A stretch of DNA of 64,000 bases, from positions 682,001-746,000 of the forward strand of contig NC_009718.1 of NCBI RefSeq assembly GCF_000017545.1. Direction: 5' to 3'. This document shows positions 1 through 64,000 of this stretch, one piece after another. The translations under genes and the position numbers were made by a program. Position 1 is the first letter of the stretch; the number at the start of each line of letters is the position of its first letter. The notes below the pieces were generated by a model. It worked only from the letters and a program-made list of their open reading frames with translations, made no database searches and had not been told where the DNA came from. This DNA comes from Fervidobacterium nodosum Rt17-B1. Lineage in GTDB: Bacteria; Thermotogota; Thermotogae; Thermotogales; Fervidobacteriaceae.

Positions 1-637
1 TTCGTGTTGAAAGCGCTCTCATCGATGCGAAACCTGCAATTGGAAGTTCCGCAATTGTAGCTTCTGAACCACCAGCTATGATAACGTCTGCGTAGCCATG
101 TCTGATCAACATAGCACCTAACGCAATCGAATGAATAGAAGTTGCGCAAGCACTTACCGGCGCGAAATTGGGACCTTTCAATCCAAATTCCATGGCTATA
201 ACTCCACTCGCCATGTTGATAAGTATCATTGGTATAAGGAATGGGCTTACTCTATCAGGGCCTTTTTCTCTAAGCACTTCATTTTGTTCAGCTAGTGTTA
301 TAAATCCACCCATTCCAGAAGATACAAGAACACCTACTCTCTCTTCAATATCTTCAAAATTCAAACCGCTCATCTCTACAGCTTGCTTTGCTGCGGCAAG
401 TGCGAATTGAGAATATCTGTCAAGTCTTTTAACCAATTTCTTTTCTATGTACTCTTCTGGTTTGAAATCTCTAACCTCTGCGGCGATTTGGACCGGCAGT
501 TTTGATGCATCAAAAGACGAAATCTTATCAATACCTATGACCATGTCTCTTAAACTTTTTTCAAATTCATCGACGCTCTTCCCGATAGGAGAGATAACCC
601 CCATTCCAGTTATAACTACTCTTCTTTTCCTTTCCAT
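1..637 (-). CDS. fabF: Beta-ketoacyl-ACP synthase II (partial, C-terminal end outside window)
   Basis: Condensing enzyme that extends acyl-ACP with malonyl-ACP in type II fatty-acid synthesis in the cytosol. The visible N-terminal 212 residues begin MERKRRVVITGMGVISPIG and carry the ketosynthase signature VSACATS, placing the nucleophilic Cys at residue 164, the position expected for FabF. The His residues of the active site lie beyond the window edge. The ATG overlaps the TGA of the upstream DegV-like gene by one base, so translation is probably coupled. acpP is divergent about 1.1 kb away, which supports the assignment. Confidence 0.95.
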   Translation of the reverse strand, partial: MERKRRVVITGMGVISPIGKSVDEFEKSLRDMVIGIDKISSFDASKLPVQIAAEVRDFKPEEYIEKKLVKRLDRYSQFALAAAKQAVEMSGLNFEDIEERVGVLVSSGMGGFITLAEQNEVLREKGPDRVSPFLIPMILINMASGVIAMEFGLKGPNFAPVSACATSIHSIALGAMLIRHGYADVIIAGGSEATIAELPIAGFASMRALSTR

Positions 638-1485
638 CACTCTAAGTGCACCCCCTTACCTACGACAATCCCAAAAGCTTCAGGTCCTATATGAGCCGCT
701 ATAGCCGAACCGATGTCGGTAACACCAATAAGTCCTTTTTTATATGGTTGTATAAGCTTTTCAAAATGTGTTTTCATGCTACCTATTGTGTAAGCACCAA
801 TGACTGTGTAATCATCGGTTATTTTCTGTGACTCTATGAATTTATTAACGATATTTTGAATAGTTAATATGGCACTGTCCATAGACCTCACAGTACCCAA
901 AGTACTAACTTCACCATCGCTATCGGTTGTCAAAATAGGCTTCAAATTTAAAACTTTACCAATCAAAGCTTTCGCCTTGCCTATGCGTCCACCCTTGTAA
1001 AGATACTCAAGAGTGGGAACGAAAAACGCCAACAGTGATTCTTTCTCAAATTTATCGATATCTGCTTGAGTTAATTTTCCAGTATTTTTGACCTGTTCCA
1101 TCGCTCTGAGAATAACATAACCTTGTTTTATGCAAGCAGTTTTAGAGTCAAGAACATGAACATTTTTTAAATTCATCGATATTGCTATGTTTTTGACCAA
1201 ATCGTATGTGTTACTCAATTTGGATGAGATTGTTATTATAAATACCTCTTCACTTTCTTCTGCAGATTCTCTAATTGTTTTTTCTATAATTTCTGGCTTT
1301 GGTAATGAAGTAGTTGGTATATACCCTTGAAGTTCTAAGTTGTAAAGCTCTTGGGAACTGATACTAACCTTATCTTCGTATTCCTTTTCGTTTACAAAAA
1401 CCCTTAGTGGAAGTATCTTAATATCATACGGTAATTTTAGATTCCTTGGCAAATCAAAGCCTGAATCGGTTATAAACGTGTACAT
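637..1485 (-). CDS. DegV family fatty-acid-binding protein
   Basis: 282 residues beginning MYTFITDSGFDLPRN, the typical DegV N-terminus with the TDS motif; later HVLDSKTACIKQG and YLYKGGRIGKAKALIG match family-conserved segments. DegV/FakB proteins bind a single fatty acid, and FakB partners present it to a kinase for activation. Lying directly upstream of fabF fits a role in fatty-acid handling. A longer reading frame reaches 1524, but that start lies upstream of the predicted transcription start; the ATG at 1485 has GGGAGG at good spacing and is preferred. Ligand and any FakA partner are unknown from this window. Confidence 0.88.
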   Translation of the reverse strand: MYTFITDSGFDLPRNLKLPYDIKILPLRVFVNEKEYEDKVSISSQELYNLELQGYIPTTSLPKPEIIEKTIRESAEESEEVFIITISSKLSNTYDLVKNIAISMNLKNVHVLDSKTACIKQGYVILRAMEQVKNTGKLTQADIDKFEKESLLAFFVPTLEYLYKGGRIGKAKALIGKVLNLKPILTTDSDGEVSTLGTVRSMDSAILTIQNIVNKFIESQKITDDYTVIGAYTIGSMKTHFEKLIQPYKKGLIGVTDIGSAIAAHIGPEAFGIVVGKGVHLE

Positions 1486-1512
1486 ACATTTCACCTCCCA
1501 ATTTTCAAAAAA

Positions 1513-1541
1513 ATTATACCCCACTCAACAATTTTAGTCAA
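1513..1541 (-). promoter_or_regulatory. Promoter of degV-fabF
   Basis: On the minus strand TTGACT (1541-1536), a 17-base spacer and TATAAT (1518-1513). It places the transcript start near 1506, about 20 bases before the chosen degV ATG. Confidence 0.75.
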
Positions 1542-1575
1542 TGCTAATTTTTATAAAATAATATAAACTTAGTTG

Positions 1576-1604
1576 TTGACAATAAAATATTTTTATGATA
1601 AATT
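1576..1604 (+). promoter_or_regulatory. Candidate promoter of acpP
   Basis: TTGACA at 1576-1581, 17 bases, then TAAATT at 1599-1604. A second TTGACA at 1622-1627 has no good -10 at standard distance. The two divergent promoters (degV and acpP) sit within 100 bases of each other, so one regulator could serve both. Confidence 0.5.
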
Positions 1605-1694
1605 AACTATTAGAAGTTTTTTTGACATTTTACCGATATTTAAAAACATATTAAAAGAAAAGAGTGATTTGGTGTGAAAGGGGAGGCTGAAATT

Positions 1695-1919
1695 ATGGAA
1701 CAAAGAGTATGTGAAATCATTGCAGAGCAACTTGGCATCGATGTTAACGATGTAAAGCCTGAAAAAAGCCTTATGGAAGATCTTGGAGCCGATTCCTTAG
1801 ACATCGTTGATCTTGTTATGGCATTCGAAGATGAGTTTGGTGTAAAGATAAGTGACCAAGACCTTTCAAAAATTAAAACTGTACAAGATGTTATCGAAGC
1901 TATAAAGTTAAGGGCATAA
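1695..1919 (+). CDS. acpP: Acyl carrier protein
   Basis: 74-residue acidic protein with the 4'-phosphopantetheine attachment motif GADSLDIVDL; the Ser in DSLD is the modified residue. Length and helix pattern are typical of bacterial ACP. A GTG at 1674 would add seven residues, but ATG 1695 follows a GGGGAGG sequence and matches the usual family N-terminus. It is followed at once by a strong terminator, so it is probably monocistronic. It shuttles acyl chains for the FabF encoded on the opposite strand. Confidence 0.96.
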   Translation: MEQRVCEIIAEQLGIDVNDVKPEKSLMEDLGADSLDIVDLVMAFEDEFGVKISDQDLSKIKTVQDVIEAIKLRA

Positions 1920-1930
1920 TTGCACATAGT

Positions 1931-1976
1931 AAAACTAACCCCCAACAGAATGTTCTGTTGGGGGTTAGTTTTTATA
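1931..1976. terminator. Strong rho-independent terminator after acpP
   Basis: Nearly perfect palindrome of about 19-20 bp (1931-1950 with 1953-1972) flanked by A-tract and T-tract, so it could work in both directions. Confidence 0.9.
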
Positions 1977-1994
1977 TTGTTTTCTGTCAAATTA

Positions 1995-2003
1995 TGGTAT
2001 AAT
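1995..2003 (+). promoter_or_regulatory. Extended -10 promoter of the glycerophosphodiesterase gene
   Basis: TGGTATAAT with the TATAAT at 1998-2003, about 56 bases before the start codon; only a weak -35 (TTGTTT-like) is present. Confidence 0.5.
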
Positions 2004-2058
2004 TAATGTAAACACGAATTTAATGAGTATGATGAGAAGTTTTCTTAGAGGTGATTGT

Positions 2059-2742
2059 ATGATAATTCTAGGACATAGAGGAATCCCTGCTTTAATAAAA
2101 GAAAACACATTAGAATCATTACTAAAGGCTATAGAACTTGGCGCTGATGGTATTGAAACTGATGTGAGATTAACAAAAGATGGGACACCTGTACTGATTC
2201 ACGATGATAATCTTTCGAATTTTTGCGGTGAAGATATCAAAATTAAAGAACTTACCATAAGTGAACTTAAAGAATTTAGATACGATGGAATGACAATACC
2301 AACACTCGAAGAATTCTTACTTTCAGTACCTCACAACAAATGCCTGAATTTAGAAATTAAAGAATACGAAGCTGGAGAAATTACAGTTGAACTTGGCAAA
2401 AGATACGAAGGAAATGTTATTTATAGTTCATTTAATCATGATTTGATAACAGAGCTAAAAAATAAGTATACCGATTACAAATTTGGGTATTTGTTCGGTG
2501 AAGAGCACATGGGAATGAGCATTGAAGAAATCATCGATTTATTCAAACACAATACTTACAGCGCGCATTTGCCAATCAAAGGTTACCTTTCGAAACCAGA
2601 ACTTTTTAATAAACTTCTTCCTATGCTCAGAGAAATGTGTATAAAAATCGTGTTTTGGACTGTGAACTCAAAAGATGAGATTGCTAAGATAAGTGAATAC
2701 GTAGATTACTTAATAACAGACGATATAAGAATTTTTAAATAA
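2059..2742 (+). CDS. Glycerophosphodiester phosphodiesterase
   Basis: 227 residues of the GDPD TIM-barrel family, which hydrolyses glycerophosphodiesters to glycerol-3-phosphate and an alcohol. The signature is clear: GHRG at residues 5-8, GIETDVRLTKDGTPVLIHDD with the metal-binding E-x-D and catalytic His, later LNLEIKE and VNSKDE. No signal peptide, so probably cytosolic, recycling phospholipid head groups. The start is the ATG following TTAGAGGTGATT; upstream in-frame codons at 2023 lack a ribosome-binding site. It leads a set of three same-strand genes. Confidence 0.92.
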   Translation: MIILGHRGIPALIKENTLESLLKAIELGADGIETDVRLTKDGTPVLIHDDNLSNFCGEDIKIKELTISELKEFRYDGMTIPTLEEFLLSVPHNKCLNLEIKEYEAGEITVELGKRYEGNVIYSSFNHDLITELKNKYTDYKFGYLFGEEHMGMSIEEIIDLFKHNTYSAHLPIKGYLSKPELFNKLLPMLREMCIKIVFWTVNSKDEIAKISEYVDYLITDDIRIFK

Positions 2743-2763
2743 AAAAAGACAGGTTGGGGGGAT

Positions 2764-3696
2764 ATGATGACTCGATTTTTAATTACAATAATATTGATTT
2801 TTACAATTGCTATCTTCTGGTTTGTCAATTCTTCAAAATATGTCGGATATATTTACAACCCAAGAACAGCTTCCAAGGATTTTTTAGCATCTGGATATAG
2901 CAATCTTAATCTTCTTGCTTTCGATAGCGAGAGTAATTTGGAAAAGACATTTAGAATGCTAGAAGAGAAAGGTATAAAAATTATTATTGGCCCACCAACA
3001 TCCGCAGAAGGTGAGATGATTTTACCGTACTTGAAAAAATACAATAGTGTTGCACTTTCGGCAACGATTTCTTCAACTAAGCTTTTGAATAGTGGTTACA
3101 TTTATTCTTTCACGGTATCAAACAAGTTCATATTAGAAAAGTTAAGGCAACTTCTCGATTTTTTAGACTCAAAAAAGGTGCTTTTGGTTTCAGATCCATC
3201 CAACAGACAATACAGCGACGAGTTTAAAGGTATTTTTTCAACATTTGAAGGCATGAATCTTTACTATTATAATATAAATTCTCTAAAAAGTATCAACGCT
3301 ACAGATTTTGATACCGTTGTTATGACAATTTTTCCAAAAGACGCCGCGGAAGTTGTTAAAGAAATGAAAAAAGAAAATCCTTCTCTTAAATTTGTTGGTA
3401 TGGATAGTGTCATGGCAGAAAACTTTGTAAATTTGGGAGGACAAGCAGTAGAAGGTGTTTACATAATTTATTCCATGGGAGATTTTGAAAATCCAGAATA
3501 TGAGCTTATCAGCGAAATTGCTGATTTTTTGTCAAAGCACAAATTTCTCTCAGCCGATCAATTTAAAAGATTTCTGAAGACGAATGTAATTGAAACACCT
3601 AAAGGTAGGTATCATTACAACAATGAAAGTATAGACAGAGAAGTAAAAATTTTTATGGTAAAGAATGGAAAGTTTGTTCCTGTTCAAGTCTTTTAA
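2764..3696 (+). CDS. Membrane-anchored periplasmic-binding-like protein
   Basis: 310 residues with an N-terminal hydrophobic segment (about residues 4-22) that looks like an uncleaved anchor or signal peptide. The rest resembles the type I periplasmic-binding fold of branched-chain amino-acid receptors: KGIKIIIGPPTSAEGEMILPYL, then YNSVALSATISS, KKVLLVSDPSNRQYSDEF and LKFVGMDSVMAENF follow the usual order of strands. No transporter subunits are nearby, so it may be a sensor or orphan receptor rather than an importer component. Strong GGGGGG ribosome-binding site before ATG 2764; ATG 2767 is an alternative. Ligand unknown. Confidence 0.7.
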   Translation: MMTRFLITIILIFTIAIFWFVNSSKYVGYIYNPRTASKDFLASGYSNLNLLAFDSESNLEKTFRMLEEKGIKIIIGPPTSAEGEMILPYLKKYNSVALSATISSTKLLNSGYIYSFTVSNKFILEKLRQLLDFLDSKKVLLVSDPSNRQYSDEFKGIFSTFEGMNLYYYNINSLKSINATDFDTVVMTIFPKDAAEVVKEMKKENPSLKFVGMDSVMAENFVNLGGQAVEGVYIIYSMGDFENPEYELISEIADFLSKHKFLSADQFKRFLKTNVIETPKGRYHYNNESIDREVKIFMVKNGKFVPVQVF

Positions 3697-3723
3697 AAAA
3701 TAATTAAAAAGGATGATTAAGTT

Positions 3724-4254
3724 ATGAGAATGGAAAAACTTGTATTAATTTTCGCAACAATATTTTGCTTTTTGTTTGTTTTTGTTTACTCTTACAACGT
3801 TAATCTATCAAATAAAATTAAAAGAATGGAAAAAATAATAAAAGCTTACGAATTGTACACTTCTGAGAGCAAAGAGTTCGCAAATTACGTTAAAGAAAAT
3901 AACTTGAAGGAGCTTGAACCACTTCTGTCAAAGTATATGCTCAACGATATTCGCTTAAAAATAGATAAAGCCAAACAATTTTACAGAGAAGGTAATTACT
4001 CAGATGCGTCAGCTTTGTTAAGAGAGATAAAAGATACAGAAAATCCTTGGATGGATGAAATATACTTTTACTTAGGGATGTCACTGTATAAACTAGGTGA
4101 AATAGAGAGCTCAAAATTGTTCTTATCCACTTTTATGGATAATTTCCAATACTCAATATACCGCAAGGAAGCTCTTTTATTGCTTAAAGAATTATCAAAC
4201 GATGAGATAAAAAAACAAATCGATAAAGTTTTGAGTAGTATGAAAGGGTTATAA
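3724..4254 (+). CDS. Membrane-anchored TPR-like protein of unknown function
   Basis: 176 residues: a hydrophobic N-terminal helix (about 5-24), then a charged helical region. Residues around 80-150 contain TPR-like helical pairs (AKQFYREGNYSDASALL, EIYFYLGMSLYKLGEIESSKLFL), the pattern of BamD- or YbgF-type periplasmic scaffolds. It follows the binding-protein-like gene by 27 bases and probably shares its transcript. I do not recognise a specific family; a scaffold role at the envelope is inference. Confidence 0.6.
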   Translation: MRMEKLVLIFATIFCFLFVFVYSYNVNLSNKIKRMEKIIKAYELYTSESKEFANYVKENNLKELEPLLSKYMLNDIRLKIDKAKQFYREGNYSDASALLREIKDTENPWMDEIYFYLGMSLYKLGEIESSKLFLSTFMDNFQYSIYRKEALLLLKELSNDEIKKQIDKVLSSMKGL

Positions 4255-4302
4255 TGTATTAATGTATTTTATAAAAATGTGAATACACACGGAGGTATTT
4301 GG

Positions 4303-5088
4303 ATGTTGAAAGACGTGCAAAATGAAAGGGATAACAGAAATATATATTTAAAAAGAGTGGGCGTAAAAGATTTGAGATATCCTATAGTTGTCTTAGATAG
4401 AACAAATGTTACTCAAAATACGATAGCTACACTAAACATGTTTGTTGATTTGCCAAAAGACTATCGTGGAACTCATATGAGTAGATTTATCGAAGTTTTA
4501 AATGAGTACCACTTGGAGATAAACCCAAAAAGAATAAAGGAGATCCTCAGAAGTTTAAAGAAAGTTTTAAACGCAAAAAGGTCTGTTATAGAAATAACGT
4601 TCCCATTTTTTCTTTTGAAAAAGGCACCTGTGACAGGCAGCGAAAGTTATTTGGAATATACCTGCTCATTTGAAGCGGAAATGAATGGCGATCATCTTGA
4701 TTTTTCAACTACTGTCACAGCGCCAATCCATACACTGTGTCCATGCTCTAAAGAAATCAGTGAGTATGGGGCACACAATCAGAGGGCAAAATGTAGTGTA
4801 ACATTTAAGAGCAAAGAAATGGTATGGATAGAAGATATAATAGAAATTATCGAAGAGAGCGCAAGTGCCCCGATATTCACCCTGCTTAAGAGAGCTGATG
4901 AAAAATATGTAACTGAACATGCGTATGACAATCCAAAATTTGTTGAAGATGTCGCAAGAGATGTGGCACTGAGATTGAAAAAATATGATAAAATAGAATG
5001 GTACAAAGTAGAAGTGGAGAGTTTTGAGTCAATTCACGCACATAACGCTTACGCTTGTTTGACAAGCGATGAGATAGAAAAAATATAG
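4303..5088 (+). CDS. folE2: GTP cyclohydrolase FolE2
   Basis: 261 residues of the type IB GTP cyclohydrolase family, which converts GTP to dihydroneopterin triphosphate for folate or queuosine synthesis and accepts metals other than zinc. The family hallmark TLCPCSKEISEYGAHNQR is present with its metal-binding Cys, followed by the conserved C-terminal SIHAHNAYA. The start follows GGAGG at 4291; the upstream GTG at 4279 has no ribosome-binding site. Neighbours give no pathway clue; no other folate or queuosine gene is in the window. Confidence 0.93.
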   Translation: MLKDVQNERDNRNIYLKRVGVKDLRYPIVVLDRTNVTQNTIATLNMFVDLPKDYRGTHMSRFIEVLNEYHLEINPKRIKEILRSLKKVLNAKRSVIEITFPFFLLKKAPVTGSESYLEYTCSFEAEMNGDHLDFSTTVTAPIHTLCPCSKEISEYGAHNQRAKCSVTFKSKEMVWIEDIIEIIEESASAPIFTLLKRADEKYVTEHAYDNPKFVEDVARDVALRLKKYDKIEWYKVEVESFESIHAHNAYACLTSDEIEKI

Positions 5089-5136
5089 CAAACATAGTAA
5101 ACTTTGATAAGTGAAATATTTGGGGTGATTATAATT

Positions 5137-5499
5137 ATGAATATAAGTGAAAGTGGAACAAGCAAAATACTAACATACCTTGGTTTTGCAGCTAAATCTG
5201 GTAAGCTCGTATATGGTAAAGATATGATAAGGGAGTATATAACCGATCCAAAAATTCAAAATAAGTTGATTATAATCGCAACCGATGCTGGACCAAGGGT
5301 AAAAAAGGATCTAAAGATACGCTGTGAAATAAACAACGTAAAATACTTCGAAATTTTCGAAAAATCTACTTTATCAAAAGCTACAGGTATGAAAGAAGTT
5401 TCCGCGTTAGGAATAACCGATGAAAATTTATCAAAAGCTATCGTTGATGTTCTAAGGGGGGAGCAGAATGTCAGAGGAAAAGATACTAACGGTCGCTGA
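5137..5499 (+). CDS. L7Ae/L30e-family RNA-binding protein
   Basis: 120 residues resembling the YlxQ/L7Ae kink-turn-binding fold: LTYLGFAAKSGKLVYGKDMI, LIIIATDAGPRVKKDL and KSTLSKATGMKEVSALGITD match the characteristic segments. Such proteins bind kinked RNA helices in ribosomal or regulatory RNA. ATG 5137 is preferred over the frame start at 5104 because GGGGTGA precedes it. The gene overlaps the next one by 32 bases, which points to coupled translation. Confidence 0.8.
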   Translation: MNISESGTSKILTYLGFAAKSGKLVYGKDMIREYITDPKIQNKLIIIATDAGPRVKKDLKIRCEINNVKYFEIFEKSTLSKATGMKEVSALGITDENLSKAIVDVLRGEQNVRGKDTNGR

Positions 5500-6325
5500 A
5501 TATTCGCTTATTGATTTCGTTCAATTGGTGAATAAAATATTTCAAGATTACGTTTTACCTATAAATTGGAATGTATTGAGTTTCAAAATGGATGCTCGAG
5601 AAAATTCAATATCTTTTTCTGACTCTTTTGTCTTCGTGAAAAACAATGAGCCTGTTGGTTTTATCCTAATCTCAATTAGAGGAAAAAGGGCACGTATAGA
5701 CGCGATGGGTGTTGTTGAAAATGAACGTGGTAAAGGATTAGCAGAAAGAATATTAAAACATGCATTTCATCACTTAAAACTCAAAAATATTGAGAACATT
5801 AGCCTTGAAGTTGCAGCATCAGATGAACGCGCCGTAAGGTTTTACGATAAGAACGGCTTTAGAAAAGTTAGAGAGCTTCACACATTTGTTTTAGAAAACC
5901 CACAACCTGAGAATTTACACTACTCATCTTTTACAAGCGATAGCAAATATGTATATTCAGTTGCCCTAAACAACGAACTCCAAATACACAGAAAAGTGAA
6001 TTGGCAGAGAGAACCTATTTCCTTGCTGTTAGCTGATGGAAGATATAACTATACACGATTGCACATAGGAAATACTGAAGGTTACGTCGTTTGGGGCAAA
6101 AATGAAGACAATTCAGTATTTATAGTTGATTTAGCGGCGAAATCAGAAAATTTGTCAAATTGGGAACTTATTTGTAATTGCGCGATAGATTACTTATCCA
6201 AACAAATTAACCCAAGCATAATAAGTGTTGTTTCTGTAGCTGAAGACGATTATTTGCACAATACTTTGCTAGAAAGCGATTTTAGAATAGTCTTCACTCA
6301 ATATGAAATGTGTAGAAAATTATAA
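5468..6325 (+). CDS. GNAT-family N-acetyltransferase
   Basis: 285 residues. The N-terminal half (about residues 1-150) has the GNAT core: the acetyl-CoA loop appears as VVENERGKGLAERILKHAF and the C-terminal motif as ERAVRFYDKNGFRKV. The C-terminal 130 residues look like a second, degenerate GNAT-like or unrelated mixed domain. The substrate cannot be inferred. It starts inside the L7Ae-like gene with GGGGGGAG eight bases upstream. Confidence 0.82.
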   Translation: MSEEKILTVAEYSLIDFVQLVNKIFQDYVLPINWNVLSFKMDARENSISFSDSFVFVKNNEPVGFILISIRGKRARIDAMGVVENERGKGLAERILKHAFHHLKLKNIENISLEVAASDERAVRFYDKNGFRKVRELHTFVLENPQPENLHYSSFTSDSKYVYSVALNNELQIHRKVNWQREPISLLLADGRYNYTRLHIGNTEGYVVWGKNEDNSVFIVDLAAKSENLSNWELICNCAIDYLSKQINPSIISVVSVAEDDYLHNTLLESDFRIVFTQYEMCRKL

Positions 6326-6342
6326 AGAGTTATGCTATAGAA

Positions 6343-6993
6343 TCAACGAGCTACAACATTGAACACAGCAAAGTAATGTAAAAAACTTCCAAGCAAAACA
6401 AACAAATGCCATACCATATGCCCAAATTTCAATCTTCTCCAAACGTAAAATATTGTACCAAGCGTATATGATACCCCACCAAGCACTAACAACCATAGTG
6501 TTGTATTTGAAATTGCCGAAATTAAAGGTTTGAATTCGAATACTATCATCCAACCAAGAAATATATAAATAAGCGTTGAGAGTATCAAAAACCTTTTCAC
6601 AAAGAATACTTTTAAGAAAATACCTATAGCAGTAAGTAACCACACTATAGCAAACATGGTCCATCCAATTTTTCCGTTAAGTGAAACTAAAGTAAAAGGC
6701 GTATACGTTCCAGCTATCAAAAGATATATTGACGAGTGATCGAGTATCTCAAATATTTGCTTGGCTTTCTTGTGCTGTATAGAATGGTATAAAGTTGACG
6801 AAAGATACATTATCATTAGAGATACACCGTAAATAACCGCTGAAACAATTTTAAGTGCATCATGTGTAAAAGTCGAAAAAATAATAAGTACAACCAATCC
6901 TGCTATTCCAAATAAAGCCCCCACACCATGAGTTATAGAATTTGCTATCTCTTCGCCAATAGTGTATTTCTCATTATTGTCAAAATCCCTCAT
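6343..6993 (-). CDS. Hemolysin III family membrane protein
   Basis: 216 residues with about seven hydrophobic helices. The N-terminal EIANSITHGVGALFGIAG and STLYHSIQHKKAKQIFEILDHSSIYLLIAGTY segments and the C-terminal HMVWHLFVLLGSFLHYFAVF are hallmarks of the HlyIII/PAQR superfamily, whose conserved His residues form a metal site. Despite the family name, the bacterial function is poorly defined and hemolysis is not implied. It converges on the acetyltransferase gene with a 17-base gap and no clear terminator. ATG 6993 is preferred to TTG 6996. Confidence 0.88.
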   Translation of the reverse strand: MRDFDNNEKYTIGEEIANSITHGVGALFGIAGLVVLIIFSTFTHDALKIVSAVIYGVSLMIMYLSSTLYHSIQHKKAKQIFEILDHSSIYLLIAGTYTPFTLVSLNGKIGWTMFAIVWLLTAIGIFLKVFFVKRFLILSTLIYIFLGWMIVFEFKPLISAISNTTLWLLVLGGVSYTLGTIFYVWRRLKFGHMVWHLFVLLGSFLHYFAVFNVVAR

Positions 6994-7034
6994 CAATGCA
7001 CCCCTTCACCTTTAAATTCTTTTCAAATCTCAAC

Positions 7035-7108
7035 AAAAATACCTCCAATGTGGTTCAACGCAACTTTCTGAGTTAATGTTTGTATTGTACCACATCGGAG
7101 GTATTTTT
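7035..7108 (-). promoter_or_regulatory. Inverted repeat spanning the hemolysin III-family promoter
   Basis: Twenty-base arms (7035-7054 and 7089-7108) differ at one position and enclose 34 bases. On the minus strand a promoter lies across the inner edge of one arm: TTGTAA at 7112-7107, 17 bases, TACAAT at 7089-7084. Transcripts reading through from the upstream b561-like gene would carry the whole hairpin and end in a T-tract, so it may be both terminator and promoter region. Confidence 0.6.
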
Positions 7109-7143
7109 ACAAATTTATTTTTTAGTTAATCAAAAGCATACTT

Positions 7144-7527
7144 TTAAAGTATCCATGGGAAAAATTTGTGAAGGAAGAATAAACCTATTAATACGAAACC
7201 TAATGTCCTATGAAACACAATCCACTTCTTACCAATTTTATTTTTCATAAGGAAACCTATGAATGAAAATAATATTCCAAACCAAAGTAGCCATCCTGTA
7301 TGGAGCGTTATCTTACCAAGCGCTAGCATACCGTGAATAAAACCTATAACTAACAATGAAACTCCAGTATATATGTGGACCTTTCCCAAAATTTTCATTA
7401 ATTTCATCAAAAAAACCGGCTTTTTAGTCAAATATTTGTATATTCTTCTAACCACAAACAAAGATATCTGCACAAAGAGCAAAACAGCGCTTATCACACC
7501 AAGGACTCTAAACAATTCCACATTCAT
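7144..7527 (-). CDS. Four-helix b561/ferric-reductase-like membrane protein
   Basis: 127 residues, nearly all in four transmembrane helices. Histidines fall in a regular pattern: GKVHIYTG in helix 2, FIHGMLALGKITLHTG at a membrane edge, VFHRTLG before helix 4 and FFLHKFFP at the C-terminus. Paired intramembrane His residues are the heme-ligand pattern of cytochrome b561 and ferric-reductase-like proteins. It lies 19 bases downstream of a secreted cytochrome b5-like protein on the same strand, so the two may pass electrons across the membrane. Family assignment rests on topology and His placement and is tentative. Confidence 0.6.
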   Translation of the reverse strand: MNVELFRVLGVISAVLLFVQISLFVVRRIYKYLTKKPVFLMKLMKILGKVHIYTGVSLLVIGFIHGMLALGKITLHTGWLLWFGILFSFIGFLMKNKIGKKWIVFHRTLGFVLIGLFFLHKFFPWIL

Positions 7528-7546
7528 TTTTAAAACATCCTTTCGA

Positions 7547-8425
7547 TTATTTTATAGTATACCCAACAATTAACCATTCTTTTCTTGGAGTTTCTGAGTA
7601 AACTTTACCTGCTTGAACGTTTTGTGGGTTTTTCGATATATCGTAAACTTTATTGTCAACAATCACAAAAGGTTTCGCGTTCTTACCATCGAATTTCGAA
7701 ATCATGCTTTCATTAAGTACAAAAAGCCCTATTTTGTAAAGTTTTCCCAAGAGATTTACGTGTCCTTGCAATGATAGTATTTCACTCGTCAAATCAACTC
7801 CCATATCGTGTCCGTAATGTTCTCCACCGGAAAATTTTTTAGAATACGTTGCATCGTAAACTATTCCATAAACGGAAACATAAATCTTCTTATTCACTTT
7901 TCCATCAAATTTTGCGAGTTGTTCTGGTGTAAAAACAAGAACACCGTACGATGGAAAACTCTTAATTTTTGAGATACCGTGTGGAGAAAGTTTCAATATA
8001 TCGTATGTCAAATCTTGACCGGCGGTGTGCTGATTTTTGTGGTTACCGTTCGCCCAGGATTTTGAAGAAGACAAATCGTATACAATCCCATTCACACTAA
8101 CCATGGTTGGCGCATTCTTACCATTCATCTTTGAAAGCTCGTCGTATGTTACTCCAAGCAACCCTACTATCTTATCTTTCGTTAATAGTTTGCTATCAAC
8201 TTCTGAAAGTTTCAAATGCTTCTTAAGATTTGTATTTCCAAGATTGTACACAACTCCCTCAACGGAAAACCAACCAGGCGTCTTTTCTAAAGTTGTTGTT
8301 GAAATAATCTGGTACTCTCCAGAGAACTTATCAATCTGAAAAATACTATCAAGATAGCCTGCGTAAACAGAGACATTTAAAGCAAAAATAAAGAAAATAA
8401 ATACCATTAAAAACTTTCTAAACAT
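7547..8425 (-). CDS. Secreted protein with repeated cytochrome b5-like modules
   Basis: 292 residues with a signal peptide (about 1-22, cleavage near VYA). At least two full cytochrome b5-like (heme/steroid-binding) modules are visible: residues ~105-170 (MVSVNGIVYDLSSS... NHKNQHTAGQDLT... SPHG) and ~173-240 (YVSVYGIVYDAT... GEHYGHDMGVDLT). A shorter N-terminal copy (WFSVEGVVYNLG) and a C-terminal copy (FVIVDNKVYDISK) lack the His-rich centre. The two complete modules keep the H-x3-H or H-x2-H and DLT motifs typical of the prokaryotic family. Heme binding is expected but not shown. Confidence 0.78.
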   Translation of the reverse strand: MFRKFLMVFIFFIFALNVSVYAGYLDSIFQIDKFSGEYQIISTTTLEKTPGWFSVEGVVYNLGNTNLKKHLKLSEVDSKLLTKDKIVGLLGVTYDELSKMNGKNAPTMVSVNGIVYDLSSSKSWANGNHKNQHTAGQDLTYDILKLSPHGISKIKSFPSYGVLVFTPEQLAKFDGKVNKKIYVSVYGIVYDATYSKKFSGGEHYGHDMGVDLTSEILSLQGHVNLLGKLYKIGLFVLNESMISKFDGKNAKPFVIVDNKVYDISKNPQNVQAGKVYSETPRKEWLIVGYTIK

Positions 8426-8641
8426 ATTACCTACCTCCTTTGCACTTAGTCTTAGCTAATTGTATCATATTTCAACCCATTAAACAATATACAATATTAT
8501 ACAACACTATGAAGAATTCTGAAAAACAAAGATTTGAAAAGTAATATTAAAATAATTTCAAAAATAAACATAAATTAGTTTTTTTTGCCTTTTTTATCTT
8601 TGAGATAATTTTGGTAAAATCTAGGCGAAGTTTTTCGGTTA

Positions 8642-8655
8642 CGTTACCGGTAACG
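8642..8655. promoter_or_regulatory. LacI-type operator before the sugar ABC operon
   Basis: Perfect palindrome CGTTACCGGTAACG with a central CG step, the symmetry typical of LacI-family operators. It lies 49 bases upstream of the binding-protein start and about 20 bases after a possible -10 (TAAAAT, 8615-8620), a good position for repression. No LacI-family gene is in this window. Confidence 0.65.
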
Positions 8656-8703
8656 ATAATTGTTAAAACATAAACCACACTTTTAAAAAGGGAGGGATTT
8701 CAG

Positions 8704-9930
8704 ATGAAACGTTTTGCTTTTGTTGTATTGTTGTTAGTTGTTCTTTCGTTGACGTTCGCTAAGGAAAAGATTGTTGTCAACAGTTACATGAGTGATCCTG
8801 CACCGAGAAAAACATTCGCTGAGCTTGTGAAAATGTTTGAGGAAAAATATCCGGATTACGAAGTTGTCGTTAACACATTTGCCCATGAAGATTTTAAAAC
8901 GCTTCTCAGGACATGGCTTACAGCGCCAGAAGGTCCAGATGTTGTCACATGGTTTGCTGGAGAACGTATGAGATACTTTGCGGAAAAAGGTTTAATAGCT
9001 CCTGTAACAGATGTTTTCGCGGGTAAGAAGTTCACAGATTTCTTCCCGGGCTCTTTCGAAAGTACTTGTTCTTACAAAGACAAAGTTTATTTTGTGCCAC
9101 AAAGTTGGTATTGGTGGGGTGTTTATTACAGAAAGTCAGTATTCCAAAAATACGGAATTAAAGAACCAAAAACATGGGATGAATTCTTGAAAGTCTGTGA
9201 TACGCTTAAGAAAAATGGGATAATACCAATTACGATTGGTACAAAGTTCCCATGGACTGCCGCTGGTTGGTTCGATATCTTGAATTTAAGAATTAATGGT
9301 CTTGATTTCCATATCAAATTGACAAATGGTGAAGTTCCATATACAGATGCAAGAGTTCTAAAGATTTTCAACTACTGGAAACAATTAATTGACAGAGGAT
9401 ACTTATTACCAAATCATACATCATACGAATGGCAAGAGGCTGCTCAGTTCTTATTCCGTGGAGAAGCTGGAATGTACTACATGGGACAATTCATAAAAGA
9501 CGTCGCACCAGAGTCAGTTAAAGCTGACCTTGATTTCTTCAGGTTCCCAATTATAGATTCAAAGGTTCCTCTTTACGAAGAGACTCCTATCGACGGCTTC
9601 ATGATGCCAGCTAACGCAAAGAACAAGAAAGGCGCTATTGAATTCCTCAGATTCATAGCTTCTGAAGAAGCGCAAAGAAAATTTGCAACGGACCTTGGAA
9701 GACTTGCCGCACATGTTAAAGTCACACCACCTGATGAACACGCAAAGAAAGGTTTCAATATGATTCTCCAAACAGCTGGCGTCGCTCAATTCTACGATAG
9801 GGATACAAATCCAGAGATAGCAGAAGTGGGTATGAACGCAATGATACAATTCCTTACAAGACCAAATGACATCACAAAGATCCTCCAAAACTTGGAAAAT
9901 TCAAGAAAGAAGATTTACGGCGTGAAATAA
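8704..9930 (+). CDS. Sugar ABC transporter substrate-binding protein
   Basis: 408 residues with a cleavable signal peptide (about 1-19, ending LTFA). The body matches the family 1 extracellular solute-binding fold of MalE-like proteins: KTFAELVKMFEEKYPDYEVVV, PQSWYWWGVYYRKSVFQKYGIKEPKTWDEF and the late GFMMPANAKNKKGAIEFLRFIASEEAQRKFA. It delivers an oligosaccharide or sugar to the two permeases encoded next. The sugar cannot be read from sequence. The gene is followed by a hairpin likely to make its message more abundant than the permease message. Confidence 0.92.
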   Translation: MKRFAFVVLLLVVLSLTFAKEKIVVNSYMSDPAPRKTFAELVKMFEEKYPDYEVVVNTFAHEDFKTLLRTWLTAPEGPDVVTWFAGERMRYFAEKGLIAPVTDVFAGKKFTDFFPGSFESTCSYKDKVYFVPQSWYWWGVYYRKSVFQKYGIKEPKTWDEFLKVCDTLKKNGIIPITIGTKFPWTAAGWFDILNLRINGLDFHIKLTNGEVPYTDARVLKIFNYWKQLIDRGYLLPNHTSYEWQEAAQFLFRGEAGMYYMGQFIKDVAPESVKADLDFFRFPIIDSKVPLYEETPIDGFMMPANAKNKKGAIEFLRFIASEEAQRKFATDLGRLAAHVKVTPPDEHAKKGFNMILQTAGVAQFYDRDTNPEIAEVGMNAMIQFLTRPNDITKILQNLENSRKKIYGVK

Positions 9931-9943
9931 TTAAATTTATTCC

Positions 9944-9969
9944 TTGAACCCGGGGCAACCCGGGTTCAA
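9944..9969 (+). terminator. Intercistronic hairpin between binding protein and permease genes
   Basis: An 11-bp GC-rich stem with a GCAA tetraloop, followed by a weak T-rich stretch. This looks like a leaky terminator or 3' stabiliser, which would give more binding protein than permease. Confidence 0.75.
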
Positions 9970-10021
9970 TTTGAATTTTGAATTAGACTTATAATATTTA
10001 ATCTTTGCAGGAGGTATGTTA

Positions 10022-10906
10022 ATGAATAAATTTAAGAAAAAATGGTGGATACCTTACGCTTTTTTAGCTTTGCCGATTACTTTTTACATTATTTGGGTTA
10101 TCATTCCAATTTTCCAAACTTTTATATATAGCTTCACAGATTGGGATAGTATATCTCCAACATTTAATTTCGTTGGATTTCAAAATTACAAAGACCTTTT
10201 CCAAGATTATTACTTTTTACTCTCTTTGAAAAATAATTTCTACTGGATGATAGGATTTGTATTTATCTCTATCCCTCTTGGTCTCGGATTTGCTATGCTT
10301 ATGGATCAAAAATTCCCCGGGCACAAAGTTTATAAGTCTCTTGTTTATTTACCGATGACTCTCTCTTTCGTTGTTATTGGTCAAATCTGGTCTTGGATTT
10401 TAGAACCACGAAATGGTGCGTTAAATACATTCTTGAGAGCTATCGGCCTTTCCAATTTAGCAAGGCCGTGGATTAGTGACCCGAATATAGTGACGTTTTC
10501 TCTAATAGCCGCGGCACTTTGGAGACAAGTTGCTTACGCAATGATTCTTTTCTTGGCAGGTTTACAAGGAGTTTCCAAAGAGCATGTTGAAGCAGCTTAC
10601 GTTGATGGGGCAAATTCGTTCCAAAGATTTTGGCATGTTATACTTCCTGAGTTAAGGCCTGCGACTGTTATAGCGATTACGGTGAATATAATAGACTCTT
10701 TGAGAGCATTCGATATAGTTTTTGTAATGACTCGTGGAGGTCCGTTCTATTCTTCAAGTGTTATGGCTAATTATATGTACATAAAAGCGTTTCATAATTA
10801 CAATATGGGATACGGTTCCGCTATAGCTGTTATACAATTTTTGATAACTCTTGTGTTTATAATAGCTTATCTCAACAATGTTCTTAAGAAGGAGGAAAGG
10901 GAATGA
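10022..10906 (+). CDS. Sugar ABC transporter permease, MalF type
   Basis: 294 residues, about six transmembrane helices. The cytoplasmic EAA loop reads EAAYVDGANSFQRFWHVILPEL, the docking site for the ATPase. N-terminal PYAFLALPITFYIIWVIIPI and FIYSFTDWD are typical of MalF/UgpA-type subunits. ATG 10022 is chosen because GGAGG ends seven bases before it; ATG 10016 is too close to it. Its stop overlaps the next permease start by four bases. Confidence 0.93.
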   Translation: MNKFKKKWWIPYAFLALPITFYIIWVIIPIFQTFIYSFTDWDSISPTFNFVGFQNYKDLFQDYYFLLSLKNNFYWMIGFVFISIPLGLGFAMLMDQKFPGHKVYKSLVYLPMTLSFVVIGQIWSWILEPRNGALNTFLRAIGLSNLARPWISDPNIVTFSLIAAALWRQVAYAMILFLAGLQGVSKEHVEAAYVDGANSFQRFWHVILPELRPATVIAITVNIIDSLRAFDIVFVMTRGGPFYSSSVMANYMYIKAFHNYNMGYGSAIAVIQFLITLVFIIAYLNNVLKKEERE

Positions 10907-11745
10907 GTAAAAAGCGCATTAAAATTTTAAAAGTAACAAATTTTTATGTCCTCTCAACTATAATCGTTATCATATGGATGACACCTTTTATAATAACGTT
11001 TTTAACCGCTTTCAAGAGTATGGATGATATATTTATGAATCCAAACGTCTGGTCGCCACCATCGAAGTGGAATTTTGAAAATTTCAAAATCGCTTGGACT
11101 GAGAGCAAGATGCAAAGATACTTTTTTAACACCTTCATAGTCGCATCAATTTCTACGCTTGGCGCTTTGTTTTTGTCAAGTTTATCCGCTTTCGCGCTGT
11201 CTTGGTATGAGTTCAAGCTGAAGAAGTTCTTGATTATCGTTTTCGTAACTGGAATGTTGATACCTTTCCAGATGTTATTGATACCAGTTTATTCATTCTC
11301 GTTAAAAACTCATCTTTACGATACACTCACAGGTGTTATACTCTTTCACATCGCTTTTCAAATAGGTTTTTGTACGTTCTTTTTAAGAAATTTCATGATT
11401 ACTATCCCCACAAGTTTGTTTGAAGCAGCTAAAATTGATGGTGCAAACGATTTTACTATTTACAGAAAAATAATTCTTCCACTTTTGAAACCGGCTGTCG
11501 CGGCTTTGGGAATTTTGGAGTTCACATGGATTTGGAACGATTACCTTTGGTCTCTTATCTTGCTCCAAACTGATGCAAAAAAAACTGTAACGATAGGCCT
11601 AACTTCATTGCAAGGCCAGTGGATTAGTAGCTGGAATATAATCGCTGCCGGTTCAATAATCGCCGCAATTGTACCTATTGTCGTGTTTATAATCTTTCAA
11701 AAGTACTTCATACAAGGTCTTACGATGGGAAGCGTGAAAGGTTAA
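10903..11745 (+). CDS. Sugar ABC transporter permease, MalG type
   Basis: 280 residues, six predicted helices, with EAA loop EAAKIDGANDFTIYRKIILPLLKPA and the N-terminal TPFIITFLTAFKSMDDIF typical of MalG/UgpE partners. Starts with ATGA overlap on the MalF-type gene. No ATP-binding subunit follows; as in many Thermotogae and Gram-positive bacteria a shared MsmK-like ATPase encoded elsewhere probably energises the importer (inference). Confidence 0.93.
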   Translation: MSKKRIKILKVTNFYVLSTIIVIIWMTPFIITFLTAFKSMDDIFMNPNVWSPPSKWNFENFKIAWTESKMQRYFFNTFIVASISTLGALFLSSLSAFALSWYEFKLKKFLIIVFVTGMLIPFQMLLIPVYSFSLKTHLYDTLTGVILFHIAFQIGFCTFFLRNFMITIPTSLFEAAKIDGANDFTIYRKIILPLLKPAVAALGILEFTWIWNDYLWSLILLQTDAKKTVTIGLTSLQGQWISSWNIIAAGSIIAAIVPIVVFIIFQKYFIQGLTMGSVKG

Positions 11746-11779
11746 TTCACAACTTGATTTTTTCAATATAGCTTGTTTT

Positions 11780-11825
11780 AAATCCCCAAATTGCCAAATT
11801 AAAAGCAATTTGGGGATTTTTTTAT
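11780..11825 (+). terminator. Terminator of the sugar ABC operon
   Basis: Fifteen-base arms 11780-11794 and 11805-11819 around a ten-base loop, then a run of T. Confidence 0.9.
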
Positions 11826-11844
11826 TTTTGAAAAAATACTAAGG

Positions 11845-11875
11845 TTGCAAAATTATTAGATAAACGTGATATAAT
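11845..11875 (+). promoter_or_regulatory. Promoter of the Rnf/Nqr cluster
   Basis: TTGCAA at 11845-11850 and an extended -10 TGATATAAT ending at 11875; the 19-base spacing is long, so the extended -10 probably matters most. The first start codon is 47 bases downstream. Confidence 0.55.
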
Positions 11876-11921
11876 TGTGTACGAAGTTTAATTAAAAACT
11901 TTAAACTAAGTTGGGGGTGGT

Positions 11922-12863
11922 ATGGTGGAGAAGATTTCAAAGTTTTTCCAAAAACAGCCCATGATGCGTAAAATGCTCTGGGCTTTGTTGTTTGTATTTA
12001 TTTTTTCCGTTTTCGCTTATGGTTTTAAGGTTATCTGGTTAGGTATTTGGGTATTTACAACTGGTGTATTCGTCGAATACCTTTTCGAAAAGCAGAAAAG
12101 AAAGCCTGTTAGTGAGGCTGTTTTGGTCACTTGTATGCTTTTCTTACTTTCGCTACCACCGAACACTCCATTCTGGGTGGCTATGATTGGTATCGCTTTT
12201 GGTGTAGCCTTCGGTAAAGAAGTATACGGTGGATTTGGAAGAAATATATTTAACCCTGCCATAGTTGGAAGGCTTTTTATCTATATAACTTTTCCTAATT
12301 ATATGACAATGGGATGGGTAAAACCTTCTTTATTCGGAACGGATGCCGTATCTTCAGCAACCCCACTTGCTCTTATGAGACAAGGAGAGAGTTTGAATGT
12401 ATTGAATTTGCTAACAGGTTGGCGAGCAGGTTCGATTGGAGAAGGTCCAATTTTGATTATTCTCGCTGCAGCTGTTTACCTTATAGTTACAAAGACAGCA
12501 AGTTGGCGATTGATGATTTCAACATATTTTTCAGCCGCTGCTCTGACTTTTCTATTAGACGTATTTAACGTTCCAAAAGCTCTTCCAACCATTCCTGCAA
12601 TACTCTCAGGTAGTCTTGTCTTTATATCTGTTTTCATGGCAACTGAGCCTATCACAGCGCCAAAGAAGATACGCTCACAGTGGATTTACGGGATAATAAT
12701 AGGTACCACAGGTGTTATAATCAGGACTTTCTCTCTATTCTCAGAAGGTTGGAGCTTTGCAATATTGATGGGTAATCTTTTCGCACCACTTTTGGATGAG
12801 GTAATTAAAGATAAGAAGAAAAAAGCTCCCGTCCAAGGCCAAACAAAGAAGGTGGAAGCATGA
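11922..12863 (+). CDS. rnfD: RnfD/NqrB-type membrane subunit
   Basis: 313 residues, about eight to ten transmembrane helices. It belongs to the NqrB/RnfD family of ion-translocating electron-transfer complexes. The segment FGTDAVSSATPLALMRQG contains the S-x-A-T motif whose Thr carries covalent FMN in characterised homologues, and GGFGRNIFNPAIVGRLFIYITFP is the conserved helix preceding it. Highly charged C-terminal tail. First gene of a tight six-gene cluster, overlapping rnfG by four bases. Confidence 0.9.
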   Translation: MVEKISKFFQKQPMMRKMLWALLFVFIFSVFAYGFKVIWLGIWVFTTGVFVEYLFEKQKRKPVSEAVLVTCMLFLLSLPPNTPFWVAMIGIAFGVAFGKEVYGGFGRNIFNPAIVGRLFIYITFPNYMTMGWVKPSLFGTDAVSSATPLALMRQGESLNVLNLLTGWRAGSIGEGPILIILAAAVYLIVTKTASWRLMISTYFSAAALTFLLDVFNVPKALPTIPAILSGSLVFISVFMATEPITAPKKIRSQWIYGIIIGTTGVIIRTFSLFSEGWSFAILMGNLFAPLLDEVIKDKKKKAPVQGQTKKVEA

Positions 12864-13468
12864 AATTCGATAGGGAGAGCAAAGTTTACACTGTCGTATT
12901 CACATTAATTATCACATTTGTGTTTGTTTTCGTTTTATCGTGGTTGAATACCGTCACTTCAAGCATGGTTAAGAAGAATCAAGAAATTTTCAAGATAAAA
13001 GCTGTATTGAACGCGATGGAAATTGGTTATACAACAAATGATGAAGCAATTAGCAAATTTAAAGATACTGTGACCACCGAAAAGAAAGACGGTTACGAAT
13101 TATTCAAAGCAAATGTAAATGGAAAAGAAGTTTACGCTATCGTTTTCAATGGGAGTGGGCTTTGGGGAAATATATCCGGAGTTTTGGCAGTTAATTCAGA
13201 TGTGTCAGAGATTGTTGGCATTGATTTTATCTCCCAGAGTGAAACGCCAGGTTTAGGTGGTAGGATCGAGGAAAGTTGGTTCAAAAATCAATTCCGTGGT
13301 GAGAAAGTTGTGAACAACGGTATTATCGTTTCAACAACAAAGGCGCCTGATTCAAAAGAAGACGGTGTCGTAGATGCCATAACTGGCGCAACGCTCACAT
13401 CAAAGTCCATAGAAAAGATTATTCAAACATATATTCCTATACTTAAGAAATTGCTGGGGGTGAATTGA
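12860..13468 (+). CDS. rnfG: RnfG/NqrC-type FMN-binding subunit
   Basis: 202 residues: one N-terminal membrane helix (about 10-32) then an FMN-binding domain facing outside. The flavinylation motif is seen in DAITGATLTSKSIEKII, where the last Thr of TGAT is the expected covalent FMN site; SQSETPGLGGRIEE is the other conserved segment. Flavin attachment needs an ApbE transferase, which is not encoded in this window. Passes electrons between RnfD and the membrane core. Confidence 0.92.
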   Translation: MKFDRESKVYTVVFTLIITFVFVFVLSWLNTVTSSMVKKNQEIFKIKAVLNAMEIGYTTNDEAISKFKDTVTTEKKDGYELFKANVNGKEVYAIVFNGSGLWGNISGVLAVNSDVSEIVGIDFISQSETPGLGGRIEESWFKNQFRGEKVVNNGIIVSTTKAPDSKEDGVVDAITGATLTSKSIEKIIQTYIPILKKLLGVN

Positions 13469-13469
13469 T

Positions 13470-14081
13470 ATGGCAAACTCAGCTGAATACAAAAAGATAT
13501 GGAAAAATAACATATGGTTAGAAAACCCCGTTATTGTGCAAATATTGGGTATATGCTCAACATTGGCTGTAACTAATAATCTCAGAAATACATTAATAAT
13601 GACGATAGGAGTTACGCTTGTTACCGCATTTTCTAACTTCACCATATCCGCTATCAGAAATGTTATACCAAGGAAAGTTAGAATGATAACACAAGTTCTG
13701 GTTATTTCATTTTACGTTATTATCGTGGATATAATATTAAGGGCTTACGTACCAGATGTTAGCAAGGCGCTAGGACCGTACGTTGGGCTTATAATCACAA
13801 ATTGTATTATCATGGGGCGCGCAGAAGCTTTTGCTCAAGGGAATACTCCAGTAATTTCCTTCTGGGATGGATTCACAGCAGGGCTTGGATATATGCTTAT
13901 ACTTGTTATAGTTGCACTCTTTAGAGAATTGTTAGGATTTGGTACTGTGCTTGGTTTTAGAGTCCTACCATCTTCATTCCCAGCTTGGACAATAATGGTT
14001 ATGCCACCAAGCGCGTTCTTTGTCCTCGCGTCTTTGATTTGGGTTATCAGAGGTGTTCAGTTGAAAAAGGCTTCGAAATGA
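13470..14081 (+). CDS. rnfE: RnfE/NqrD-type membrane subunit
   Basis: 203 residues, six predicted helices. ILGICSTLAVTNN and GLIITNCIIMGRAEAFA hold the two Cys residues that, with those of RnfA, hold an intramembrane [2Fe-2S] centre in structurally studied Nqr/Rnf complexes. It starts two bases after rnfG stops. Confidence 0.92.
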   Translation: MANSAEYKKIWKNNIWLENPVIVQILGICSTLAVTNNLRNTLIMTIGVTLVTAFSNFTISAIRNVIPRKVRMITQVLVISFYVIIVDIILRAYVPDVSKALGPYVGLIITNCIIMGRAEAFAQGNTPVISFWDGFTAGLGYMLILVIVALFRELLGFGTVLGFRVLPSSFPAWTIMVMPPSAFFVLASLIWVIRGVQLKKASK

Positions 14082-14103
14082 GAAATATGAAAAAGTCTAG
14101 GAG

Positions 14104-14706
14104 GTGACAATGATGGTACCTGATATAAATCCCTTTGTATTGTTCTTTGCATCGATTTTTACAAGTAATATTCTTCTTACGAATTTTCTTGGAATGTGTT
14201 CGTTTATATCAATTTCGAAGGATATAAAGTCTTCTAACGGCTTAGGTTTAGCGGTAACGCTTGTAATGACGATAACAACAGCCATAAATTGGATTATCGA
14301 AAAATACGTTATAGCACCGTTGGATTTAGGTTACTTAAGGTATATACTTTACATCATCGTCATAGCCGCTGTTGTACAAGTGCTTGAGATGATAATTGAC
14401 AGAGTTTCTCCGAATCTATATATGGTTCTCGGTATCTTCCTTCCGCTGATTACCGTTAACTGTGCAATACTTGGTGTAGCTTTGTTCATGCAATTGAGAA
14501 ATTATACGTTCTTGCAATCTGTATTTTTTGGGCTTGGCAGTGGCATGGGTTGGTGGCTCGCCATTGTTTTACTTGCGGCAATTAGAAAAAAGACGGAAAA
14601 TGCTCCCGTTCCAGCACCGCTTAAAGGCGTTGGAATTACACTTATCACAATTGGCATTATGGCAATGGCTTTCATAGGTTTCGCTGGAATGATTAAAGTA
14701 CAATAG
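14104..14706 (+). CDS. rnfA: RnfA/NqrE-type membrane subunit
   Basis: 200 residues, six helices, homologous in layout to RnfE but inserted in opposite topology in known complexes. LTNFLGMCSFISISK and LITVNCAILGVALF supply the matching Cys residues for the shared intramembrane iron-sulfur centre. Good GGAGGTGA site upstream of the start. Confidence 0.92.
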   Translation: MTMMVPDINPFVLFFASIFTSNILLTNFLGMCSFISISKDIKSSNGLGLAVTLVMTITTAINWIIEKYVIAPLDLGYLRYILYIIVIAAVVQVLEMIIDRVSPNLYMVLGIFLPLITVNCAILGVALFMQLRNYTFLQSVFFGLGSGMGWWLAIVLLAAIRKKTENAPVPAPLKGVGITLITIGIMAMAFIGFAGMIKVQ

Positions 14707-14717
14707 GGGGTGAAGAA

Positions 14718-15827
14718 ATGACTTTGCTGATAGCACCTATCGTAGTTTCACTAATAAGTGGAGGACTAGCTTTAGTTATTGCGATAGTTGATGGAATAGT
14801 GAATAATTACGGTGAAGTAGATATCGATATAAACGATGGCAAGAAGGTATTGAAAGTTAAAGGCGGAGCACCATTATTGCAGACTTTGAGTTCACAAGGT
14901 ATATTTGTGCCTTCCGCTTGCGGAGGTCGTGGTAGCTGTGGTGCATGTAAAGTAAAGGTTTTATCAGATGTAGGACCTCATCTCCCAACGGAATTACCTT
15001 ATATGTCAAAAGAGGAAATACAACAAAACATAAGATTATCTTGTCAAATTAAGCTTAAAAAGCCTATAAAGATTTATCTCCCTGAAGAATTGTTCAACAT
15101 CCGTAAATTCAAAGGCATTGTCGAAAGTTTGAAAGACGTTACTTACGATATTAAAGAGTTGAGAATTCGACTTGTTGAACCGAATGAAATAAATTTTAAA
15201 GCTGGACAATACGTACAACTCGTTATTCCACCTTACGAAAATGTCAAAGAATCAACTCAAAGAGCGTACTCTATTTCTTCAGCACCAAGCGATAAAAATC
15301 ACGTGGAATTGCTTATAAGGCTTGTGCCAGGTGGTATAGCAACAACTTATGTGCATAAATACATGAAGGAAGGCGATGTTGTAGAAGTTGTTGGTCCTTT
15401 TGGAGAGTTCTATATGAGGGATACAAACGCCGATATGGTTATGGTAGCTGGTGGTAGTGGTATGGCACCTATAAAGTCGATAATTTTGGATATGTTGGAA
15501 CGCGGAATAACCAATAGAAACGTATGGTATTTCTTCGGTGCAAGGAGCAAACGTGACTTATATTACGTTGAAATGTTCAGAGAAATAGAAAAGAAATGGC
15601 CAAATTTCCACTTTATTCCCGCGCTCTCTGACCCTCTTCCAGAAGACAACTGGGATGGTGAAACTGGGCTTATAACAAATGTCCTTGATAAATACTTACA
15701 GACTGTTTTACCAAAAGATACCCCAAAAGAAGGGTATCTATGTGGTAGCCCAGGGATGATAAATGCATGTATTCAAGTTTTTGAAAAATATGGGGTAAAG
15801 GATGTGTACTACGATAAATTCGCATAA
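14718..15827 (+). CDS. nqrF: NqrF-like NAD(P)H oxidoreductase subunit
   Basis: 369 residues with an N-terminal membrane helix (about 4-25), a plant-type [2Fe-2S] ferredoxin domain (CGGRGSCGACKV and a later LSCQ give the four Cys), then a flavodoxin-reductase domain: FAD motif RAYSISSAP, NAD(P)H motif GGSGMAPIKS and C-terminal LCGSPGMINACI. This is the electron-entry subunit of Na+-Nqr. Classical Rnf uses RnfB and RnfC instead; neither is here, nor is NqrA. The gene symbol reflects domain layout; electron donor and direction of flow are not settled by sequence. Confidence 0.88.
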   Translation: MTLLIAPIVVSLISGGLALVIAIVDGIVNNYGEVDIDINDGKKVLKVKGGAPLLQTLSSQGIFVPSACGGRGSCGACKVKVLSDVGPHLPTELPYMSKEEIQQNIRLSCQIKLKKPIKIYLPEELFNIRKFKGIVESLKDVTYDIKELRIRLVEPNEINFKAGQYVQLVIPPYENVKESTQRAYSISSAPSDKNHVELLIRLVPGGIATTYVHKYMKEGDVVEVVGPFGEFYMRDTNADMVMVAGGSGMAPIKSIILDMLERGITNRNVWYFFGARSKRDLYYVEMFREIEKKWPNFHFIPALSDPLPEDNWDGETGLITNVLDKYLQTVLPKDTPKEGYLCGSPGMINACIQVFEKYGVKDVYYDKFA

Positions 15828-15839
15828 GGGGGGAACGCT

Positions 15840-16289
15840 ATGAAAATGACTCCGAAGTACATAAAAGCACAGGAAAATATGAAACCGGGAAAGATTACAG
15901 CGGATGGTTTCTTGGGTGATGATGATAGAAATATTGTTGATATAATAGAAGCAGACGAGGAAGAATTTGAATTTTTAAGCTTAGATTTTGTCGAAGTAGC
16001 TAAACTGATGAGAAAGCTTTTGAAAGAAGGCTTGAAAGGCTTAGGTGAAGCTATAAAATATGATAAATGGGAGATAAGAGTTGATGAAGCAAGAGGGTTC
16101 TTGCCTTGCCCATTCCAAGATGGTATATTCAGAAAGAGGGTTGCGGTTGTAAAAAATCTAAACAACAACGAGGAGATAATGTACAGTGAACTTTCGATCC
16201 ATTTACTTGCCGCGCACCATTTCTTGCAAGGTAAAGGTTCAAAATTCAGATTGGAACCTGCCAAAATAAAAAAAGTGCTTTATGAGTAG
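15840..16289 (+). CDS. Conserved-looking protein of unknown function linked to the Rnf/Nqr cluster
   Basis: 149 residues, soluble, acidic in the first half, with no signal peptide or membrane helix. Notable segments are ARGFLPCPFQDGIFRKRVAVVKNL with the only Cys, and SIHLLAAHHFLQGKGSKFRLEP with two adjacent His. I recognise no domain. It starts 12 bases after nqrF with its own GGGGGG ribosome-binding site, so it is very probably cotranscribed; an accessory, assembly or regulatory subunit of the complex is a reasonable inference. T. maritima has, from memory, a hypothetical gene in the same place. Confidence 0.75.
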   Translation: MKMTPKYIKAQENMKPGKITADGFLGDDDRNIVDIIEADEEEFEFLSLDFVEVAKLMRKLLKEGLKGLGEAIKYDKWEIRVDEARGFLPCPFQDGIFRKRVAVVKNLNNNEEIMYSELSIHLLAAHHFLQGKGSKFRLEPAKIKKVLYE

Positions 16290-16316
16290 AATAAATTTTA
16301 AAGAGGAGGGGTGGTT

Positions 16317-16997
16317 ATGAAACTTACGTTCTTGGGGCACGCTGTTTTATTGATAAGTGATATAGAAGGAAAGTACAACGTTATTATCGACCCATTCATA
16401 ACAGGTAACCCTGCATATCCAAAAGATTTTCAACTTCCAAAAATTGATTACATTATGGTAACCCACGGACATGGGGATCACCTTGGAGATACTGTTGAGC
16501 TTTGCAAAAAGTATAACTCAACGGTCATTTCCAATTTCGAAATATGCAATTACCTTCAACTGAAAGGTTGCAAGATACATCCAATGCATGTTGGAGGGGT
16601 GTATTACTTTGAATTTGGAAAAGTGAAGCTTACACCCGCTATTCACGGTTCTGGAATTCATGAAGGAGATAAAGTACTTTACGGTGGTAACCCATGTGGC
16701 TTTTTGATTAAAGTGGAAGGGAAAAATATATACCACGCTGGCGATACTGGTCTTACAAAAGAATTTGAACTTCTAAAGGATATAGATGTGGCGTTCTTAC
16801 CAATAGGTGGTAATTTTGTTATGGATGTTGAAGATGCTCTGGTTGCACTTGAAATGATTAAACCAAAGATAGTTGTCCCAATACATTATAATACGTGGGA
16901 TATAATAAAAGCTGATGAACAGAAATTTAAGGAAGGCGCAGAAAAACTTGGGATAAAGTGCGTGATTTTGAAACCGGGAGAAAGCTTAGAAATTTAA
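16317..16997 (+). CDS. UPF0173-type metal-dependent hydrolase
   Basis: 226 residues of the metallo-beta-lactamase fold. [11 protein letters not shown] is the H-x-H-x-D-H metal-binding motif; [11 protein letters not shown] and the C-terminal VPIHYNTWD supply the other ligands. The family is widespread in thermophiles and its substrate is unknown. It is last in the Rnf/Nqr transcript, 27 bases after the 149-residue gene, and ends at a terminator. ATG 16317 is preferred over GTG 16311 because GAGGAGGGG sits at better spacing. Confidence 0.9.
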
Positions 16998-17018
16998 CAT
17001 CAGCAGCAAGTAAAAAAC

Positions 17019-17044
17019 AAAAGCTGGGCCCATGCCCAGCTTTT
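17019..17044. terminator. Bidirectional terminator between convergent genes
   Basis: Eleven-bp stem AAAAGCTGGGC / GCCCAGCTTTT with loop CCAT, with A- and T-tracts on both sides, between the hydrolase gene and the DEAD-box gene. Confidence 0.9.
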
Positions 17045-17046
17045 AT

Positions 17047-18762
17047 TTAAGTTCTTGATTTTCTTTCTTTGCTTTCTCTATTTTCCCTATTTTCTCTTTT
17101 TTCCCTCGCTCTTTCAACGAGAGGTTTAGAGCGTGAATTTTTACCCCTTTTTGGATTTAATGTCTTCAATATAACTTCTGCGTCAAATTCACTTACATCT
17201 ATGAAAGAGAAATTTTCAAAGACTTTTACATTGTTGATATTAGATGGCTCAACACCCGTTCTTTCAGATATGAACTCTACAAGCTTTTTCTTATCTAGTC
17301 CTTTTGAACTGCCCATATTTACGAATAATCTTACACTTCCAGAATCAACATTTTTGTTTGAATCCCCAAAATTTTGTTCTCTTCCTTTAGAAAAGTTCTT
17401 CGGTTTTACATCACCATACCTTGATACATCTATCTTATCTTTTATCAAAGTATGGAGAAGCATTTCAACAGCTTCAGTTGGTCCCATTTCCTCGATAATT
17501 TGTTGAGCTGCTCTTTTGTAAAGTTCGTTTGAAACTTTTGGTGCATTTTTTAAAGTATCTAAAAGTTTTTCAAGTTGCCTGTTAAGTATGTCTTCAACCT
17601 GCGGGATTGAATCTTTGATTATCTTTGCCTTAGCAAATCTCTTAACTCTCGCAAAGTGGAAGTAATCATCTCTTGTGACGAATGTGATAGCAAAACCTTT
17701 TTTTCCAGCTCTTCCAGTTCTTCCAATTCTGTGTACGTAATACTCAGGATCTCTTGGAACAGAATAATTTATAACATGCGTCAGCCCATCAATATCAATA
17801 CCACGAGCTGCCACATCTGTCGTGACTAATATTCTCAATTGCTTTTTTCTAAATTTATCAAGTACTCTTTCTCTTTGGTATTGAGAGTAATCACCATGGA
17901 GACCATCTGCATTGTAACCAAGGTCCAAGAGTTTTTTGGATATTTCATCAACTTCTAATTTTGTCTGGCAAAAAACGATACCGTAAAAATCTGGATTCAT
18001 GTCGATAATTCTGCAGAGTAATGGCAATTTATCCTTTTCATCGACTTCAAAGTAAAGTTGCTCCGCATTTTCTGTCGTAAGTTCATCTTTAACCGTTGAT
18101 ACGTGTATATATTCTTTCATGAATTTTCTTGCTATATCAACTATTTCTTTTGGCATCGTCGCAGAAAAAAGAAATGTTCTCTTATTTTCGCCAGTTCTCT
18201 TAATTATTTCAAGTACATCATCTAAAAATCCCATGTCAAGCATTCTATCGGCTTCATCAAGGACAAGATATTCCACATGTGAAAGGTCAAGAGTGTCACG
18301 ATTTAGGTGGTCTATAATTCTACCCGGTGTGCCAACTACTATATCAACACCTTTTTCAAGGTCTTTGAATTGCTTTTCAAGTGATTGACCACCGTAAAGT
18401 GTTGTTATTTTAACTCGTTTGGTACCTTTCAAACTTTTCAGTTCTTCGAAGATTTGCAACGCTAATTCGCGCGTAGGTGTAACTATTATAGCCTTTACAA
18501 ATTTGTTTGCCTTGAAATCTATCCTTTCAAGCAAAGGTATTCCAAATGCTGCCGTTTTACCTGTTCCTGTTTGTGCTTGAGCTATCAAATCCTTATCAGT
18601 TGATAAAGCGTAAGGTAAAACAATTTTTTGTATTTCCGTGGGTTTTTCATAGCCTTTCTTTTGAATAGCCAAGAGAATTTCTTCACTCAAGCCAAAATCT
18701 TCAAATCTCTCGTAGTTTTTTGTTTCGTCTAATACACTTCCCGTGTTTACCATGTACTTCAC
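17047..18762 (-). CDS. DEAD-box ATP-dependent RNA helicase
   Basis: 571 residues. Helicase core in order: Q motif (FEDFGLSEEIL, PTEIQ), AQTGTGKTA (Walker A), PTRELALQI, GTPGRIIDHL, VLDEADRMLDMGF, FSATMP, later DVAARGIDIDGL and HRIGRTGRAG. Residues ~470-545 form a DbpA-like RNA-binding domain (VRLFVNMGSSKGLDKKKLVEFI), followed by a basic, Arg/Glu-rich tail. This is the CsdA/DeaD layout, acting in cold adaptation, ribosome assembly and mRNA turnover. GTG 18762 is placed seven bases after AAGGAG; ATG 18753 is an alternative. The 5' leader has an unusual fold (separate entry). Confidence 0.94.
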   Translation of the reverse strand: MKYMVNTGSVLDETKNYERFEDFGLSEEILLAIQKKGYEKPTEIQKIVLPYALSTDKDLIAQAQTGTGKTAAFGIPLLERIDFKANKFVKAIIVTPTRELALQIFEELKSLKGTKRVKITTLYGGQSLEKQFKDLEKGVDIVVGTPGRIIDHLNRDTLDLSHVEYLVLDEADRMLDMGFLDDVLEIIKRTGENKRTFLFSATMPKEIVDIARKFMKEYIHVSTVKDELTTENAEQLYFEVDEKDKLPLLCRIIDMNPDFYGIVFCQTKLEVDEISKKLLDLGYNADGLHGDYSQYQRERVLDKFRKKQLRILVTTDVAARGIDIDGLTHVINYSVPRDPEYYVHRIGRTGRAGKKGFAITFVTRDDYFHFARVKRFAKAKIIKDSIPQVEDILNRQLEKLLDTLKNAPKVSNELYKRAAQQIIEEMGPTEAVEMLLHTLIKDKIDVSRYGDVKPKNFSKGREQNFGDSNKNVDSGSVRLFVNMGSSKGLDKKKLVEFISERTGVEPSNINNVKVFENFSFIDVSEFDAEVILKTLNPKRGKNSRSKPLVERAREKRENRENRESKERKSRT

Positions 18763-18930
18763 GTCCTTTCTCCTTGCTTACATCGTTTTTATTTTTTCGT
18801 CGGTTTAGTCCATCCCTTACCTTGCTTTTTCTTGCCCTTCAAAGGGGTAATGAACCAACCTTCAAGTTTAATTTAAACTACCAATAGGTAGCTTAAAACG
18901 GTAAAGCAAGGAGAAAGGGATTGACTAATT
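18763..18930 (-). promoter_or_regulatory. Candidate bistable 5' leader of the DEAD-box helicase mRNA
   Basis: About 168 bases of non-coding leader. Segment A at the very 5' end (18928-18903) can pair in two exclusive ways. With segment B (18828-18805) it forms about 22 bp in three runs. With segment C (18779-18765, containing the AAGGAG ribosome-binding site) it forms 15 uninterrupted bp, AAGCAAGGAGAAAGG on the C side. The first fold frees the ribosome-binding site and the second buries it. A small hairpin (CTACC/GGTAG core) lies in the A-B loop. Regulation by temperature or by the helicase itself is inference. Confidence 0.7.
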
Positions 18931-18935
18931 CATAG

Positions 18936-18964
18936 CTTATAAAGTTTAACACATATGCTGATAA
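18936..18964 (-). promoter_or_regulatory. Promoter of the DEAD-box helicase gene
   Basis: TTATCA (18964-18959), 17 bases, TATAAG (18941-18936). It sets transcription to begin near 18930, exactly at the start of leader segment A. Confidence 0.6.
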
Positions 18965-19006
18965 TTACAATTAAGATTATATTACATTTTAGATTTTGTA
19001 TGAAAT

Positions 19007-19531
19007 TTAGATAACCTTTGCTAGCAAAACCTCTTTCATTTCTCTAAGTGCGAATTCGTGCATTGATTTATCAAAACTATCCACACAATTTGAATGAACT
19101 ATTGTCTCAATACCTCTATTTCTCAACTCTTCAACGGTAAACAAAACGCATATATGGGTTACCAATCCTCCAACGTGAACCTCAGTTACGCCTAACTTTT
19201 TGAGCAGTTCATCAAGATTTGTGCCGTAAAAACCAGAGTATCTGCTCTTTTTGATTTCGTATTTGTTCTGATAATCTTCGAGCGCTTTTTTAAGTTCATC
19301 AACTATTTCGCTACCATGGGTATCGTGTAAACAATGCACTCCCCAAATGGAGAATTCGTAATCGTTATCTTCGTGCCAATCTTTTGTGTAAATTATCGGT
19401 AAATTCTGTGCTTTGAATTCTTCGACGATCTTAACTATGTTAGGAATAACATTCTCTGCACCTGGAAAATACAAAGCACCGCCTGGTTTAGCAAAATCAT
19501 TTTGTAAATCAACTATGAGTAAAGCTTTCAT
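19007..19531 (-). CDS. pncA: Nicotinamidase (PncA-like)
   Basis: 174-residue isochorismatase-fold hydrolase, predicted to deamidate nicotinamide to nicotinate for NAD salvage. The catalytic triad is in place: Asp in LLIVDLQNDF, Lys in IKKSRYSGF, and Cys in GGLVTHICVLFT. Metal ligands are plausible in DWHEDNDYEFS. It lies 31 bases downstream of niaR on the same strand with its own GGAGGA ribosome-binding site, which strongly supports nicotinamide rather than another amide as substrate. Confidence 0.9.
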   Translation of the reverse strand: MKALLIVDLQNDFAKPGGALYFPGAENVIPNIVKIVEEFKAQNLPIIYTKDWHEDNDYEFSIWGVHCLHDTHGSEIVDELKKALEDYQNKYEIKKSRYSGFYGTNLDELLKKLGVTEVHVGGLVTHICVLFTVEELRNRGIETIVHSNCVDSFDKSMHEFALREMKEVLLAKVI

Positions 19532-19562
19532 AATTAATTCCTCCTTTAAAATTTTATTTGAA

Positions 19563-20054
19563 TTAAATTAATCTATACTTTTCAACAGCTTTCAAAATTC
19601 TTTCCATGGTTTCCTCATCAGGAGCTTCTATGGTGTGAAGGTGTATCCCACCAGATATCTCTAAAAGTGGCTTGGTGTTAGATGCCTTTAAAAGAGAGAT
19701 AAATTTCTCTACATCGTCAATAGAAGAAACATCTATCCTACCCGTTATCTCACCATATATCGGATGCTCTACTATAACATCTATAACTTTTCCACCGTTT
19801 TCTACAATGGTTTTCAACTCATCGTATATATCATCCGCTGTGTGCTTAAAAGCTATTGTTCTTCTAACTTTTCCACCTGTGTCAAGTACGTACCCATCAC
19901 GCGTTGATACGATTTTGTACCCTTCTTCCCTAAGTCTTGCGATGTCATAAACAATAATTTGGCGACTTACTCCTAATATATCCGATAAATCTTTACCCTT
20001 CACAGGAGATTTTGATTTTTTGAGTATCTCGATAATTTCGTACCTTCGCTCCAT
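19563..20054 (-). CDS. niaR: NiaR-type transcriptional repressor of NAD metabolism
   Basis: 163 residues: an N-terminal winged HTH (about 3-60; GKDLSDILGVSRQIIVYDIARLREEGY) and a C-terminal 3H domain named for three conserved His, seen in AFKHTADDIY, VEHPIYGEITGR and GGIHLHTIEAP. Characterised NiaR proteins, including T. maritima TM1602, bind niacin and repress niacin uptake or NAD synthesis genes. ATG 20054 has GGAGG eight bases before it. It is encoded directly before pncA and likely regulates its own operon. Confidence 0.92.
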   Translation of the reverse strand: MERRYEIIEILKKSKSPVKGKDLSDILGVSRQIIVYDIARLREEGYKIVSTRDGYVLDTGGKVRRTIAFKHTADDIYDELKTIVENGGKVIDVIVEHPIYGEITGRIDVSSIDDVEKFISLLKASNTKPLLEISGGIHLHTIEAPDEETMERILKAVEKYRLI

Positions 20055-20091
20055 CCATCTCACCTCCTTCTTTTTTGCTTTTGCTCAATCA

Positions 20092-20137
20092 ATTATACTT
20101 CTCAATACTTTTTCTGTCAAAATCTGTCGAAACAGAT
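20092..20137 (-). promoter_or_regulatory. Consensus promoter with adjacent palindrome before niaR-pncA
   Basis: On the minus strand TTGACA (20120-20115), 17 bases, TATAAT (20097-20092): a full consensus match. Immediately upstream is the palindrome ATCTGT-N4-ACAGAT (20122-20137), and its half-site TCTGT recurs at the -35 edge. This is a good candidate NiaR operator for autoregulation, though the NiaR site in this lineage was not checked. Confidence 0.7.
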
Positions 20138-20142
20138 AAGAA

Positions 20143-20173
20143 AAACAGCGGGTGTGTACTTCACCCGCTGTTT
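20143..20173 (-). terminator. Terminator of the 5'-nucleotidase gene
   Basis: Twelve-bp stem (20143-20154 with 20162-20173) around a seven-base loop, followed on the minus strand by a T-run. Confidence 0.85.
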
Positions 20174-20195
20174 GTTTTTAACTGTTTTACTTTAA

Positions 20196-21725
20196 TTACT
20201 TTCTTTCCACTCTTGGTTTGTCATCGTAAGATGTTATTTTTCCACCCAACGCTTTTTGGATATACTCAACAACAACATCTGCCATTACGTAGAATGTGTT
20301 GTAACCTTTTTGACCTTTCAACATGGAGTAACCGTCTCCACCAGCTGCCATATAGTCATTTGTAACAACTTTATAGACTTTTTCTGGGTCTATTGGTTTC
20401 CCACCAACAAGCACTTCTGTTAATTTTCCACTTTCTGATTTCCATGTTGCGCCAGCAACTTGTAGGAACGCACCTTGGCCATTTGGTACAGTTGCAGCAT
20501 ATTCAAATACCTTTATTAAGTCAGAACCTTTCATTTCAAGCACATAGAGAGTGTTTCCAAATGGAAGAACCGTAAGCACGTCTCTTATTGTTATATTACC
20601 TTGTTTTATTGATGCTCTAATTCCTCCACCGTTTGTCAAAGCAACATCAGCACCCGTTTTCCAAATCATGGAATCAGCTATAAGGTTTGCAAGGTTTGTT
20701 GTTTTTGATCTAACGTTTGCTCTTTCACCGTCTAATAATATCTCTGTTGTTCCTATAACTGTGTCAAGTTTTGCACCACCGAGTTTTTTGAAGTAATCGA
20801 GCGGTGTCTTAACGTACAAAGCTTCTTTTGTAACAACTTGGTAGATATTCTTCCCTGATTCATCTTTTCCAACAACTTTTGATTGAATTACCGGTATAGC
20901 TTGCCAGTCTATTTTTACAACTTTTCCATTTTCAACTTCGATATCAGCTCTTCCCAATACCTTTGCCCATTCAAACGCTTGAACAATTGGTACACCATTT
21001 ACAACCATCGGTTGTGTCATTTGAGTGTGGCTGTGACCATCGATAATTAAATCAATTCCTTCAACTTCTTTCGCAAGTTGATCGGCTGTTGTGTAAAGTT
21101 CAGAGTAACCTTGTCCAACACCGAGGTGCGTTAAAGCAATAACAACATTTGCTTGTTTTTTCAATTCAGGAATTAATTGTTTAGCAACTTCTATAACATT
21201 TTTAAATTCGAGATCTTCAGAGTTTGGTCCCTCCAATATCTTCGTGTGTTCTGTTGTGAAACCAACGATTGCTACCTTAACCCCGCCAACTTCCTTTATG
21301 ATATAAGGCGTAAAGAGTGGCTTTCCATCTTTATAGATATTTGCACTTAAGAATGGGAATTTTGCCCATGATATTTGTTTCATTAACACATCTCTTGGTT
21401 TATCAAATTCATGGTTGCCAACTGTTGCAGCTGCCAATCTCATTCTGTTAAGTGCAAATATATCCGGTATAGCGTTCATTAAGTCTGACTCAGGAACACC
21501 TGTGTTGATATCGCCAGCATGTAAGAAAATTACGTTAGGATTGACACTTCTTTCTGCATCGATAATAGATGCAACCGTTGCAAATCCACCGATTATATTA
21601 CCTGCAGAATCTGTAAATGACCATGCGTGACCGTGGGTGTCGTTAATGTGGAAAACAGTAATCTTAACCGCAAATGCAAATAAGCTCAAAAGAACTAACA
21701 AAAGAACTATCAGAAACTTTTTCAT
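20196..21725 (-). CDS. Secreted 5'-nucleotidase / 2',3'-cyclic phosphodiesterase
   Basis: 509 residues with a signal peptide (1-19, ending FAFA). N-terminal metallophosphatase domain: HINDTHGH, HAGDIN, VGNHEFD, ALTHLGVG and IDGHSHT give the two-metal site. C-terminal 5'-nucleotidase domain: TNLANLIADSM, TNGGGIRASI, LPFGNTL and NDYMAAGGDGYSML. It dephosphorylates extracellular nucleotides so nucleosides can be taken up. Upstream of niaR-pncA on the same strand but with its own terminator, so a shared NAD or NMN salvage role is inferred from proximity only. Confidence 0.93.
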   Translation of the reverse strand: MKKFLIVLLLVLLSLFAFAVKITVFHINDTHGHAWSFTDSAGNIIGGFATVASIIDAERSVNPNVIFLHAGDINTGVPESDLMNAIPDIFALNRMRLAAATVGNHEFDKPRDVLMKQISWAKFPFLSANIYKDGKPLFTPYIIKEVGGVKVAIVGFTTEHTKILEGPNSEDLEFKNVIEVAKQLIPELKKQANVVIALTHLGVGQGYSELYTTADQLAKEVEGIDLIIDGHSHTQMTQPMVVNGVPIVQAFEWAKVLGRADIEVENGKVVKIDWQAIPVIQSKVVGKDESGKNIYQVVTKEALYVKTPLDYFKKLGGAKLDTVIGTTEILLDGERANVRSKTTNLANLIADSMIWKTGADVALTNGGGIRASIKQGNITIRDVLTVLPFGNTLYVLEMKGSDLIKVFEYAATVPNGQGAFLQVAGATWKSESGKLTEVLVGGKPIDPEKVYKVVTNDYMAAGGDGYSMLKGQKGYNTFYVMADVVVEYIQKALGGKITSYDDKPRVERK

Positions 21726-21808
21726 AACTTATCCCTCCTCAGTATAAATGTGGTAAGAATTGTTTTGAAATATACACGCGTATTCTATTGTACACCAAGT
21801 TACAATAA

Positions 21809-22579
21809 TTAAAAAATTTTTTCAATAAGAGTCATAGCTATTTCTACAACAAAAAGAAGGATTATCATCCATTCAAGGAAGTTTGCCTTACTTTCACTAT
21901 GAATTTCGAGCAAAACCGATGCAACTTCAAACGCATGGTCTAATTTTGTCGTTACATTCTTATATCTCCTTGAGAGTTCATAATACCTTGAAAGTTTTTG
22001 GTAAAGTTGATCGTATAATTCATTTTCCCATGCCAAATCTGGTTTGTCTAAAATCATTATATCTGAGAGTATCTCATGGCGTGTTTTAAGAATTTTCATA
22101 GCAAGACTCAAAGATTTTCTACCTTTTGCTATTTTCCCTTTTGTTGAAAGAAATTTCTCTATTTCGTCTATCAGAATATTGGTTTTTTGCTCAATCCTAT
22201 TTAACGAAACGCTCTGCGCGAGTACAAAAGAAGTGATATAGATTATTCCATCATCTATCTTTGGCAAGTAAATCTTATCTTCGTGTATCTCTATATCTTT
22301 GTCTTTACCTTGGAAAATTTCCAAAGTTTCTATTGAAGTGTGCTTTACATCTCCAATGACATACTCGTCTAGCTCTGAAAGGAGTGAGTTAAACTGTTTA
22401 GATGGTATGTTTATTCCTACAACAGCCCCAAATGAGTATACATAAACCATTCCCTCGGAGTACCTGAATTTAAAAGGTTCTTCCCACCTTATATACTCAA
22501 TATGTGATGATTTTTCACGCATCAATCTTTTTATATCAATATCATCACCTAAATCCAAAACTGTAAACTTATATTGCAT
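21809..22579 (-). CDS. RMD1/YagE (DUF155) family protein
   Basis: 256 residues matching the layout of the DUF155 family known from yeast Rmd1 and bacterial YagE: an N-terminal mixed domain with EGMVYVYSFGAVVGINIP, a helical central region (KILKTRHEILSDIMILDKPDLAWEN, LYDQLYQKLSRYYELSRRY) and one C-terminal membrane helix (about 235-253). The C-terminal anchor in the cytoplasmic membrane is typical. Molecular function is not established for bacterial members. It lies 28 bases downstream of the deacetylase-like gene and may share its transcript. Confidence 0.8.
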   Translation of the reverse strand: MQYKFTVLDLGDDIDIKRLMREKSSHIEYIRWEEPFKFRYSEGMVYVYSFGAVVGINIPSKQFNSLLSELDEYVIGDVKHTSIETLEIFQGKDKDIEIHEDKIYLPKIDDGIIYITSFVLAQSVSLNRIEQKTNILIDEIEKFLSTKGKIAKGRKSLSLAMKILKTRHEILSDIMILDKPDLAWENELYDQLYQKLSRYYELSRRYKNVTTKLDHAFEVASVLLEIHSESKANFLEWMIILLFVVEIAMTLIEKIF

Positions 22580-22607
22580 AGAGTACCTCCTTAGTCTTTC
22601 TAATTCA

Positions 22608-24851
22608 TCATTTCAAAAATATAATTTCCATCCTATTTTCAAATTGCTCCACAACGTACAAATTACTGGAATAGAAGATTATTCTTCCACCCGTGAGTTT
22701 GAATGGTTCTTTCGATCTCAAATAGTAATACCTTGGTAAATGATGGCCCATCGAAATATCGACGATAACTTTATTTTCATCTTTCTTGATAAAGGGCCTT
22801 TGTGTGAAAAAGTCGTATATAACTTCTGCACTCTCAGACGAGAAATGATTTCTTAGATATGGATAGTATTTTTTCATGATATCCAAGAATTCTCTCAAAC
22901 TTTCCGACATCTCTGCCCAGGTTTTGTTTCCTGGATTTCTGTCTTTTGAAAATAGATCGTCCGGATGGAGAAAATATTGATAAGTTCCTAACATCATTAG
23001 TCCCATAACAGAATTTGTCACAAGATTGCTAACAGGATAATATCCAGCTGTAGTGCGCGGTATAATTACAGTCCCTTGTTTTATTACCGAAAAATCATAA
23101 TTTCTTTCCCAACTCGGATTTTTGTAAGTAGTTCCAATAGCTTTAACCGTCGGGAAAATTTCTAATAGTTTACTTACCCCAAAATCATCTATTATGTTAT
23201 CTGGAGCTACGTAAGTGTAGGGTATGTATTCCTCACCAAGTGTGTTTTTTAGAAATATTTTTAAAGTTACCAATACATCCATAAGCTCCTCTTCGTTCCA
23301 TCTATCTTTTGTAAGTGGTATGTGGTTGTATCCATGTATTCCTATCTCGATAGAACTATTTAACAATTCTTTGAGCGCAATCCTTTGTTCTGGAGTGTTC
23401 ACGTATTCTTGGAAGCTGAATGGCCATTTTACAGAAGCATTGTAATTCGCCACAAATATTGCTGTGTACCTTAGATTTAATTCATCAGAAAGTTTCTTCA
23501 TAGTTGGCCACCAAACATTGTAATAAAATTCATTGTCAGTTATGTCACCAAACTCTCTTGTTATGTCATCTATCTTTCTATTATAAGCTGGCAATGGAAA
23601 ATCGTCTAAGTAGATAGAAAAGCTGTTAATTATAGGTTGGATAGAAAACGGAAGTTGGGAGTATACAACTTGCATAAACAAACCAATTAGGTTTTTCGTA
23701 AGTAAGTCAGATGGATAGTATATGACTTGCCCAGTACCCATGAGAATTTTCCAAGCAACCGTTATGTTATCTGAAGAACTCACCAAAGGTATAGATGATG
23801 GAATAGGCTCTATATAATTTATTTCTCTATTAAACTCTATATTGAATTCAGATGGGATAGGGAATATGTCGCTGGTAATTTTCAAATTAGCTACTTTTGT
23901 CTTTTTATCACCCTTAGAAATAACTACCACTGTTCCACCAGAAAATGTGTAATTTATAAGCTTTTGGTCGGTTATCGGTACTGTTCCATCAAACAAAATT
24001 ATTAAATCGTATATGGAAAGAACGGATGGAATATTCTCTTTCCAATCATACCTGACAAGTGCATAACCGAGTGCATTTGATAATGCAATATTGTCCTTAC
24101 CGATTACAAGTACTTTAAAAACTTTGGAATCGCCGTAAAGTAAAGATATAAGGATTTTGCCAATATCTAATGATACCTTACCATTATCGTCAAATAAGTA
24201 GTTATAACTTATTATCGCACCAATTGAACCAACAAATCCCATATCGAAAGAGTTTCCATCGGAAGTTTTGACAGTCACAATCGGTTTTGTATAAGGACTT
24301 ATTGAATAGTAAGGCTCAACGTCCCGATCTTTTGTTAAATAAACAGGATTTTCATTTAAGAGATAATACTTATCTATGCTAATTTCTGAAGGTTTTGTCT
24401 TTTTCCAACCAAAAGTATAGGAAATACCAATTAAGTTATATATAGAATTTATTTCGGCAAGTCCCGGGTGATTCGAACCAGAAGAATCGATTGTAGCACC
24501 TATGTTGTTTATGATAAATATTTTCCCACCATTTAGCAAAAAATCATAAAGTCTTTTTAAGTAAGTCTTTGCGTTGGGCATAGTGGGACTGTAATAACAA
24601 GTCACAATAAGTTCGTAGCTTCTTAAATCTAACGTTCCAAACTCTTCGCTTTCTACGTCCATTAAGTCGTAAGCTATAGAAAGTGTTTTTAACTCAGGTG
24701 CGACATACTTTAAAAGTATGTTATAGCCATATCCTTGCTCAGAATTTTTATAAAGAAGCAAAGCTTTTGGATATGCTAATGTGTCTAAAAAAATTACAAA
24801 TAATGCAATCAAAAATGTGAACTTTAGAATTTTACCAATTTTTTTAACCAT
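22608..24851 (-). CDS. Membrane-anchored DUF2194-like protein with polysaccharide deacetylase-like domain
   Basis: 747 residues: an N-terminal anchor or signal (about 8-26), then a flavodoxin/GATase-like region (~28-260), a middle region, and from ~410 a NodB-type deacetylase-like domain. Deacetylase motifs are recognisable though diverged: YLDDFPLP (metal Asp), GIHGYNHIPL (H-x3-H), VAPDN and FLHPDD. Such enzymes remove N-acetyl groups from extracellular polysaccharide; PelA of the Pel system combines similar domains. It overlaps the PelF-like gene by eight bases, so the two are translationally coupled. DUF2194 assignment is from memory of the layout. Confidence 0.72.
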   Translation of the reverse strand: MVKKIGKILKFTFLIALFVIFLDTLAYPKALLLYKNSEQGYGYNILLKYVAPELKTLSIAYDLMDVESEEFGTLDLRSYELIVTCYYSPTMPNAKTYLKRLYDFLLNGGKIFIINNIGATIDSSGSNHPGLAEINSIYNLIGISYTFGWKKTKPSEISIDKYYLLNENPVYLTKDRDVEPYYSISPYTKPIVTVKTSDGNSFDMGFVGSIGAIISYNYLFDDNGKVSLDIGKILISLLYGDSKVFKVLVIGKDNIALSNALGYALVRYDWKENIPSVLSIYDLIILFDGTVPITDQKLINYTFSGGTVVVISKGDKKTKVANLKITSDIFPIPSEFNIEFNREINYIEPIPSSIPLVSSSDNITVAWKILMGTGQVIYYPSDLLTKNLIGLFMQVVYSQLPFSIQPIINSFSIYLDDFPLPAYNRKIDDITREFGDITDNEFYYNVWWPTMKKLSDELNLRYTAIFVANYNASVKWPFSFQEYVNTPEQRIALKELLNSSIEIGIHGYNHIPLTKDRWNEEELMDVLVTLKIFLKNTLGEEYIPYTYVAPDNIIDDFGVSKLLEIFPTVKAIGTTYKNPSWERNYDFSVIKQGTVIIPRTTAGYYPVSNLVTNSVMGLMMLGTYQYFLHPDDLFSKDRNPGNKTWAEMSESLREFLDIMKKYYPYLRNHFSSESAEVIYDFFTQRPFIKKDENKVIVDISMGHHLPRYYYLRSKEPFKLTGGRIIFYSSNLYVVEQFENRMEIIFLK

Positions 24852-26235
24852 TTTTCAACACCTCTCTATATAAAGCGAGGTAAGATTCTATCATCTTTGA
24901 GAGGGTGTACTTATCTCTAACAACTCGTTTTCCATTTTCAGAAAATGTGTGCCATAAATCTTTATTTTTGGCAAGTTCTAATATCTTTTCCGACATACTT
25001 ATGTAATCTTTAGGTTCAACAACAAAACCAGACTGTCCATCAGGATCTAAAGCTATTTCAGCGCAATTTCCAACGTTTGTTACAACAACTGGGATTCCAC
25101 AAGCCATAGATTCCAGCTGTACTAAGGGCTGACCTTCCGAGACACTGCTGAGAAGAAGAACATCTATTAAACCATAATAATCAAGAACATTCGCTTTTCC
25201 AGTGAATATAACTTTATCATTTAGTTCAAGCAAATCTATTAATTCAACACATTTTTGGTAATATTCTTCATCTTCATCAGTGGGCCCAATTATGTAAAGT
25301 CTTGCATTTTCATGCTCTTTAGCCACTATGCTAAATGCTTTTATTGCTGTTAATATATCTTTGATTGGCACTACCCTTCCAACCATGCCTATATTAAACG
25401 TTTCGTGCTCTATCCTCTTTACTTTGCTGAATTTATTTACATCTATACCATTCGGAATTACGTACATCTTACTAAAATCTGCGTTTAATTCAAGTTGAAA
25501 GAGCTGGTTTTTTTCAAATAGTGTAGTTAACGCATCACATTCTTTATACGCAACCTCACTTATCAATTTGAATATCTCTATCCATACAGGTTTATAAACC
25601 TCTTGAACATTTCTAGACTTCATTATTTCAATTTCTCTTTCTCTGTGATATATGCCATGTTCTGTAATTATTAACTTGCCATTATAGATGTATTTTCCAA
25701 CAAGTGCACTTAGTGATGCATAACCAGTCGTTGTTGAATGGTATATGTCGGCTTTTGGAGGAATAGATTGGATGGCTCCAATTATTGGGATGATAAATCC
25801 AATTACAGTCCAATAAAAACCTGTGAATCCTTCACTCTCAAAGTAATGTGAATAAATGTCGGTGATGAAATCCCAAAATTCTTTCGTTAAAATAGCCGAG
25901 TATAAATTCTTTCCGGCAACATCTTTTAATATTTCACTAAACAAGTCTGCTTTTTTACTTCTTGGAAAATCTATCAACTTACGAACGTTTAATACCAAAT
26001 TATTCGTATCAACAAACTTATTAGAAGTATCCCCCTCTGAAAACAAAAGATATTCGTATATTCTATTTAGATTTTTTGGCATTTTATATCCAAAAGGACG
26101 TTTCCATCTCCAAGGTGCAAGATGGACAACGTCGAATTGAATACCAGGAAGATTTTCAATTAACATTTGTATCCACGATGATACTCCACCTGTTATGTAC
26201 GGATACGTTCCTTCGACTATTATACAAACTCTCAT
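24844..26235 (-). CDS. pelF: PelF-like glycosyltransferase (GT4)
   Basis: 463 residues. The N-terminal EGTYPYITGGVSSWIQMLI is the typical PelF/DUF3492 opening, and the C-terminal half is a GT-B nucleotide-sugar domain (NIGMVGRVVPIKDI, SEGQPLVQLESMACGIPVVV with the E-x7-E motif). PelF uses UDP-GalNAc or UDP-GlcNAc to polymerise the Pel exopolysaccharide in the cytoplasm. No signal peptide, as expected. The start lacks an obvious ribosome-binding site. The membrane subunits PelD, PelE and PelG are not adjacent. Confidence 0.82.
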   Translation of the reverse strand: MRVCIIVEGTYPYITGGVSSWIQMLIENLPGIQFDVVHLAPWRWKRPFGYKMPKNLNRIYEYLLFSEGDTSNKFVDTNNLVLNVRKLIDFPRSKKADLFSEILKDVAGKNLYSAILTKEFWDFITDIYSHYFESEGFTGFYWTVIGFIIPIIGAIQSIPPKADIYHSTTTGYASLSALVGKYIYNGKLIITEHGIYHREREIEIMKSRNVQEVYKPVWIEIFKLISEVAYKECDALTTLFEKNQLFQLELNADFSKMYVIPNGIDVNKFSKVKRIEHETFNIGMVGRVVPIKDILTAIKAFSIVAKEHENARLYIIGPTDEDEEYYQKCVELIDLLELNDKVIFTGKANVLDYYGLIDVLLLSSVSEGQPLVQLESMACGIPVVVTNVGNCAEIALDPDGQSGFVVEPKDYISMSEKILELAKNKDLWHTFSENGKRVVRDKYTLSKMIESYLALYREVLKNG

Positions 26236-26282
26236 ATAATTTATTTTCTTTGAAGAAATGGTCCTTATTATCTAGCTATTTT

Positions 26283-26702
26283 TTAGTTAATTTCCAATAT
26301 CTCAATCTCAAAAATAAGATTCTTGCCAGCTAAAGGATGATTGGCGTCCAAAATTGCAACAGCGTCGTTCAACTCTTCAACCCTTACAACAAAGAAATTC
26401 CCATCTGGTTGATGAACTTCGAGAAGGTCCCCTACACTAACATCTTCAGGCAATCTTCCTCTTTCAACTGAGAATTTTAAATCTTCCCTGACTGGGCCAT
26501 AAGCTTTTTCAAACGAAACTGTGAATCTCTTCTTGTCGCCCATCTCCATGCCAAGTATCTCTTCTTCAAAACCAGGAATAATTTGCCCTGCGCCTACAAC
26601 AAATTCAAGTGGTTCTCTGTTCAAAGATGTATCAAAAATTTGACCATCTTCAAACATACCAGTGTAGTGAAGCTTAACTTTGTCTCCTACTTTAATACCC
26701 AT
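26283..26702 (-). CDS. FKBP-type (SlyD-like) peptidyl-prolyl isomerase
   Basis: 139 residues. FKBP core VKLHYTGMFEDGQIFDTSL and the GAGQIIPGFEEEILGMEMGDKK segment are split by an inserted IF (insert-in-flap) domain spanning roughly residues 70-120 (EKAYGPVREDLKF, VHQPDGNFFVVRV, DANHPLAGKNL). This is the SlyD layout, without the His-rich tail. It catalyses proline isomerisation and acts as a chaperone in the cytosol. ATG 26702 with AAGGAAGTG is preferred; the longer frame lacks a ribosome-binding site. Confidence 0.93.
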   Translation of the reverse strand: MGIKVGDKVKLHYTGMFEDGQIFDTSLNREPLEFVVGAGQIIPGFEEEILGMEMGDKKRFTVSFEKAYGPVREDLKFSVERGRLPEDVSVGDLLEVHQPDGNFFVVRVEELNDAVAILDANHPLAGKNLIFEIEILEIN

Positions 26703-26730
26703 GAAATCACTTCCTTTAATAAAGATAATT

Positions 26731-26755
26731 ATGTGGTAAAAATATTTTACCACAT
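26731..26755. promoter_or_regulatory. Palindrome upstream of the FKBP gene
   Basis: Eleven-base perfect arms (26731-26741 and 26745-26755) beginning ATGTGGTAAAA, with a three-base centre. On the minus strand it includes TGTGGTAAAAT, an extended -10-like sequence. It lacks a T-tract, so operator or promoter is more likely than terminator. Confidence 0.5.
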
Positions 26756-26758
26756 TTT

Positions 26759-28096
26759 TTACTTTTCATCTTTATTCTTTTTAAAAGTTGTGCTATTGTG
26801 TATGTGAACACTTAATTTTTGAGAATTATCCTTTTGATAAGAAATTATTCTTCTATGCTTAAAGTCTTTAATTGATGTAACAAAAGCATTTTTCTTACTT
26901 TGTTCTAACTTTGTTGTTTGTGTTTTCTCATCGGTTTTATCTTTGAAAATATATATCAAAACAAAGGTTATCAACGTTATGATAGTGTTTAAAAGATAAA
27001 ATGTACCAGTGATTAAAAAGAGTTTTGAATAATTTGTTGTACCACTTTTTGAAAGGTGAGTAAATATTTGAGCGGAAAATGCTTTCATTAAGTTGTTTAT
27101 AAAGTAACTTACACCTGAAAATGTGGCTAAGTAAGATTTTGGAAGATACGATAGACAGAAAACCATAAACATAGGCGTTGTTATGTTTAACAGAATATAC
27201 CTAAGTATATAAGCAACGGTAAAAAGAGCTGAGTTTAACATAAATATAGGCATCATGAAGATCAGTAAAGTTACCGAAAGATAAAGAACAAAGAGTAACA
27301 ACTTGTAACCGTACTTAGACGTTAACTTGTGGGTGAACAATGATGTTACAGCCGTTGAAAGTTGAGAAATAGTAAGGATAAGTGTTATGGTTGTCGTTGA
27401 AAACAAAAATAAATCTAAAAATATCACATTCCCAAAGTTTATAAAAACTGCCGCGGCAGCGCTCACTAACGCTCCAGATAAAATGTAATAGAATAACATC
27501 GTTAATTGCACAGGATTTAGGTACATTTTACCATTTGTTTTTAATTTTTTTCTTTTAACTCTTAACTTCGTATTAGGCAAAGCAAAAAGTGGGAGAATAG
27601 AAAATAGCGCTAAAATCATAGATAATCTTAAGCTGTTGACTAATCCTATTTTCTCTGACAGAAGACCTGCACCAAAATATCCCAAAACACCTGTAAGCAT
27701 AACTATAGCAAAGTTCATATTCGAATTTCTTAGTCTTTTCTTTTCATCTGAGCTTTCTATTACAGAAATTGTTGGTAAAATTATTGAAGTGTCAAAAAAA
27801 CCAAATAAGAAAGAAAAAACATAAAGCAAAGTATACGAGGTCGGTATCAGCCTTAACAAACCAGCGAGAGAAAATAAAGGCATTGTTACAAGCAATGTCT
27901 TTTTTCGACCGATTCTATCTGAAATGCTTGAAAAAAGAAGTCCTCCAAAAGCTAATCCCCAAGAGTAATAAAATGTAGAATTTCCGATAATAGAGTTTTC
28001 ATAAGATAAAGACTTTAAATACAAGTTAAATAAAGCAGTATATGCTGCTTTCGATATACCAACAAGGAAAGTGTAAAGGTTAATATAGAATAACAA
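26759..28096 (-). CDS. MFS transporter
   Basis: 445 residues with about twelve transmembrane helices. The loop 2-3 signature is seen as SSISDRIGRKKTLLV, and YYSWGLAFGGLLF and FLFGFFDTSIILPT fit the major facilitator pattern. A hydrophilic C-terminal tail of about 60 residues is rich in Lys, Thr and Gln and is unlike the compact core. The substrate is not inferable. Two other MFS carriers of similar general character lie at the right end of the window. Confidence 0.85.
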   Translation of the reverse strand: MLFYINLYTFLVGISKAAYTALFNLYLKSLSYENSIIGNSTFYYSWGLAFGGLLFSSISDRIGRKKTLLVTMPLFSLAGLLRLIPTSYTLLYVFSFLFGFFDTSIILPTISVIESSDEKKRLRNSNMNFAIVMLTGVLGYFGAGLLSEKIGLVNSLRLSMILALFSILPLFALPNTKLRVKRKKLKTNGKMYLNPVQLTMLFYYILSGALVSAAAAVFINFGNVIFLDLFLFSTTTITLILTISQLSTAVTSLFTHKLTSKYGYKLLLFVLYLSVTLLIFMMPIFMLNSALFTVAYILRYILLNITTPMFMVFCLSYLPKSYLATFSGVSYFINNLMKAFSAQIFTHLSKSGTTNYSKLFLITGTFYLLNTIITLITFVLIYIFKDKTDEKTQTTKLEQSKKNAFVTSIKDFKHRRIISYQKDNSQKLSVHIHNSTTFKKNKDEK

Positions 28097-28403
28097 CTTG
28101 CTCCCCCCGTTATTAATTGAAAAATTAAAGAATCTAATTTAAATAGCATTGAACATTTATATTATACCATAATTAAAAGCAAATAAAAAATCACTATCTT
28201 TATTGTTTATTTCTTTAATGTAACATTTATTATGTTGTTTAAGTTAACACACCGAATTTAGGAAACTAAAGATTCATTATATATTTACCCATATGTTACA
28301 TTAATCCACGTGAATTAATTGATTTTTTCAAAAGGTATAGTATTATTTTTAATGCAAGCATTTTTTCATTTGATTTTTTTGAATGTTGCATGGGGTGATT
28401 AGG
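28097..28403. other. Divergent intergenic region between MFS carrier and ffh
   Basis: AT-rich, non-coding. It holds an extended -10 TGGTATAAT for the MFS gene on the minus strand (TATAAT 28166-28161), an ffh promoter, and an inverted repeat TAATGTAACAT (28216-28226) / ATGTTACATTA (28293-28303) separated by 66 bases. No small gene was found in it. Confidence 0.55.
28319..28346 (+). promoter_or_regulatory. Promoter of the ffh operon
   Basis: TTGATT at 28319-28324, 16 bases, TATTAT at 28341-28346, 57 bases before the ffh start. Confidence 0.55.
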
Positions 28404-29708
28404 ATGTTTGAAGGATTGAGAGATAAATTATCAAACGCGTTTAAAGTTCTTTCTGGAAAAGGAAAAATCACTGAGAGGAATATAGAAGAGGCTATACAGA
28501 TAGTAAAGACTGCTTTATTAGCAGCAGATGTTAACTATAAAGTTGTCAAAGAGTTTGTTGAAAATGTAAAGAAGAGAGCTTTGGGAGAAGAAGTACTCAA
28601 ATCGTTAACCCCAGACCAGATGTTTGTAAAGATAATTAGGGATGAATTGATAAAACTTCTTGGGGAACGCGAACCATTTAAATTAATTCATAGGCCCGCG
28701 TATATAATGATGGTTGGTTTACAAGGTACAGGTAAGACTACCAGTGCAGCTAAAATCGCTAATTATTTGAAAAAACAAGGTAAAAATCCTATACTCGTTG
28801 CCGCAGATACTTATCGTCCAGCCGCTATAGATCAACTTGAAACGTTAGGTAAAAAGATAGGTGTGCCAGTAATCACAGGCGATAGAAAAAATGCTTTAAA
28901 AATAGTAGAGGAAGCAAAGAAACAAGTTAAAGATAGCGGTCATGATGTCGTTATCTTAGATACCGCTGGGCGATTGCACATTGATGATGAGATGATGCAA
29001 GAATTAGAACAAATAAAGGAAATGGTGAATCCTGACGAAATTTTGCTCACAGTCGACGCAATGGCTGGCCAAGACGCTGTTAATTCGGGTAAGACTTTTA
29101 ACGATAGATTAAATGTGACGGGTTTTGTAATAACAAAATTAGATGGTGACTCACGTGGTGGAGTTATATTAACAATTCGATATATAACGGGTAAACCTGT
29201 AAAATTTGTCGGCGTTGGTGAAAAGATAGACGACTTTGATGAATTTTATCCAGATAGAATTGCAAGTAGAATCCTTGGACTTGGCGATATGCTCTCACTA
29301 ATTGAAAAAGTTGAACGTGAACTTGATAAAGAAAAGATGGAAAAGATGAGTCAGAAATTCATGAGAGCTGAGTTCACATTAGAAGATTTCAGAGAACAAA
29401 TTAAAGAGATTAAAAAGCTTGGAATAGATAAAATTCTTGAAGCATTACCCGGTTCTCCACAAGTTGATTTAGATACAAGCGAAAAAGAACTTAAGCGAAT
29501 TGAGGCCATAATAAACTCAATGACACCAGAAGAAAGAAACAATCCGGATATTATAAACGCAAGTAGGAAGAAACGAATAGCCGCCGGAAGTGGAACAACA
29601 GTCCAAGATATCAATAAGCTTCTCAAATCTTACGAGGAAATGAAAAAACTTATGAAAACAATGAAAAAAGGAAAAATGCCATTTGCTCTTAAAGGATTTA
29701 AATTCTGA
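28404..29708 (+). CDS. ffh: Signal recognition particle protein Ffh
   Basis: 434 residues. NG GTPase domain with GLQGTGKTTS (G1), DTAGRLHIDDEMM (G3), TKLDGDSRGG (G4) and GVGEKIDDFDEF; the C-terminal M domain (about 300-434) is Met-rich and ends in a basic tail. It binds signal sequences and SRP RNA and targets ribosomes to the membrane. ATG 28404 follows GGGGTGATTAGG; an upstream in-frame ATG at 28383 is less likely. It leads an eight-gene operon in the T. maritima order. Confidence 0.97.
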   Translation: MFEGLRDKLSNAFKVLSGKGKITERNIEEAIQIVKTALLAADVNYKVVKEFVENVKKRALGEEVLKSLTPDQMFVKIIRDELIKLLGEREPFKLIHRPAYIMMVGLQGTGKTTSAAKIANYLKKQGKNPILVAADTYRPAAIDQLETLGKKIGVPVITGDRKNALKIVEEAKKQVKDSGHDVVILDTAGRLHIDDEMMQELEQIKEMVNPDEILLTVDAMAGQDAVNSGKTFNDRLNVTGFVITKLDGDSRGGVILTIRYITGKPVKFVGVGEKIDDFDEFYPDRIASRILGLGDMLSLIEKVERELDKEKMEKMSQKFMRAEFTLEDFREQIKEIKKLGIDKILEALPGSPQVDLDTSEKELKRIEAIINSMTPEERNNPDIINASRKKRIAAGSGTTVQDINKLLKSYEEMKKLMKTMKKGKMPFALKGFKF

Positions 29709-29734
29709 TAAAAACATTTTAGGAGGTGTTTTTA

Positions 29735-30007
29735 GTGGTAAGGATTAGGCTTACACGCATGGGAAAAAAGAAACAACCATTTTACAGGATAGTTGTCGTT
29801 GATCAGAAGAAGAAAAGAGATGGTGCTTACGTCGAAAGTTTAGGTTACTACAACCCACTTAAGGAACCTTACGAGGTAAAAGTTGACATCGACAGGGCAG
29901 TTGAATGGATGCTTAAAGGTGCTCAACCAAGTGAAACAGTTTCAAAACTCCTTGGTAAGCTTGGATTATACGAAAAATTAGAAGAAGCAAAATCTAAAAA
30001 GGCTTGA
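29735..30007 (+). CDS. rpsP: Ribosomal protein S16
   Basis: 90 residues, MVRIRLTRMGKKKQPFYRIVVVD at the N-terminus being diagnostic. Primary 16S-binding protein of the small subunit. GTG 29735 is the start: AGGAGG at 29720-29725 is ten bases away, whereas the first in-frame GTG at 29726 abuts it. Confidence 0.97.
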   Translation: MVRIRLTRMGKKKQPFYRIVVVDQKKKRDGAYVESLGYYNPLKEPYEVKVDIDRAVEWMLKGAQPSETVSKLLGKLGLYEKLEEAKSKKA

Positions 30008-30031
30008 ATGTAAATATGAGGAGGAAAAAAC

Positions 30032-30256
30032 GTGAAGGAGTTTCTTGAGTACGTCCTCAAATCTATAGCAAAACATCCAGATGATGTTGTAGTTGTTGAA
30101 TACGAAGAGGACGGAAAGAAAGTCTTTGATATTTCAGTTCATCCAGACGATGTAGGACAAGTTATAGGAAAAGATGGCAGAACGATAAAATCTATTAAAA
30201 TATTACTTTCAAGCATGTCTGATGATTCTGAGTTTATTTTAAAGGTTTTACGTTAA
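30032..30256 (+). CDS. khpA: KH-domain RNA-binding protein KhpA
   Basis: 74 residues forming a single KH domain; DVGQVIGKDGRTIKSIKILL carries the G-x-x-G loop that contacts RNA. KhpA pairs with KhpB (Jag) in many bacteria and influences cell division and small RNAs. GTG start with GAGGAGG ahead. Its place between rpsP and rimM is widely conserved. Confidence 0.93.
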   Translation: MKEFLEYVLKSIAKHPDDVVVVEYEEDGKKVFDISVHPDDVGQVIGKDGRTIKSIKILLSSMSDDSEFILKVLR

Positions 30257-30271
30257 AACAAGGTGATAGGT

Positions 30272-30801
30272 ATGATGAGAAGAGTAGAAGATCTACTAAA
30301 AGATAAAATACCATATGGAATATTGAGTAATACACACGGACTTAACGGTGATTTGAAATTGTATTTATTTTCAAATATGCCGGAACTTGTGGAAAAAATA
30401 ACCGAAGCTGTGGCATACAATGAATCACAAAAAAAGTTTGTTATTGTAAAATTTTCAAAGGTAAGAAAAGCAAGTGACTATTTTATAGTACACTTAACAG
30501 GCATAGATACAATATCGGAAGCTGAAAAATTAAAAGGTTTCATAATTTACCTTGATAAAAGCTTTTTCCCAAAATCTAAAGATGGTGAGTATTACTTTTT
30601 CGAAATTTTGAACGCTGAAGTCTACGACAATGCTGGAGAATTCATAGGTATAGTCGAGGATATTATTGAAACCGGGAATAACGATGTTATCGTTGTGAAA
30701 AAAGAAAAGGAAGAAGTACTCATCCCAGTTATAGAAAGATATATCTTGAAAATCGATAAAGAAGCAAAAAAGATAATTGTAAATATGCCGGAGTGGTTGG
30801 A

Positions 30802-30805
<4 letters not shown>
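30272..30805 (+). CDS. rimM: 16S rRNA processing protein RimM
   Basis: 177 residues. GILSNTHGLNGDLKLYLFSN is the RimM N-terminal barrel motif, and GEYYFFEILNAEVYD plus IPVIERYILKIDKEAKKI mark the PRC-like C-terminal domain. It helps mature the head of the 30S subunit, binding S19. ATG 30272 follows AAGGTGAT. Stop overlaps the trmD start. Confidence 0.95.
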
Positions 30806-32104
<1,299 letters not shown>

Positions 32105-32145
32105 ACAAACTAAACAAATTAAATGTGATAAAGGAGGTTATACAT

Positions 32146-32493
32146 ATGAGCATGGACAACATTGTTAGAATCATTGAGAAATCTCAGTTAAAAGAAGTTC
32201 CAGAGTTTAGACCTGGCGACACAGTTAGAGTACACGTTAAAGTTAAAGAAGGAGATAAGGAAAGAATACAGGCATACGAAGGTGTAGTTATTTCCATAAG
32301 AGGTTCTGGCATTAGCAAAACATTCACAGTAAGAAGAATTTCTGCAGGTGGAATCGGTGTTGAGAGAATCTTCCCACTTTACGCGCCAACTATCGATAAA
32401 ATTGAAGTTGTAAGAAGAGGTAGAGTAAGGAGGGCAAAACTCTACTACTTGAGGGATGTCAAGGGTAAGGTGAAAATTAAGGAGAGAAAATAA
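32146..32493 (+). CDS. rplS: Ribosomal protein L19
   Basis: 115 residues with the L19 signature [20 protein letters not shown] and [28 protein letters not shown]. It sits at the 50S interface near the 30S subunit. ATG 32146 follows AAGGAGG by eight bases; the longer frame from 32125 is rejected. Confidence 0.97.
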
Positions 32494-32494
32494 A

Positions 32495-33382
32495 ATGCCC
32501 TCAAAAGACAAAAATAAAAAAATAGAAAAAAGCAAAAGTATATTTAAGGAAACGATTATAACGTTAATTTATGCAATCGTTGCAGCCACGATAATTCGGC
32601 TTTATGTATTTGAAACTATGCTTGTTCCAACGCCTTCAATGGTCCCCACAATAAATGTGGGGGATCGTCTTTTTGTTGAGAAGGTAACGTATTCCGCGAG
32701 AGAACCACAAATTGGGGAAATCGTCGTTTTCTACACGCCATTCCCTGACGAAAGAGCTCAACAAATGCTCCGAGCTTTTGATAAATTTATGGATTCATTC
32801 TCACCAAAAGAATTTAAAGGTTCGGTCAAATATGTAAAAAGGCTTGTCGCAAAAGAAGGCGATGTAATCACGTTAAAACAAGTGGATGGTAAATGGAAGT
32901 TGTTTGTTAACGGAGAAATTCCCGAACACTTAAAAAATGTTAATTACGAACCAGATGGTATATTTAAATATCCAAAGTTATGGGATTATCTTGCGCAAGC
33001 AAGTAAATTAAAAAACAACAAAGAACAGTACAGAGCTTACCTATTCACGCTTGCACAAAAAGAAGGTAATGAACTTGCAAATATCGTTTTCAGTATCTTA
33101 GGTGGACTTGATCCGGTACCTTATGGAATCAATTACGACGTTTTTGTGACAAAGTATCTTGAACCAAATGGTATAAAACTTTCAGATTATGTCTGGGAAG
33201 AGAATGGGCAAGTTTACGTTAAAATCCCAAAAGGTTTCTATTTCTTCATGGGAGACAACTCACCACAGAGTCTTGATGGTAGATATTTTGGTTTCGTCCC
33301 AAAGCATGCGGTTATAGGAAGGCCGATATTGAGGATATGGCCATTCAACGCATTCGGGCCAGTGCAACCTTTGGTTAAATAA
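32495..33382 (+). CDS. lepB: Signal peptidase I
   Basis: 295 residues, larger than minimal signal peptidases. One N-terminal membrane helix (about 20-38), then VPTPSMVPTI with the catalytic Ser, VKYVKRLVAKEGD with the general-base Lys, and GDNSPQSLDGRYFGFVP. A long insert (roughly 130-230) separates the Lys box from the C-terminal box. It removes signal peptides outside the cytoplasmic membrane. Starts two bases after rplS and ends the operon before a terminator. Confidence 0.95.
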   Translation: MPSKDKNKKIEKSKSIFKETIITLIYAIVAATIIRLYVFETMLVPTPSMVPTINVGDRLFVEKVTYSAREPQIGEIVVFYTPFPDERAQQMLRAFDKFMDSFSPKEFKGSVKYVKRLVAKEGDVITLKQVDGKWKLFVNGEIPEHLKNVNYEPDGIFKYPKLWDYLAQASKLKNNKEQYRAYLFTLAQKEGNELANIVFSILGGLDPVPYGINYDVFVTKYLEPNGIKLSDYVWEENGQVYVKIPKGFYFFMGDNSPQSLDGRYFGFVPKHAVIGRPILRIWPFNAFGPVQPLVK

Positions 33383-33400
33383 TTGATTAATAAGATCTAG

Positions 33401-33430
33401 AAAAAGGTGGGAAACATTCCCACCTTTTTT
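33401..33430. terminator. Terminator after lepB
   Basis: Thirteen-bp stem (33401-33413 with 33417-33429) with a three-base loop and T-run; A-rich on the other side, so also usable by the opposing gene cluster. Confidence 0.9.
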
Positions 33431-33464
33431 TGCTGAAAATCTCTTATTAAATTGCTTATTTAAA

Positions 33465-34133
33465 TTACTTTTTTGCTTCTTCAATTACACTATTTAAAGC
33501 TTTGAAGAAATCAACACCGTTTTTCCCAAGTTCTTCAATTTGCTTTGATATTTCTTCATTCGACATTGCCATTTGCTTTGCTATCTCGATTGCTCCTTCT
33601 GGGTCAAAGACAAGGAGAACATTCGTGTAAACTACATTACCGACGTATTCTTCCCAAATCGCGTAGATATAAGTTCCGGAAAATTCGTCACTTGAAAACA
33701 TCTCAGTGACGCTTTTGTACGCTTCCATCGCAATTGCAACTATTTGCTGACTTGCACCTTTTTGTTGAATTTGTCCCTCAACTAGTTGTTTAAATGTTGA
33801 AACCTTCGTATTGAAATATTCTGATAATTCTTTTAACGCGTTAACTTTTGCTTTTTCACGCGCTTTTACCGTATCAAATCCACCGCCAATAGACTCTCCA
33901 CGAAATGTTAAGAGTTTCCCCTTTATATAAAGTTCTTTAACACGATTTTCCATAGGATTGTTTATGTAGACTATCTTGGCTTCTCTAGATATAGATTGAA
34001 TTTTTACACCCGCGGCCGTTATCCATTGATAATCCTCTTTGGATTTGAGCACTAAAAATATCAAGATACCTCCTACAATCAAAGCGGTAATTACGGCTAT
34101 TGTTAACCAATTCTGAGATAAGAAGTTATCCAC
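33465..34133 (-). CDS. Membrane-anchored LPP20-like protein, third paralogue
   Basis: 222 residues: one N-terminal membrane helix (about 8-28) and an extracytoplasmic domain. It shares with the two paralogues in this cluster the blocks STFKQLVEGQIQ, QQIVAIAMEAYKSVTEMF, GTYIYAIWEEYV, LLVFDPEG and GVDFFKALNSVIEEA. The pattern resembles the LPP20 family, which includes flagellar FlgP-type envelope proteins, but the match is by layout only. GTG 34133 is chosen because GGAGG is eight bases upstream; TTG 34148 would precede it. Last gene of the cluster. Confidence 0.65.
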   Translation of the reverse strand: MDNFLSQNWLTIAVITALIVGGILIFLVLKSKEDYQWITAAGVKIQSISREAKIVYINNPMENRVKELYIKGKLLTFRGESIGGGFDTVKAREKAKVNALKELSEYFNTKVSTFKQLVEGQIQQKGASQQIVAIAMEAYKSVTEMFSSDEFSGTYIYAIWEEYVGNVVYTNVLLVFDPEGAIEIAKQMAMSNEEISKQIEELGKNGVDFFKALNSVIEEAKK

Positions 34134-34178
34134 ATCTCTCACCTCCAAAGTTATTGCTTAATCATCCTCTGGTATAAA

Positions 34179-35351
34179 CTAGAAATACACTCCCAATTGG
34201 AAGCTTATTCCAGTTGGTCCACTCGTACCTAGGTACAAATTGTATCCAAGTCCTCCGTAAATTCCAAATTTTGGATTAAATTCATAAGTACCTACTCCAC
34301 CCACAAAAACTCCGTAAATAGCTCCAACAAAGTCTGTGGTGTTTAAATCAAATAAGCCTATTAAGCTTATGCCACCGCTTACAATACCACCAAATCTGTC
34401 AACCTCAAGTAATTTCATTCCAACACCAACATTAAGATAAACAGGTGTGTAACCTAAGATTTCACCAATGAAAGTTCCCATGCTTGCATAAAGTGGTAAA
34501 GGTATCTCGCCACTTGCATCAGTCCAAGCTGTCACACCTAATCCAAATAAACCAGAGAACATCGATAATCCAAGCCCGGCGTGCGCCGGCAGCGTTGGAA
34601 ATTCTTGCGCTACATCGTAAACCTCCGGCCTTTCACCATACATAAATTTCGCAACAACGCTTCCAGTCTCTTTGTCATATCCTGTTACCTTTGCATACCC
34701 GACACCTGTCGCGGTCTCTATTTGGAATATAAAACCAACCTTTGCAAGCTTCGGATCTATACCCGCAAGTAATATTTTGTCTCCTTGAATGGATTTTACG
34801 TATGCTTCCAGTTTAAATATATTTCTCAACTCGAGCCAAATTGATGATGCCGTAGATTTTAATGCATCGGATATCGCTTTCTGGGATGTCTCCTTAGAAC
34901 TCCCTGTGGATTCCATCGATTTAGAAGCAAGCAATTCGCCATTTTCAATATTGTAAAGCTTTATAGTATACCTAGAGACTGCTTGATAACTATTTGTTTT
35001 ACTACTCCAAGAAGCCGAGAGTTCAGTTAAAGTTAAAAGTAAAGCATATTTCGAACCACCCAATTTACCGATTTCCACCGCTTCGGAGACACCTAATTCA
35101 GTAAGATTTCTCTCTTTTAAAATTTTTTCTAAGTCTGCCCTTGGAAAGAGTTGGAATCTGCCAAGTTCAAGGGCTTGTTCCTCTAAAATGGACAGTAAGT
35201 AATCTACTTCGTCCATATTCCAGCCGTTTCCAATTTTTGCAGGAAGTATGACAAGCTTTATTTTTTCAGTTACTGTAATACCACCAGCAGCATTTAATAT
35301 CGAAACAAGTAAAACTGTTAATATAAAGGTTATTAATAGTAATTTCTTCAT
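34179..35351 (-). CDS. CsgG-like protein with barrel-like C-terminal region
   Basis: 390 residues with a signal peptide (about 1-21). Residues ~28-170 resemble the CsgG/LpoB N-terminal fold: KLVILPAKIGNGWNMDEVDYLLSILEEQ, FPRADLEKILKERNLTELGVSEAVEIGKLGGSKYALLLTL. After a linker domain, the last ~150 residues are Gly- and aromatic-rich beta strands (YINLGVG-like repeats) ending in LGVYF, the terminal aromatic typical of outer-membrane beta-barrel proteins. A toga-associated outer-membrane protein is inferred. Sandwiched between LPP20-like genes. Confidence 0.65.
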   Translation of the reverse strand: MKKLLLITFILTVLLVSILNAAGGITVTEKIKLVILPAKIGNGWNMDEVDYLLSILEEQALELGRFQLFPRADLEKILKERNLTELGVSEAVEIGKLGGSKYALLLTLTELSASWSSKTNSYQAVSRYTIKLYNIENGELLASKSMESTGSSKETSQKAISDALKSTASSIWLELRNIFKLEAYVKSIQGDKILLAGIDPKLAKVGFIFQIETATGVGYAKVTGYDKETGSVVAKFMYGERPEVYDVAQEFPTLPAHAGLGLSMFSGLFGLGVTAWTDASGEIPLPLYASMGTFIGEILGYTPVYLNVGVGMKLLEVDRFGGIVSGGISLIGLFDLNTTDFVGAIYGVFVGGVGTYEFNPKFGIYGGLGYNLYLGTSGPTGISFQLGVYF

Positions 35352-35383
35352 ATTATCCACCACCCTGAATTATTATTTTTAAT

Positions 35384-38101
35384 TTACTTTGTAACTATGT
35401 ACTCGTAATCGCTAACTTTCTTTACTTTCACAGAAGTCAAAGAGTTGAAGAATTTTTCCATTTCTGGCATATCAATGTCAATTTCAATTACCAATTTTTT
35501 GTCAGTATTTTCAATCACTTTCAATGAAGCATATTTTGCTTTTAATGCATCAAGAAGCATGGCACTGTATGCTGCCCGCTCCGGTGTGAATGTGTATCTG
35601 TAAGCTTTTGAAATTTCTACATTCTCAAAATTTAAAGAATTAATTATCTTTTGGATATATGCTTGGAAATTTGAAGAATTAACAATTTTCGAAAGTGCAG
35701 CTTGAATTGTTGCACCTGAATTCGTTTCTTCGTAATTTTGGGCAGAAACTATATTTCCCGTTATTGAATCGATGATTTGAGTATTTACAAGCATTCTGAC
35801 TGAGTAAAGCTTATATTCAGAAAGATATGTCGACGGCGCGTTGACTTTTGTGTATATCAAGTATCTTGCAGCTGATAGAGCTGCATATTTCGCAACTATC
35901 GTTGAGTTGTAACCCAATTTGTACTGCTCTTCAAGTATCTTCTTTGAAAAATCTTTAGAAACGAGCTTTACTCCTGCCGATAGTATTCTTTCAATCATCA
36001 TTGATTCAACATAGCCATTTTCATCGCCTTCTACTATCAACAGTGCAAATCCAGAAGGTGCGGTTTTTAAAGCGTACTCTATGTCTTTTTCAAATCTTGA
36101 TTTACTTATTTTCGCATCAACGACTACGTAATAAAGGTTCTGATACTCTCCAGAAGCGGTGATTTCATAGTCAATTCCTGCCAAAACTCTATCCAATATG
36201 TAATCATCAACGGGAACGTTAAGTAATTCCTTGTTCTCACCTATTAATACTTCAGCCGCAGCTTTCTTGACTATCTTTATAAGTGCGTCTTTTGTTGCAT
36301 TTTTTCTCATCGCATTTTGGTCAGTAATTATTTTTGCAGTACCCCCTGCGAGGATTCTTAGAGTGTCTCCCTCTCTTGTAACCACTCTCAGTACATCCGG
36401 ATTAACACTGACTTTCCCTGGTGCCCATGTTGCGGATACAATTCCCGCTAGAGTAACTGTTAGCTTCGAATTTACCGATTTGACTACGCCTGAAAGTTGT
36501 GTAGTACCATCTTTCAAACTTATCAAATCTGGGTTCTCTGTATTTTCGCCAATAACCCTTAAAAGTGTTATTGTATTCGGTTGAACCTTTACGGAAATTG
36601 TTACCTGCTCTCCTATAATCGTTTCAGAAGGTCCTGATAATTCAATTTTTACATCGCTTAGATAAGACCTTAACGATTCTCTATTAATCAACTCCGAAGG
36701 TAAATCTATTGCCATCGCGTCGATTTCATTAATCATCTGTGCAACTTTTATAGCACTGTCTTTATCTACTATTTTTGTAGAATTTACATTGTTAACCATC
36801 ATTGAAACTTGATTATACTTATTTTTTATACTTCCAACAATCATAGATAACTCTTCAGAAATTCTTGGTGGAAATTTGTATTTTCCAAGTATCGGTTCGT
36901 ATTTGTCAACAATTCTTTTCGCTGTGTAAATCATCTTTGATGCGAGTAATGAATTTCCAAGTCTTATTGACACAAAAGCTTCAAAAGTTTGTCTTGCAAC
37001 ATCCGCATCAACATATGCTTCCGCTTTTGCATAATATTTACCTTCAACCGCTTTCTTATCGACTATTTTGTAAACAACATCCATAAACTCGAATTCCGTC
37101 TTTGTTTGAATTGTCTTTTCATATTCGCTCTGGAATTTTTCTTTAACTTTGTTATCAACTATAAGTTGGCTTAATTGGTCTTTCAATATTGCAGAAGATT
37201 TAACTTCAACGTACAATTGCTCTGACAAATTGCTTAGAGCGTTCTTTTTGGCACTTTCTTCCGCTTCAATTTCAGTTTTACCATATGCTTCACCGATACC
37301 TTTTATGTAATTAGATGGTATATTTACTTGAGCGGGTGAAGTTGGTGAAATTGGCTGTGTTGGTTGACTCGGTTGACTTGGTTGGGTAGGTTGAATAGGT
37401 TGCTGTACTTGGTCCGTTGGTTTGGACGGTTCAGATGGTTTACTTTCCAAAGGAGTACCTTTGTAAGCCTCTTCTATAACACTGTTAAGTGCACCGAAAA
37501 AATTCACCCCTAAGCTACTTAAACTTGAAATAGCAGAATCTATCTCTGGTTGCATCTGTATATATTTTTTCACGTCCTCTGGATCGTAAACTAGAAGGGC
37601 GTAAGTTTTCACAATATTACCTTCTTTGACTCTCCAATATGCGTAAACGTACGCACCGGAAATACGTGCTTGAGCAAACAGTTCGGTAACTCTTTTGTAA
37701 GCATCTACTGAAGCAGAAACTATTTGTTGCTTGTTTTGAGAAGTTGAAACACTTTGAAGTTGACCTTCAACAAGCTGCGCAAAAGTACTTACCCTTGCGT
37801 TTAGCATCTCCGCCAAATTGGAAAAAGCTCTAATCTTTGCCATTTCTTTTTCTTGTAGAGTTCCTGTCCCTTGGGCTTCACCTACGAAAGTGATTAGTTT
37901 GTTTTCTCTCATTAGTTGTGCTACGGCTTTTTCCTTAGCCGTGTTTTTCTCTATTATCTCAGCATTTACTGATATTTTTTGGATTTTAACACCATCAGCT
38001 TCTATCCATTTTTCTTGTGGTTGACCAAGAATAAAAAAAGCCCCTAGGGCAACTACAACAACAAGTGCTAAACCCATGATTATAAATAAATTATTTTCCA
38101 T
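35384..38101 (-). CDS. Large envelope protein with LPP20-like, Ig-like and CsgG/TolB-like regions
   Basis: 905 residues. A membrane helix (about 7-25) and an LPP20-like module (to ~220) nearly identical in key blocks to the 221-residue neighbour; a Pro/Ser/Gln/Thr linker (~222-258); a second LPP20-like segment (~262-375: GIGEAYGKTEIEAEESAKKNALSNLSEQL); a helical stretch; an Ig-like beta segment (~500-590); a third LPP20-like segment (~595-690: RKNATKDALIKIVKKAAAEVL); and a C-terminal CsgG/TolB-like region. The combination recalls FlgT-type flagellar outer-ring proteins but no flagellar gene is nearby. Domain edges are by eye. Confidence 0.62.
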   Translation of the reverse strand: MENNLFIIMGLALVVVVALGAFFILGQPQEKWIEADGVKIQKISVNAEIIEKNTAKEKAVAQLMRENKLITFVGEAQGTGTLQEKEMAKIRAFSNLAEMLNARVSTFAQLVEGQLQSVSTSQNKQQIVSASVDAYKRVTELFAQARISGAYVYAYWRVKEGNIVKTYALLVYDPEDVKKYIQMQPEIDSAISSLSSLGVNFFGALNSVIEEAYKGTPLESKPSEPSKPTDQVQQPIQPTQPSQPSQPTQPISPTSPAQVNIPSNYIKGIGEAYGKTEIEAEESAKKNALSNLSEQLYVEVKSSAILKDQLSQLIVDNKVKEKFQSEYEKTIQTKTEFEFMDVVYKIVDKKAVEGKYYAKAEAYVDADVARQTFEAFVSIRLGNSLLASKMIYTAKRIVDKYEPILGKYKFPPRISEELSMIVGSIKNKYNQVSMMVNNVNSTKIVDKDSAIKVAQMINEIDAMAIDLPSELINRESLRSYLSDVKIELSGPSETIIGEQVTISVKVQPNTITLLRVIGENTENPDLISLKDGTTQLSGVVKSVNSKLTVTLAGIVSATWAPGKVSVNPDVLRVVTREGDTLRILAGGTAKIITDQNAMRKNATKDALIKIVKKAAAEVLIGENKELLNVPVDDYILDRVLAGIDYEITASGEYQNLYYVVVDAKISKSRFEKDIEYALKTAPSGFALLIVEGDENGYVESMMIERILSAGVKLVSKDFSKKILEEQYKLGYNSTIVAKYAALSAARYLIYTKVNAPSTYLSEYKLYSVRMLVNTQIIDSITGNIVSAQNYEETNSGATIQAALSKIVNSSNFQAYIQKIINSLNFENVEISKAYRYTFTPERAAYSAMLLDALKAKYASLKVIENTDKKLVIEIDIDMPEMEKFFNSLTSVKVKKVSDYEYIVTK

Positions 38102-38148
38102 TAGTTCACCTCCCGATTAAAAACAAAAAGTGGAAATAAATAAAATAA

Positions 38149-38170
38149 CCCCCTGCCGCTTTGCAGGGGG
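38149..38170 (-). terminator. Hairpin between the first two LPP20-like genes
   Basis: Stem CCCCCTGC/GCAGGGGG with loop of six bases, followed on the minus strand by TTATTTTATTT. It likely acts as a partial terminator setting the ratio of the small protein to the downstream genes. Confidence 0.8.
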
Positions 38171-38185
38171 CTTAAAAAAAGAGAA

Positions 38186-38851
38186 TTATTTTTTCTCCAT
38201 CGGTGTTCCTTTCGTTGCTTCCATCATAACAGAATTCAAACCTTCAAAGAAATTCACACCTTGTTTTGCAAGCTCATCAACTACTTGCTTGACCTGTGCA
38301 TCCATTTCCACTATCTTTAAAATAGACGCTGGATCATAAACAAGCAAGGAATAAGTATTCACAACATTATTTTTCGTAACTCTCCATACCGCAAAGACAT
38401 ACGCACCTGAAATTCTTGCGTCCGCAAACATTTGTGTAACTCTCTTGTAGGCGTCTACAGATGCACTCACTATCTGCTGCTTATTTCCACTCACTTGAAC
38501 ATTTTGAAGCTGACCTTCAACCAATTGCGCAAACGTTTCTACTTTCGCATTCAAAAATTCTGCAATCTGCTGGTATGCTCTTATTTTAGCTTTCTCTTGA
38601 TCTTGCGATGTTCCAGTGCCTTGAGCTTCTCCAACAAATGCAATTAGTTGGTTCTTTTGTTTTAATGATTTTACAGCATTTGCCTGAGCTTGGTTTATAA
38701 ATATTACCTCTGCATCGTTTGGAATTTGCCAAATCTTTACTCCATCAACTTCGATGTATTTCTCCTTAGGCATCAATAAGAAAATTCCACCCACTACAAG
38801 TACAGCCGCAAGCAAGCCAACGAGAACCCAAGTCATCATGTTGCTATCCAT
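38186..38851 (-). CDS. Membrane-anchored LPP20-like protein, first paralogue
   Basis: 221 residues: N-terminal helix (about 7-27) and one extracytoplasmic module. Shared blocks with the 905-residue neighbour include FVGEAQGTGT, TFAQLVEGQLQ, NKQQIVSASVDAYKRVT, ARISGAYV and LLVYDP, much closer than to the third paralogue, pointing to recent duplication. Good AAAGGAGGG ribosome-binding site. First gene of the four-gene cluster and probably the most expressed, given the hairpin after it. Confidence 0.68.
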   Translation of the reverse strand: MDSNMMTWVLVGLLAAVLVVGGIFLLMPKEKYIEVDGVKIWQIPNDAEVIFINQAQANAVKSLKQKNQLIAFVGEAQGTGTSQDQEKAKIRAYQQIAEFLNAKVETFAQLVEGQLQNVQVSGNKQQIVSASVDAYKRVTQMFADARISGAYVFAVWRVTKNNVVNTYSLLVYDPASILKIVEMDAQVKQVVDELAKQGVNFFEGLNSVMMEATKGTPMEKK

Positions 38852-39041
38852 AGTGAATCCCTCCTTTGAGTTATGTATGACAAATTTTTGAATGACGGAA
38901 ATTAGTAAAAAATAGTAACCAATTGTAAAAAAATATAAATTAAATTAGAGAAGAATTTCACTAAAATCAGCTAACATATATATAGACCTCAACAAAATCA
39001 AAATCGTTTAAAAATTTTTATATTTTTAAGATAATTTTTGG

Positions 39042-39971
39042 TTAATTCAAATAAAAAACCATCTCAACAACTACACCTTTCCCTTTCTCCGAAAGCACCA
39101 CCATTTTATCTGAGAATCTCTTCATATTCGGTAGTCCCATACCTGCTCCAAATCCAAGCTCTCTAACGTAGTCCGGGGCTGTTGAATATCCTTCTTTCAT
39201 CGCAAGTTCTATATTTTCTATCCCTTTTCCGTTGTCCTCAACTCTCACTATAATTCTATCTTCAGCGATAAAACAATAAAGTTCGCCTTCACTTCCACTA
39301 TGTATAACAACATTTGTCTCGGCCTCGTAAGTTGCAACAGCAACTCTTCTCACAACATTTTCATTTACTTTTTTGTTCAAAAGGAATTTTTTCAACTGCG
39401 CAGCACCTATACCAGCAAGATTTACATCAAAGTAATCTATTTTAAAATAGAAATCGGCCCCTTTTTTGTTGAGTTCTTCACCTGTTATTAAAGACCGATT
39501 AAGCATATCCCCTTCAAGGACTTCTTTTCTTCGTTCATCGTGAAGATACAATAATCCAAGTCTTGTTGCAACAGCAGCAAGTATATCGTTTTTTGTAACT
39601 ATACCAACGAGCTTTCCATCATCGTCTACAACAGGAAATCGTCCATATTTATAACGTTCAAATTGTTTTATTACTTCTTGAAGTGTCATATCTTTATGTA
39701 AGCAAATTACTCGAGCAGTCATGTGCTTGTCTACTTTCTCATGTAACGTACCATTTTCAAGGGATTTTATTATGTCTTCTATACTTATAATGCCGACCAC
39801 ATTTCCATCATCATCAACAACGGGAACACCTGAAATTCTTTTAAGTCTAAGAATTTCTTTAACTTGAGCAACCGTTCTGTCGGGCTTAACATAAATAACA
39901 TCTCTATTCATAAATTCTTCAACTTTTATGTTAGCAAATACCTTTTGGACTTTTTCAAGAATTTCCACCAT
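39042..39971 (-). CDS. CBS-pair protein with RsbW-like ATPase domain
   Basis: 309 residues. Two CBS motifs (about 15-65 and 80-130; RISGVPVVDDDGNVVGIISIEDII and YGRFPVVDDDGKLVGIVTKNDIL) make a nucleotide-sensing Bateman module. Residues ~190-305 form a GHKL ATPase of the anti-sigma-factor type: ATYEAETNVVIHS (N box), VEDNGKGIEN (G1) and LGFGAGMGLPNMKRFSD (G2). The protein could link energy charge to a kinase-like output on an unknown partner. GAGGTG precedes ATG 39971. Neighbours are a CoA-binding and an HD-GYP protein. Confidence 0.85.
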   Translation of the reverse strand: MVEILEKVQKVFANIKVEEFMNRDVIYVKPDRTVAQVKEILRLKRISGVPVVDDDGNVVGIISIEDIIKSLENGTLHEKVDKHMTARVICLHKDMTLQEVIKQFERYKYGRFPVVDDDGKLVGIVTKNDILAAVATRLGLLYLHDERRKEVLEGDMLNRSLITGEELNKKGADFYFKIDYFDVNLAGIGAAQLKKFLLNKKVNENVVRRVAVATYEAETNVVIHSGSEGELYCFIAEDRIIVRVEDNGKGIENIELAMKEGYSTAPDYVRELGFGAGMGLPNMKRFSDKMVVLSEKGKGVVVEMVFYLN

Positions 39972-40005
39972 CTGGCACCTCACACGTTAGTTAAATTATC
40001 CTTAC

Positions 40006-40383
40006 CTATCTTGTCTCAACCATTATGCAATTGATAAACGAAAATTGCGCATCTGAAAGCGTTTTTGAATATTCTATTAACTCCGGAGATTCAGCGCCGG
40101 GTTGGAACCAAAATCTTCGAAAACCACTTTGATAAGCTTTCTTCAATTCTTCAATTGCTATCTTAGGCGGGACAATAAAAACCAACAGTTCAACGTCTTT
40201 TGGAAGCTCATCGACATTTTTGTATACTTTCAGTCCATCAATCTCATCGTAATTCGGGCTAACAGGATAAACTTCAAATCCTTTTTTTCTCAAATCTTTT
40301 AAAACGATGTTCCCAAACTTATTTGGATTTGTTGTGGCACCTATAATCGCTATCTTTTTAAATTCCTTAGGGTTCATACTCAT
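40006..40383 (-). CDS. CoA-binding domain protein (YccU-like)
   Basis: 125 residues with a Rossmann-type CoA-binding fold: IAIIGATTNPNKFGNIVLKDLRKKGFEVYPV is the nucleotide loop, followed by ELLVFIVPP and FRRFWFQPGAES, typical of the YccU family. Function of the small stand-alone form is uncertain; metabolite sensing is plausible. ATG 40383 is nine bases after GGAGG; it overlaps no gene but lies six bases inside the spacing of the HD-GYP stop. Confidence 0.85.
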   Translation of the reverse strand: MSMNPKEFKKIAIIGATTNPNKFGNIVLKDLRKKGFEVYPVSPNYDEIDGLKVYKNVDELPKDVELLVFIVPPKIAIEELKKAYQSGFRRFWFQPGAESPELIEYSKTLSDAQFSFINCIMVETR

Positions 40384-40388
40384 TCTTC

Positions 40389-41642
40389 TCAACCTCCAAT
40401 CAAACTTCTCTCAAAATCATATATATCTTTTTGTATTGAAGACATAAAATCAATTTTATTAAAATCATAACCACCAAAAACGAGTTCTTTTAAAATATTT
40501 GCGGGTCCTCTGTCTAATACACCATTAGAAACAGCACGCTCAACCTCTTCGTATGCTTTTTCTGGAGTGTTTGGTCCCCTGTATGGTCTTGGTTCTAGAA
40601 CTGCGGTAAAATAATCAGCAACTTGCAAAATCTTATCTTTGAATGTCATTTTATCACCCTTCAATTTCCAAGGATAACCATTCCCATCTACTCTTTCTTG
40701 ATGCCTTACCGCTGGCCAAAACCATGGTTCATCTTTATGATTACTGAGTATTATGTAACTATAATAAACATGTTTTCTCATTATATCCATTTCACTTGGT
40801 TCTAACTTACCTTTCTTCTCAAGCAAATTGACTGGTGTCGTTATCTTACCTATGTCATGGAAAAGCCCTGCTATGAAAAATTCTTCGCTGTTAAGCAATA
40901 TTTCACTAGCAATTGCCGAGGATACCTTCGCTACCCTCCAAGAATGTTCTCTAGTGAATGTGCTTTTAGAGTCTATTATATACGATAGAACAGCACCTAT
41001 TTCAACAACTTCGTTAAATGAGAGTTTAACATCCAACGTGTGCTCGTTTATAATCTTTTCTCTATTATATCCCGCCTTTATATCGTATAACATCCAACGC
41101 GTGTATTCTTCCTTCAAAATTCCAATTGCTGCATCGTAAACAAAATCAAAATACCTATTTTTTATAGTAGATAATGGTATAACAAAGTCATTAAAACTTA
41201 ATTCTTCATTGTTAACTAGAACATATTTAGAGATTTCTTCACTGATAGAAAGCACATTCCCGAGAACGTCCTTTTTTTCATTTTCATTAAGATAATGTGG
41301 CATTGCGTGGTGCAAAAGAATACTTGCAGATAGGTTCGGATACATATTCGCAAGTACAGATATTTTCGATACCTCAAATGCAGAAATCAACGTATGATCT
41401 TTTGTAGGAGATTCGTGAGTTGGCACATCTTGGTTGATAAGAAATTGCTCATCAATATCATCTAAGACTATGCCTTTATGAGGAGTGATAACACCTATAT
41501 CATGAAGCACTCCTGCGTAGAAAGCTTCCATTTCATCCAAACCAAGCATTTTAGCAATTTTTGAAGCTAGAAAACCAACCTGGAGCGAATGAATACCAAA
41601 TCTTGGAACAAAGAGTATAGTATTCAGCAAAATATCTATCAT
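40389..41642 (-). CDS. Double HD-domain (HD-GYP type) phosphohydrolase
   Basis: 417 residues. N-terminal HD domain: FYAGVLHDIGVITPHKG and SILLHHAMPHY. C-terminal HD-GYP domain: REHSWRVAKVSS, IAGLFHDIGKI, VRHQERVDGNGYP and VADYFTAV, which hold the metal ligands and the GYP triad. HD-GYP enzymes degrade cyclic di-GMP or related dinucleotides. No diguanylate cyclase is in the window. It is first in a three-gene set with the CoA-binding and CBS-ATPase genes. Confidence 0.88.
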   Translation of the reverse strand: MIDILLNTILFVPRFGIHSLQVGFLASKIAKMLGLDEMEAFYAGVLHDIGVITPHKGIVLDDIDEQFLINQDVPTHESPTKDHTLISAFEVSKISVLANMYPNLSASILLHHAMPHYLNENEKKDVLGNVLSISEEISKYVLVNNEELSFNDFVIPLSTIKNRYFDFVYDAAIGILKEEYTRWMLYDIKAGYNREKIINEHTLDVKLSFNEVVEIGAVLSYIIDSKSTFTREHSWRVAKVSSAIASEILLNSEEFFIAGLFHDIGKITTPVNLLEKKGKLEPSEMDIMRKHVYYSYIILSNHKDEPWFWPAVRHQERVDGNGYPWKLKGDKMTFKDKILQVADYFTAVLEPRPYRGPNTPEKAYEEVERAVSNGVLDRGPANILKELVFGGYDFNKIDFMSSIQKDIYDFERSLIGG

Positions 41643-41660
41643 CTATCTCACCTCGTTTAA

Positions 41661-41669
41661 ATTATACCA
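41661..41669 (-). promoter_or_regulatory. Extended -10 promoter of the HD-GYP operon
   Basis: TGGTATAAT on the minus strand, TATAAT at 41666-41661, 19 bases before the start codon; no convincing -35. Confidence 0.5.
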
Positions 41670-41722
41670 TAAATTATTTGTAAAAATATTCTGTAAAAAT
41701 ATTCAGTATAATAAAAAAGGGC

Positions 41723-41750
41723 TTGACTTTTTTTTAGCTTATGTTAATAT
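41723..41750 (+). promoter_or_regulatory. Promoter of the tRNA-Glu-Arg-Lys cluster
   Basis: TTGACT at 41723-41728, 16 bases, TAATAT at 41745-41750, about 25 bases before the first tRNA. Confidence 0.65.
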
Positions 41751-41774
41751 ATATTTCGGTCATAATGATTGTAT

Positions 41775-41849
41775 GGCCCCATAGGATAACGGCTAGTCCA
41801 TCGGATTCTCAGTCCGAGGGTCGGGGTTCGATTCCCCGTGGGGCTGCCA
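41775..41849 (+). tRNA. tRNA-Glu (CTC)
   Basis: 75 bases with encoded CCA. Acceptor GGCCCCA pairs with TGGGGCT, anticodon stem TCGGA/TCCGA encloses loop TTCTCAG with anticodon CTC, T-loop TTCGATT. Confidence 0.95.
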
Positions 41850-41872
41850 GTTTAGAAGGTGGTGTTTGAGCC

Positions 41873-41947
41873 GCCCCCATAGTTCAAAGGATAGAACGGC
41901 GGATTCCTAATCCGCAAATGGAGGTTCGATTCCTCCTGGGGGCACCA
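41873..41947 (+). tRNA. tRNA-Arg (CCT)
   Basis: 75 bases with encoded CCA. Acceptor GCCCCCA/TGGGGGC, anticodon stem GCGGA/TCCGC, loop TTCCTAA with anticodon CCT. Confidence 0.95.
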
Positions 41948-41952
41948 TAATT

Positions 41953-42028
41953 GGGCCGCTAGCTCAGCAGGTAGAGCACCTGACTCTTAATCAGGTGGCC
42001 GTGGGTTCGAGTCCCACGCGGCCCACCA
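41953..42028 (+). tRNA. tRNA-Lys (CTT)
   Basis: 76 bases with encoded CCA. Acceptor GGGCCGC/GCGGCCC, anticodon stem CCTGA/TCAGG, loop CTCTTAA with anticodon CTT. Confidence 0.96.
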
Positions 42029-42241
42029 GTCGTTTTTAAGGTTCATAAATATCGCTCTAGGTAAAAAGTGGAGGCGCCCGGCTTCCCACCCAACGGCAAA
42101 ATGCTGTTTGGGTATCAGAAAAGTTAAGTTTGAAAGGTAGAACTGTGATAAATCATAATGTGTTATAAAACAACGGGCGCTTTTGCCCGTTTTTATTTTT
42201 TGAAAAATTAAATTAAAAACCAAAACAGGAGGGTGAAAACT
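42029..42241 (+). promoter_or_regulatory. Structured leader of infC-rpmI-rplT (candidate L20-type autoregulatory leader)
   Basis: Non-coding region between the tRNAs and infC. It holds a hairpin at about 42068-42089 (GTGGAGGC / GCTTCCCAC), a second at about 42090-42113 (CCCAACGGC / GCTGTTTGGG), and a terminator at 42172-42200. GCGCCCG (42074-42080), in the first hairpin, is exactly complementary to CGGGCGC (42174-42180), the 5' arm of the terminator and its loop. It therefore looks like a terminator/antiterminator switch. In Bacillus the same operon is controlled by L20 binding to such a leader; here this is inference. Confidence 0.65.
42172..42200 (+). terminator. Terminator/attenuator upstream of infC
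   Basis: Stem AACGGGC / GCCCGTT with loop GCTTTT followed by a long T-run, ending about 40 bases before the infC start. It may both end the tRNA transcript and attenuate infC. Confidence 0.85.
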
Positions 42242-42763
42242 ATTAAAAACGAAAAAGAAAAGATTATAAAAAATGAAGAAATTCCTTTCACAGAATTAAG
42301 AGTGGTGGATGAAGAAGGTAAAGCCGTTGGTGTTATGTCAAAAGCTGCAGCTATCGATTTGGCTAAGTCAAAAGGACTCGATTTGATCTTAGTTGCACCA
42401 AATGCTCAACCACCAGTTGCGAGAATTTTAGATTATGGTAAATACAAATACGAATTAGCAAAGCGAGAACAAAAAGCCAAAAGGAACCAAAAAATTATCG
42501 AAGTGAAAGAAATGAAGTTTAGACCTGTTATAAACGAGCATGACTATCAGACAAAGCTTAAACATATAAAAAGATTTTTAAGTGAGGGAAATAAGGTTAA
42601 GGTTACTGTAATGTTCAGAGGAAGAGAATTGGCATTTGTTGAGAAAGGTAAAGAGATTCTTGATAGAATTTCCAACGATATTGCCGATATAGGAAGTGTT
42701 GAAAAAGAAGCGAAGATGGAAGGCCGTGATATGTGGATGGTTTTGAAACCTAAAAATCTTTAA
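42242..42763 (+). CDS. infC: Translation initiation factor IF-3 (AUU start codon)
   Basis: 173 residues. IF3 N-domain: ELRVVDEEGKAVGVMSKAAAIDLAKSKGLDLILVAPNAQPPVARILDYGKYKYE; C-domain: KEMKFRPVINEHDYQTKLKHIKRFL and VTVMFRGRELAF. The start is read as ATT at 42242: the AGGAGGG ribosome-binding site (42227-42233) is eight bases before it. The in-frame GTG at 42233 overlaps that site and cannot serve with it. AUU is the known autoregulatory start of infC in E. coli and others. First gene of infC-rpmI-rplT. Confidence 0.93.
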   Translation: MKNEKEKIIKNEEIPFTELRVVDEEGKAVGVMSKAAAIDLAKSKGLDLILVAPNAQPPVARILDYGKYKYELAKREQKAKRNQKIIEVKEMKFRPVINEHDYQTKLKHIKRFLSEGNKVKVTVMFRGRELAFVEKGKEILDRISNDIADIGSVEKEAKMEGRDMWMVLKPKNL

Positions 42764-42803
42764 AACACAATAAAAATTTAGATTAAGACAGGAGGGATAA
42801 GCA

Positions 42804-43007
42804 ATGGCTAAGCAAAAGATGAAAACAAGTAAGACCGCTGCAAAAAGATTTAAAGTCACAAAAAACGGTAAAATTATGAGAAGACATGCAAACGCATGGC
42901 ATAAGACAGGTAAGAAAAGACGTTCAACAATGAGAGCTTTAAGACTTGAAGATGTCATCGCAAAATCAGATGAATCAAGAATATTAAGGTTACTTGGAAA
43001 GAAATAA
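42804..43007 (+). CDS. rpmI: Ribosomal protein L35
   Basis: 67 residues, very basic, MAKQKMKTSKTAAKRFKVT and RRHANAWHKTGKKRRSTMRAL being diagnostic. Located in the 50S subunit. GGAGGG precedes the ATG. Confidence 0.96.
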   Translation: MAKQKMKTSKTAAKRFKVTKNGKIMRRHANAWHKTGKKRRSTMRALRLEDVIAKSDESRILRLLGKK

Positions 43008-43086
43008 TAGTTTTTGGTACTTTTCGCATCGATAAATTTATTTAACTTTTACGAATTCAAAAAATAAAAAAAGGAGGATATAAACC

Positions 43087-43443
43087 ATGCGCGTAAAAAA
43101 TGCCGTTAATTCAAAAAAGAAAAAGAAAAAGATTCTGAAGTTTGTAAAAGGTTTTAGAGGTGCATTGAGAAGAAGGTATTCTCTTGCTAAACAATCTTAC
43201 TATAGAGCATTAAAATTTGCTTTTGATGGTAGAAGAAATAAAAAAGGTAACTTCAGAAAGATATGGATTACAAGAATAAACATCGCTGCAAGAAATGCAG
43301 GATTAAAATACAACGAATTGATTCACGGACTAAAGCTCGCTAATGTTGCAATAAACAGAAAAATGCTTGCAGAATTGGCAGTTAACGACCCAGAAAGCTT
43401 TAAAGAATATGTAAATATAGCTAAAGCTGCACTTGGAAAGTAA
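43087..43443 (+). CDS. rplT: Ribosomal protein L20
   Basis: 118 residues. Basic N-terminal extension (MRVKNAVNSKKKKKKILKFVKGFRG), then FRKIWITRINIAARNAGLKYNELIHGLKLANVAINRKML. L20 assembles early on 23S rRNA and is the usual autoregulator of its own operon. Terminator follows. Confidence 0.97.
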   Translation: MRVKNAVNSKKKKKKILKFVKGFRGALRRRYSLAKQSYYRALKFAFDGRRNKKGNFRKIWITRINIAARNAGLKYNELIHGLKLANVAINRKMLAELAVNDPESFKEYVNIAKAALGK

Positions 43444-43465
43444 AATTGATATTGATTCTCAATAG

Positions 43466-43492
43466 CAAGGGGCGTATGCCCCTTTGTTTTTT
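43466..43492 (+). terminator. Terminator of the infC operon
   Basis: Stem CAAGGGGC / GCCCCTTTG with loop GTAT and a T-run. Confidence 0.88.
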
Positions 43493-43529
43493 AATAATTT
43501 TTTAGGCTCTAAAGCAAGGAGGCCTTAAA

Positions 43530-44468
43530 ATGGAAAATACAGCTGAAAAAGAATTAAAGAAAATTTCTATCATCGCAGTTTTCACAAATTTCATTTTGGC
43601 AATTATAAAAGTCAGTGTTGGTTTGATTTTCAAAAGCATGGCTGTTTTAGCCGATGGTATCGATACATCAACGGACATCCTCACATCTTCCACTATGTTG
43701 ATAGCAACTGTGATATCAAAAAAACCCGCCGATAAAGAGCATCCTTATGGCCACCAGAAAGCTGAAAACATAGGTGCGAAGATTATATCCTTCGTAATAT
43801 TTTACGCAGGTGTTAGCTTGCTAATAGAAAGTGCAAAAAGACTTATAACTGGACAATACCAAGTTTTAACAGGTTTTTTACCACTCGTCGCAGCGATAAT
43901 ATCAGTTCTCGGTAAAACTTTTCTTTTTACAATAGAATACACAACTGGTAAAAAACACAAAAGTCACGCTATGATTGCAGAAGCAAAAAACATGAGAAAT
44001 GATATAATAATGTCGGGACTCGTTTTTCTTGGAGTATTTTTAAACAAAATAGGTTTATCTTGGATGGATCCATTGGTTGGTATAATTATGTCTTGTATAA
44101 TAATAAAAGTAGCTTGGGAAGTTTTTGAAGAAAACGCTCACGAACTCATGGATGGATTAAAAGATGAAGAAATGCTCATATACGACAAAATTTTCGAAGC
44201 CTGTAAGGTTTGTGGCGCATCAAATCCACATAAAGTAAGAGTTAGAAAAATAGGCAACAAATTCGACATTGATATGGACATTGAAGTCAACGAAAACATG
44301 TCTGTTAAAGAGGCACACGACATAACAAAATGTATAAAAGAACAACTTTGTGAAACAAAAGATATATATGATATTGTTATACATGTTGAACCGGAGGCAA
44401 ACAATGAAAAAGAGCCGTTTGGACTTTCTGAAAATACTCATAGGATTAGCGATAATAGTACTAATTAA
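43530..44468 (+). CDS. Cation diffusion facilitator (divalent metal exporter)
   Basis: 312 residues, six membrane helices and a cytoplasmic C-terminal domain (about 205-300). Helix 2 has ADGIDTSTDI, the metal-binding Asp pattern, followed by HPYGHQKAENIGAKI, the CDF signature; helix 5 has LSWMDPLVGI. It exports zinc, iron, manganese or a similar metal in exchange for protons. The final 21 codons overlap the next gene in another frame. Confidence 0.92.
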   Translation: MENTAEKELKKISIIAVFTNFILAIIKVSVGLIFKSMAVLADGIDTSTDILTSSTMLIATVISKKPADKEHPYGHQKAENIGAKIISFVIFYAGVSLLIESAKRLITGQYQVLTGFLPLVAAIISVLGKTFLFTIEYTTGKKHKSHAMIAEAKNMRNDIIMSGLVFLGVFLNKIGLSWMDPLVGIIMSCIIIKVAWEVFEENAHELMDGLKDEEMLIYDKIFEACKVCGASNPHKVRVRKIGNKFDIDMDIEVNENMSVKEAHDITKCIKEQLCETKDIYDIVIHVEPEANNEKEPFGLSENTHRISDNSTN

Positions 44469-45420
44469 TTCAAAAGTGTTATCATTAAATTTAAATGAGA
44501 TATTAGAAAAATCTAAATCTGATCCAGAGTTTGCCTGGAATATGTATTTGATTTATATTTCTCAAGTTTCCAACGAACAAAGCCAATATATAAACTCGGA
44601 TGAAATTGACAAAGTCGGCAAGAAAATTTATGCGAAAAGAAAATTAGTACAGTACAAATTCGCCCTTGATGAAGATGTAGATGGTCTAATCGATTTTTTA
44701 AAAACAAACGCAATAACTGAAAAAACAAAGTATCTACTTTTAGATATATTCGACGGAGAAAGCTTATCAAACTATCTCCTAAAAAATCTGAAAAACAACA
44801 TTGATTCTCTTTATCTTCTGAAAATTATCCGTATTCCTGACAAAGATCAATTCTCAAAATCTTTGATGGCATTACTCGAACAAAAAGTCCTGTCAAAAAA
44901 GTTTTTTGAAACTGTTTTACCTTCACTTCCACAACAAATAAAAGACGAGCTGCTAAATATGATAATAGAAGAAATTACAAATTTTGTGAAAAATAAAAAC
45001 ATAACAAATGAAGAAAAAATATCGTTGGCCAACGTATATAAAGATATTTTAAAATACTACCCTTCGTATAAAAATTCTTTTATTGAAAGAAGACTAAAAT
45101 TAAACAAAAATATTTTAGTGTCTATATGGGAATTTTTAATTAAATTTTCGTTTAGCACATTATCTAACATTCGTATTTTAATAACAATATTGCTCTTAGT
45201 AGCATTGCTAATATCTTTTTCTCTACGGATTATACGATACAGGATATTCTTATTACTAGGATTGAAAAAGTTAGCGGCGTTGAGTTATAAAAAGATAGTC
45301 GAGAAAGACCCATTAAATGAAGAAAAAAGGCTTAAACTCGCTCAGTTATATGAATCAGCCGGTATGTTTGATGAGGCTTTGAATGAGTATAATTTCTTAA
45401 AGCGAATAAAATTTGAGTGA
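44404..45420 (+). CDS. Membrane protein with C-terminal TPR-like segment, unknown function
   Basis: 338 residues: an N-terminal hydrophobic segment (about 9-27), a helical extracytoplasmic region (~30-240), a second membrane helix (~248-275) and a TPR-like tail (ALSYKKIVEKDPLNEEKRLKLAQLYESAGMFDEALNEYN). ATG 44404 has GGAGG before it and lies 65 bases inside the CDF gene, so the two are coupled. I do not recognise the family; a scaffold with its TPR on the cytoplasmic side is a guess. Confidence 0.7.
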   Translation: MKKSRLDFLKILIGLAIIVLINSKVLSLNLNEILEKSKSDPEFAWNMYLIYISQVSNEQSQYINSDEIDKVGKKIYAKRKLVQYKFALDEDVDGLIDFLKTNAITEKTKYLLLDIFDGESLSNYLLKNLKNNIDSLYLLKIIRIPDKDQFSKSLMALLEQKVLSKKFFETVLPSLPQQIKDELLNMIIEEITNFVKNKNITNEEKISLANVYKDILKYYPSYKNSFIERRLKLNKNILVSIWEFLIKFSFSTLSNIRILITILLLVALLISFSLRIIRYRIFLLLGLKKLAALSYKKIVEKDPLNEEKRLKLAQLYESAGMFDEALNEYNFLKRIKFE

Positions 45421-45452
45421 AGGTGAAAATTTACAAGCGATTTACGACTAAT

Positions 45453-45484
45453 CCCTACACATTATTATTCGTGTAGGGTTTTTT
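45453..45484 (+). terminator. Terminator after the TPR membrane protein gene
   Basis: Stem CCCTACAC / GTGTAGGG with a ten-base loop and a T-run. Confidence 0.87.
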
Positions 45485-45493
45485 GTTACGTAC

Positions 45494-45504
45494 TGTGATA
45501 TAAT
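45494..45504 (+). promoter_or_regulatory. Extended -10 promoter of the aminotransferase gene
   Basis: TGTGATATAAT, with TATAAT at 45499-45504, directly after the terminator; no -35 match because that position falls in the terminator T-tract. Confidence 0.5.
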
Positions 45505-45556
45505 TTATAATGACTAATTTAAAAATACAAAAATAAATTTGGGAGTGTGATTATGA

Positions 45557-46693
45557 GTGAAAAAAGTGCCTTTGTCAAGCCCACAAATAAATTCTTCTGA
45601 TATAGAAGTTGTTGTCGAAGTCCTAAAATCAGGAAGATTAAGTATCGGTAAATACACAGAAGAATTCGAAAATTCTATTCGAGATTTTGTAGGAGCAAAG
45701 TACGCAGTTGCTGTTTCAAGTGGGACAAGCGCATTGCATTTGATATTAAAAGCTTCTGGCTTTACAGAAAAATCTCTGCTTATAGTCCCTTCATTTACTT
45801 TTGTTGCCTCTGCCAACGTAGCTTTATTTGAAAAAGGCAGTGTAGAATTTGTCGATATAGAGCCTGATACTTTAAATACAGATTCTTCTCATTTAGAAGA
45901 GGTAATAAACAAAAATTCTGAAAAATACGAAAATATATATTTCATGGGAGTAGATGTTTTTGGGCATCCTCTAGAATGGGATAGAATTGAGGCGATTTGC
46001 AACAAGTACGGCGTAAAAATAATCGAAGATTCATGCGAAGCATTGGGAAGTGAATATAAGGGGAAAAAGGCTGGATCTTTTGGAATAGCTGGTGCCTTTG
46101 CGTTCTATGCAAATAAGCAAATTACGACTGGTGAAGGTGGAATTATAGTTACAAACGATGAGGATATATACAAAATTTCCAAGTCTTTGAGAAATCAAGG
46201 TCGAGGCGAAGGTGAAGGTTGGCTTGCACATGAATACGTTGGATACAATTATAGAATCGATGAGATGTCTGCTGCCTTGGGTTGGTCACAAATGAAAAGA
46301 ATAGATGATATTATAGGCAAAAGGGATAAAGTGGCGCAAAGATACAATTATTTGCTTTCTAACCTTGAAGTCAAAACACCTGTAGTAAAAGAGTATGTTA
46401 CAAAGATGTCTTGGTTTGTCTATGTTGTCCAACTTCCAGAAAGCGTAAATAGACAAAAAAGAAAAAAAATTATGGAATATCTTGAAAATAACGGTATACA
46501 AGTTAGAAATTACTTTGAGCCAGTACATTTGCAAAAACCATACAGGGAGTTAGGATGGAAAGAGGGAATGTTACCAATTACAGAAAGTGTAGCTGAAAGA
46601 ACTTTGGCATTGCCATTTTACACTGATTTGATACAAGAAGACCAAGAATACGTGGTCGAAAAGTTAAAAGAAGCGTTAGAAATATTCGCTTAA
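45557..46693 (+). CDS. DegT/DnrJ/EryC1/StrS-family PLP aminotransferase
   Basis: 378 residues. Fold type I sugar aminotransferase: AVSSGTSALHLIL, VPSFTFVASANV, VDVFGHP and IIEDSCEALGSEYKGKKAGSFG; the PLP-binding Lys is in FYANKQITTGEGG; NYRIDEMSAALG and GIQVRNYFEPVHLQKPY finish the signature. It transaminates a keto group on a nucleotide-activated sugar for surface polysaccharide. Read from GTG 45557; an ATG at 45553 is out of frame. No other sugar genes adjoin it. Confidence 0.92.
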   Translation: MKKVPLSSPQINSSDIEVVVEVLKSGRLSIGKYTEEFENSIRDFVGAKYAVAVSSGTSALHLILKASGFTEKSLLIVPSFTFVASANVALFEKGSVEFVDIEPDTLNTDSSHLEEVINKNSEKYENIYFMGVDVFGHPLEWDRIEAICNKYGVKIIEDSCEALGSEYKGKKAGSFGIAGAFAFYANKQITTGEGGIIVTNDEDIYKISKSLRNQGRGEGEGWLAHEYVGYNYRIDEMSAALGWSQMKRIDDIIGKRDKVAQRYNYLLSNLEVKTPVVKEYVTKMSWFVYVVQLPESVNRQKRKKIMEYLENNGIQVRNYFEPVHLQKPYRELGWKEGMLPITESVAERTLALPFYTDLIQEDQEYVVEKLKEALEIFA

Positions 46694-46740
46694 TGTAATC
46701 ATATAAAACTTGGTTAAAAACACGAAGAGGGGGATTAGGT

Positions 46741-48216
46741 GTGTTAGAGAGTATTTTGAATGTTGCGTTTTCATCTTTGCTTACAACAATATCAATGCCT
46801 GGTTATCTATACGGGGGATTAATATTTTTTTCTTTGATACCTTTGTTCTTTGCCCTTGAAAAAAAAGGACCTTTTTCAGCAGCTATCTTAAGCTTTTTGT
46901 ATTTTTTTATATTTTCATTTGCGAATTTTCATTATTTGATAAATACATTAACTAAAGGGATGCCTGAGCTTTTTGGCAGATTCTCGTCAGTCACAGGTAT
47001 TTTAGTTTTTATACTCTTTTGTGTATTAGAAGCTCTTCCTTTCCTACTTTTTGGATTTCTATATGGTCTGTGGAATGAGAAGATTAGATTCAGAATTTTA
47101 GAACCTATTTTTGTTGCGTCTGTTTATGTCATTTCAGAGTATCTTAGAAGTTTGGGAGATCTTGGATTCACAGGTGGAAGATTGAGTGACGCTCTTTACA
47201 GCTTTAAAGGCTTAATCCAAATAACACAGATTACTGGAACTTTGGGTTTGGTATTAATAATAGTGATTTTTAACTATGAGGCTTATAAACTTTTAAAAAA
47301 GAATAAGTACGGAATATCAATTGTATTAGCCGCTTTTGCAATAATAATTCTTGTAAACGGGATTATAGATTCAAAGTTGCCAATTACTATTGGTGAAAAG
47401 CCCGTTGTTTTAGCCCAAACAAACGTTCCGCAAAATGTAAAATACACTTATCCTTCCTCAACAATACTTGAATATTTGAACGAAAAATTTTCTGATTCAC
47501 CAGATTATTTAACGGTATTCCCTGAAGCAGTTTTTCCAGGTGAGGATATAAGAAGAAATAAAGAAGTGGAAGAAAAGCTCATTCAATCTTTCAAAAATAG
47601 AACGATAGTAATTGGTTATCCAACATTTGAAGGGAACGCAGTTTTTAACAGTTTGAACATTTACACTAAAGGCGTCTATGTCGATAAATATGATAAAATA
47701 AAGCTTTTCCCATTTGTTGAAATGCTTCCTTACAAATCTATATTCGGTCATTTTGAATTTCTCAAAGGAATGTATTATTTCACACCAGGTACTTTAAAAC
47801 AGATAAAAATCGATGGATATGGGAATGTTGGTTTTTTAATTTGCTTTGAATCATATTTCTCTTCACTAACACGTAAAGTTGCAAAAGATTCAGACTTTAT
47901 AATAGTTTCCACAAACGATGGTTGGTATAAATCAAAAATAGCTTTAATACAACATTACACACAAACAATCTTCAGAGCTGTGGAAAATGGTAGGTACGTT
48001 GTTCAAGTTTCAAATACAGGGGTAAGTGGTGTGGCTGATTATTATGGCAATTTTCAAATACTGCCTGATGGAACAGTATGGAAGGTATTATATGTAAAAA
48101 CAAATAATAAAACCACATTCTACACAAAATACGGTGATTACATAGTTATAATAGCTTTATTCTTTATGATATTTTCTGGATTGTCATCGAAACGAAAAAG
48201 TTCAATTTTTGATTAA
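46741..48216 (+). CDS. lnt: Apolipoprotein N-acyltransferase
   Basis: 491 residues: an N-terminal six- to seven-helix membrane part (to about 225) and a nitrilase-fold domain with a final helix. The catalytic triad fits Glu in VFPEAVFPGED, Lys in DKYDKIKLFPFVE and Cys in VGFLICFESYF; SNTGVSGVADYYG is the usual closing motif. It N-acylates lipoproteins in the outer face of the cytoplasmic membrane. This implies true triacylated lipoproteins, in line with an outer envelope. GTG start after AGAGGGGG. Confidence 0.93.
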   Translation: MLESILNVAFSSLLTTISMPGYLYGGLIFFSLIPLFFALEKKGPFSAAILSFLYFFIFSFANFHYLINTLTKGMPELFGRFSSVTGILVFILFCVLEALPFLLFGFLYGLWNEKIRFRILEPIFVASVYVISEYLRSLGDLGFTGGRLSDALYSFKGLIQITQITGTLGLVLIIVIFNYEAYKLLKKNKYGISIVLAAFAIIILVNGIIDSKLPITIGEKPVVLAQTNVPQNVKYTYPSSTILEYLNEKFSDSPDYLTVFPEAVFPGEDIRRNKEVEEKLIQSFKNRTIVIGYPTFEGNAVFNSLNIYTKGVYVDKYDKIKLFPFVEMLPYKSIFGHFEFLKGMYYFTPGTLKQIKIDGYGNVGFLICFESYFSSLTRKVAKDSDFIIVSTNDGWYKSKIALIQHYTQTIFRAVENGRYVVQVSNTGVSGVADYYGNFQILPDGTVWKVLYVKTNNKTTFYTKYGDYIVIIALFFMIFSGLSSKRKSSIFD

Positions 48217-48271
48217 TTTTTTGATTAGTTTTTCAAATATAAATTATTTAAATATCTGGGAGGTTTAAATA

Positions 48272-49612
48272 GTGAAAAACGTTCCGGCGAATATCGAAGC
48301 TGAACAGGCTTTAATTGGAAGTATTCTAATAGAACCAGAAAAATTGGATAATATTGTTTCAATTGTTAGCTCTTCTGATTTTTACGACCAAAGACATAGG
48401 TACATATTCTCCGTAATAGAACAATTACACGATGAAGGATTACCCATTGATATAATTTCTGTTTGCGATCGATTGAGAAACCAAGATTTACTCGACAAGA
48501 TTGGAGGAGAACTTTACGTTGCCCAACTTGCCGATAGTGTCCCAACTTCGGCTCACGCTGAAATTTATGCTCAAATAATACGTGATAAAGCTATACTCAG
48601 AGAACTAATAGCGGCTGGAAGTCAGATAGTTCAGAATGCTTATACAGATGTGGCCGTCGATGAAATTTTAGATGAAGCCGAGAGGCTAGTTTTCAGAATA
48701 GCCGAATCTAGAGCCACTAAGACATACATCGATGTTAAAAGTGCATTGACAGAAGTATTTGAACATTTAGAAGAATTGAGAGAAAAACATTTAAAAGGAC
48801 TGGGTGGCCTTGTCACGGGTATACCAACTGGATTTAAGAAGCTTGATGAAATGACATCAGGATTTCATAGATCCGATTTAATAATAATCGCCGCAAGACC
48901 GAGCGTTGGAAAAACTGCATTCGCATTAAACTTAGCAAAAAATATGGCGCTTGTAGGCGAAGCATCGGTTGGTATATTCAGTCTTGAAATGAGCAGAGAG
49001 CAGCTTATACAAAGATTATTATGTATGGAATCCCTTGTAGATCTCCAAAAAGTAAGAAGAGGTTGGTTAAGCGATGATGAATGGAAAAGACTTGTTCAAG
49101 GTGCTTCGAAATTAATGAAGGCAAATATTATCGTCGATGATGAATCAAATCTCGAACCGCGTGTACTAAGGGCAAAGGCAAGGAGAATGAAAAAAGAATA
49201 TAACGTAGATGCGATTTTCATAGATTATCTGCAGCTTATGAACCTTGGTGATAGAAGAGATAGTCGTCAACAAGAGATATCCGAAATCTCACGCTCGTTA
49301 AAATTACTCGCAAGAGAATTAGACATATCTATTATTGCACTATCTCAGCTTTCAAGAGCTGTTGAACAAAGAGAAGATAAACGTCCAAGGCTCAGTGATT
49401 TGCGTGAATCTGGTGCTATTGAGCAAGATGCCGATGTTGTAATATTCCTTTACAGGGATGAATATTACAAGAAACAACACGTTGACCTTCCACACGAAAC
49501 TGAGATTATAATAGGCAAGCAAAGAAATGGACCAATAGGTACAGTAACACTTATGTTTAATCCATCTTTCACAAATTTCTTTGAAGCTGATGCTTTCCAT
49601 TCCAATTCATAA
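48272..49612 (+). CDS. dnaB: Replicative DNA helicase DnaB
   Basis: 446 residues. N-terminal domain begins PANIEAEQALIGSIL; RecA-like core has AARPSVGKTAFALN (Walker A), GIFSLEMSREQL, AIFIDYLQLM (Walker B), LSQLSRAVEQREDKRPRLSDLRESGAIEQDADVV and IGKQRNGPIGTV. Hexameric helicase that unwinds the replication fork. No intein is present, and the length is normal. GTG start with GGAGG ahead. Confidence 0.96.
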   Translation: MKNVPANIEAEQALIGSILIEPEKLDNIVSIVSSSDFYDQRHRYIFSVIEQLHDEGLPIDIISVCDRLRNQDLLDKIGGELYVAQLADSVPTSAHAEIYAQIIRDKAILRELIAAGSQIVQNAYTDVAVDEILDEAERLVFRIAESRATKTYIDVKSALTEVFEHLEELREKHLKGLGGLVTGIPTGFKKLDEMTSGFHRSDLIIIAARPSVGKTAFALNLAKNMALVGEASVGIFSLEMSREQLIQRLLCMESLVDLQKVRRGWLSDDEWKRLVQGASKLMKANIIVDDESNLEPRVLRAKARRMKKEYNVDAIFIDYLQLMNLGDRRDSRQQEISEISRSLKLLARELDISIIALSQLSRAVEQREDKRPRLSDLRESGAIEQDADVVIFLYRDEYYKKQHVDLPHETEIIIGKQRNGPIGTVTLMFNPSFTNFFEADAFHSNS

Positions 49613-49669
49613 AACATTAAGCGATTAACAGTGAAAAAAGACCGTTGATGTAGGACAGGAGGTACTAGA

Positions 49670-50152
49670 ATGATAAGAGCTGTTTATCCTGGTTCATTCG
49701 ATCCAATTACGTATGGACATATAGATATAGCTAAAAGAGCTGCAAAACTCTTTGATGAATTATATGTCGTTGTTATGGAAAACAAGAGAAAAAATTATAC
49801 GTTTACCGTAGAAGAACGAATAGAAATGGTTAGAGAGTGTTTAAAAGATATCCCAAACGTAAAAATAGAAAGTTTTTCTGGTTTACTTGTTGAGTACACT
49901 GAAAAAAATAAAATTAACGTTGTTATTAGAGGTCTTCGCGCTGTTACGGATTTTGAATATGAATTGCAGATGGCACTTGCAAATAAAGAGATATGCAATG
50001 GAGTAGAAACTGTTTTTCTTATGACCGATAAAAGTTATTCTTTTCTTTCTTCAAGTCTTGTAAAAGAAGTTGCTTCTTTCGGAGGACCAATATCCCAGTG
50101 GGTTCCGGAGAATGTAGCTAAGAAGTTGTCTGAAAAAATTCAAAAGAGGTGA
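49670..50152 (+). CDS. coaD: Phosphopantetheine adenylyltransferase
   Basis: 160 residues. [21 protein letters not shown] holds the nucleotidyltransferase T/H-x-G-H motif, [16 protein letters not shown] is family-specific, and the end has [18 protein letters not shown] with the S-S-S loop. Fourth step in coenzyme A synthesis. GGAGGT precedes the ATG. Confidence 0.96.
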
Positions 50153-50156
50153 AATT

Positions 50157-50885
50157 ATGGAATTAAATCACATGCATGAAGATAAGTCAAATAAAGCATT
50201 AGTACAAGCACAAAATTTATCAAAAATTTACGGGAATGGTCCGTCGAAAGTTATCGCTTTAGATAATGTAAACCTTGAAATATACGAATGTGAAATTATA
50301 GCGATACTTGGTCCTTCAGGTTCTGGTAAAACAACGCTTTTGAATTTATTAGCGGGGCTTGATGTACCATCTTCTGGGCAAATTATCATTGATGGGGTAG
50401 ATATAACGAGTTTAAGTGAAGAAGAAAAAACAAAATTCAGAGCAAAGAATATGGGATTCATTTTCCAATTTTTTAACTTAATTCCTGTGCTGAACGCAGT
50501 GGAAAATGTTGAATTACCAATGCTTTTGAACAAATATTCACTTTCTGAAGCAAGAAAAAGAGCACTGGAACTTTTAGAAAAGTTGAATATACTTCATAGA
50601 AAGGATGCTTATCCATCACAACTTTCTGGTGGAGAACAGCAAAGAGTCTCTATAGCGCGGGCACTATCAACTCGTCCAAAGATAATATGGGCGGACGAAC
50701 CAACAGGCGCCCTCGATAGTAAAAACGCAGAACAAATAAAACAATTGATAATAGAGCTAAATAAAGAATTTGGTACAACATTCGTTATAGTCACGCATGA
50801 CCCTTCTGTTGCACAAATAGCTAATAGAATATTTAGAATGGAAAGTGGACAAATTGTTGAAGTTATAAATAAATTTGAAAAATAA
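50157..50885 (+). CDS. ABC transporter ATP-binding protein, LolD/MacB type, without adjacent permease
   Basis: 242 residues. Walker A GPSGSGKTTLLNLL, Q loop FQFFNLIPVLNAVENVELP, signature LSGGEQQRVSIARAL, Walker B IIWADEPTGALDS, H loop VTHDP. The NLIPVLNAVENVELPMLL segment is characteristic of the LolD/MacB/FtsE group that powers FtsX-like permeases. No FtsX-type permease lies beside it, so its partner is encoded elsewhere. The start is four bases after coaD. Confidence 0.9.
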   Translation: MELNHMHEDKSNKALVQAQNLSKIYGNGPSKVIALDNVNLEIYECEIIAILGPSGSGKTTLLNLLAGLDVPSSGQIIIDGVDITSLSEEEKTKFRAKNMGFIFQFFNLIPVLNAVENVELPMLLNKYSLSEARKRALELLEKLNILHRKDAYPSQLSGGEQQRVSIARALSTRPKIIWADEPTGALDSKNAEQIKQLIIELNKEFGTTFVIVTHDPSVAQIANRIFRMESGQIVEVINKFEK

Positions 50886-50913
50886 AAAATCGTAGGCATT
50901 TGGGGTGTAATAA

Positions 50914-51876
50914 ATGGTTGTCTATTTGACTGGTAATTCAAGATTTAAAAAGGAACTGTACATAAAAGATTACCTTAATAAATATAAGAACTATCAATAT
51001 ATAAAAATCTTCTCAAACGATGAAGGAAAATTGGAAGAATTGAAAAACGCTTCGATAAGTCTGGGACTTTTCTCAGAAGGAAAGATATACGATCTTGTTG
51101 ATTTTGATGAATGGTCAAAATCCGAAAAGGAAGAATTCTATAAAATTGAATTCCCTGACGAAAATGTAATAGTATTAGTTAGAACTGAAAAAGCTATTCA
51201 AAAAGATTTGAAGGATAAGGTAATCGTTCAAAATTTTGATAAACCAAAAGATTGGGAAGATGAAAAATGGTTACAATTTATCATGGATAGCGCCAAGCTT
51301 ATAGGTGTAGAAATTTCACAAGAGATAGCACACGAATTGTTAGAAATTGTAGGGCCTGACGAAGACACAATAATTAGCGAGCTTGAGAAAATCAAAATAT
51401 ACTCACTTGGTAAACCTCATATCGAAGATATAGAAGATATAACATACAAGAGAACTGTAAGCAAATTAGACGAATTTGCTTACCTTTTGAGCGAAGGAAG
51501 GTTAGATGACGCAAAAAACTTAATCTTCGAAATCAGTAATGAATACGAACCCGTTTTTATTTTATATGCACTTAGCAAACATTTTATTGAATTATTGAAT
51601 TTAATAGCAACAGTTGAAAGAAAACATAAATACTCCTGGCCACAAATAAAAGAAATATCAAAACAAACAGATATACCTATTCCTAGAGTGACAAGGTTTC
51701 TCGGATTTAAATTTAAAGACTCAAAATTCTCACCAATAAACCATCTTGAAAAATATACATTAAAAGAAGTGAAGAATATTCTTGAATACTTGTATTCAAT
51801 GGACAGACAAATAAAATTAGGTGCCGACCCAAAAGTTGTCTTAGCGAATTTTATAACCTATTTGAAAAATCTGTAA
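50914..51876 (+). CDS. holA: DNA polymerase III delta subunit
   Basis: 320 residues. Diverged but recognisable HolA: N-terminal [18 protein letters not shown], mid-region [43 protein letters not shown], and the C-terminal collar [28 protein letters not shown]. It opens the sliding clamp in the clamp loader. Position before era and downstream of dnaB and coaD is consistent with a housekeeping run. Confidence 0.85.
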
Positions 51877-51907
51877 ATTAGAAATCTTTAAAAGAGGTGA
51901 ATTTTAT

Positions 51908-52813
51908 ATGCAATTAATAAAATCAGGTTTTGCATCATTTGTTGGGAAACCAAATGTTGGTAAATCTTCTATAATAAATGCAATAATGAAAAAGAAAGTT
52001 GTTATTGTATCTGAAAAACCTCAAACAACGAGGAATAGGATAAATGTAATTTACACAACTGATGATTTTCAGATTGTCTTTGTCGATACTCCGGGTATAC
52101 ATAAGCCACTTCATAGATTAGGAGAATACATGGTAAAGGCCGCTGTACAAGCTCTTAAAAATGTTGATTTACTTCTTTTTACGGTAGATGCCAAAGAAGG
52201 ATTTGAGACTCCTGAAGAATACATAATTGAATATGTAAACCAATCAAAAACACCTGTAATAGGGGTTATAAACAAAATAGACCTTGTCGATAGAGAAAGG
52301 ATAGATAGCATAGAAGAAATTATGAGGAAAAAAGTTGAAAATTTAAAAGAAGTTGTTAAAACTTCTGCCGTTACTGGTGAAGGACTAGATAAACTTTTAG
52401 AAGTTATAGTGGAAAATCTTCCTGAAGGCCCGCAGTTTTATCCAGAGGACATAGTCGTTGATAGACCTCTTTCTTTTATAGTTTCAGAGCTAATACGTGA
52501 AAAAATATTCCATTTTACCTACGAAGAAGTACCACATTCTGTCGCAGTAATAGTTGAGGAGATAAAGGAAAGAGAAAATGGGGTTTTCTATATAAGGGCA
52601 AACATATACGTTGAAAGAGAGAGCCAAAAAGGTATAATAATAGGCCAGAAAGGTCAAATGATAAAGAAGATCGGTGAAAGTGCAAGAAAGGATATTGAAT
52701 ATTTCTTAGAATCAAAAGTTTACCTTGATTTGTTTGTTAAGGTTAAAAAAGATTGGAGAAATAAAGATTTCATTATACTCAACGAAATAGGGATGAGAGA
52801 TGATTTGGAATAA
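51908..52813 (+). CDS. era: GTPase Era
   Basis: 301 residues. G1 GKPNVGKSS, switch region [14 protein letters not shown]3 DTPGIHKP, G4 NKIDLVD, then a C-terminal KH domain with [24 protein letters not shown]. It binds the 3' end of 16S rRNA and checks 30S maturation. The last 35 bases overlap the convergent GH114 gene. Confidence 0.96.
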
Positions 52814-53747
52814 TATATTCGGCTAAATTTTTAAAATTATCCGCTGAATTTCTCAAAGATATCCTTGGAACATTCGGAAAAGTAAGTTTCATGTCATATC
52901 GTGCAATGTAGTATAAAAAATTGTACTTTTTAGCAAGCTCAATGTATTGATTTATTCTTTGAACGTTTTCTTTATCGAAAGGATTACCGTTGTCTATGTA
53001 TTCCACAGATAAAACAGTAACGCCCATTTTTTGAACGTTTATTAAAATCTTAATTCTTTGTTGAAAAGCATCGGATAAAGTATTTAGTTTGAGCTTATCA
53101 AAAAATAAACTTTCAACGACAACATACTTAACTCTATCCGTGAGGGCTGGGTAATCGTTTAGTATCTCTTCGCCATTTACTAACGCAAACTGGAAATTAT
53201 TAAAATCTCTTGTTAGAGTATTTATTAACTCAAACATAGCTATTTTTAAATCTTTCTCAGATTTACCAGTTATCTTTTGCAGAGTTTCATGTTTATAAAC
53301 ATTTGTCCAATCAAACATTACACCATCAAAACCCGATTTCTTTACTCTGTTTAAGTAATTTCTCATCATATCATACCATTCTCTGTACCAGTACTTTACA
53401 TAGTATTCTCCTTTCCAACCTTCCAAAGGAGATAATATAATGGATTTATTAAGACTTTTCCAATAAAATCTCCAATTTTCCGCTATACCTAAATTCACAT
53501 AAGCAAAGACTTTTTTACCTGTGCTTTTTAGTTGACTTATGTCAGAATAACTAAACTCCGTTTTTTCCGTACCATCAGCGGAGTAATCAATTACAACAAT
53601 ATTGGATTTTATACTAAGCAATTGATTAATATCGGAACCATTTGTAAATAATATCCAATCTTGATCAACTTGTTTTGTAAAACCTATTAATGCAACTAAA
53701 AGAGCCAAAAAAATTAATAAGAAATATTTCGTCAAATCATCTAACAT
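52779..53747 (-). CDS. GH114 / TM1410-like glycoside hydrolase
   Basis: 322 residues, signal or anchor at about 8-24. The rest is a TIM-barrel of the TM1410/GH114 family: [53 protein letters not shown] and VESLFF hold the candidate acidic residues. Family members are endo-alpha-1,4-polygalactosaminidases, related to the hydrolase domain of PelA. This would fit a Pel-like polymer made with the PelF-like enzyme at 24.8-26.2 kb. Convergent 35-base overlap with era. Confidence 0.83.
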
Positions 53748-53779
53748 ACTCTTATCACTTCCATTAATACAAATAATAC

Positions 53780-53805
53780 AAAACGCCCCTTGTTTGGGGC
53801 GTTTT
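53780..53805. terminator. Terminator of the rpsF-ssb-rpsR operon
   Basis: Stem AAAACGCCCC / GGGGCGTTTT with a six-base loop. On the minus strand the right-hand arm ends in T; symmetrical flanks allow either direction. Confidence 0.88.
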
Positions 53806-53819
53806 AAATGTCCTCAAGA

Positions 53820-54050
53820 TTAGTACTTTATATATGGTAAGAGCGCCATTTGTCTTGCTCTTTTAATAGCTATTTTGACCATTCTTTGGTGTTTAGCACA
53901 ATTGCCTGTTAACCTTCTTGGGAGTATCTTTCCTTTTTCGTTTAAGAAATCTTTAAGTATTCTTATATCTTTATAATCAACGTATTCAACGTTCATTTCA
54001 CACATTTTACAAGCCTTTACTTTTCTCCTTCTCTGTCTTACTTTCGGCAT
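53820..54050 (-). CDS. rpsR: Ribosomal protein S18
   Basis: 76 residues. S18 core [45 protein letters not shown]. The N-terminal CKMC pair and later NCAKH could form a zinc site, the C-plus form of S18 seen in some thermophiles (from family knowledge). It pairs with S6 on the 30S platform. Confidence 0.96.
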
Positions 54051-54095
54051 TTCTATTCCCTCCTATTTTATATCATTTTTTCGGAAAATCAAAAA

Positions 54096-54506
54096 TCAAA
54101 ACGGTGGTTCATCGTCGTCTGGAATGTTGTCTACTATTTCTGCGTCTGTATCAAAGACATCTTCGTAAGGAATCTCGTCTTGGACATCTCTATCGCCTTT
54201 CTTTGTATCAACAAAGACAATATTATCAGCCCATATCTCAGGAGTTGAACGCGATTGCCCATCGTTTGTTTTCCATTTGTTTATCCTCAACTTACCTTCT
54301 ACAAGAACCATTCGCCCCTTTTGAAGGTAAGTATGAGCTAACTCAGCTAACTTTCTAAACGCAACTATGCGTATAAAATCTGCTTCTCCATTGTTTGCCC
54401 TATTAACTGCTAAAGTGAAAGTCGTTATCAAATTTCCATCTAGAGTCTGTTTTGTTTCTGGATCTCTTGTTAGCCTTCCAACTAAAACTACTTTGTTGTA
54501 AGACAT
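54096..54506 (-). CDS. ssb: Single-stranded DNA-binding protein
   Basis: 136 residues: an OB-fold (about 1-105; NKVVLVGRLTRDPETKQT, RIVAFRKLAELAHTYLQKGRMVLVEGKLRINKW) and a short acidic tail ending DDDEPPF, the partner-binding tip. Protects single-stranded DNA. Placed between rpsF and rpsR as in many bacteria. Confidence 0.96.
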   Translation of the reverse strand: MSYNKVVLVGRLTRDPETKQTLDGNLITTFTLAVNRANNGEADFIRIVAFRKLAELAHTYLQKGRMVLVEGKLRINKWKTNDGQSRSTPEIWADNIVFVDTKKGDRDVQDEIPYEDVFDTDAEIVDNIPDDDEPPF

Positions 54507-54549
54507 TATTAATTCACCTTCTTTTTAAAATAAGCAATTTCGATAAACT

Positions 54550-54924
54550 TTAATTTGTTGAACTTTCCTCCTGTGAAACATTCTCTTGAGTTTCTCCTGT
54601 CTTTTGGCGTGCTGCTCTTCTTTCTTTCTTTTCAAGGTCTTCTCTTCTAAATGTTTGCCATCTCATGAACTCTGGGTGTACTTTGAAGTAGTTTTCAAGT
54701 TGATCAAGACCTTGACCGTTAGATCTGAAGTACATGACCGTGTAGTCTCCTTCGAAGTATTTTCCAATCTTGTAAGCAAGTTTTCTAATACCCCATCTGT
54801 CAACGGTCTCCACTTGTGCTTTAACTCTTTCTTCAAGGAACTTCTTAACGTTTTCCACAAGTTTGTTTCTTTCTTCCTCTGATACATCTGGTTTGATAAT
54901 GAACATAGTTTCGTAAATCCTCAT
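54550..54924 (-). CDS. rpsF: Ribosomal protein S6
   Basis: 124 residues: MRIYETMFIIKPDVSEEE and VDRWGIRKLAYKIGKYFEGDYTVMYF are typical of S6, with a charged C-terminal extension rich in Glu, Arg and Thr. Forms a heterodimer with S18. First gene of rpsF-ssb-rpsR; GGAGGAGG before the ATG. Confidence 0.96.
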   Translation of the reverse strand: MRIYETMFIIKPDVSEEERNKLVENVKKFLEERVKAQVETVDRWGIRKLAYKIGKYFEGDYTVMYFRSNGQGLDQLENYFKVHPEFMRWQTFRREDLEKKERRAARQKTGETQENVSQEESSTN

Positions 54925-54927
54925 AAA

Positions 54928-54990
54928 GCACCTCCTCCCTCGGTCTACGCGGCTCTGCTTATCCTCTAAAAAGCAGAGCGGGAATTTTTG
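54928..54990 (-). promoter_or_regulatory. Candidate S6:S18-responsive leader hairpin of rpsF
   Basis: In the mRNA a perfect nine-bp hairpin GCTCTGCTT / AAGCAGAGC (54979-54971 with 54960-54952) with a ten-base loop is followed by CGCGTAGACCGAGG and the ribosome-binding site. Leaders of rpsF in many phyla carry a hairpin with a nearby CCG that binds S6:S18; both elements are here, but the exact consensus was not checked. Confidence 0.55.
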
Positions 54991-55089
54991 AATTGTTTCC
55001 TCATCTTTTACATTTTACATAAAATAAATACGGGCAAGTAAGCCCGCTTTTTCTCACATGCAAAACTTTCACAAAAGGTTTAAAAGAAC

Positions 55090-55165
55090 TGGTGGGCTCG
55101 GGAGGGATCGAACCCCCGACCGTCCGGTTATGAGCCGGATGCTCTACCAACTGAGCTACGAGCCC
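55090..55165 (-). tRNA. tRNA with CAT anticodon (Met, or Ile after lysidine modification)
   Basis: 76 bases with encoded CCA. Acceptor GGGCTCG/CGAGCCC, anticodon stem CCGG/CCGG with loop CTCATAA. Not the initiator by its paired first base. The context GGCTCATAACC also resembles tRNA-Ile2, so identity as elongator Met is not certain. Confidence 0.9.
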
Positions 55166-55172
55166 ACTCATG

Positions 55173-55249
55173 TGGAGGCGACGGAGGGATTTGAACCCTC
55201 GAATAGAGATTTTGCAGACCTCCGCCTTAGACCCCTTGGCTACGTCGCC
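55173..55249 (-). tRNA. tRNA-Cys (GCA)
   Basis: 77 bases with encoded CCA. Acceptor GGCGACG/CGTCGCC with discriminator T, anticodon loop CTGCAAA with anticodon GCA. It is cotranscribed with the CAT tRNA seven bases downstream. Confidence 0.95.
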
Positions 55250-55263
55250 CCATCGCGTGATAG

Positions 55264-55292
55264 ATTTTACCACAGAGTTTTTAACATGTCAA
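55264..55292 (-). promoter_or_regulatory. Promoter of the tRNA-Cys/tRNA-CAT pair
   Basis: TTGACA (55292-55287), 17 bases, TAAAAT (55269-55264) preceded by TGTGG, about 15 bases before the tRNA. Confidence 0.75.
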
Positions 55293-55364
55293 CAGGTTAA
55301 ATATCTATGTGGAGCAGAAAATATTAAAAATAATCAAAAACGTTATTAATAAAGAAAAATATGG

Positions 55365-55393
55365 TTGTCAAAAGTCATTTTTAATGATATCAT
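55365..55393 (+). promoter_or_regulatory. Promoter of the MFS carrier gene at 55.4 kb
   Basis: TTGTCA at 55365-55370, 17 bases, TATCAT at 55388-55393. Confidence 0.55.
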
Positions 55394-55440
55394 TATTTTG
55401 TTAGCATGTCTAATTTTTATGTTCTTAGAGGTGAATTATT

Positions 55441-56646
55441 TTGGAAAAGAAAAGTAAATTTGGTGGCATTTTTCATTTTTATCACTTGGTTTCATTCTTT
55501 GTATCAATAAACGCTTATTTATTCAGCACCTTCATTAATTCAACAGCCGCTCAATGGGGATTTTCATTCTCCGAAATTGGTTTTATAAACCTTCTTTTGT
55601 CATTCTTGTATGCCTTGTCAAGTATCACTTTGGGACACATAGGATACAAGTTTGGGTACAAAAAGATGATGAATATATTATTCATTTATCTTTTTGCATT
55701 ATCATTTACTGGTTTCTTCGTGAATAACAGATTTTGGCTTTACATCTTCGCAAGCCTTCAAGGAATATTCTTCGGCGCATTTTTCCCACAAGTTGAAGGA
55801 TTAATAGCCCAATCTGAAAGTTTGCTAAAAGTTACACCTCCATCTATAACCGGTAGATTCACACTAGCATGGAGCTCTGGAAATATATTTGGTGTGGCTT
55901 TCGGGCCTTACCTCACTGTAAAAGCACGTTCTATTATATTCTTTTACGGAATAATCCTGAGTATTGTTGTTTTTTTGCTTATAAGCCGTGATAAAAAAAT
56001 AAATGGCGAATTGATAAACTTCACCCCCAATAGAAAATTAACAACCGATAGCGATAAATTCGATGTTGTAAAGGATATTAGCAGGATGAAAAGACTTAGA
56101 TTAGAATATAGGATTATTCTTTTCCTTGGCGGATTGATATACACATCGGTTCTCGCTGAGTTTCCAAAGTTAATAAAGATGGCTGGGCTTGATATATCAC
56201 GTGCCGGTTTTCTTACGGTTGGAGCAAATATCGGAGTTTTGCTTACATTCATTGCTCTTCAATATTGGAAAAAATGGGTAGGCAATGAAATTATCTGTGG
56301 CGTTTTGCTATCTGTGGTGCTACTTACCGGAGTTGTTGCATTATTCGCCAAAACTCCTCTCTTATTCTTCTTAACAGCCTTTTTGGCTGGCGGAAGTTAT
56401 GCGGTTCCTTATACTTTTGCTATATTTTACGGTTTGCTTTCTACTTCAGAAGAACATGGTAAACAAGGCGCACTGCATGAAATGGTTATAGGCTTGCTTT
56501 TTGGAGTTGGACCTTTTGTCGGTGGAATATTCCTCGATCATTTTAAAAGTACTTTTGGATTGACTTTCCTCTCAATTATATTGAGTATATTAATATATTC
56601 AATTCAATTTTTCTTCAACAAAAGCAAAGTAGTTATTGAAAAGTGA
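55441..56646 (+). CDS. MFS transporter
   Basis: 401 residues, twelve likely helices; LYALSSITLGHIGYKFGYKKMM carries the loop 2-3 MFS pattern and FAGGSYAVPYTF-like helices follow. A central charged loop of about 40 residues (~185-225) splits the two halves. Starts at TTG after AGAGGTGA. Substrate unknown. Confidence 0.82.
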   Translation: MEKKSKFGGIFHFYHLVSFFVSINAYLFSTFINSTAAQWGFSFSEIGFINLLLSFLYALSSITLGHIGYKFGYKKMMNILFIYLFALSFTGFFVNNRFWLYIFASLQGIFFGAFFPQVEGLIAQSESLLKVTPPSITGRFTLAWSSGNIFGVAFGPYLTVKARSIIFFYGIILSIVVFLLISRDKKINGELINFTPNRKLTTDSDKFDVVKDISRMKRLRLEYRIILFLGGLIYTSVLAEFPKLIKMAGLDISRAGFLTVGANIGVLLTFIALQYWKKWVGNEIICGVLLSVVLLTGVVALFAKTPLLFFLTAFLAGGSYAVPYTFAIFYGLLSTSEEHGKQGALHEMVIGLLFGVGPFVGGIFLDHFKSTFGLTFLSIILSILIYSIQFFFNKSKVVIEK

Positions 56647-56676
56647 AATAGTTTTGTGGTATAATTGATTACCACA
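56636..56676 (+). promoter_or_regulatory. Rubredoxin promoter with overlapping palindrome
   Basis: TTGAAA at 56636-56641, 18 bases, TATAAT at 56660-56665, extended by TGTGG. TGTGGTA (56655-56661) and TACCACA (56670-56676) form an inverted repeat spanning the -10, suitable for a repressor. Confidence 0.65.
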
Positions 56677-56698
56677 GTTAAAGATGGAGGTGAAAGAA

Positions 56699-56860
56699 AT
56701 GAAGTACAGATGCACAGTATGTGGTTATATTTACGATCCAGAAGTTGGTGATCCAGATTCCGGTATAAACCCAGGAACTCCATTTGAAAATTTACCAGAT
56801 GATTGGACATGTCCAGTTTGCGGTGTAAGCAAAGATATGTTTGAACCACTCGAAGAATAA
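56699..56860 (+). CDS. Rubredoxin
   Basis: 53 residues, [18 protein letters not shown] to [20 protein letters not shown]. Cys 5, 8, 38 and 41 form the single-iron Fe(Cys)4 centre. Rubredoxins in anaerobes carry electrons to oxygen and peroxide reductases such as rubrerythrin or flavodiiron proteins. It is monocistronic by its own promoter and has GGAGGTGA ahead of ATG. No oxygen-defence partner is adjacent. Confidence 0.97.
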
Positions 56861-56945
56861 CTAAAATTTACATCAACTTTAAGTGTTAATACTTTTCGTT
56901 TAGTTTATGTCTTAAGTTTAAATCTTCGGTGGAAAGTTAAAAATT

Positions 56946-56963
56946 GGGGGCCGTGGTGCCCCC
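56946..56963 (+). terminator. GC-rich hairpin between rubredoxin and gltX
   Basis: GGGGGC / GCCCCC with a six-base loop; only a short T stretch follows, so termination is likely but not certain. The remaining 60 bases to gltX show no T-box features. Confidence 0.6.
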
Positions 56964-57022
56964 GTTTGCATAAATAATAAATAATAAGAGATTTAATAAA
57001 AAACACAAGGAGGAACGGTTAT

Positions 57023-58432
57023 ATGTCAGAAGTTCGTGTGAGATTTGCCCCAAGTCCAACGGGGTATTTACATGTTGGTGGTGCTAGAACTGCACTTTTT
57101 AATTATCTTTACGCAAGAAAAACAGGTGGTAAATTCATTTTAAGAATCGAAGATACAGATCTCGAAAGGTCAGAAAAAGTTTTCGAAGAGCAGCTTATTT
57201 CCGCGTTGAAATGGCTTGGTCTGGAATGGGATGAAGGTCCAGATATCGGTGGGCAATACGGGCCTTACAGGCAGAGTGAAAGAGTTCATCTTTATCATGA
57301 ATATGCGCAAAAACTCATTGAAGAAGGAAAAGCTTACGAAGTCTACGCATACCCAGAAGAGATTGAACAGTTGAGAGAAAAATTACTCAGTGAGGGTAAA
57401 GCACCTCATTATACACGCGAAATGCTTGAGCCATATAATACCCCTGAAAGAAAAAAAGAATACGAAGAAAAGGGATTAAAGCCTGCAGTTTATTTCTCTA
57501 TGCTAAGAAAAGATTATGTGATAAACGACGTTGTAAAAGGCGAAGTTGTGTTCAAAGCTGGAAGTGTTGGCGACTTTGCACTTTTGAGAAGCAACGGTAT
57601 GCCAACTTACAACTACGCTTGTGTTATAGATGATGGTCTGATGAAAATCACTCACGTTTTGCGCGGCGATGATCATTTGTCAAATACAGTTAAACAGGTG
57701 GCACTTTATGAAGCTTTCGGTTGGCCTACACCTGTTTTTGGGCATGTCTCCATGATTCTGGGACCTGATGGAAGTAAACTCAGTAAACGTCATGGCGCAA
57801 CGTCAGTAGAAGAATTCAAAAGTAGGGGATATCTCCCAGAAGCTTTGGTTAATTTCCTCGCATTACTCGGTTGGTCACATCCAGAAGGAAAAGAAATACT
57901 CACAAAGCAAGAATTGATAGAAAGTTTTTCGCTTGAAAGACTTGTAAAAAATCCTGCGATATTTAATCCAGAAAAATTGAAATGGATGAATTCAGAGCAT
58001 ATTAGAATGAAAAGTATGGATGAGCTTGTTAAAATAGCTAAACCATTCTTGCAAAAAGATGTTGACGATGAATATTTCGCAAAGATACTCCACGCTGTAA
58101 AGGATAGGATAGAAGAACTTTCGCAGTTACCTGAATTGACAGATATTTTCTTCGAAAAACCTCATCAATTACCGGAAAAAACTCCAGAGGCTATTGAAAC
58201 TTACACAAATTTACTTTCAGAGCTCAAAAAAATTGAAAAATGGGATAAAGATTCAATATACGCAGCTTTCAAAACAGCTATGAAGAGCGCAAAGCTCAAA
58301 GGTAAAGATTTCTATATGACGTTAAGACTTGTACTTACAGGTAAAACTGAAGGTCCAGAACTAATCGATATACTCGAAATCCTTGGTAAAGACGAAGTAA
58401 TAGAGAGGATCTCTTTGTATTTAAATAAATGA
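57023..58432 (+). CDS. gltX: Glutamyl-tRNA synthetase
   Basis: 469 residues, class I. HIGH-type motif [23 protein letters not shown]-type motif [16 protein letters not shown], and the connective [21 protein letters not shown]. Charges tRNA-Glu and possibly tRNA-Gln if the organism uses the transamidation route (Thermotogae can have two GluRS). First of three synthetase genes in a row. Confidence 0.95.
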
Positions 58433-58444
58433 AGAGGTGGTCTC

Positions 58445-59857
58445 ATGACAAAGGTTTATATAACAGATACGCTTAGTAAAAGTAAAGTTCCACTTGAGAC
58501 TTTAGAACCTGGCGTCGTAAAGATGTACGTTTGCGGACCTACTGTATACAATTACATTCACATAGGCAACGCAAGACCTATGGTTGTTTTCGACGCTCTC
58601 AGAAGGTTTTTAGAATTCGTGGGTTACAGGGTAATAATGGTTCAAAACTTTACAGATATAGATGATAAGATAATAAACGAAGCAAAAGAATGGAACGTCG
58701 ATTGGAAAACAGTTGCGGATACGTTTATCGCAGAGTATTTTCACGATGCTCAACTTTTAGGCGTAAGAGCAGCAAATTACCACCCCAGAACAACAGATTT
58801 TGTTAAAGATATCGTTGAAGCAATTGAAACAATGATAAAAAAAGATTTCGCATATCCAGCAGAAAATGGTGATGTTTATTTCAGCGTTAGGAAATTAAGA
58901 GATTACGGAAAGCTATCTGGAAAAAATTTGGATGATTTGAGAGCAGGCGCAAGAGTTGATGTGAATGAACTGAAAAAAGATCCACTTGACTTTGTTTTGT
59001 GGAAATCCGCCAAACCTGGTGAACCTACGTGGGACAGTCCGTGGTGCAACGGTAGGCCAGGTTGGCATATAGAATGTTCCGTTATGTCGCAAAAATTACT
59101 TGGTGATATGTTTGATATACACGGTGGTGGTGAAGACCTTATCTTCCCACACCATGAAGATGAAATAGCTCAGAGTGAAGCGCTCACAGGTAAACCACCG
59201 GCAAAATACTGGATGCATAACGGTATGATTATCGTACGTGGAGATAAGATGAGTAAATCCCTTGGAAACACATTCATGGTAAGGGAAGCGGTAAGAAGGT
59301 ACACTAAAGATGGCGTAAAGCTTTTCTTGCTGTCCAAACATTACCGTTCACCTATGGAATTTTCGGACGAGATACTTCAAGATAACATGAGAGCAGCTCA
59401 AAGGGTGCATAACGCATTAAACAGATTCACGGAAAAGTACCCATACCCATTGGTACCAAAAATTGACGAAGAAATGGAAAACTTCATAGACAGATTTGTG
59501 GAAGCACTTTCCGACGATTTCAACACACCAGTTGCACTCTCAATTTTATTCGATACAGTTAAAGAACTTAACAAATCAATGGATGAAGGTAACGACGAAA
59601 GAGCATTGAAAATGTACCACCTTGTAAAGAGAATTTATGGTCCTGTTCTTGGAGTGTTTGACAGTGAAATCCAAAAACAACAGCAAGTAAATTCCGAACA
59701 GTTAGATCAGCTAATACAAGGTATAATAAATTTAAGAAATGAATACAGAAAGAATAAACAATTTGAAATAGCTGATAAGCTAAGAGACGCACTCTTAAAT
59801 GCAAAGATAAAATTACTTGATACTCCAGAAGGTACAAAATACGAAATTAATGATTAA
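58445..59857 (+). CDS. cysS: Cysteinyl-tRNA synthetase
   Basis: 470 residues, class I. CGPTVYNYIHIGNARP carries the HIGH motif and first zinc Cys; CSVMSQKLLG and HGGGEDLIFPHHEDEIAQSEA supply the other zinc ligands; KMSKSLGN is intact. A tRNA-Cys gene lies 3 kb away. Starts 12 bases after gltX with GAGGTGG. Confidence 0.96.
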   Translation: MTKVYITDTLSKSKVPLETLEPGVVKMYVCGPTVYNYIHIGNARPMVVFDALRRFLEFVGYRVIMVQNFTDIDDKIINEAKEWNVDWKTVADTFIAEYFHDAQLLGVRAANYHPRTTDFVKDIVEAIETMIKKDFAYPAENGDVYFSVRKLRDYGKLSGKNLDDLRAGARVDVNELKKDPLDFVLWKSAKPGEPTWDSPWCNGRPGWHIECSVMSQKLLGDMFDIHGGGEDLIFPHHEDEIAQSEALTGKPPAKYWMHNGMIIVRGDKMSKSLGNTFMVREAVRRYTKDGVKLFLLSKHYRSPMEFSDEILQDNMRAAQRVHNALNRFTEKYPYPLVPKIDEEMENFIDRFVEALSDDFNTPVALSILFDTVKELNKSMDEGNDERALKMYHLVKRIYGPVLGVFDSEIQKQQQVNSEQLDQLIQGIINLRNEYRKNKQFEIADKLRDALLNAKIKLLDTPEGTKYEIND

Positions 59858-59917
59858 TAAAATTTTAGAATTATTGACATGTAAGACTTTAAAAAGTTGG
59901 AAAATGGAGGGATATTT

Positions 59918-61642
59918 GTGAGATTTTCACAGTTTTACGCGCCAACATTAAAAGAAGCACCAGCGGATGCGGAAGTGCCAAGTCAAGAATTGCTTACAAG
60001 AGCTGGGTTTATAAGAAAAATAGCGGCTGGTGTGTATACATATTTACCACTCGGAAGGAGAGTTTTACTTAAGATTGAAAAGATAGTGAGAGAAGAAATG
60101 GACAACATAGGAGCAAACGAGATTTTGATGCCAATAATCCAGCCTGCGGAACTTTGGAAACAATCTGGCAGATGGGAAGATTACGGTCCAGAGATGATGA
60201 AATTAAAAGATAGGCACGGAAGAGATTTTACGCTTGGACCTACTCACGAAGAACTCGTAACTTTCCTTGTTCAAAATGAGCTTAATAGCTACAAACAATT
60301 ACCGATAACCCTTTACCAAATGGCAAACAAGTACAGAGATGAAATTAGACCGAGATTTGGTGTGCTTAGAGCAAGAGAATTCATAATGAAGGATGGTTAC
60401 AGTTTCCACAGCGATTGGGAATCCCTTGATGAAACATACAAAGCTCATAGAAAAGCTTACTCTAATATAATGGAACGAATTGGATTAAAATATGCGGTTG
60501 TTGAAGCTTCGTCCGGAGCAATTGGAGGCAACGAATCTCACGAATTTGTTGCTTTTGCAGATACTGGAGAGAGCAATGTACTTTTCTGCGAATGTGGGTA
60601 CGCAGGCAACGATGAAAGAGTGCCATATACTGGTGAAATTATTTACGATAATGAAGAGCTCAAGGGAATGGAAAAAGTCTACACTCCAAATGTGAAAACA
60701 GCGCAAGATGTGGCAGATTTTCTAGGAGTTCCAGTGAGAAAAATCGTAAAAACACTTATTTACAAAGGTAGAAATGGATACTTCATGGCACTTGTCCCAG
60801 GTGACAGGGAACTCAACGAAGAAAAATTGAAAAATTTCTTAAACGACCAGTCGTTAGCTTTTGCCACACCTGATGACATATTGAAAGACTTTGGTGTACC
60901 CATTGGCTTCTTAGGTCCGGTGGGTGTGAAAGGTATAAAAGTTATCGCAGACCACTTGGTAAAAGGGATGAAGAACTTCGTTGTTGGTGGAATGGAAAAA
61001 GATTATCACTTCGTAAACGTAAATGTTGACAGAGACTTTAAAGTTGATGAATTGGCAGATCTAATAGTTACAAGAGAAGGAGACCCGTGTCCTGTTTGTG
61101 GAAAACCGTTAAATGCAAAGAAAGGCATCGAACTTGGTCATATATTTAAGCTTGGCACAAAATATTCTGAGGCGATGGGTAGTAAATACATGGATAAAGA
61201 TGGTCAGTTAAAACCTTTCATCATGGGGTGCTACGGTTGGGGTGTTTCAAGAACACTTGGAGCGATTGTAGAACAACTACATGACGAAAAAGGTATAATT
61301 TGGCCATTATCCGTCGCACCATTTGCAGTAGTTATAACACCAGTTAGTAACAACGAAAACTTAATGAAATTTTCTGAAGAATTGTACAATTTCCTTGTTG
61401 AAAAAGGCGAAGAGGTACTTTTAGACGATAGGAATATATCACCTGGTATGAAATTCAACGACGCGGATTTAATAGGAATACCATTTAGAGTAACAGTTGG
61501 TAAAGCTCTATCTGAAGGAATGGTAGAAATCAAGTGGAGAACAGGACAGCAATTCAAGGTGAAAGCAACTTTAGAAGAAATATATGAATTTTTGCAAAAG
61601 TCAAAGCAAGAATACGATCCTCACAAAAGAGTTGAAAAATAA
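59918..61642 (+). CDS. proS: Prolyl-tRNA synthetase
   Basis: 574 residues, class II, bacterial form with an inserted editing (INS/YbaK-like) domain (about 225-405). Motif 1 region [23 protein letters not shown], motif 2 [40 protein letters not shown], motif 3 [17 protein letters not shown] 59918 has GGAGGG eight bases before it; the TTG frame start at 59897 is rejected. Confidence 0.96.
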
Positions 61643-61662
61643 TAAATTATAAAGTTATGAAT

Positions 61663-61721
61663 TAATCAGTGGTCTACAATCAAGGTACAAAAACGATAAA
61701 AAGACTGGGGACCACTGATTA
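61663..61721 (+). other. Long-loop inverted repeat upstream of rtcB
   Basis: Perfect twelve-base arms TAATCAGTGGTC / GACCACTGATTA enclose 35 bases rich in A. No T-run follows, so it is not a standard terminator; it ends 23 bases before the rtcB start. Confidence 0.7.
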
Positions 61722-61743
61722 AAATATCTAGGGGGTGATTTAT

Positions 61744-63162
61744 ATGTCACCTGTTGAAGGTCTTGAAAAAGTTGATAAGTACATTTACAAAATTCGCAAA
61801 GCTGGAAATATGAGAGTTGACGCGATAATTCTATCGGATTGGGAAACGTTAGATAAAGAAGCGATAGAACAAATCAAAAACGTCGCAACTCTTCCAGGTA
61901 TTTTAAAAGCTGCTTACGCTATGCCAGATATACACTGGGGTTACGGATTTCCAATAGGTGGAGTTGCCGCTTTTGATGTTGAAGATGGAATTATAAGCCC
62001 TGGTGGTGTGGGATTTGATATAAACTGCGGAGTTAGGATGCTTGTCGTAAAAGGTTCAAGTAATATCGTAAAGAGTAATATCGATACAATAATAAAACGC
62101 ATTTATGAGAGTGTACCCGTTGGAGTTGGTGAAACAAGTGAATTGAATTTTTCAAAAAACGATTTCAAAAGGATAGTCACAAATGGTGCAAAAGAAGTAA
62201 TAAAGATGGGATTTGGATACGACGAAGATTTGGAAAGAATCGAAGACTACGGCCACATACAAAATTGTGATTTTTCCGATGTAAGTGAAGAAGCTATAAA
62301 GAGAGGGAAAGACGAACTTGGGACGTTGGGTGCGGGAAATCATTTCATTGAAATCCAAGTCGTCGAAGAAGTATACGATGAGAAAATAGCAAAAGTATTT
62401 GGGTTGGGTAAAGGTGATATAACGATATTAATCCACACAGGTAGCAGAGGCTTTGGTCATCAAATCGCTACAGATTACATTAAAATCATGAGAGATAACC
62501 TTAAAGAACATAATAAAAATCTCCCTGATAAACAGTTGATAAATGCTCCATTTAATAGCAAATGGGGGCAGATGTATTATAGCGCAATGAACTGTGCGGC
62601 AAATTACGCGTTCGCGAATAGGCAGATTATTACTCATCTCATTAGAAAAGTATTTAAATCTGTTGCGGGATTAGATGTAAAACTCGTTTACGATGTAGCG
62701 CATAACATCGCTAAGATAGAAGAATATGAAATTGATGGAAAAAAGAGAAAAGTTATTGTACATAGGAAAGGCGCGACAAGGGCATTTGGACCGGGAAACC
62801 CACACCTTCCAGAAATATTTAAAGAAACAGGGCAACCAGTTATAATCCCAGGGAGTATGGGCACAGCATCGTACATACTTGCTGGAACAAAAAAAGCTGA
62901 AGAAATGACATTTGGTTCAACTGCTCACGGTGCTGGGAGAACTTTGGGAAGAAGAGAAGCGACACGAGAGCTCTCAGTTGAACGTGTGATAAGAGAGCTT
63001 GACAAAAAAGGCGTAAAACTTTTGGCTAAATCAAAAAAAGGCATAGTTGAGGAAGCACCAGAAGCATATAAAGATGTTGATAAAGTAATTAAAGTTGTTG
63101 ATGAACTCGGTATATCACTCAAAGTTGCAAAGTGCGTTCCTATCGGAGTGATAAAAGGATGA
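61744..63162 (+). CDS. rtcB: RNA-splicing ligase RtcB
   Basis: 472 residues. Mn/GTP-dependent ligase joining 2',3'-cyclic phosphate (or 3'-phosphate) to 5'-OH RNA ends. DINCGVRML and GAGNHFIEIQ give metal ligands (Cys and His), HTGSRGFGHQI another His, VHRKGATRAFGPG and the C-terminal HGAGRTLGRREA hold the guanylylated His. No archease gene is adjacent. ATG 61744 follows GGGGGTGA. Its stop overlaps the next start as ATGA. Confidence 0.96.
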   Translation: MSPVEGLEKVDKYIYKIRKAGNMRVDAIILSDWETLDKEAIEQIKNVATLPGILKAAYAMPDIHWGYGFPIGGVAAFDVEDGIISPGGVGFDINCGVRMLVVKGSSNIVKSNIDTIIKRIYESVPVGVGETSELNFSKNDFKRIVTNGAKEVIKMGFGYDEDLERIEDYGHIQNCDFSDVSEEAIKRGKDELGTLGAGNHFIEIQVVEEVYDEKIAKVFGLGKGDITILIHTGSRGFGHQIATDYIKIMRDNLKEHNKNLPDKQLINAPFNSKWGQMYYSAMNCAANYAFANRQIITHLIRKVFKSVAGLDVKLVYDVAHNIAKIEEYEIDGKKRKVIVHRKGATRAFGPGNPHLPEIFKETGQPVIIPGSMGTASYILAGTKKAEEMTFGSTAHGAGRTLGRREATRELSVERVIRELDKKGVKLLAKSKKGIVEEAPEAYKDVDKVIKVVDELGISLKVAKCVPIGVIKG

Positions 63163-64000
63163 GCGAGTTTATAAAAAGACTTAAATGGCACGCCTCAAAA
63201 GATGAATTGTACCTTACAGTCGAAGGCACACTCTCAACTTTTTACCTTGTTTTAACACAAACGGTAATATTCACAGCACTCGCATTGTACTTTGGATTAA
63301 ATGAAGTCGCTTTGGGATTAGTCTCTTCTTTTCCCATGGCATTTCAGATTTTTCAAATATTCGCACCCGCAGTTATTGAAAAATTGCCAAGCAAAAAGAA
63401 ACTATTAGCTTTTTTTAACTCTGGTAGGTTTTTATGGATAATATTAATCCCACTCCTATTTTCAGAACACAGAAAACCGGAATTATTTATACTCGTCTTC
63501 GCGCTCAGTCAGGTATTTGCGGCATTTGCTGGAAATGTCTGGATTAGTATTATATCAGATGTCATCCCTTCAGAAAGAAGGGGAAAGTACCTTGGATTGA
63601 GAAATTTTTTCGTATCTTTAGCGACACTTTTGGTTTTTTATCTGTATTCCCTGATAGCCGATAACATTAAAAAACCTTTCAATTTCGCGATAATAATATT
63701 AATAACAATGGTTACTACACTTTTCTCTCTTGTTTCATTAATGAAAGTTAGGGACGTCAGTTCGAAAAAAACAGGATCTCTTAACGATTTAAGAATAGTT
63801 TTAAAAGATAAAAATTTTATGAAACTTTCAAAAGCTTATTTTATGTGGAACTTTGTGATTTTATTATCCGCACCGTTTTTCCCATACCATCAAATACATA
63901 ATCTAAAATTACCAATGACGTATATAAGTTACGCATCTATCACCGCATCTTTACTATCGATGTTATTTTACACACTTTGGGGAAGATTATCTGACGAATT
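63159..64000 (+). CDS. MFS transporter (partial, runs off the window)
   Basis: About 280 residues visible, beginning MSEFIKRLKWHASKDELY. Eight or so hydrophobic helices so far (LVLTQTVIFTALALYFGL, GLVSSFPMAFQIFQIF, AGNVWISIISDVIPSERRGKYLGLRNFF). SDVIPSERRGKYLGLR is the MFS loop motif after helix 4. Its ATG overlaps the rtcB TGA by four bases, so it is cotranscribed, though no functional link is evident. The C-terminal part is outside the window. Confidence 0.82.
   Translation, partial: MSEFIKRLKWHASKDELYLTVEGTLSTFYLVLTQTVIFTALALYFGLNEVALGLVSSFPMAFQIFQIFAPAVIEKLPSKKKLLAFFNSGRFLWIILIPLLFSEHRKPELFILVFALSQVFAAFAGNVWISIISDVIPSERRGKYLGLRNFFVSLATLLVFYLYSLIADNIKKPFNFAIIILITMVTTLFSLVSLMKVRDVSSKKTGSLNDLRIVLKDKNFMKLSKAYFMWNFVILLSAPFFPYHQIHNLKLPMTYISYASITASLLSMLFYTLWGRLSDE

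What the first reader, a model, noticed from the sequence alone, without database searches (positions are those of the whole stretch)
18763..18930. Two-state RNA switch in the DEAD-box helicase leader
Seen: the mRNA's extreme 5' segment A (18928-18903) is complementary both to B (18828-18805; about 22 bp in runs of 6, 7 and 9) and to C (18779-18765; 15 perfect bp). C holds the AAGGAG ribosome-binding site, so the pairings exclude each other: A:B opens translation, A:C closes it. The predicted transcript start sits right at A. Inference: a cold-responsive or autoregulated leader in which the helicase resolves its own mRNA fold.
Basis: partly seen in the sequence, partly recalled or inferred. 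Interest (0 to 1): 0.78.

Follow-up and report, generated by a model that had tools for sequence, protein, structure and literature searches.

The report
Self-switching leader of a helicase mRNA
The mRNA for an RNA-unwinding enzyme in a heat-loving bacterium carries a conserved leader that can fold in two exclusive ways, one leaving the ribosome-binding site open and one closing it, so the enzyme may set its own production by refolding its own message.

Summary
Upstream of a CshA-like DEAD-box helicase gene with a DbpA RNA-binding domain (Fervidobacterium), segment A (18927-18903) can pair with B (18828-18807) or with C (18779-18765, the ribosome-binding site). A fourth segment, D (18858-18842), pairs with B when A leaves it. 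Nine other helicase leaders, eight in the same genus and one in a sister genus, keep all four segments. Compensatory changes occur in all three helices. Double complementarity of this strength was never reached in 1000 shuffles of any of nine distinct leaders. Helicase genes in other Thermotogota families lack the element.
In-order folding agrees in all nine: before C is made, A:B forms and D:B does not; once complete, A:C + D:B is more stable from 37 to 75 C. The predicted refolding barrier is crossed in seconds to tens of minutes at 70 C for eight leaders, but far more slowly at 55 C. Best reading: a co-transcriptional ON-then-OFF translational switch whose OFF step is helped by heat and probably by the helicase (negative feedback, relieved in the cold). 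Anatomy and conservation are shown; trigger and direction of feedback are inferred. Rfam has no match. New variant of cspA-like leaders.

The parts
18943..18970 (-). predicted promoter: -35-like TTGTAA (18970-18965) and extended -10 TGTTAAACT (18951-18943), start site predicted near 18936
   Evidence: motif conserved upstream of the leader in the genus; only TAAACT evident in the sister genus
18903..18927 (-). segment A (anti-ribosome-binding-site strand); core CCUUUCUCCUUGC 18918-18906
18875..18894 (-). small hairpin AAGCUACCUAUUGGUAGUUU between A and D, found in this species only
   Evidence: fold; not seen in relatives
18807..18828 (-). segment B: pairs with A (ON) or with D (OFF)
18765..18779 (-). 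segment C: ribosome-binding-site strand (AAGGAG 18775-18770), 15 bp perfect complement of A
18751..18753 (-). ATG, the likelier translation start (11 nt after C, as in relatives); the mechanical ORF start is GTG 18762-18760
17047..18762 (-). DEAD-box RNA helicase: DEAD, Helicase_C and a C-terminal DbpA RNA-binding domain; best equivalog-level likeness CshA (below cut-off)
17015..17048 (-). terminator-like hairpin at the end of the helicase gene, suggesting a single-gene transcript

Best explanation
The leader is a co-transcriptional, four-segment strand-exchange switch that controls translation of the helicase. As the RNA is made, A pairs with B while D stays unpaired with B, so when C emerges it is free and ribosomes can start (ON). 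The finished RNA is more stable as A:C with D:B, which buries the ribosome-binding site (OFF). Moving from ON to OFF means opening A:B. Heat does this slowly near 70 C and hardly at all well below the growth optimum. The helicase most likely speeds it up. Enough active helicase would then close its own mRNA, while cold or helicase shortage leaves the mRNA open: negative feedback that raises helicase supply in the cold. Shown here: the four segments, their conservation with compensatory change, the predicted order of folding and the relative stabilities. Inferred: that C occlusion lowers translation, that the helicase catalyses the exchange, and that cold induces expression.
For: All 10 leaders keep A, D, B and C, over helicases of 64-100% identity. 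A:C 96.6% of cells paired with 3 double-changed pairs; A:B 91.4% with 6 double-changed pairs, 0/500 shuffles; D:B core 96.2% with 8 double-changed cells, 0/500. An unaided MAFFT + RNAalifold run on six leaders returns A:C + D:B. A covariance model trained on four relatives picks out the window leader as its only window hit, with weak E = 0.14. In all nine distinct leaders A:B wins and D:B is 0.00-0.01 before C is made, and A:C (with D:B) wins when complete, 37-75 C. Findpath barriers ON to OFF fall from 17-36 kcal/mol at 37 C to 11-21 at 70 C. Other Thermotogota helicase upstream regions lack the double complementarity. DEAD-box helicases control their own expression in Synechocystis (PMC3485376) and probably Caulobacter (PMC5472812), and a Thermotogota helicase is cold-induced, 755 at 30 C against 89 at 65 C as I read the columns of its table (PMC5674127).
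Against: No expression, probing or mapped 5' end data. Covariation was counted on a hand-anchored alignment of 9 distinct rows, several closely related. Secondary-structure energies and findpath barriers are approximate and leave out pseudoknotted exchange, ribosomes and RNA polymerase. In some relatives the best Shine-Dalgarno match lies at the edge of C, so closure may be partial. No conserved binding site for the DbpA-type domain was found: none of the leaders contains the hairpin-92 loop sequence UGUUC. D:B is weak in one relative (L032).
Confidence: 0.55

Rival explanations
1. The same ON-then-OFF switch, but driven by temperature and timing alone. Refolding is fast at growth temperature and frozen in the cold; the helicase plays no part.
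For: Predicted ON-to-OFF half-lives at 70 C are about 1 s to 25 min for eight leaders but minutes to years at 55 C (rough prefactor). No helicase-type binding motif is conserved in the leader.
Against: The element was found only before this helicase gene in the searched genomes (that search was insensitive to diverged copies), which favours a link to the product. For this species and the sister genus, refolding is predicted to be slow even at 70 C without help.
Confidence: 0.2
2. A conserved two-state leader whose trigger is another factor, such as a ribosomal protein, another RNA-binding protein or a small molecule, that stabilises A:B or A:C.
For: Two mutually exclusive folds over the ribosome-binding site are the usual architecture of translational riboswitches and of some ribosomal-protein leaders (general knowledge).
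Against: No conserved unpaired, aptamer-like sequence: the linkers between the four segments vary in length and sequence. No Rfam match.
Confidence: 0.12
3. The long A:C duplex is mainly a processing or decay site (for example RNase III), or the helicase opens the OFF state instead of closing the ON state (positive feedback).
For: RNase III cleavage in the 5' UTR activates S. aureus cspA mRNA (PMC3386247); the A:C stem is long and near perfect here.
Against: Does not explain why B and D are also conserved with compensatory change.
Confidence: 0.08
4. A static hairpin that simply keeps translation low; the A:B pairing is a by-product of B and C being alike.
For: A:C + D:B is the ground state in all nine distinct leaders at 37-75 C.
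Against: A:B carries its own compensatory changes outside the stretch shared with C (columns 3-9 of alignment A1), and A:B and A:C strengths stay matched within about 4.5 kcal/mol in every species.
Confidence: 0.05

Closest known systems
E. coli cspA leader (cold-shock thermosensor and autoregulated leader)
   Same: An RNA-remodelling protein controlled by two mutually exclusive folds of its own 5' UTR that set ribosome access (PMC9450479; autoregulation by Csps is known to me from Zhang et al. 2018, which was not readable here).
   Different: Different gene, no sequence likeness, no cold-shock domain. Here a four-strand exchange with a 5'-terminal anti-RBS strand, in a thermophile; OFF is predicted to be the ground state at every temperature tested.
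DEAD-box helicase autoregulation: CrhR (Synechocystis), RhlE (Caulobacter)
   Same: A helicase gene with evidence that the helicase limits its own expression; RhlE has a 186-nt 5' UTR (PMC3485376, PMC5472812).
   Different: I found no defined, conserved two-state RNA described for those leaders in the passages read. Here the RNA is defined but the feedback is untested.
Translational riboswitches
   Same: Anti-RBS and anti-anti-RBS pairing that exclude each other.
   Different: No conserved aptamer-like core and no ligand candidate.
ROSE/fourU-type RNA thermometers
   Same: Ribosome-binding site buried in a helix.
   Different: The helix is predicted not to melt by 75 C, and there are two folds rather than one melting one.

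Membership tests
cspA-type mutually exclusive cold-shock leader | two mutually exclusive 5' UTR folds that open or close the ribosome-binding site | tested here: met
   prediction; conservation
cspA-type mutually exclusive cold-shock leader | open form favoured or lasting in the cold, shown by expression | not testable with these tools
   only predicted kinetics
cspA-type mutually exclusive cold-shock leader | encodes a cold-shock domain protein, homologous leader | tested here: not met
   DEAD-box helicase; no Rfam match
DEAD-box helicase autoregulated by its own mRNA | structured leader upstream of the helicase gene | tested here: met
DEAD-box helicase autoregulated by its own mRNA | expression changes when the helicase is absent | not testable with these tools
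   no expression data
translational riboswitch | conserved aptamer domain binding a ligand | tested here: not met
   variable linkers, no Rfam riboswitch match; ligand binding itself not testable
zipper RNA thermometer | helix over the ribosome-binding site melts within the growth range | tested here: not met
   A:C predicted 0.72-0.97 paired at 75 C
transcription attenuator | alternative fold is an intrinsic terminator before the gene | tested here: not met
   no terminator-like site between 18936 and 18762

The most novel reading that the evidence does not exclude
A DEAD-box helicase that acts as the actuator of its own RNA switch: the leader is born in a trapped ON fold, and only the enzyme it encodes (or enough heat) can exchange four strands into the OFF fold, so the leader directly measures cellular RNA-unwinding capacity.
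Probability: 0.4. Interest if true: 0.82.

Novelty: new variant of a known kind. Interest (0 to 1): 0.66.

Why it matters
How bacteria sense whether they have enough RNA-unwinding activity is largely open, and helicase autoregulation is reported without a defined RNA mechanism in the papers I could read. This leader gives a compact, conserved, thermostable RNA with sharp predictions for both states, so the question can be tested in vitro with the leader and the purified helicase. It would also be a natural example of a kinetic, strand-displacement switch that works near 70 C.

Tried and rejected
Chance pairing: rejected. Known RNA family: no Rfam match. Leader present in Thermosipho-like genera: no; the helicase start overlaps the upstream ORF. 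Leader present in other Thermotogota families: no double complementarity of this strength; best outsider -18.6 against -21.4 or lower for the ten leaders. More copies elsewhere in the genomes: none convincing by BLAST or covariance model, but the genome-scale model search missed the diverged known leaders too, so it is insensitive. A mimic of 23S hairpin 92, the usual target of DbpA-type domains: UGUUC loop absent from all leaders. Transcription attenuation: no terminator. Match of the promoter part in another genome (G018): chance, inside a coding gene. Plain MAFFT of all ten leaders misaligned B and C in some rows, so segments were anchored by hand. The Zhang et al. 2018 cspA paper was not held. 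The first shuffle test used too narrow a ribosome-binding window and was replaced (then 61).

Full report
What was checked. On the minus strand the leader of the helicase gene reads A (18927-18903), D (18858-18842), B (18828-18807), C (18779-18765), then the start codon. The genome has 1,948,941 bases in one contig, and the nearest named relatives are Fervidobacterium metagenome-assembled genomes at 70% helicase identity. From memory, the size fits F. nodosum Rt17-B1. The protein has DEAD, Helicase_C and DbpA RNA-binding domains; its best NCBIfam likeness is CshA, below the curated cut-off. It is the only protein with a DbpA-type domain found in this genome.

Observation. A:C is 15 perfect pairs. 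A:B is two conserved runs around a UCU/U internal loop plus an outer run. The whole leader folds with z = -6.3. In shuffled leaders the double complementarity is never reached: 0/1000 for each of nine distinct sequences.

Conservation. Orthologues came from a search of the order. The eight other genomes of the genus and one of the sister genus carry the leader upstream of the helicase; with the window's own this makes ten. A second sister-genus genome has a broken helicase gene but still shows both A pairings. Segment sequences differ: core A is CCUUUCUCCUUGC here, CCUUUCAUCUUGC in L037 and CCUUUCUUUUCGC in L040, and the partners follow. Counts on the anchored alignment A1: A:C 96.6% paired, 3 pairs with double change; A:B 91.4%, 6 pairs and 13 cells with double change, 0/500 shuffles; D:B core 96.2%, 3 pairs and 8 cells, 0/500 for cells. 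Sliding the partners by 1-3 columns drops pairing to 26-65% in every case. These controls do not fully remove relatedness, and the alignment was anchored by hand. An unaided alignment of six leaders with RNAalifold still returned A:C plus D:B, and a covariance model from four leaders placed its only window hit at 18927-18765, with a weak E-value of 0.14.

Two states. With C forbidden to pair, A pairs with B; with C allowed, A pairs with C and B with D (that script's constraint failed for L035, L037 and L038, and one search covers the first two, L038 having the same segments as L037). The order of folding is the same in all nine distinct leaders. In RNA that stops before C, A:B is 0.64-0.92 and D:B is 0.00-0.01. 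In full-length RNA A:C is 0.72-1.00, with D:B 0.65-1.00 except in L032, where it is 0.26-0.54. This holds from 37 to 75 C, so the element is not a melting thermometer. For this species OFF is favoured by about 12 kcal/mol at 37 C and by 1.7 at 70 C. Heuristic barriers from ON to OFF are 17-36 kcal/mol at 37 C, 14-29 at 55 C and 11-21 at 70 C. With a prefactor of 1e7 per second that means half-lives of about 1 s to 25 min at 70 C for eight leaders (longer for L040), and 98 s (L032) to years at 55 C. The absolute times are rough; the trend is the point: refolding needs heat or help.

Mechanism. Shown: a conserved RNA with three co-varying helices, two of which exclude each other over the ribosome-binding site, and a predicted order ON then OFF. 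Inferred: that OFF blocks translation, and that the helicase catalyses the exchange. The inference rests on the product being an RNA helicase, on refolding being slow without help, and on precedents. Synechocystis CrhR controls its own expression (PMC3485376). Caulobacter rhlE, with a 186-nt 5' UTR, is expressed more in the rhlE mutant (PMC5472812). The RNA chaperone StpA speeds refolding of bistable RNA (PMC8565331). A Kosmotoga helicase is up-regulated in the cold (PMC5674127; 89 at 65 C to 755 at 30 C as I read the table columns). On this model cold traps the ON state and raises helicase synthesis until the helicase closes its own mRNA. The opposite sign (the helicase opens OFF) is possible but leaves B and D without a purpose.

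Extent. In the other genera of the family the helicase start overlaps the stop of an upstream ORF with peptide-deformylase motifs, and there is no leader (the deformylase call is from motifs I recognise). Upstream regions of helicases from other Thermotogota families lack the element: the ten leaders and the one before a broken gene score -31 to -20 on the double-complementarity measure, all others -18.6 or weaker. The genome-scale covariance search found no convincing second copy, but with strict filters it also missed the diverged known leaders, so absence elsewhere is only suggested.

Start sites. A promoter-like pair with an extended -10 lies 7-34 nt before the predicted start near 18936 and is conserved in the genus. 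Relatives within the genus start 11-13 nt after C, so the start here is probably ATG 18753, not GTG 18762.

Verdict. Real, conserved and not in Rfam. It works like the mutually exclusive leaders of cspA, but is not a member of that family: different gene, different sequence, different geometry. New variant of a known kind.

Noticed in passing
L061:2380-3461: In the second sister-genus genome (G009) the helicase gene is broken (frame shift, residues 145-309 missing), while the leader keeps A:B and A:C complementarity; could also be an assembly fault.
   Followed up: partly
L041-L049, about locus position 1500 on the gene strand: In other genera of the family the helicase start codon overlaps the stop of an upstream ORF with peptide-deformylase motifs, suggesting translational coupling instead of a leader.
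   Followed up: partly
L071 and L072, about 40-60 nt upstream of the helicase start; similar GGCCC in L073, L074: Helicases of another Thermotogota family have a short 5' UTR with a shared GGCCCA-like motif a few tens of bases before the ribosome-binding site.
   Followed up: no
window 18762-18751: The mechanical GTG start of the helicase is probably wrong; ATG 18753 fits the spacing in relatives.
   Followed up: partly
window 20120-20092 (-): Perfect 12/12 sigma-70 consensus promoter TTGACA-17-TATAAT upstream of the ORF 20063-19563, which looks like a small HTH-type regulator.
   Followed up: no

Follow-up and report, generated by a model that had tools for sequence, protein, structure and literature searches.

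What do four adjacent genes build in the cell envelope of Fervidobacterium nodosum Rt17-B1? We analyzed a stretch of 64,000 nucleotides of its genome (hereafter the window; positions 682001-746000 of a single contig of 1,948,941 bases). A preliminary description had marked four genes at 33465-38851 of the window as an envelope cluster built on three copies of one LPP20-like module. The open reading frames are as claimed, and all lie on the minus strand. The first gene (module 1, 38186..38851) encodes 221 amino acids with an N-terminal transmembrane (TM) segment at about residues 9-27 and one LPP20/SHS2-like domain, and is preceded by the Shine-Dalgarno sequence AAAGGAGGG. It is followed by the gene for a large protein (35384..38101; 905 amino acids), which consists of a TM segment, a second module, a linker and a multidomain core. 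Next comes a CsgG/FlgT-like outer-membrane protein (34179..35351; 390 amino acids), which probably starts at ATG 35351 within the reading frame 34179-35363. The last gene (module 3, 33465..34133; about 222 amino acids) again encodes a TM segment and an LPP20-like domain. Its reading frame opens at TTG 34148, but because this TTG overlaps the Shine-Dalgarno sequence, GTG 34133 (VDN...) is the likelier start. From module 1 to module 3 the gaps are only 84, 20, and 30 bases, so the four genes probably form one operon, which is preceded by an intergenic region of 190 bases.

We compared the three modules with each other and found that their likeness is far beyond chance (BLASTP over more than 200 residues; identities of 57%, 42%, and 43%, with E-values of 1e-80, 9e-51, and 9e-46). 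Thus, the cluster does hold three copies of one anchored module, one of them fused to the large protein. The sequence blocks that had been quoted as common to all three recur with few or no changes in module 1 and in the fused module (module 2), but are degenerate in module 3, where they read TFKQLVEGQIQ, QQIVAIAMEAYKSVT, and GVDFFKALNSVIEEA. Module 3 is the most diverged of the three; in the module tree, modules 1 and 2 are sisters and module 3 stands outside, and a tandem triplication in family f11 is separate. A fourth, divergent module (19% identity) was found elsewhere in the same genome beside a response regulator (864 kb; L054:6098-6745), and its orthologue in genome G006 (L100:5060-5704) has the same response-regulator context.

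Pfam and NCBIfam searches with the four window proteins alone gave sub-threshold matches only; DYN_lid, LEDGF, YcaO, and other unrelated names were judged to be chance, and a sequence search of the PDB matched only a lectin (spurious) and a tegument protein. Single-sequence Pfam searches of the modules found LPP20 in one of 21 (E 0.07). When a profile of 35 module sequences was compared by hhalign with a set of LPP20-type domains, including the core domain of the large protein and Pfam-supported repeats, the alignment covered 107 of 118 columns, with a probability of 91% and an E-value of 1.2e-6. Reversed controls were insignificant (E 0.3-0.5), and the module profile gave no significant pairing with the other domain types compared by hhalign. 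The link between module and core was weak at first (probability 45%) and became strong only with the wider module set. In the alignment, the GEAxGxG...AKxxAYxxLAExLN block of the modules falls on the G-E-G...AkxxALxxlsEQ block of LPP20. In the AlphaFold model of the large protein, the elements of module 2 follow one another as they do in the core LPP20 domain (strand, helices, strand, strand; pLDDT about 70-88). Sequence profiles and the order of secondary structure therefore support the assignment of the module as a remote LPP20 homologue, and the LPP20-like nature first proposed for it stands at a profile-profile E-value of about 1e-6.

A terminator-like hairpin (38147..38172, minus strand) lies directly after the stop codon of module 1, with a stem of 10 bp and a T-rich tail. 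It is kept in all nine loci that have this junction, always as a GC-rich stem of 9-12 bp with a T-rich tail. Three of the ten pairs change on both sides in a compensatory way, and the covariation exceeded that of 500/500 shuffled and all slid controls; six pairs are invariant across the loci, so that conservation alone accounts for part of the signal. The hairpin occurs once in the genome of the window, and it is the sole internal terminator-like hairpin in eight operons scanned, where the other hairpins stand at the operon end. Such conservation suggests a partial terminator, which would trim transcription after module 1 so that this module is made in excess.

We then divided the large protein into domains, all given on the minus strand. 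Module 2 (37460..38101, residues 1-214) is followed by a linker rich in proline, glutamine, and serine (37325..37459, residues 215-259; pLDDT under 50), and the core begins with an LPP20 domain (36965..37324, residues 260-379). PF02169 matches this domain in 11 of 14 orthologous members (best E 8.7e-7) and exceeds its curated cut-off in core orthologues of five genomes, whereas the window protein itself reaches 15.5 bits against a cut-off of 25.9. In structural comparison (VIA), the modeled domain matched H. pylori HP1454 (4kzs; Z 7.0) and Lpp20 (5ok8; Z 6.7, 98/114 residues); these Z-scores are modest, and the Lpp20 match coincides in the model with the Pfam match. The core domain of the large protein has the Lpp20 fold. 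A helical domain (36662..36964, residues 380-480; pLDDT 77-94) and an Ig-like beta-sandwich (36401..36661, residues 481-567; best Z 8.0) come next, in agreement with the Pro-rich linker and Ig-like region described before. Ig domains of antibodies dominated the structural matches when the model of the large protein was compared with the PDB.

The following two domains are assigned from sequence, because the pLDDT of the model, one of several built on 2-8 sequences, is below 50 for residues 565-832. These are a FlgT_N-like (LPP20-type) domain (36062..36388, residues 572-680) and a TolB-N/CsgG-like domain (35606..36046, residues 686-832). The Pfam family FlgT_N was matched in four of 14 large proteins (best E 7.9e-6), and full-length FlgT_N and FlgT_M were seen together in no single protein. 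The TolB-like profile of the large protein matched relatives of the CsgG-barrel protein in L082 (7e-7) and L085 (5e-5), which indicates that the large protein and the CsgG-barrel protein share a TolB/CsgG-like domain; the CsgG/TolB-like region announced earlier is thereby supported. The protein ends with an alpha/beta domain (35387..35605, residues 833-905; beta-alpha-beta-beta-alpha-beta, pLDDT about 90).

The make-up of the large protein is variable. In Thermosipho-type genomes the core is present without the module, and in genomes G001-G004 only the TM segment and linker are left before it. In families f3 and f11, its two halves are encoded separately, one on either side of a gene for a VWA protein whose LPP20 repeats are supported by Pfam. 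This trio of a TolB-like protein, a VWA protein with two LPP20 repeats, and an LPP20-helical-Ig protein (L084:6946-12433, with TPR; L087:3436-8814; L081) is related to the large protein but divided among several genes. A lipoprotein of 1365 amino acids in G007 (L052:3287-7384) joins an LPP20-helical-Ig-FlgT_N-like core to many FN3-like repeats.

On which side of the membrane do these proteins lie? The N-terminal tails of the module TM segments have a net charge of -1 or -2, and the positive-inside rule gives no support for an N-in/C-out orientation. The relatives are more informative. Thermosipho-type core proteins carry an LFSC lipobox instead of the TM segment, and the module homologues of families f10 and f11 (genomes G100, G101, G063, and G061) are lipoproteins with LNSC, LTSC, LAGC, or FTAC. 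In the window protein, the fused module and the core sit on the same side of one TM segment. Because relatives carry a lipobox in place of the membrane anchor, there is a strong case that modules and core are periplasmic. It is well supported that the modules and the large protein combine LPP20-type with Ig-like and TolB/CsgG-type domains on N-terminal anchors in the periplasm. Some relatives stand next to barrels, as judged by eye from the sequence: one G063 protein has a barrel-like N-terminal part that continues into a module, and G061 and G064 each have a barrel-like gene ending in Phe with the gene for a module lipoprotein after it. The G063 locus (family f10; L096:634-7998) encodes a module lipoprotein, the barrel-like and module fusion, an LPP20-looking lipoprotein, a protein with a caspase domain (Peptidase_C14, E 2.6e-5), and a large lipoprotein with FN3.

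The third gene of the operon encodes a signal peptide, a CsgG-like domain (residues 30-182), a small beta domain (184-237), and a barrel of exactly eight strands (253-390) with a terminal Phe, in a model that rests on two sequences. PF03783 (CsgG) matches nine of nine orthologues (best E 1.5e-7), and the window protein scores 18.5 bits against a cut-off of 20.8. The modeled CsgG-like domain matched FlgT-M best (VIA; Z 12.5 for 8z5n and 12.3 for 3w1e), followed by PelC (12.1), TolB-N (10.8), and CsgG (10.4), and FlgT was the best match in Foldseek as well. The barrel matched OprF (Z 16.1) and OmpA (15.5) over 125-128 residues, as well as OmpW (within 15.5-16.1), and the C-terminal residue is Phe in nine of nine orthologues. 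The C-terminal part is thus predicted to have the fold of an OmpA-type eight-stranded outer-membrane barrel. That the protein is exported and ends in such a barrel is well supported, and the earlier reading of a CsgG-like protein with a C-terminal barrel ending in Phe is borne out. Structure prediction and profiles together recovered both the LPP20 and the CsgG/FlgT folds.

The CsgG-like and small beta domains also occur in other settings. They precede FN3 and a DUF5122 beta-propeller in the place of the barrel in G006 (L093:67-2316), and lie within a protein of 794 amino acids in G007 (L094:1148-3532). Upstream of the CsgG-barrel gene, two Thermosipho-type loci (L044:2880-5881 and L048:3603-6559) encode a further pair of CsgG/FlgT_C-like proteins whose tails look barrel-like. 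The two members of the pair are related to each other (hhalign, E 1e-9), and one matches the CsgG-barrel protein from where the CsgG part ends through the small beta domain (E 3e-6).

A CsgG-like protein could form a pore through which an extracellular polymer or fibre is exported, gated from the inner side by the modules and the large protein. The PF03783 match in all nine proteins and the fusion to FN3 and beta-propeller repeats in G006 would suit such a function. In CsgG, however, the pore strands are inserted in the CsgG domain and shared by nine subunits. The two-sequence model has instead a closed, separate barrel of the OmpA type after the CsgG domain, with no inserted pore strands of the CsgG type. 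Moreover, the alignment of the barrel proteins has a plain signal peptide and no lipobox Cys, no curli- or Pel-like substrate genes were recognized beside the gene, and the CsgG-barrel protein is dispensable in G003 and G004. We therefore consider an export pore highly improbable. The proteins could also be LpoB- or TolB-like factors that activate or sense peptidoglycan synthesis or outer-membrane assembly, with TolB/CsgG-type domains that would reach through the periplasm to contact cell-wall enzymes. The TolB-N fold match (Z 10.8) points in this direction, as do weak LpoB matches, with a best E of 0.014 in two CsgG-like members and 0.05 in a single core member. However, the LpoB matches are weaker than those to CsgG, no penicillin-binding protein or Tol-Pal gene was recognized beside the cluster, and the three modules and the hairpin are left unexplained, which makes this role rather improbable.

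We explored the distribution of the gene set in 103 genomes, all of Thermotogota. The core was found in 22/103, the CsgG-barrel protein in 22/103, and the module in 32/103, with overlaps of 19-21 genomes (Fisher p-values 6e-13, 9e-15, and 4e-11, uncorrected for kinship). All three are absent from G009, from the four genomes of genus g4, and from genera g12 and g13 of family f3; in g10, g11, and g14 of that family they are all present but unlinked. G005, G008, and G010 share the arrangement of the window, with module 1 first, then the fused large protein, then the CsgG-barrel protein, and module 3 last, so the four genes do recur together. Genomes G001-G004 have the cluster without the CsgG-barrel gene. 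G003 and G004 have no CsgG-barrel homologue genome-wide and keep the modules and the large protein; therefore, the CsgG-barrel protein is not an obligatory partner. The gene set is a conserved system whose module, core, and CsgG-barrel protein were gained or lost together in several lineages of Thermotogota.

The same survey bears on a flagellar role, in which the set would form an H-ring or basal-disk-like collar with FlgP-like modules and a FlgT/FlgO-like CsgG-barrel protein and large protein. Among solved structures, flagellar ones come closest (FlgT, 3w1e; the LPHT ring, 8z5n). FlgH is present in 22/22 core genomes and 31/32 module genomes, counts that are uncorrected for kinship, and genus g4, which is without FlgH, has no part of the set either. 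Directly before flgA-flgH-flgI-flgJ, G061 and G064 have a barrel gene and a module lipoprotein (L127:5008-9386; L128). However, this adjacency is absent from five other genomes of their genus and from all other families examined. FlgH is found with none of the set in all of family f2 (Thermotoga-type), in g12 and g13 of f3, and in G009. The window cluster (0.72 Mb) has no flagellar gene context, being far from flgAHI (0.92 Mb) and the flagellins (1.60-1.80 Mb). A flagellar collar, the strongest of the alternative readings, is thus unlikely for this cluster.

We conclude that the cluster is real and encodes a putative envelope assembly of the FlgP/FlgT/CsgG kind, in a variant not described before. 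LPP20 and FlgT-type domains form outer-membrane rings in flagellar motors, and FlgP, Lpp20, and FlgT share a fold (PMC12222027). The best-supported reading, to which we assign a probability of about 0.45, is a ring- or lattice-like periplasmic scaffold that would connect the cytoplasmic membrane with the outer membrane (toga). It is favored by a subunit apparently made in excess, minor fused or diverged copies, inner-side anchors, and an outer-membrane barrel that carries a domain of a ring-forming type. By analogy with FlgP, FlgT, CsgG, and PelC, the LPP20-type and FlgT/CsgG-type domains would assemble into the ring or lattice. CsgG and PelC form rings. Module 1 would be the repeating subunit, and the large protein and module 3 would be low-copy parts that use the fused module to attach the array to the barrel protein. 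As a result, the cytoplasmic membrane would be tied to the toga, or an opening in the toga would be braced. The undescribed complex between cytoplasmic membrane and toga that was originally suggested is plausible, because its parts are predicted to include a periplasmic side, an outer-membrane barrel, and inner-membrane or lipid anchors. A more specific and doubtful version is a non-flagellar machine resembling the H-ring, in which the LPP20 modules would polymerize under the toga, the multidomain linker and the OmpA-type barrel with its FlgT/CsgG domain would tie the membranes, and the internal terminator would set the subunit ratio.

How does the set compare with known systems? FlgP of the Campylobacter basal disk and H. 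pylori Lpp20/HP1454 have in common with the present proteins an LPP20/SHS2-like domain, a membrane anchor, several copies, and, as predicted here, a periplasmic location. However, the modules of Fervidobacterium and Thermosipho use a TM anchor and are longer, with extra helices; one is fused to a core of 650 amino acids, and in the F. nodosum genome the genes lie outside flagellar operons. FlgT of the Vibrio H-ring has LPP20-like FlgT_N and TolB-like FlgT_M domains, which have likely counterparts in the large protein and the barrel protein. Here they are spread over several proteins, with an outer-membrane barrel attached and away from flagellar genes. CsgG (curli secretion) and PelC (Pel export) appear to have the periplasmic CsgG/PelC alpha/beta domain in common with the barrel protein; the latter differs in its own eight-stranded barrel, where CsgG has shared pore strands, in the absence of a lipobox, and in having no recognized substrate genes nearby. 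The known structural parts of the toga in Thermotoga are OmpA1 (Omp-alpha) and OmpB, and the OmpB porins of Thermotogales end in Phe (PMC3387000). The present set is, like them, expected in the envelope, and the terminal Phe of its barrel protein is as in OmpB, but the toga proteins are encoded at other F. nodosum loci (Fnod_1724/1725, Fnod_0047) and belong to other domain families (PMC3387000).

In the open PMC literature, we found neither this arrangement of modules with exchangeable anchors, a fused core, and a FlgT/CsgG domain on an OmpA barrel, nor any paper on Thermosipho and CsgG. The domain families are already known, whereas their arrangement and their place in Thermotogota are undescribed. 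The modules switch between transmembrane and lipid anchors, they fuse and split, and separate lineages have multiplied them in parallel. The domain kit of FlgP, FlgT, and CsgG apparently works here outside flagella and secretion. For the attachment of the toga to the cell, Fervidobacterium and Thermosipho thus offer named candidate proteins, which are absent from Thermotoga-type genomes.
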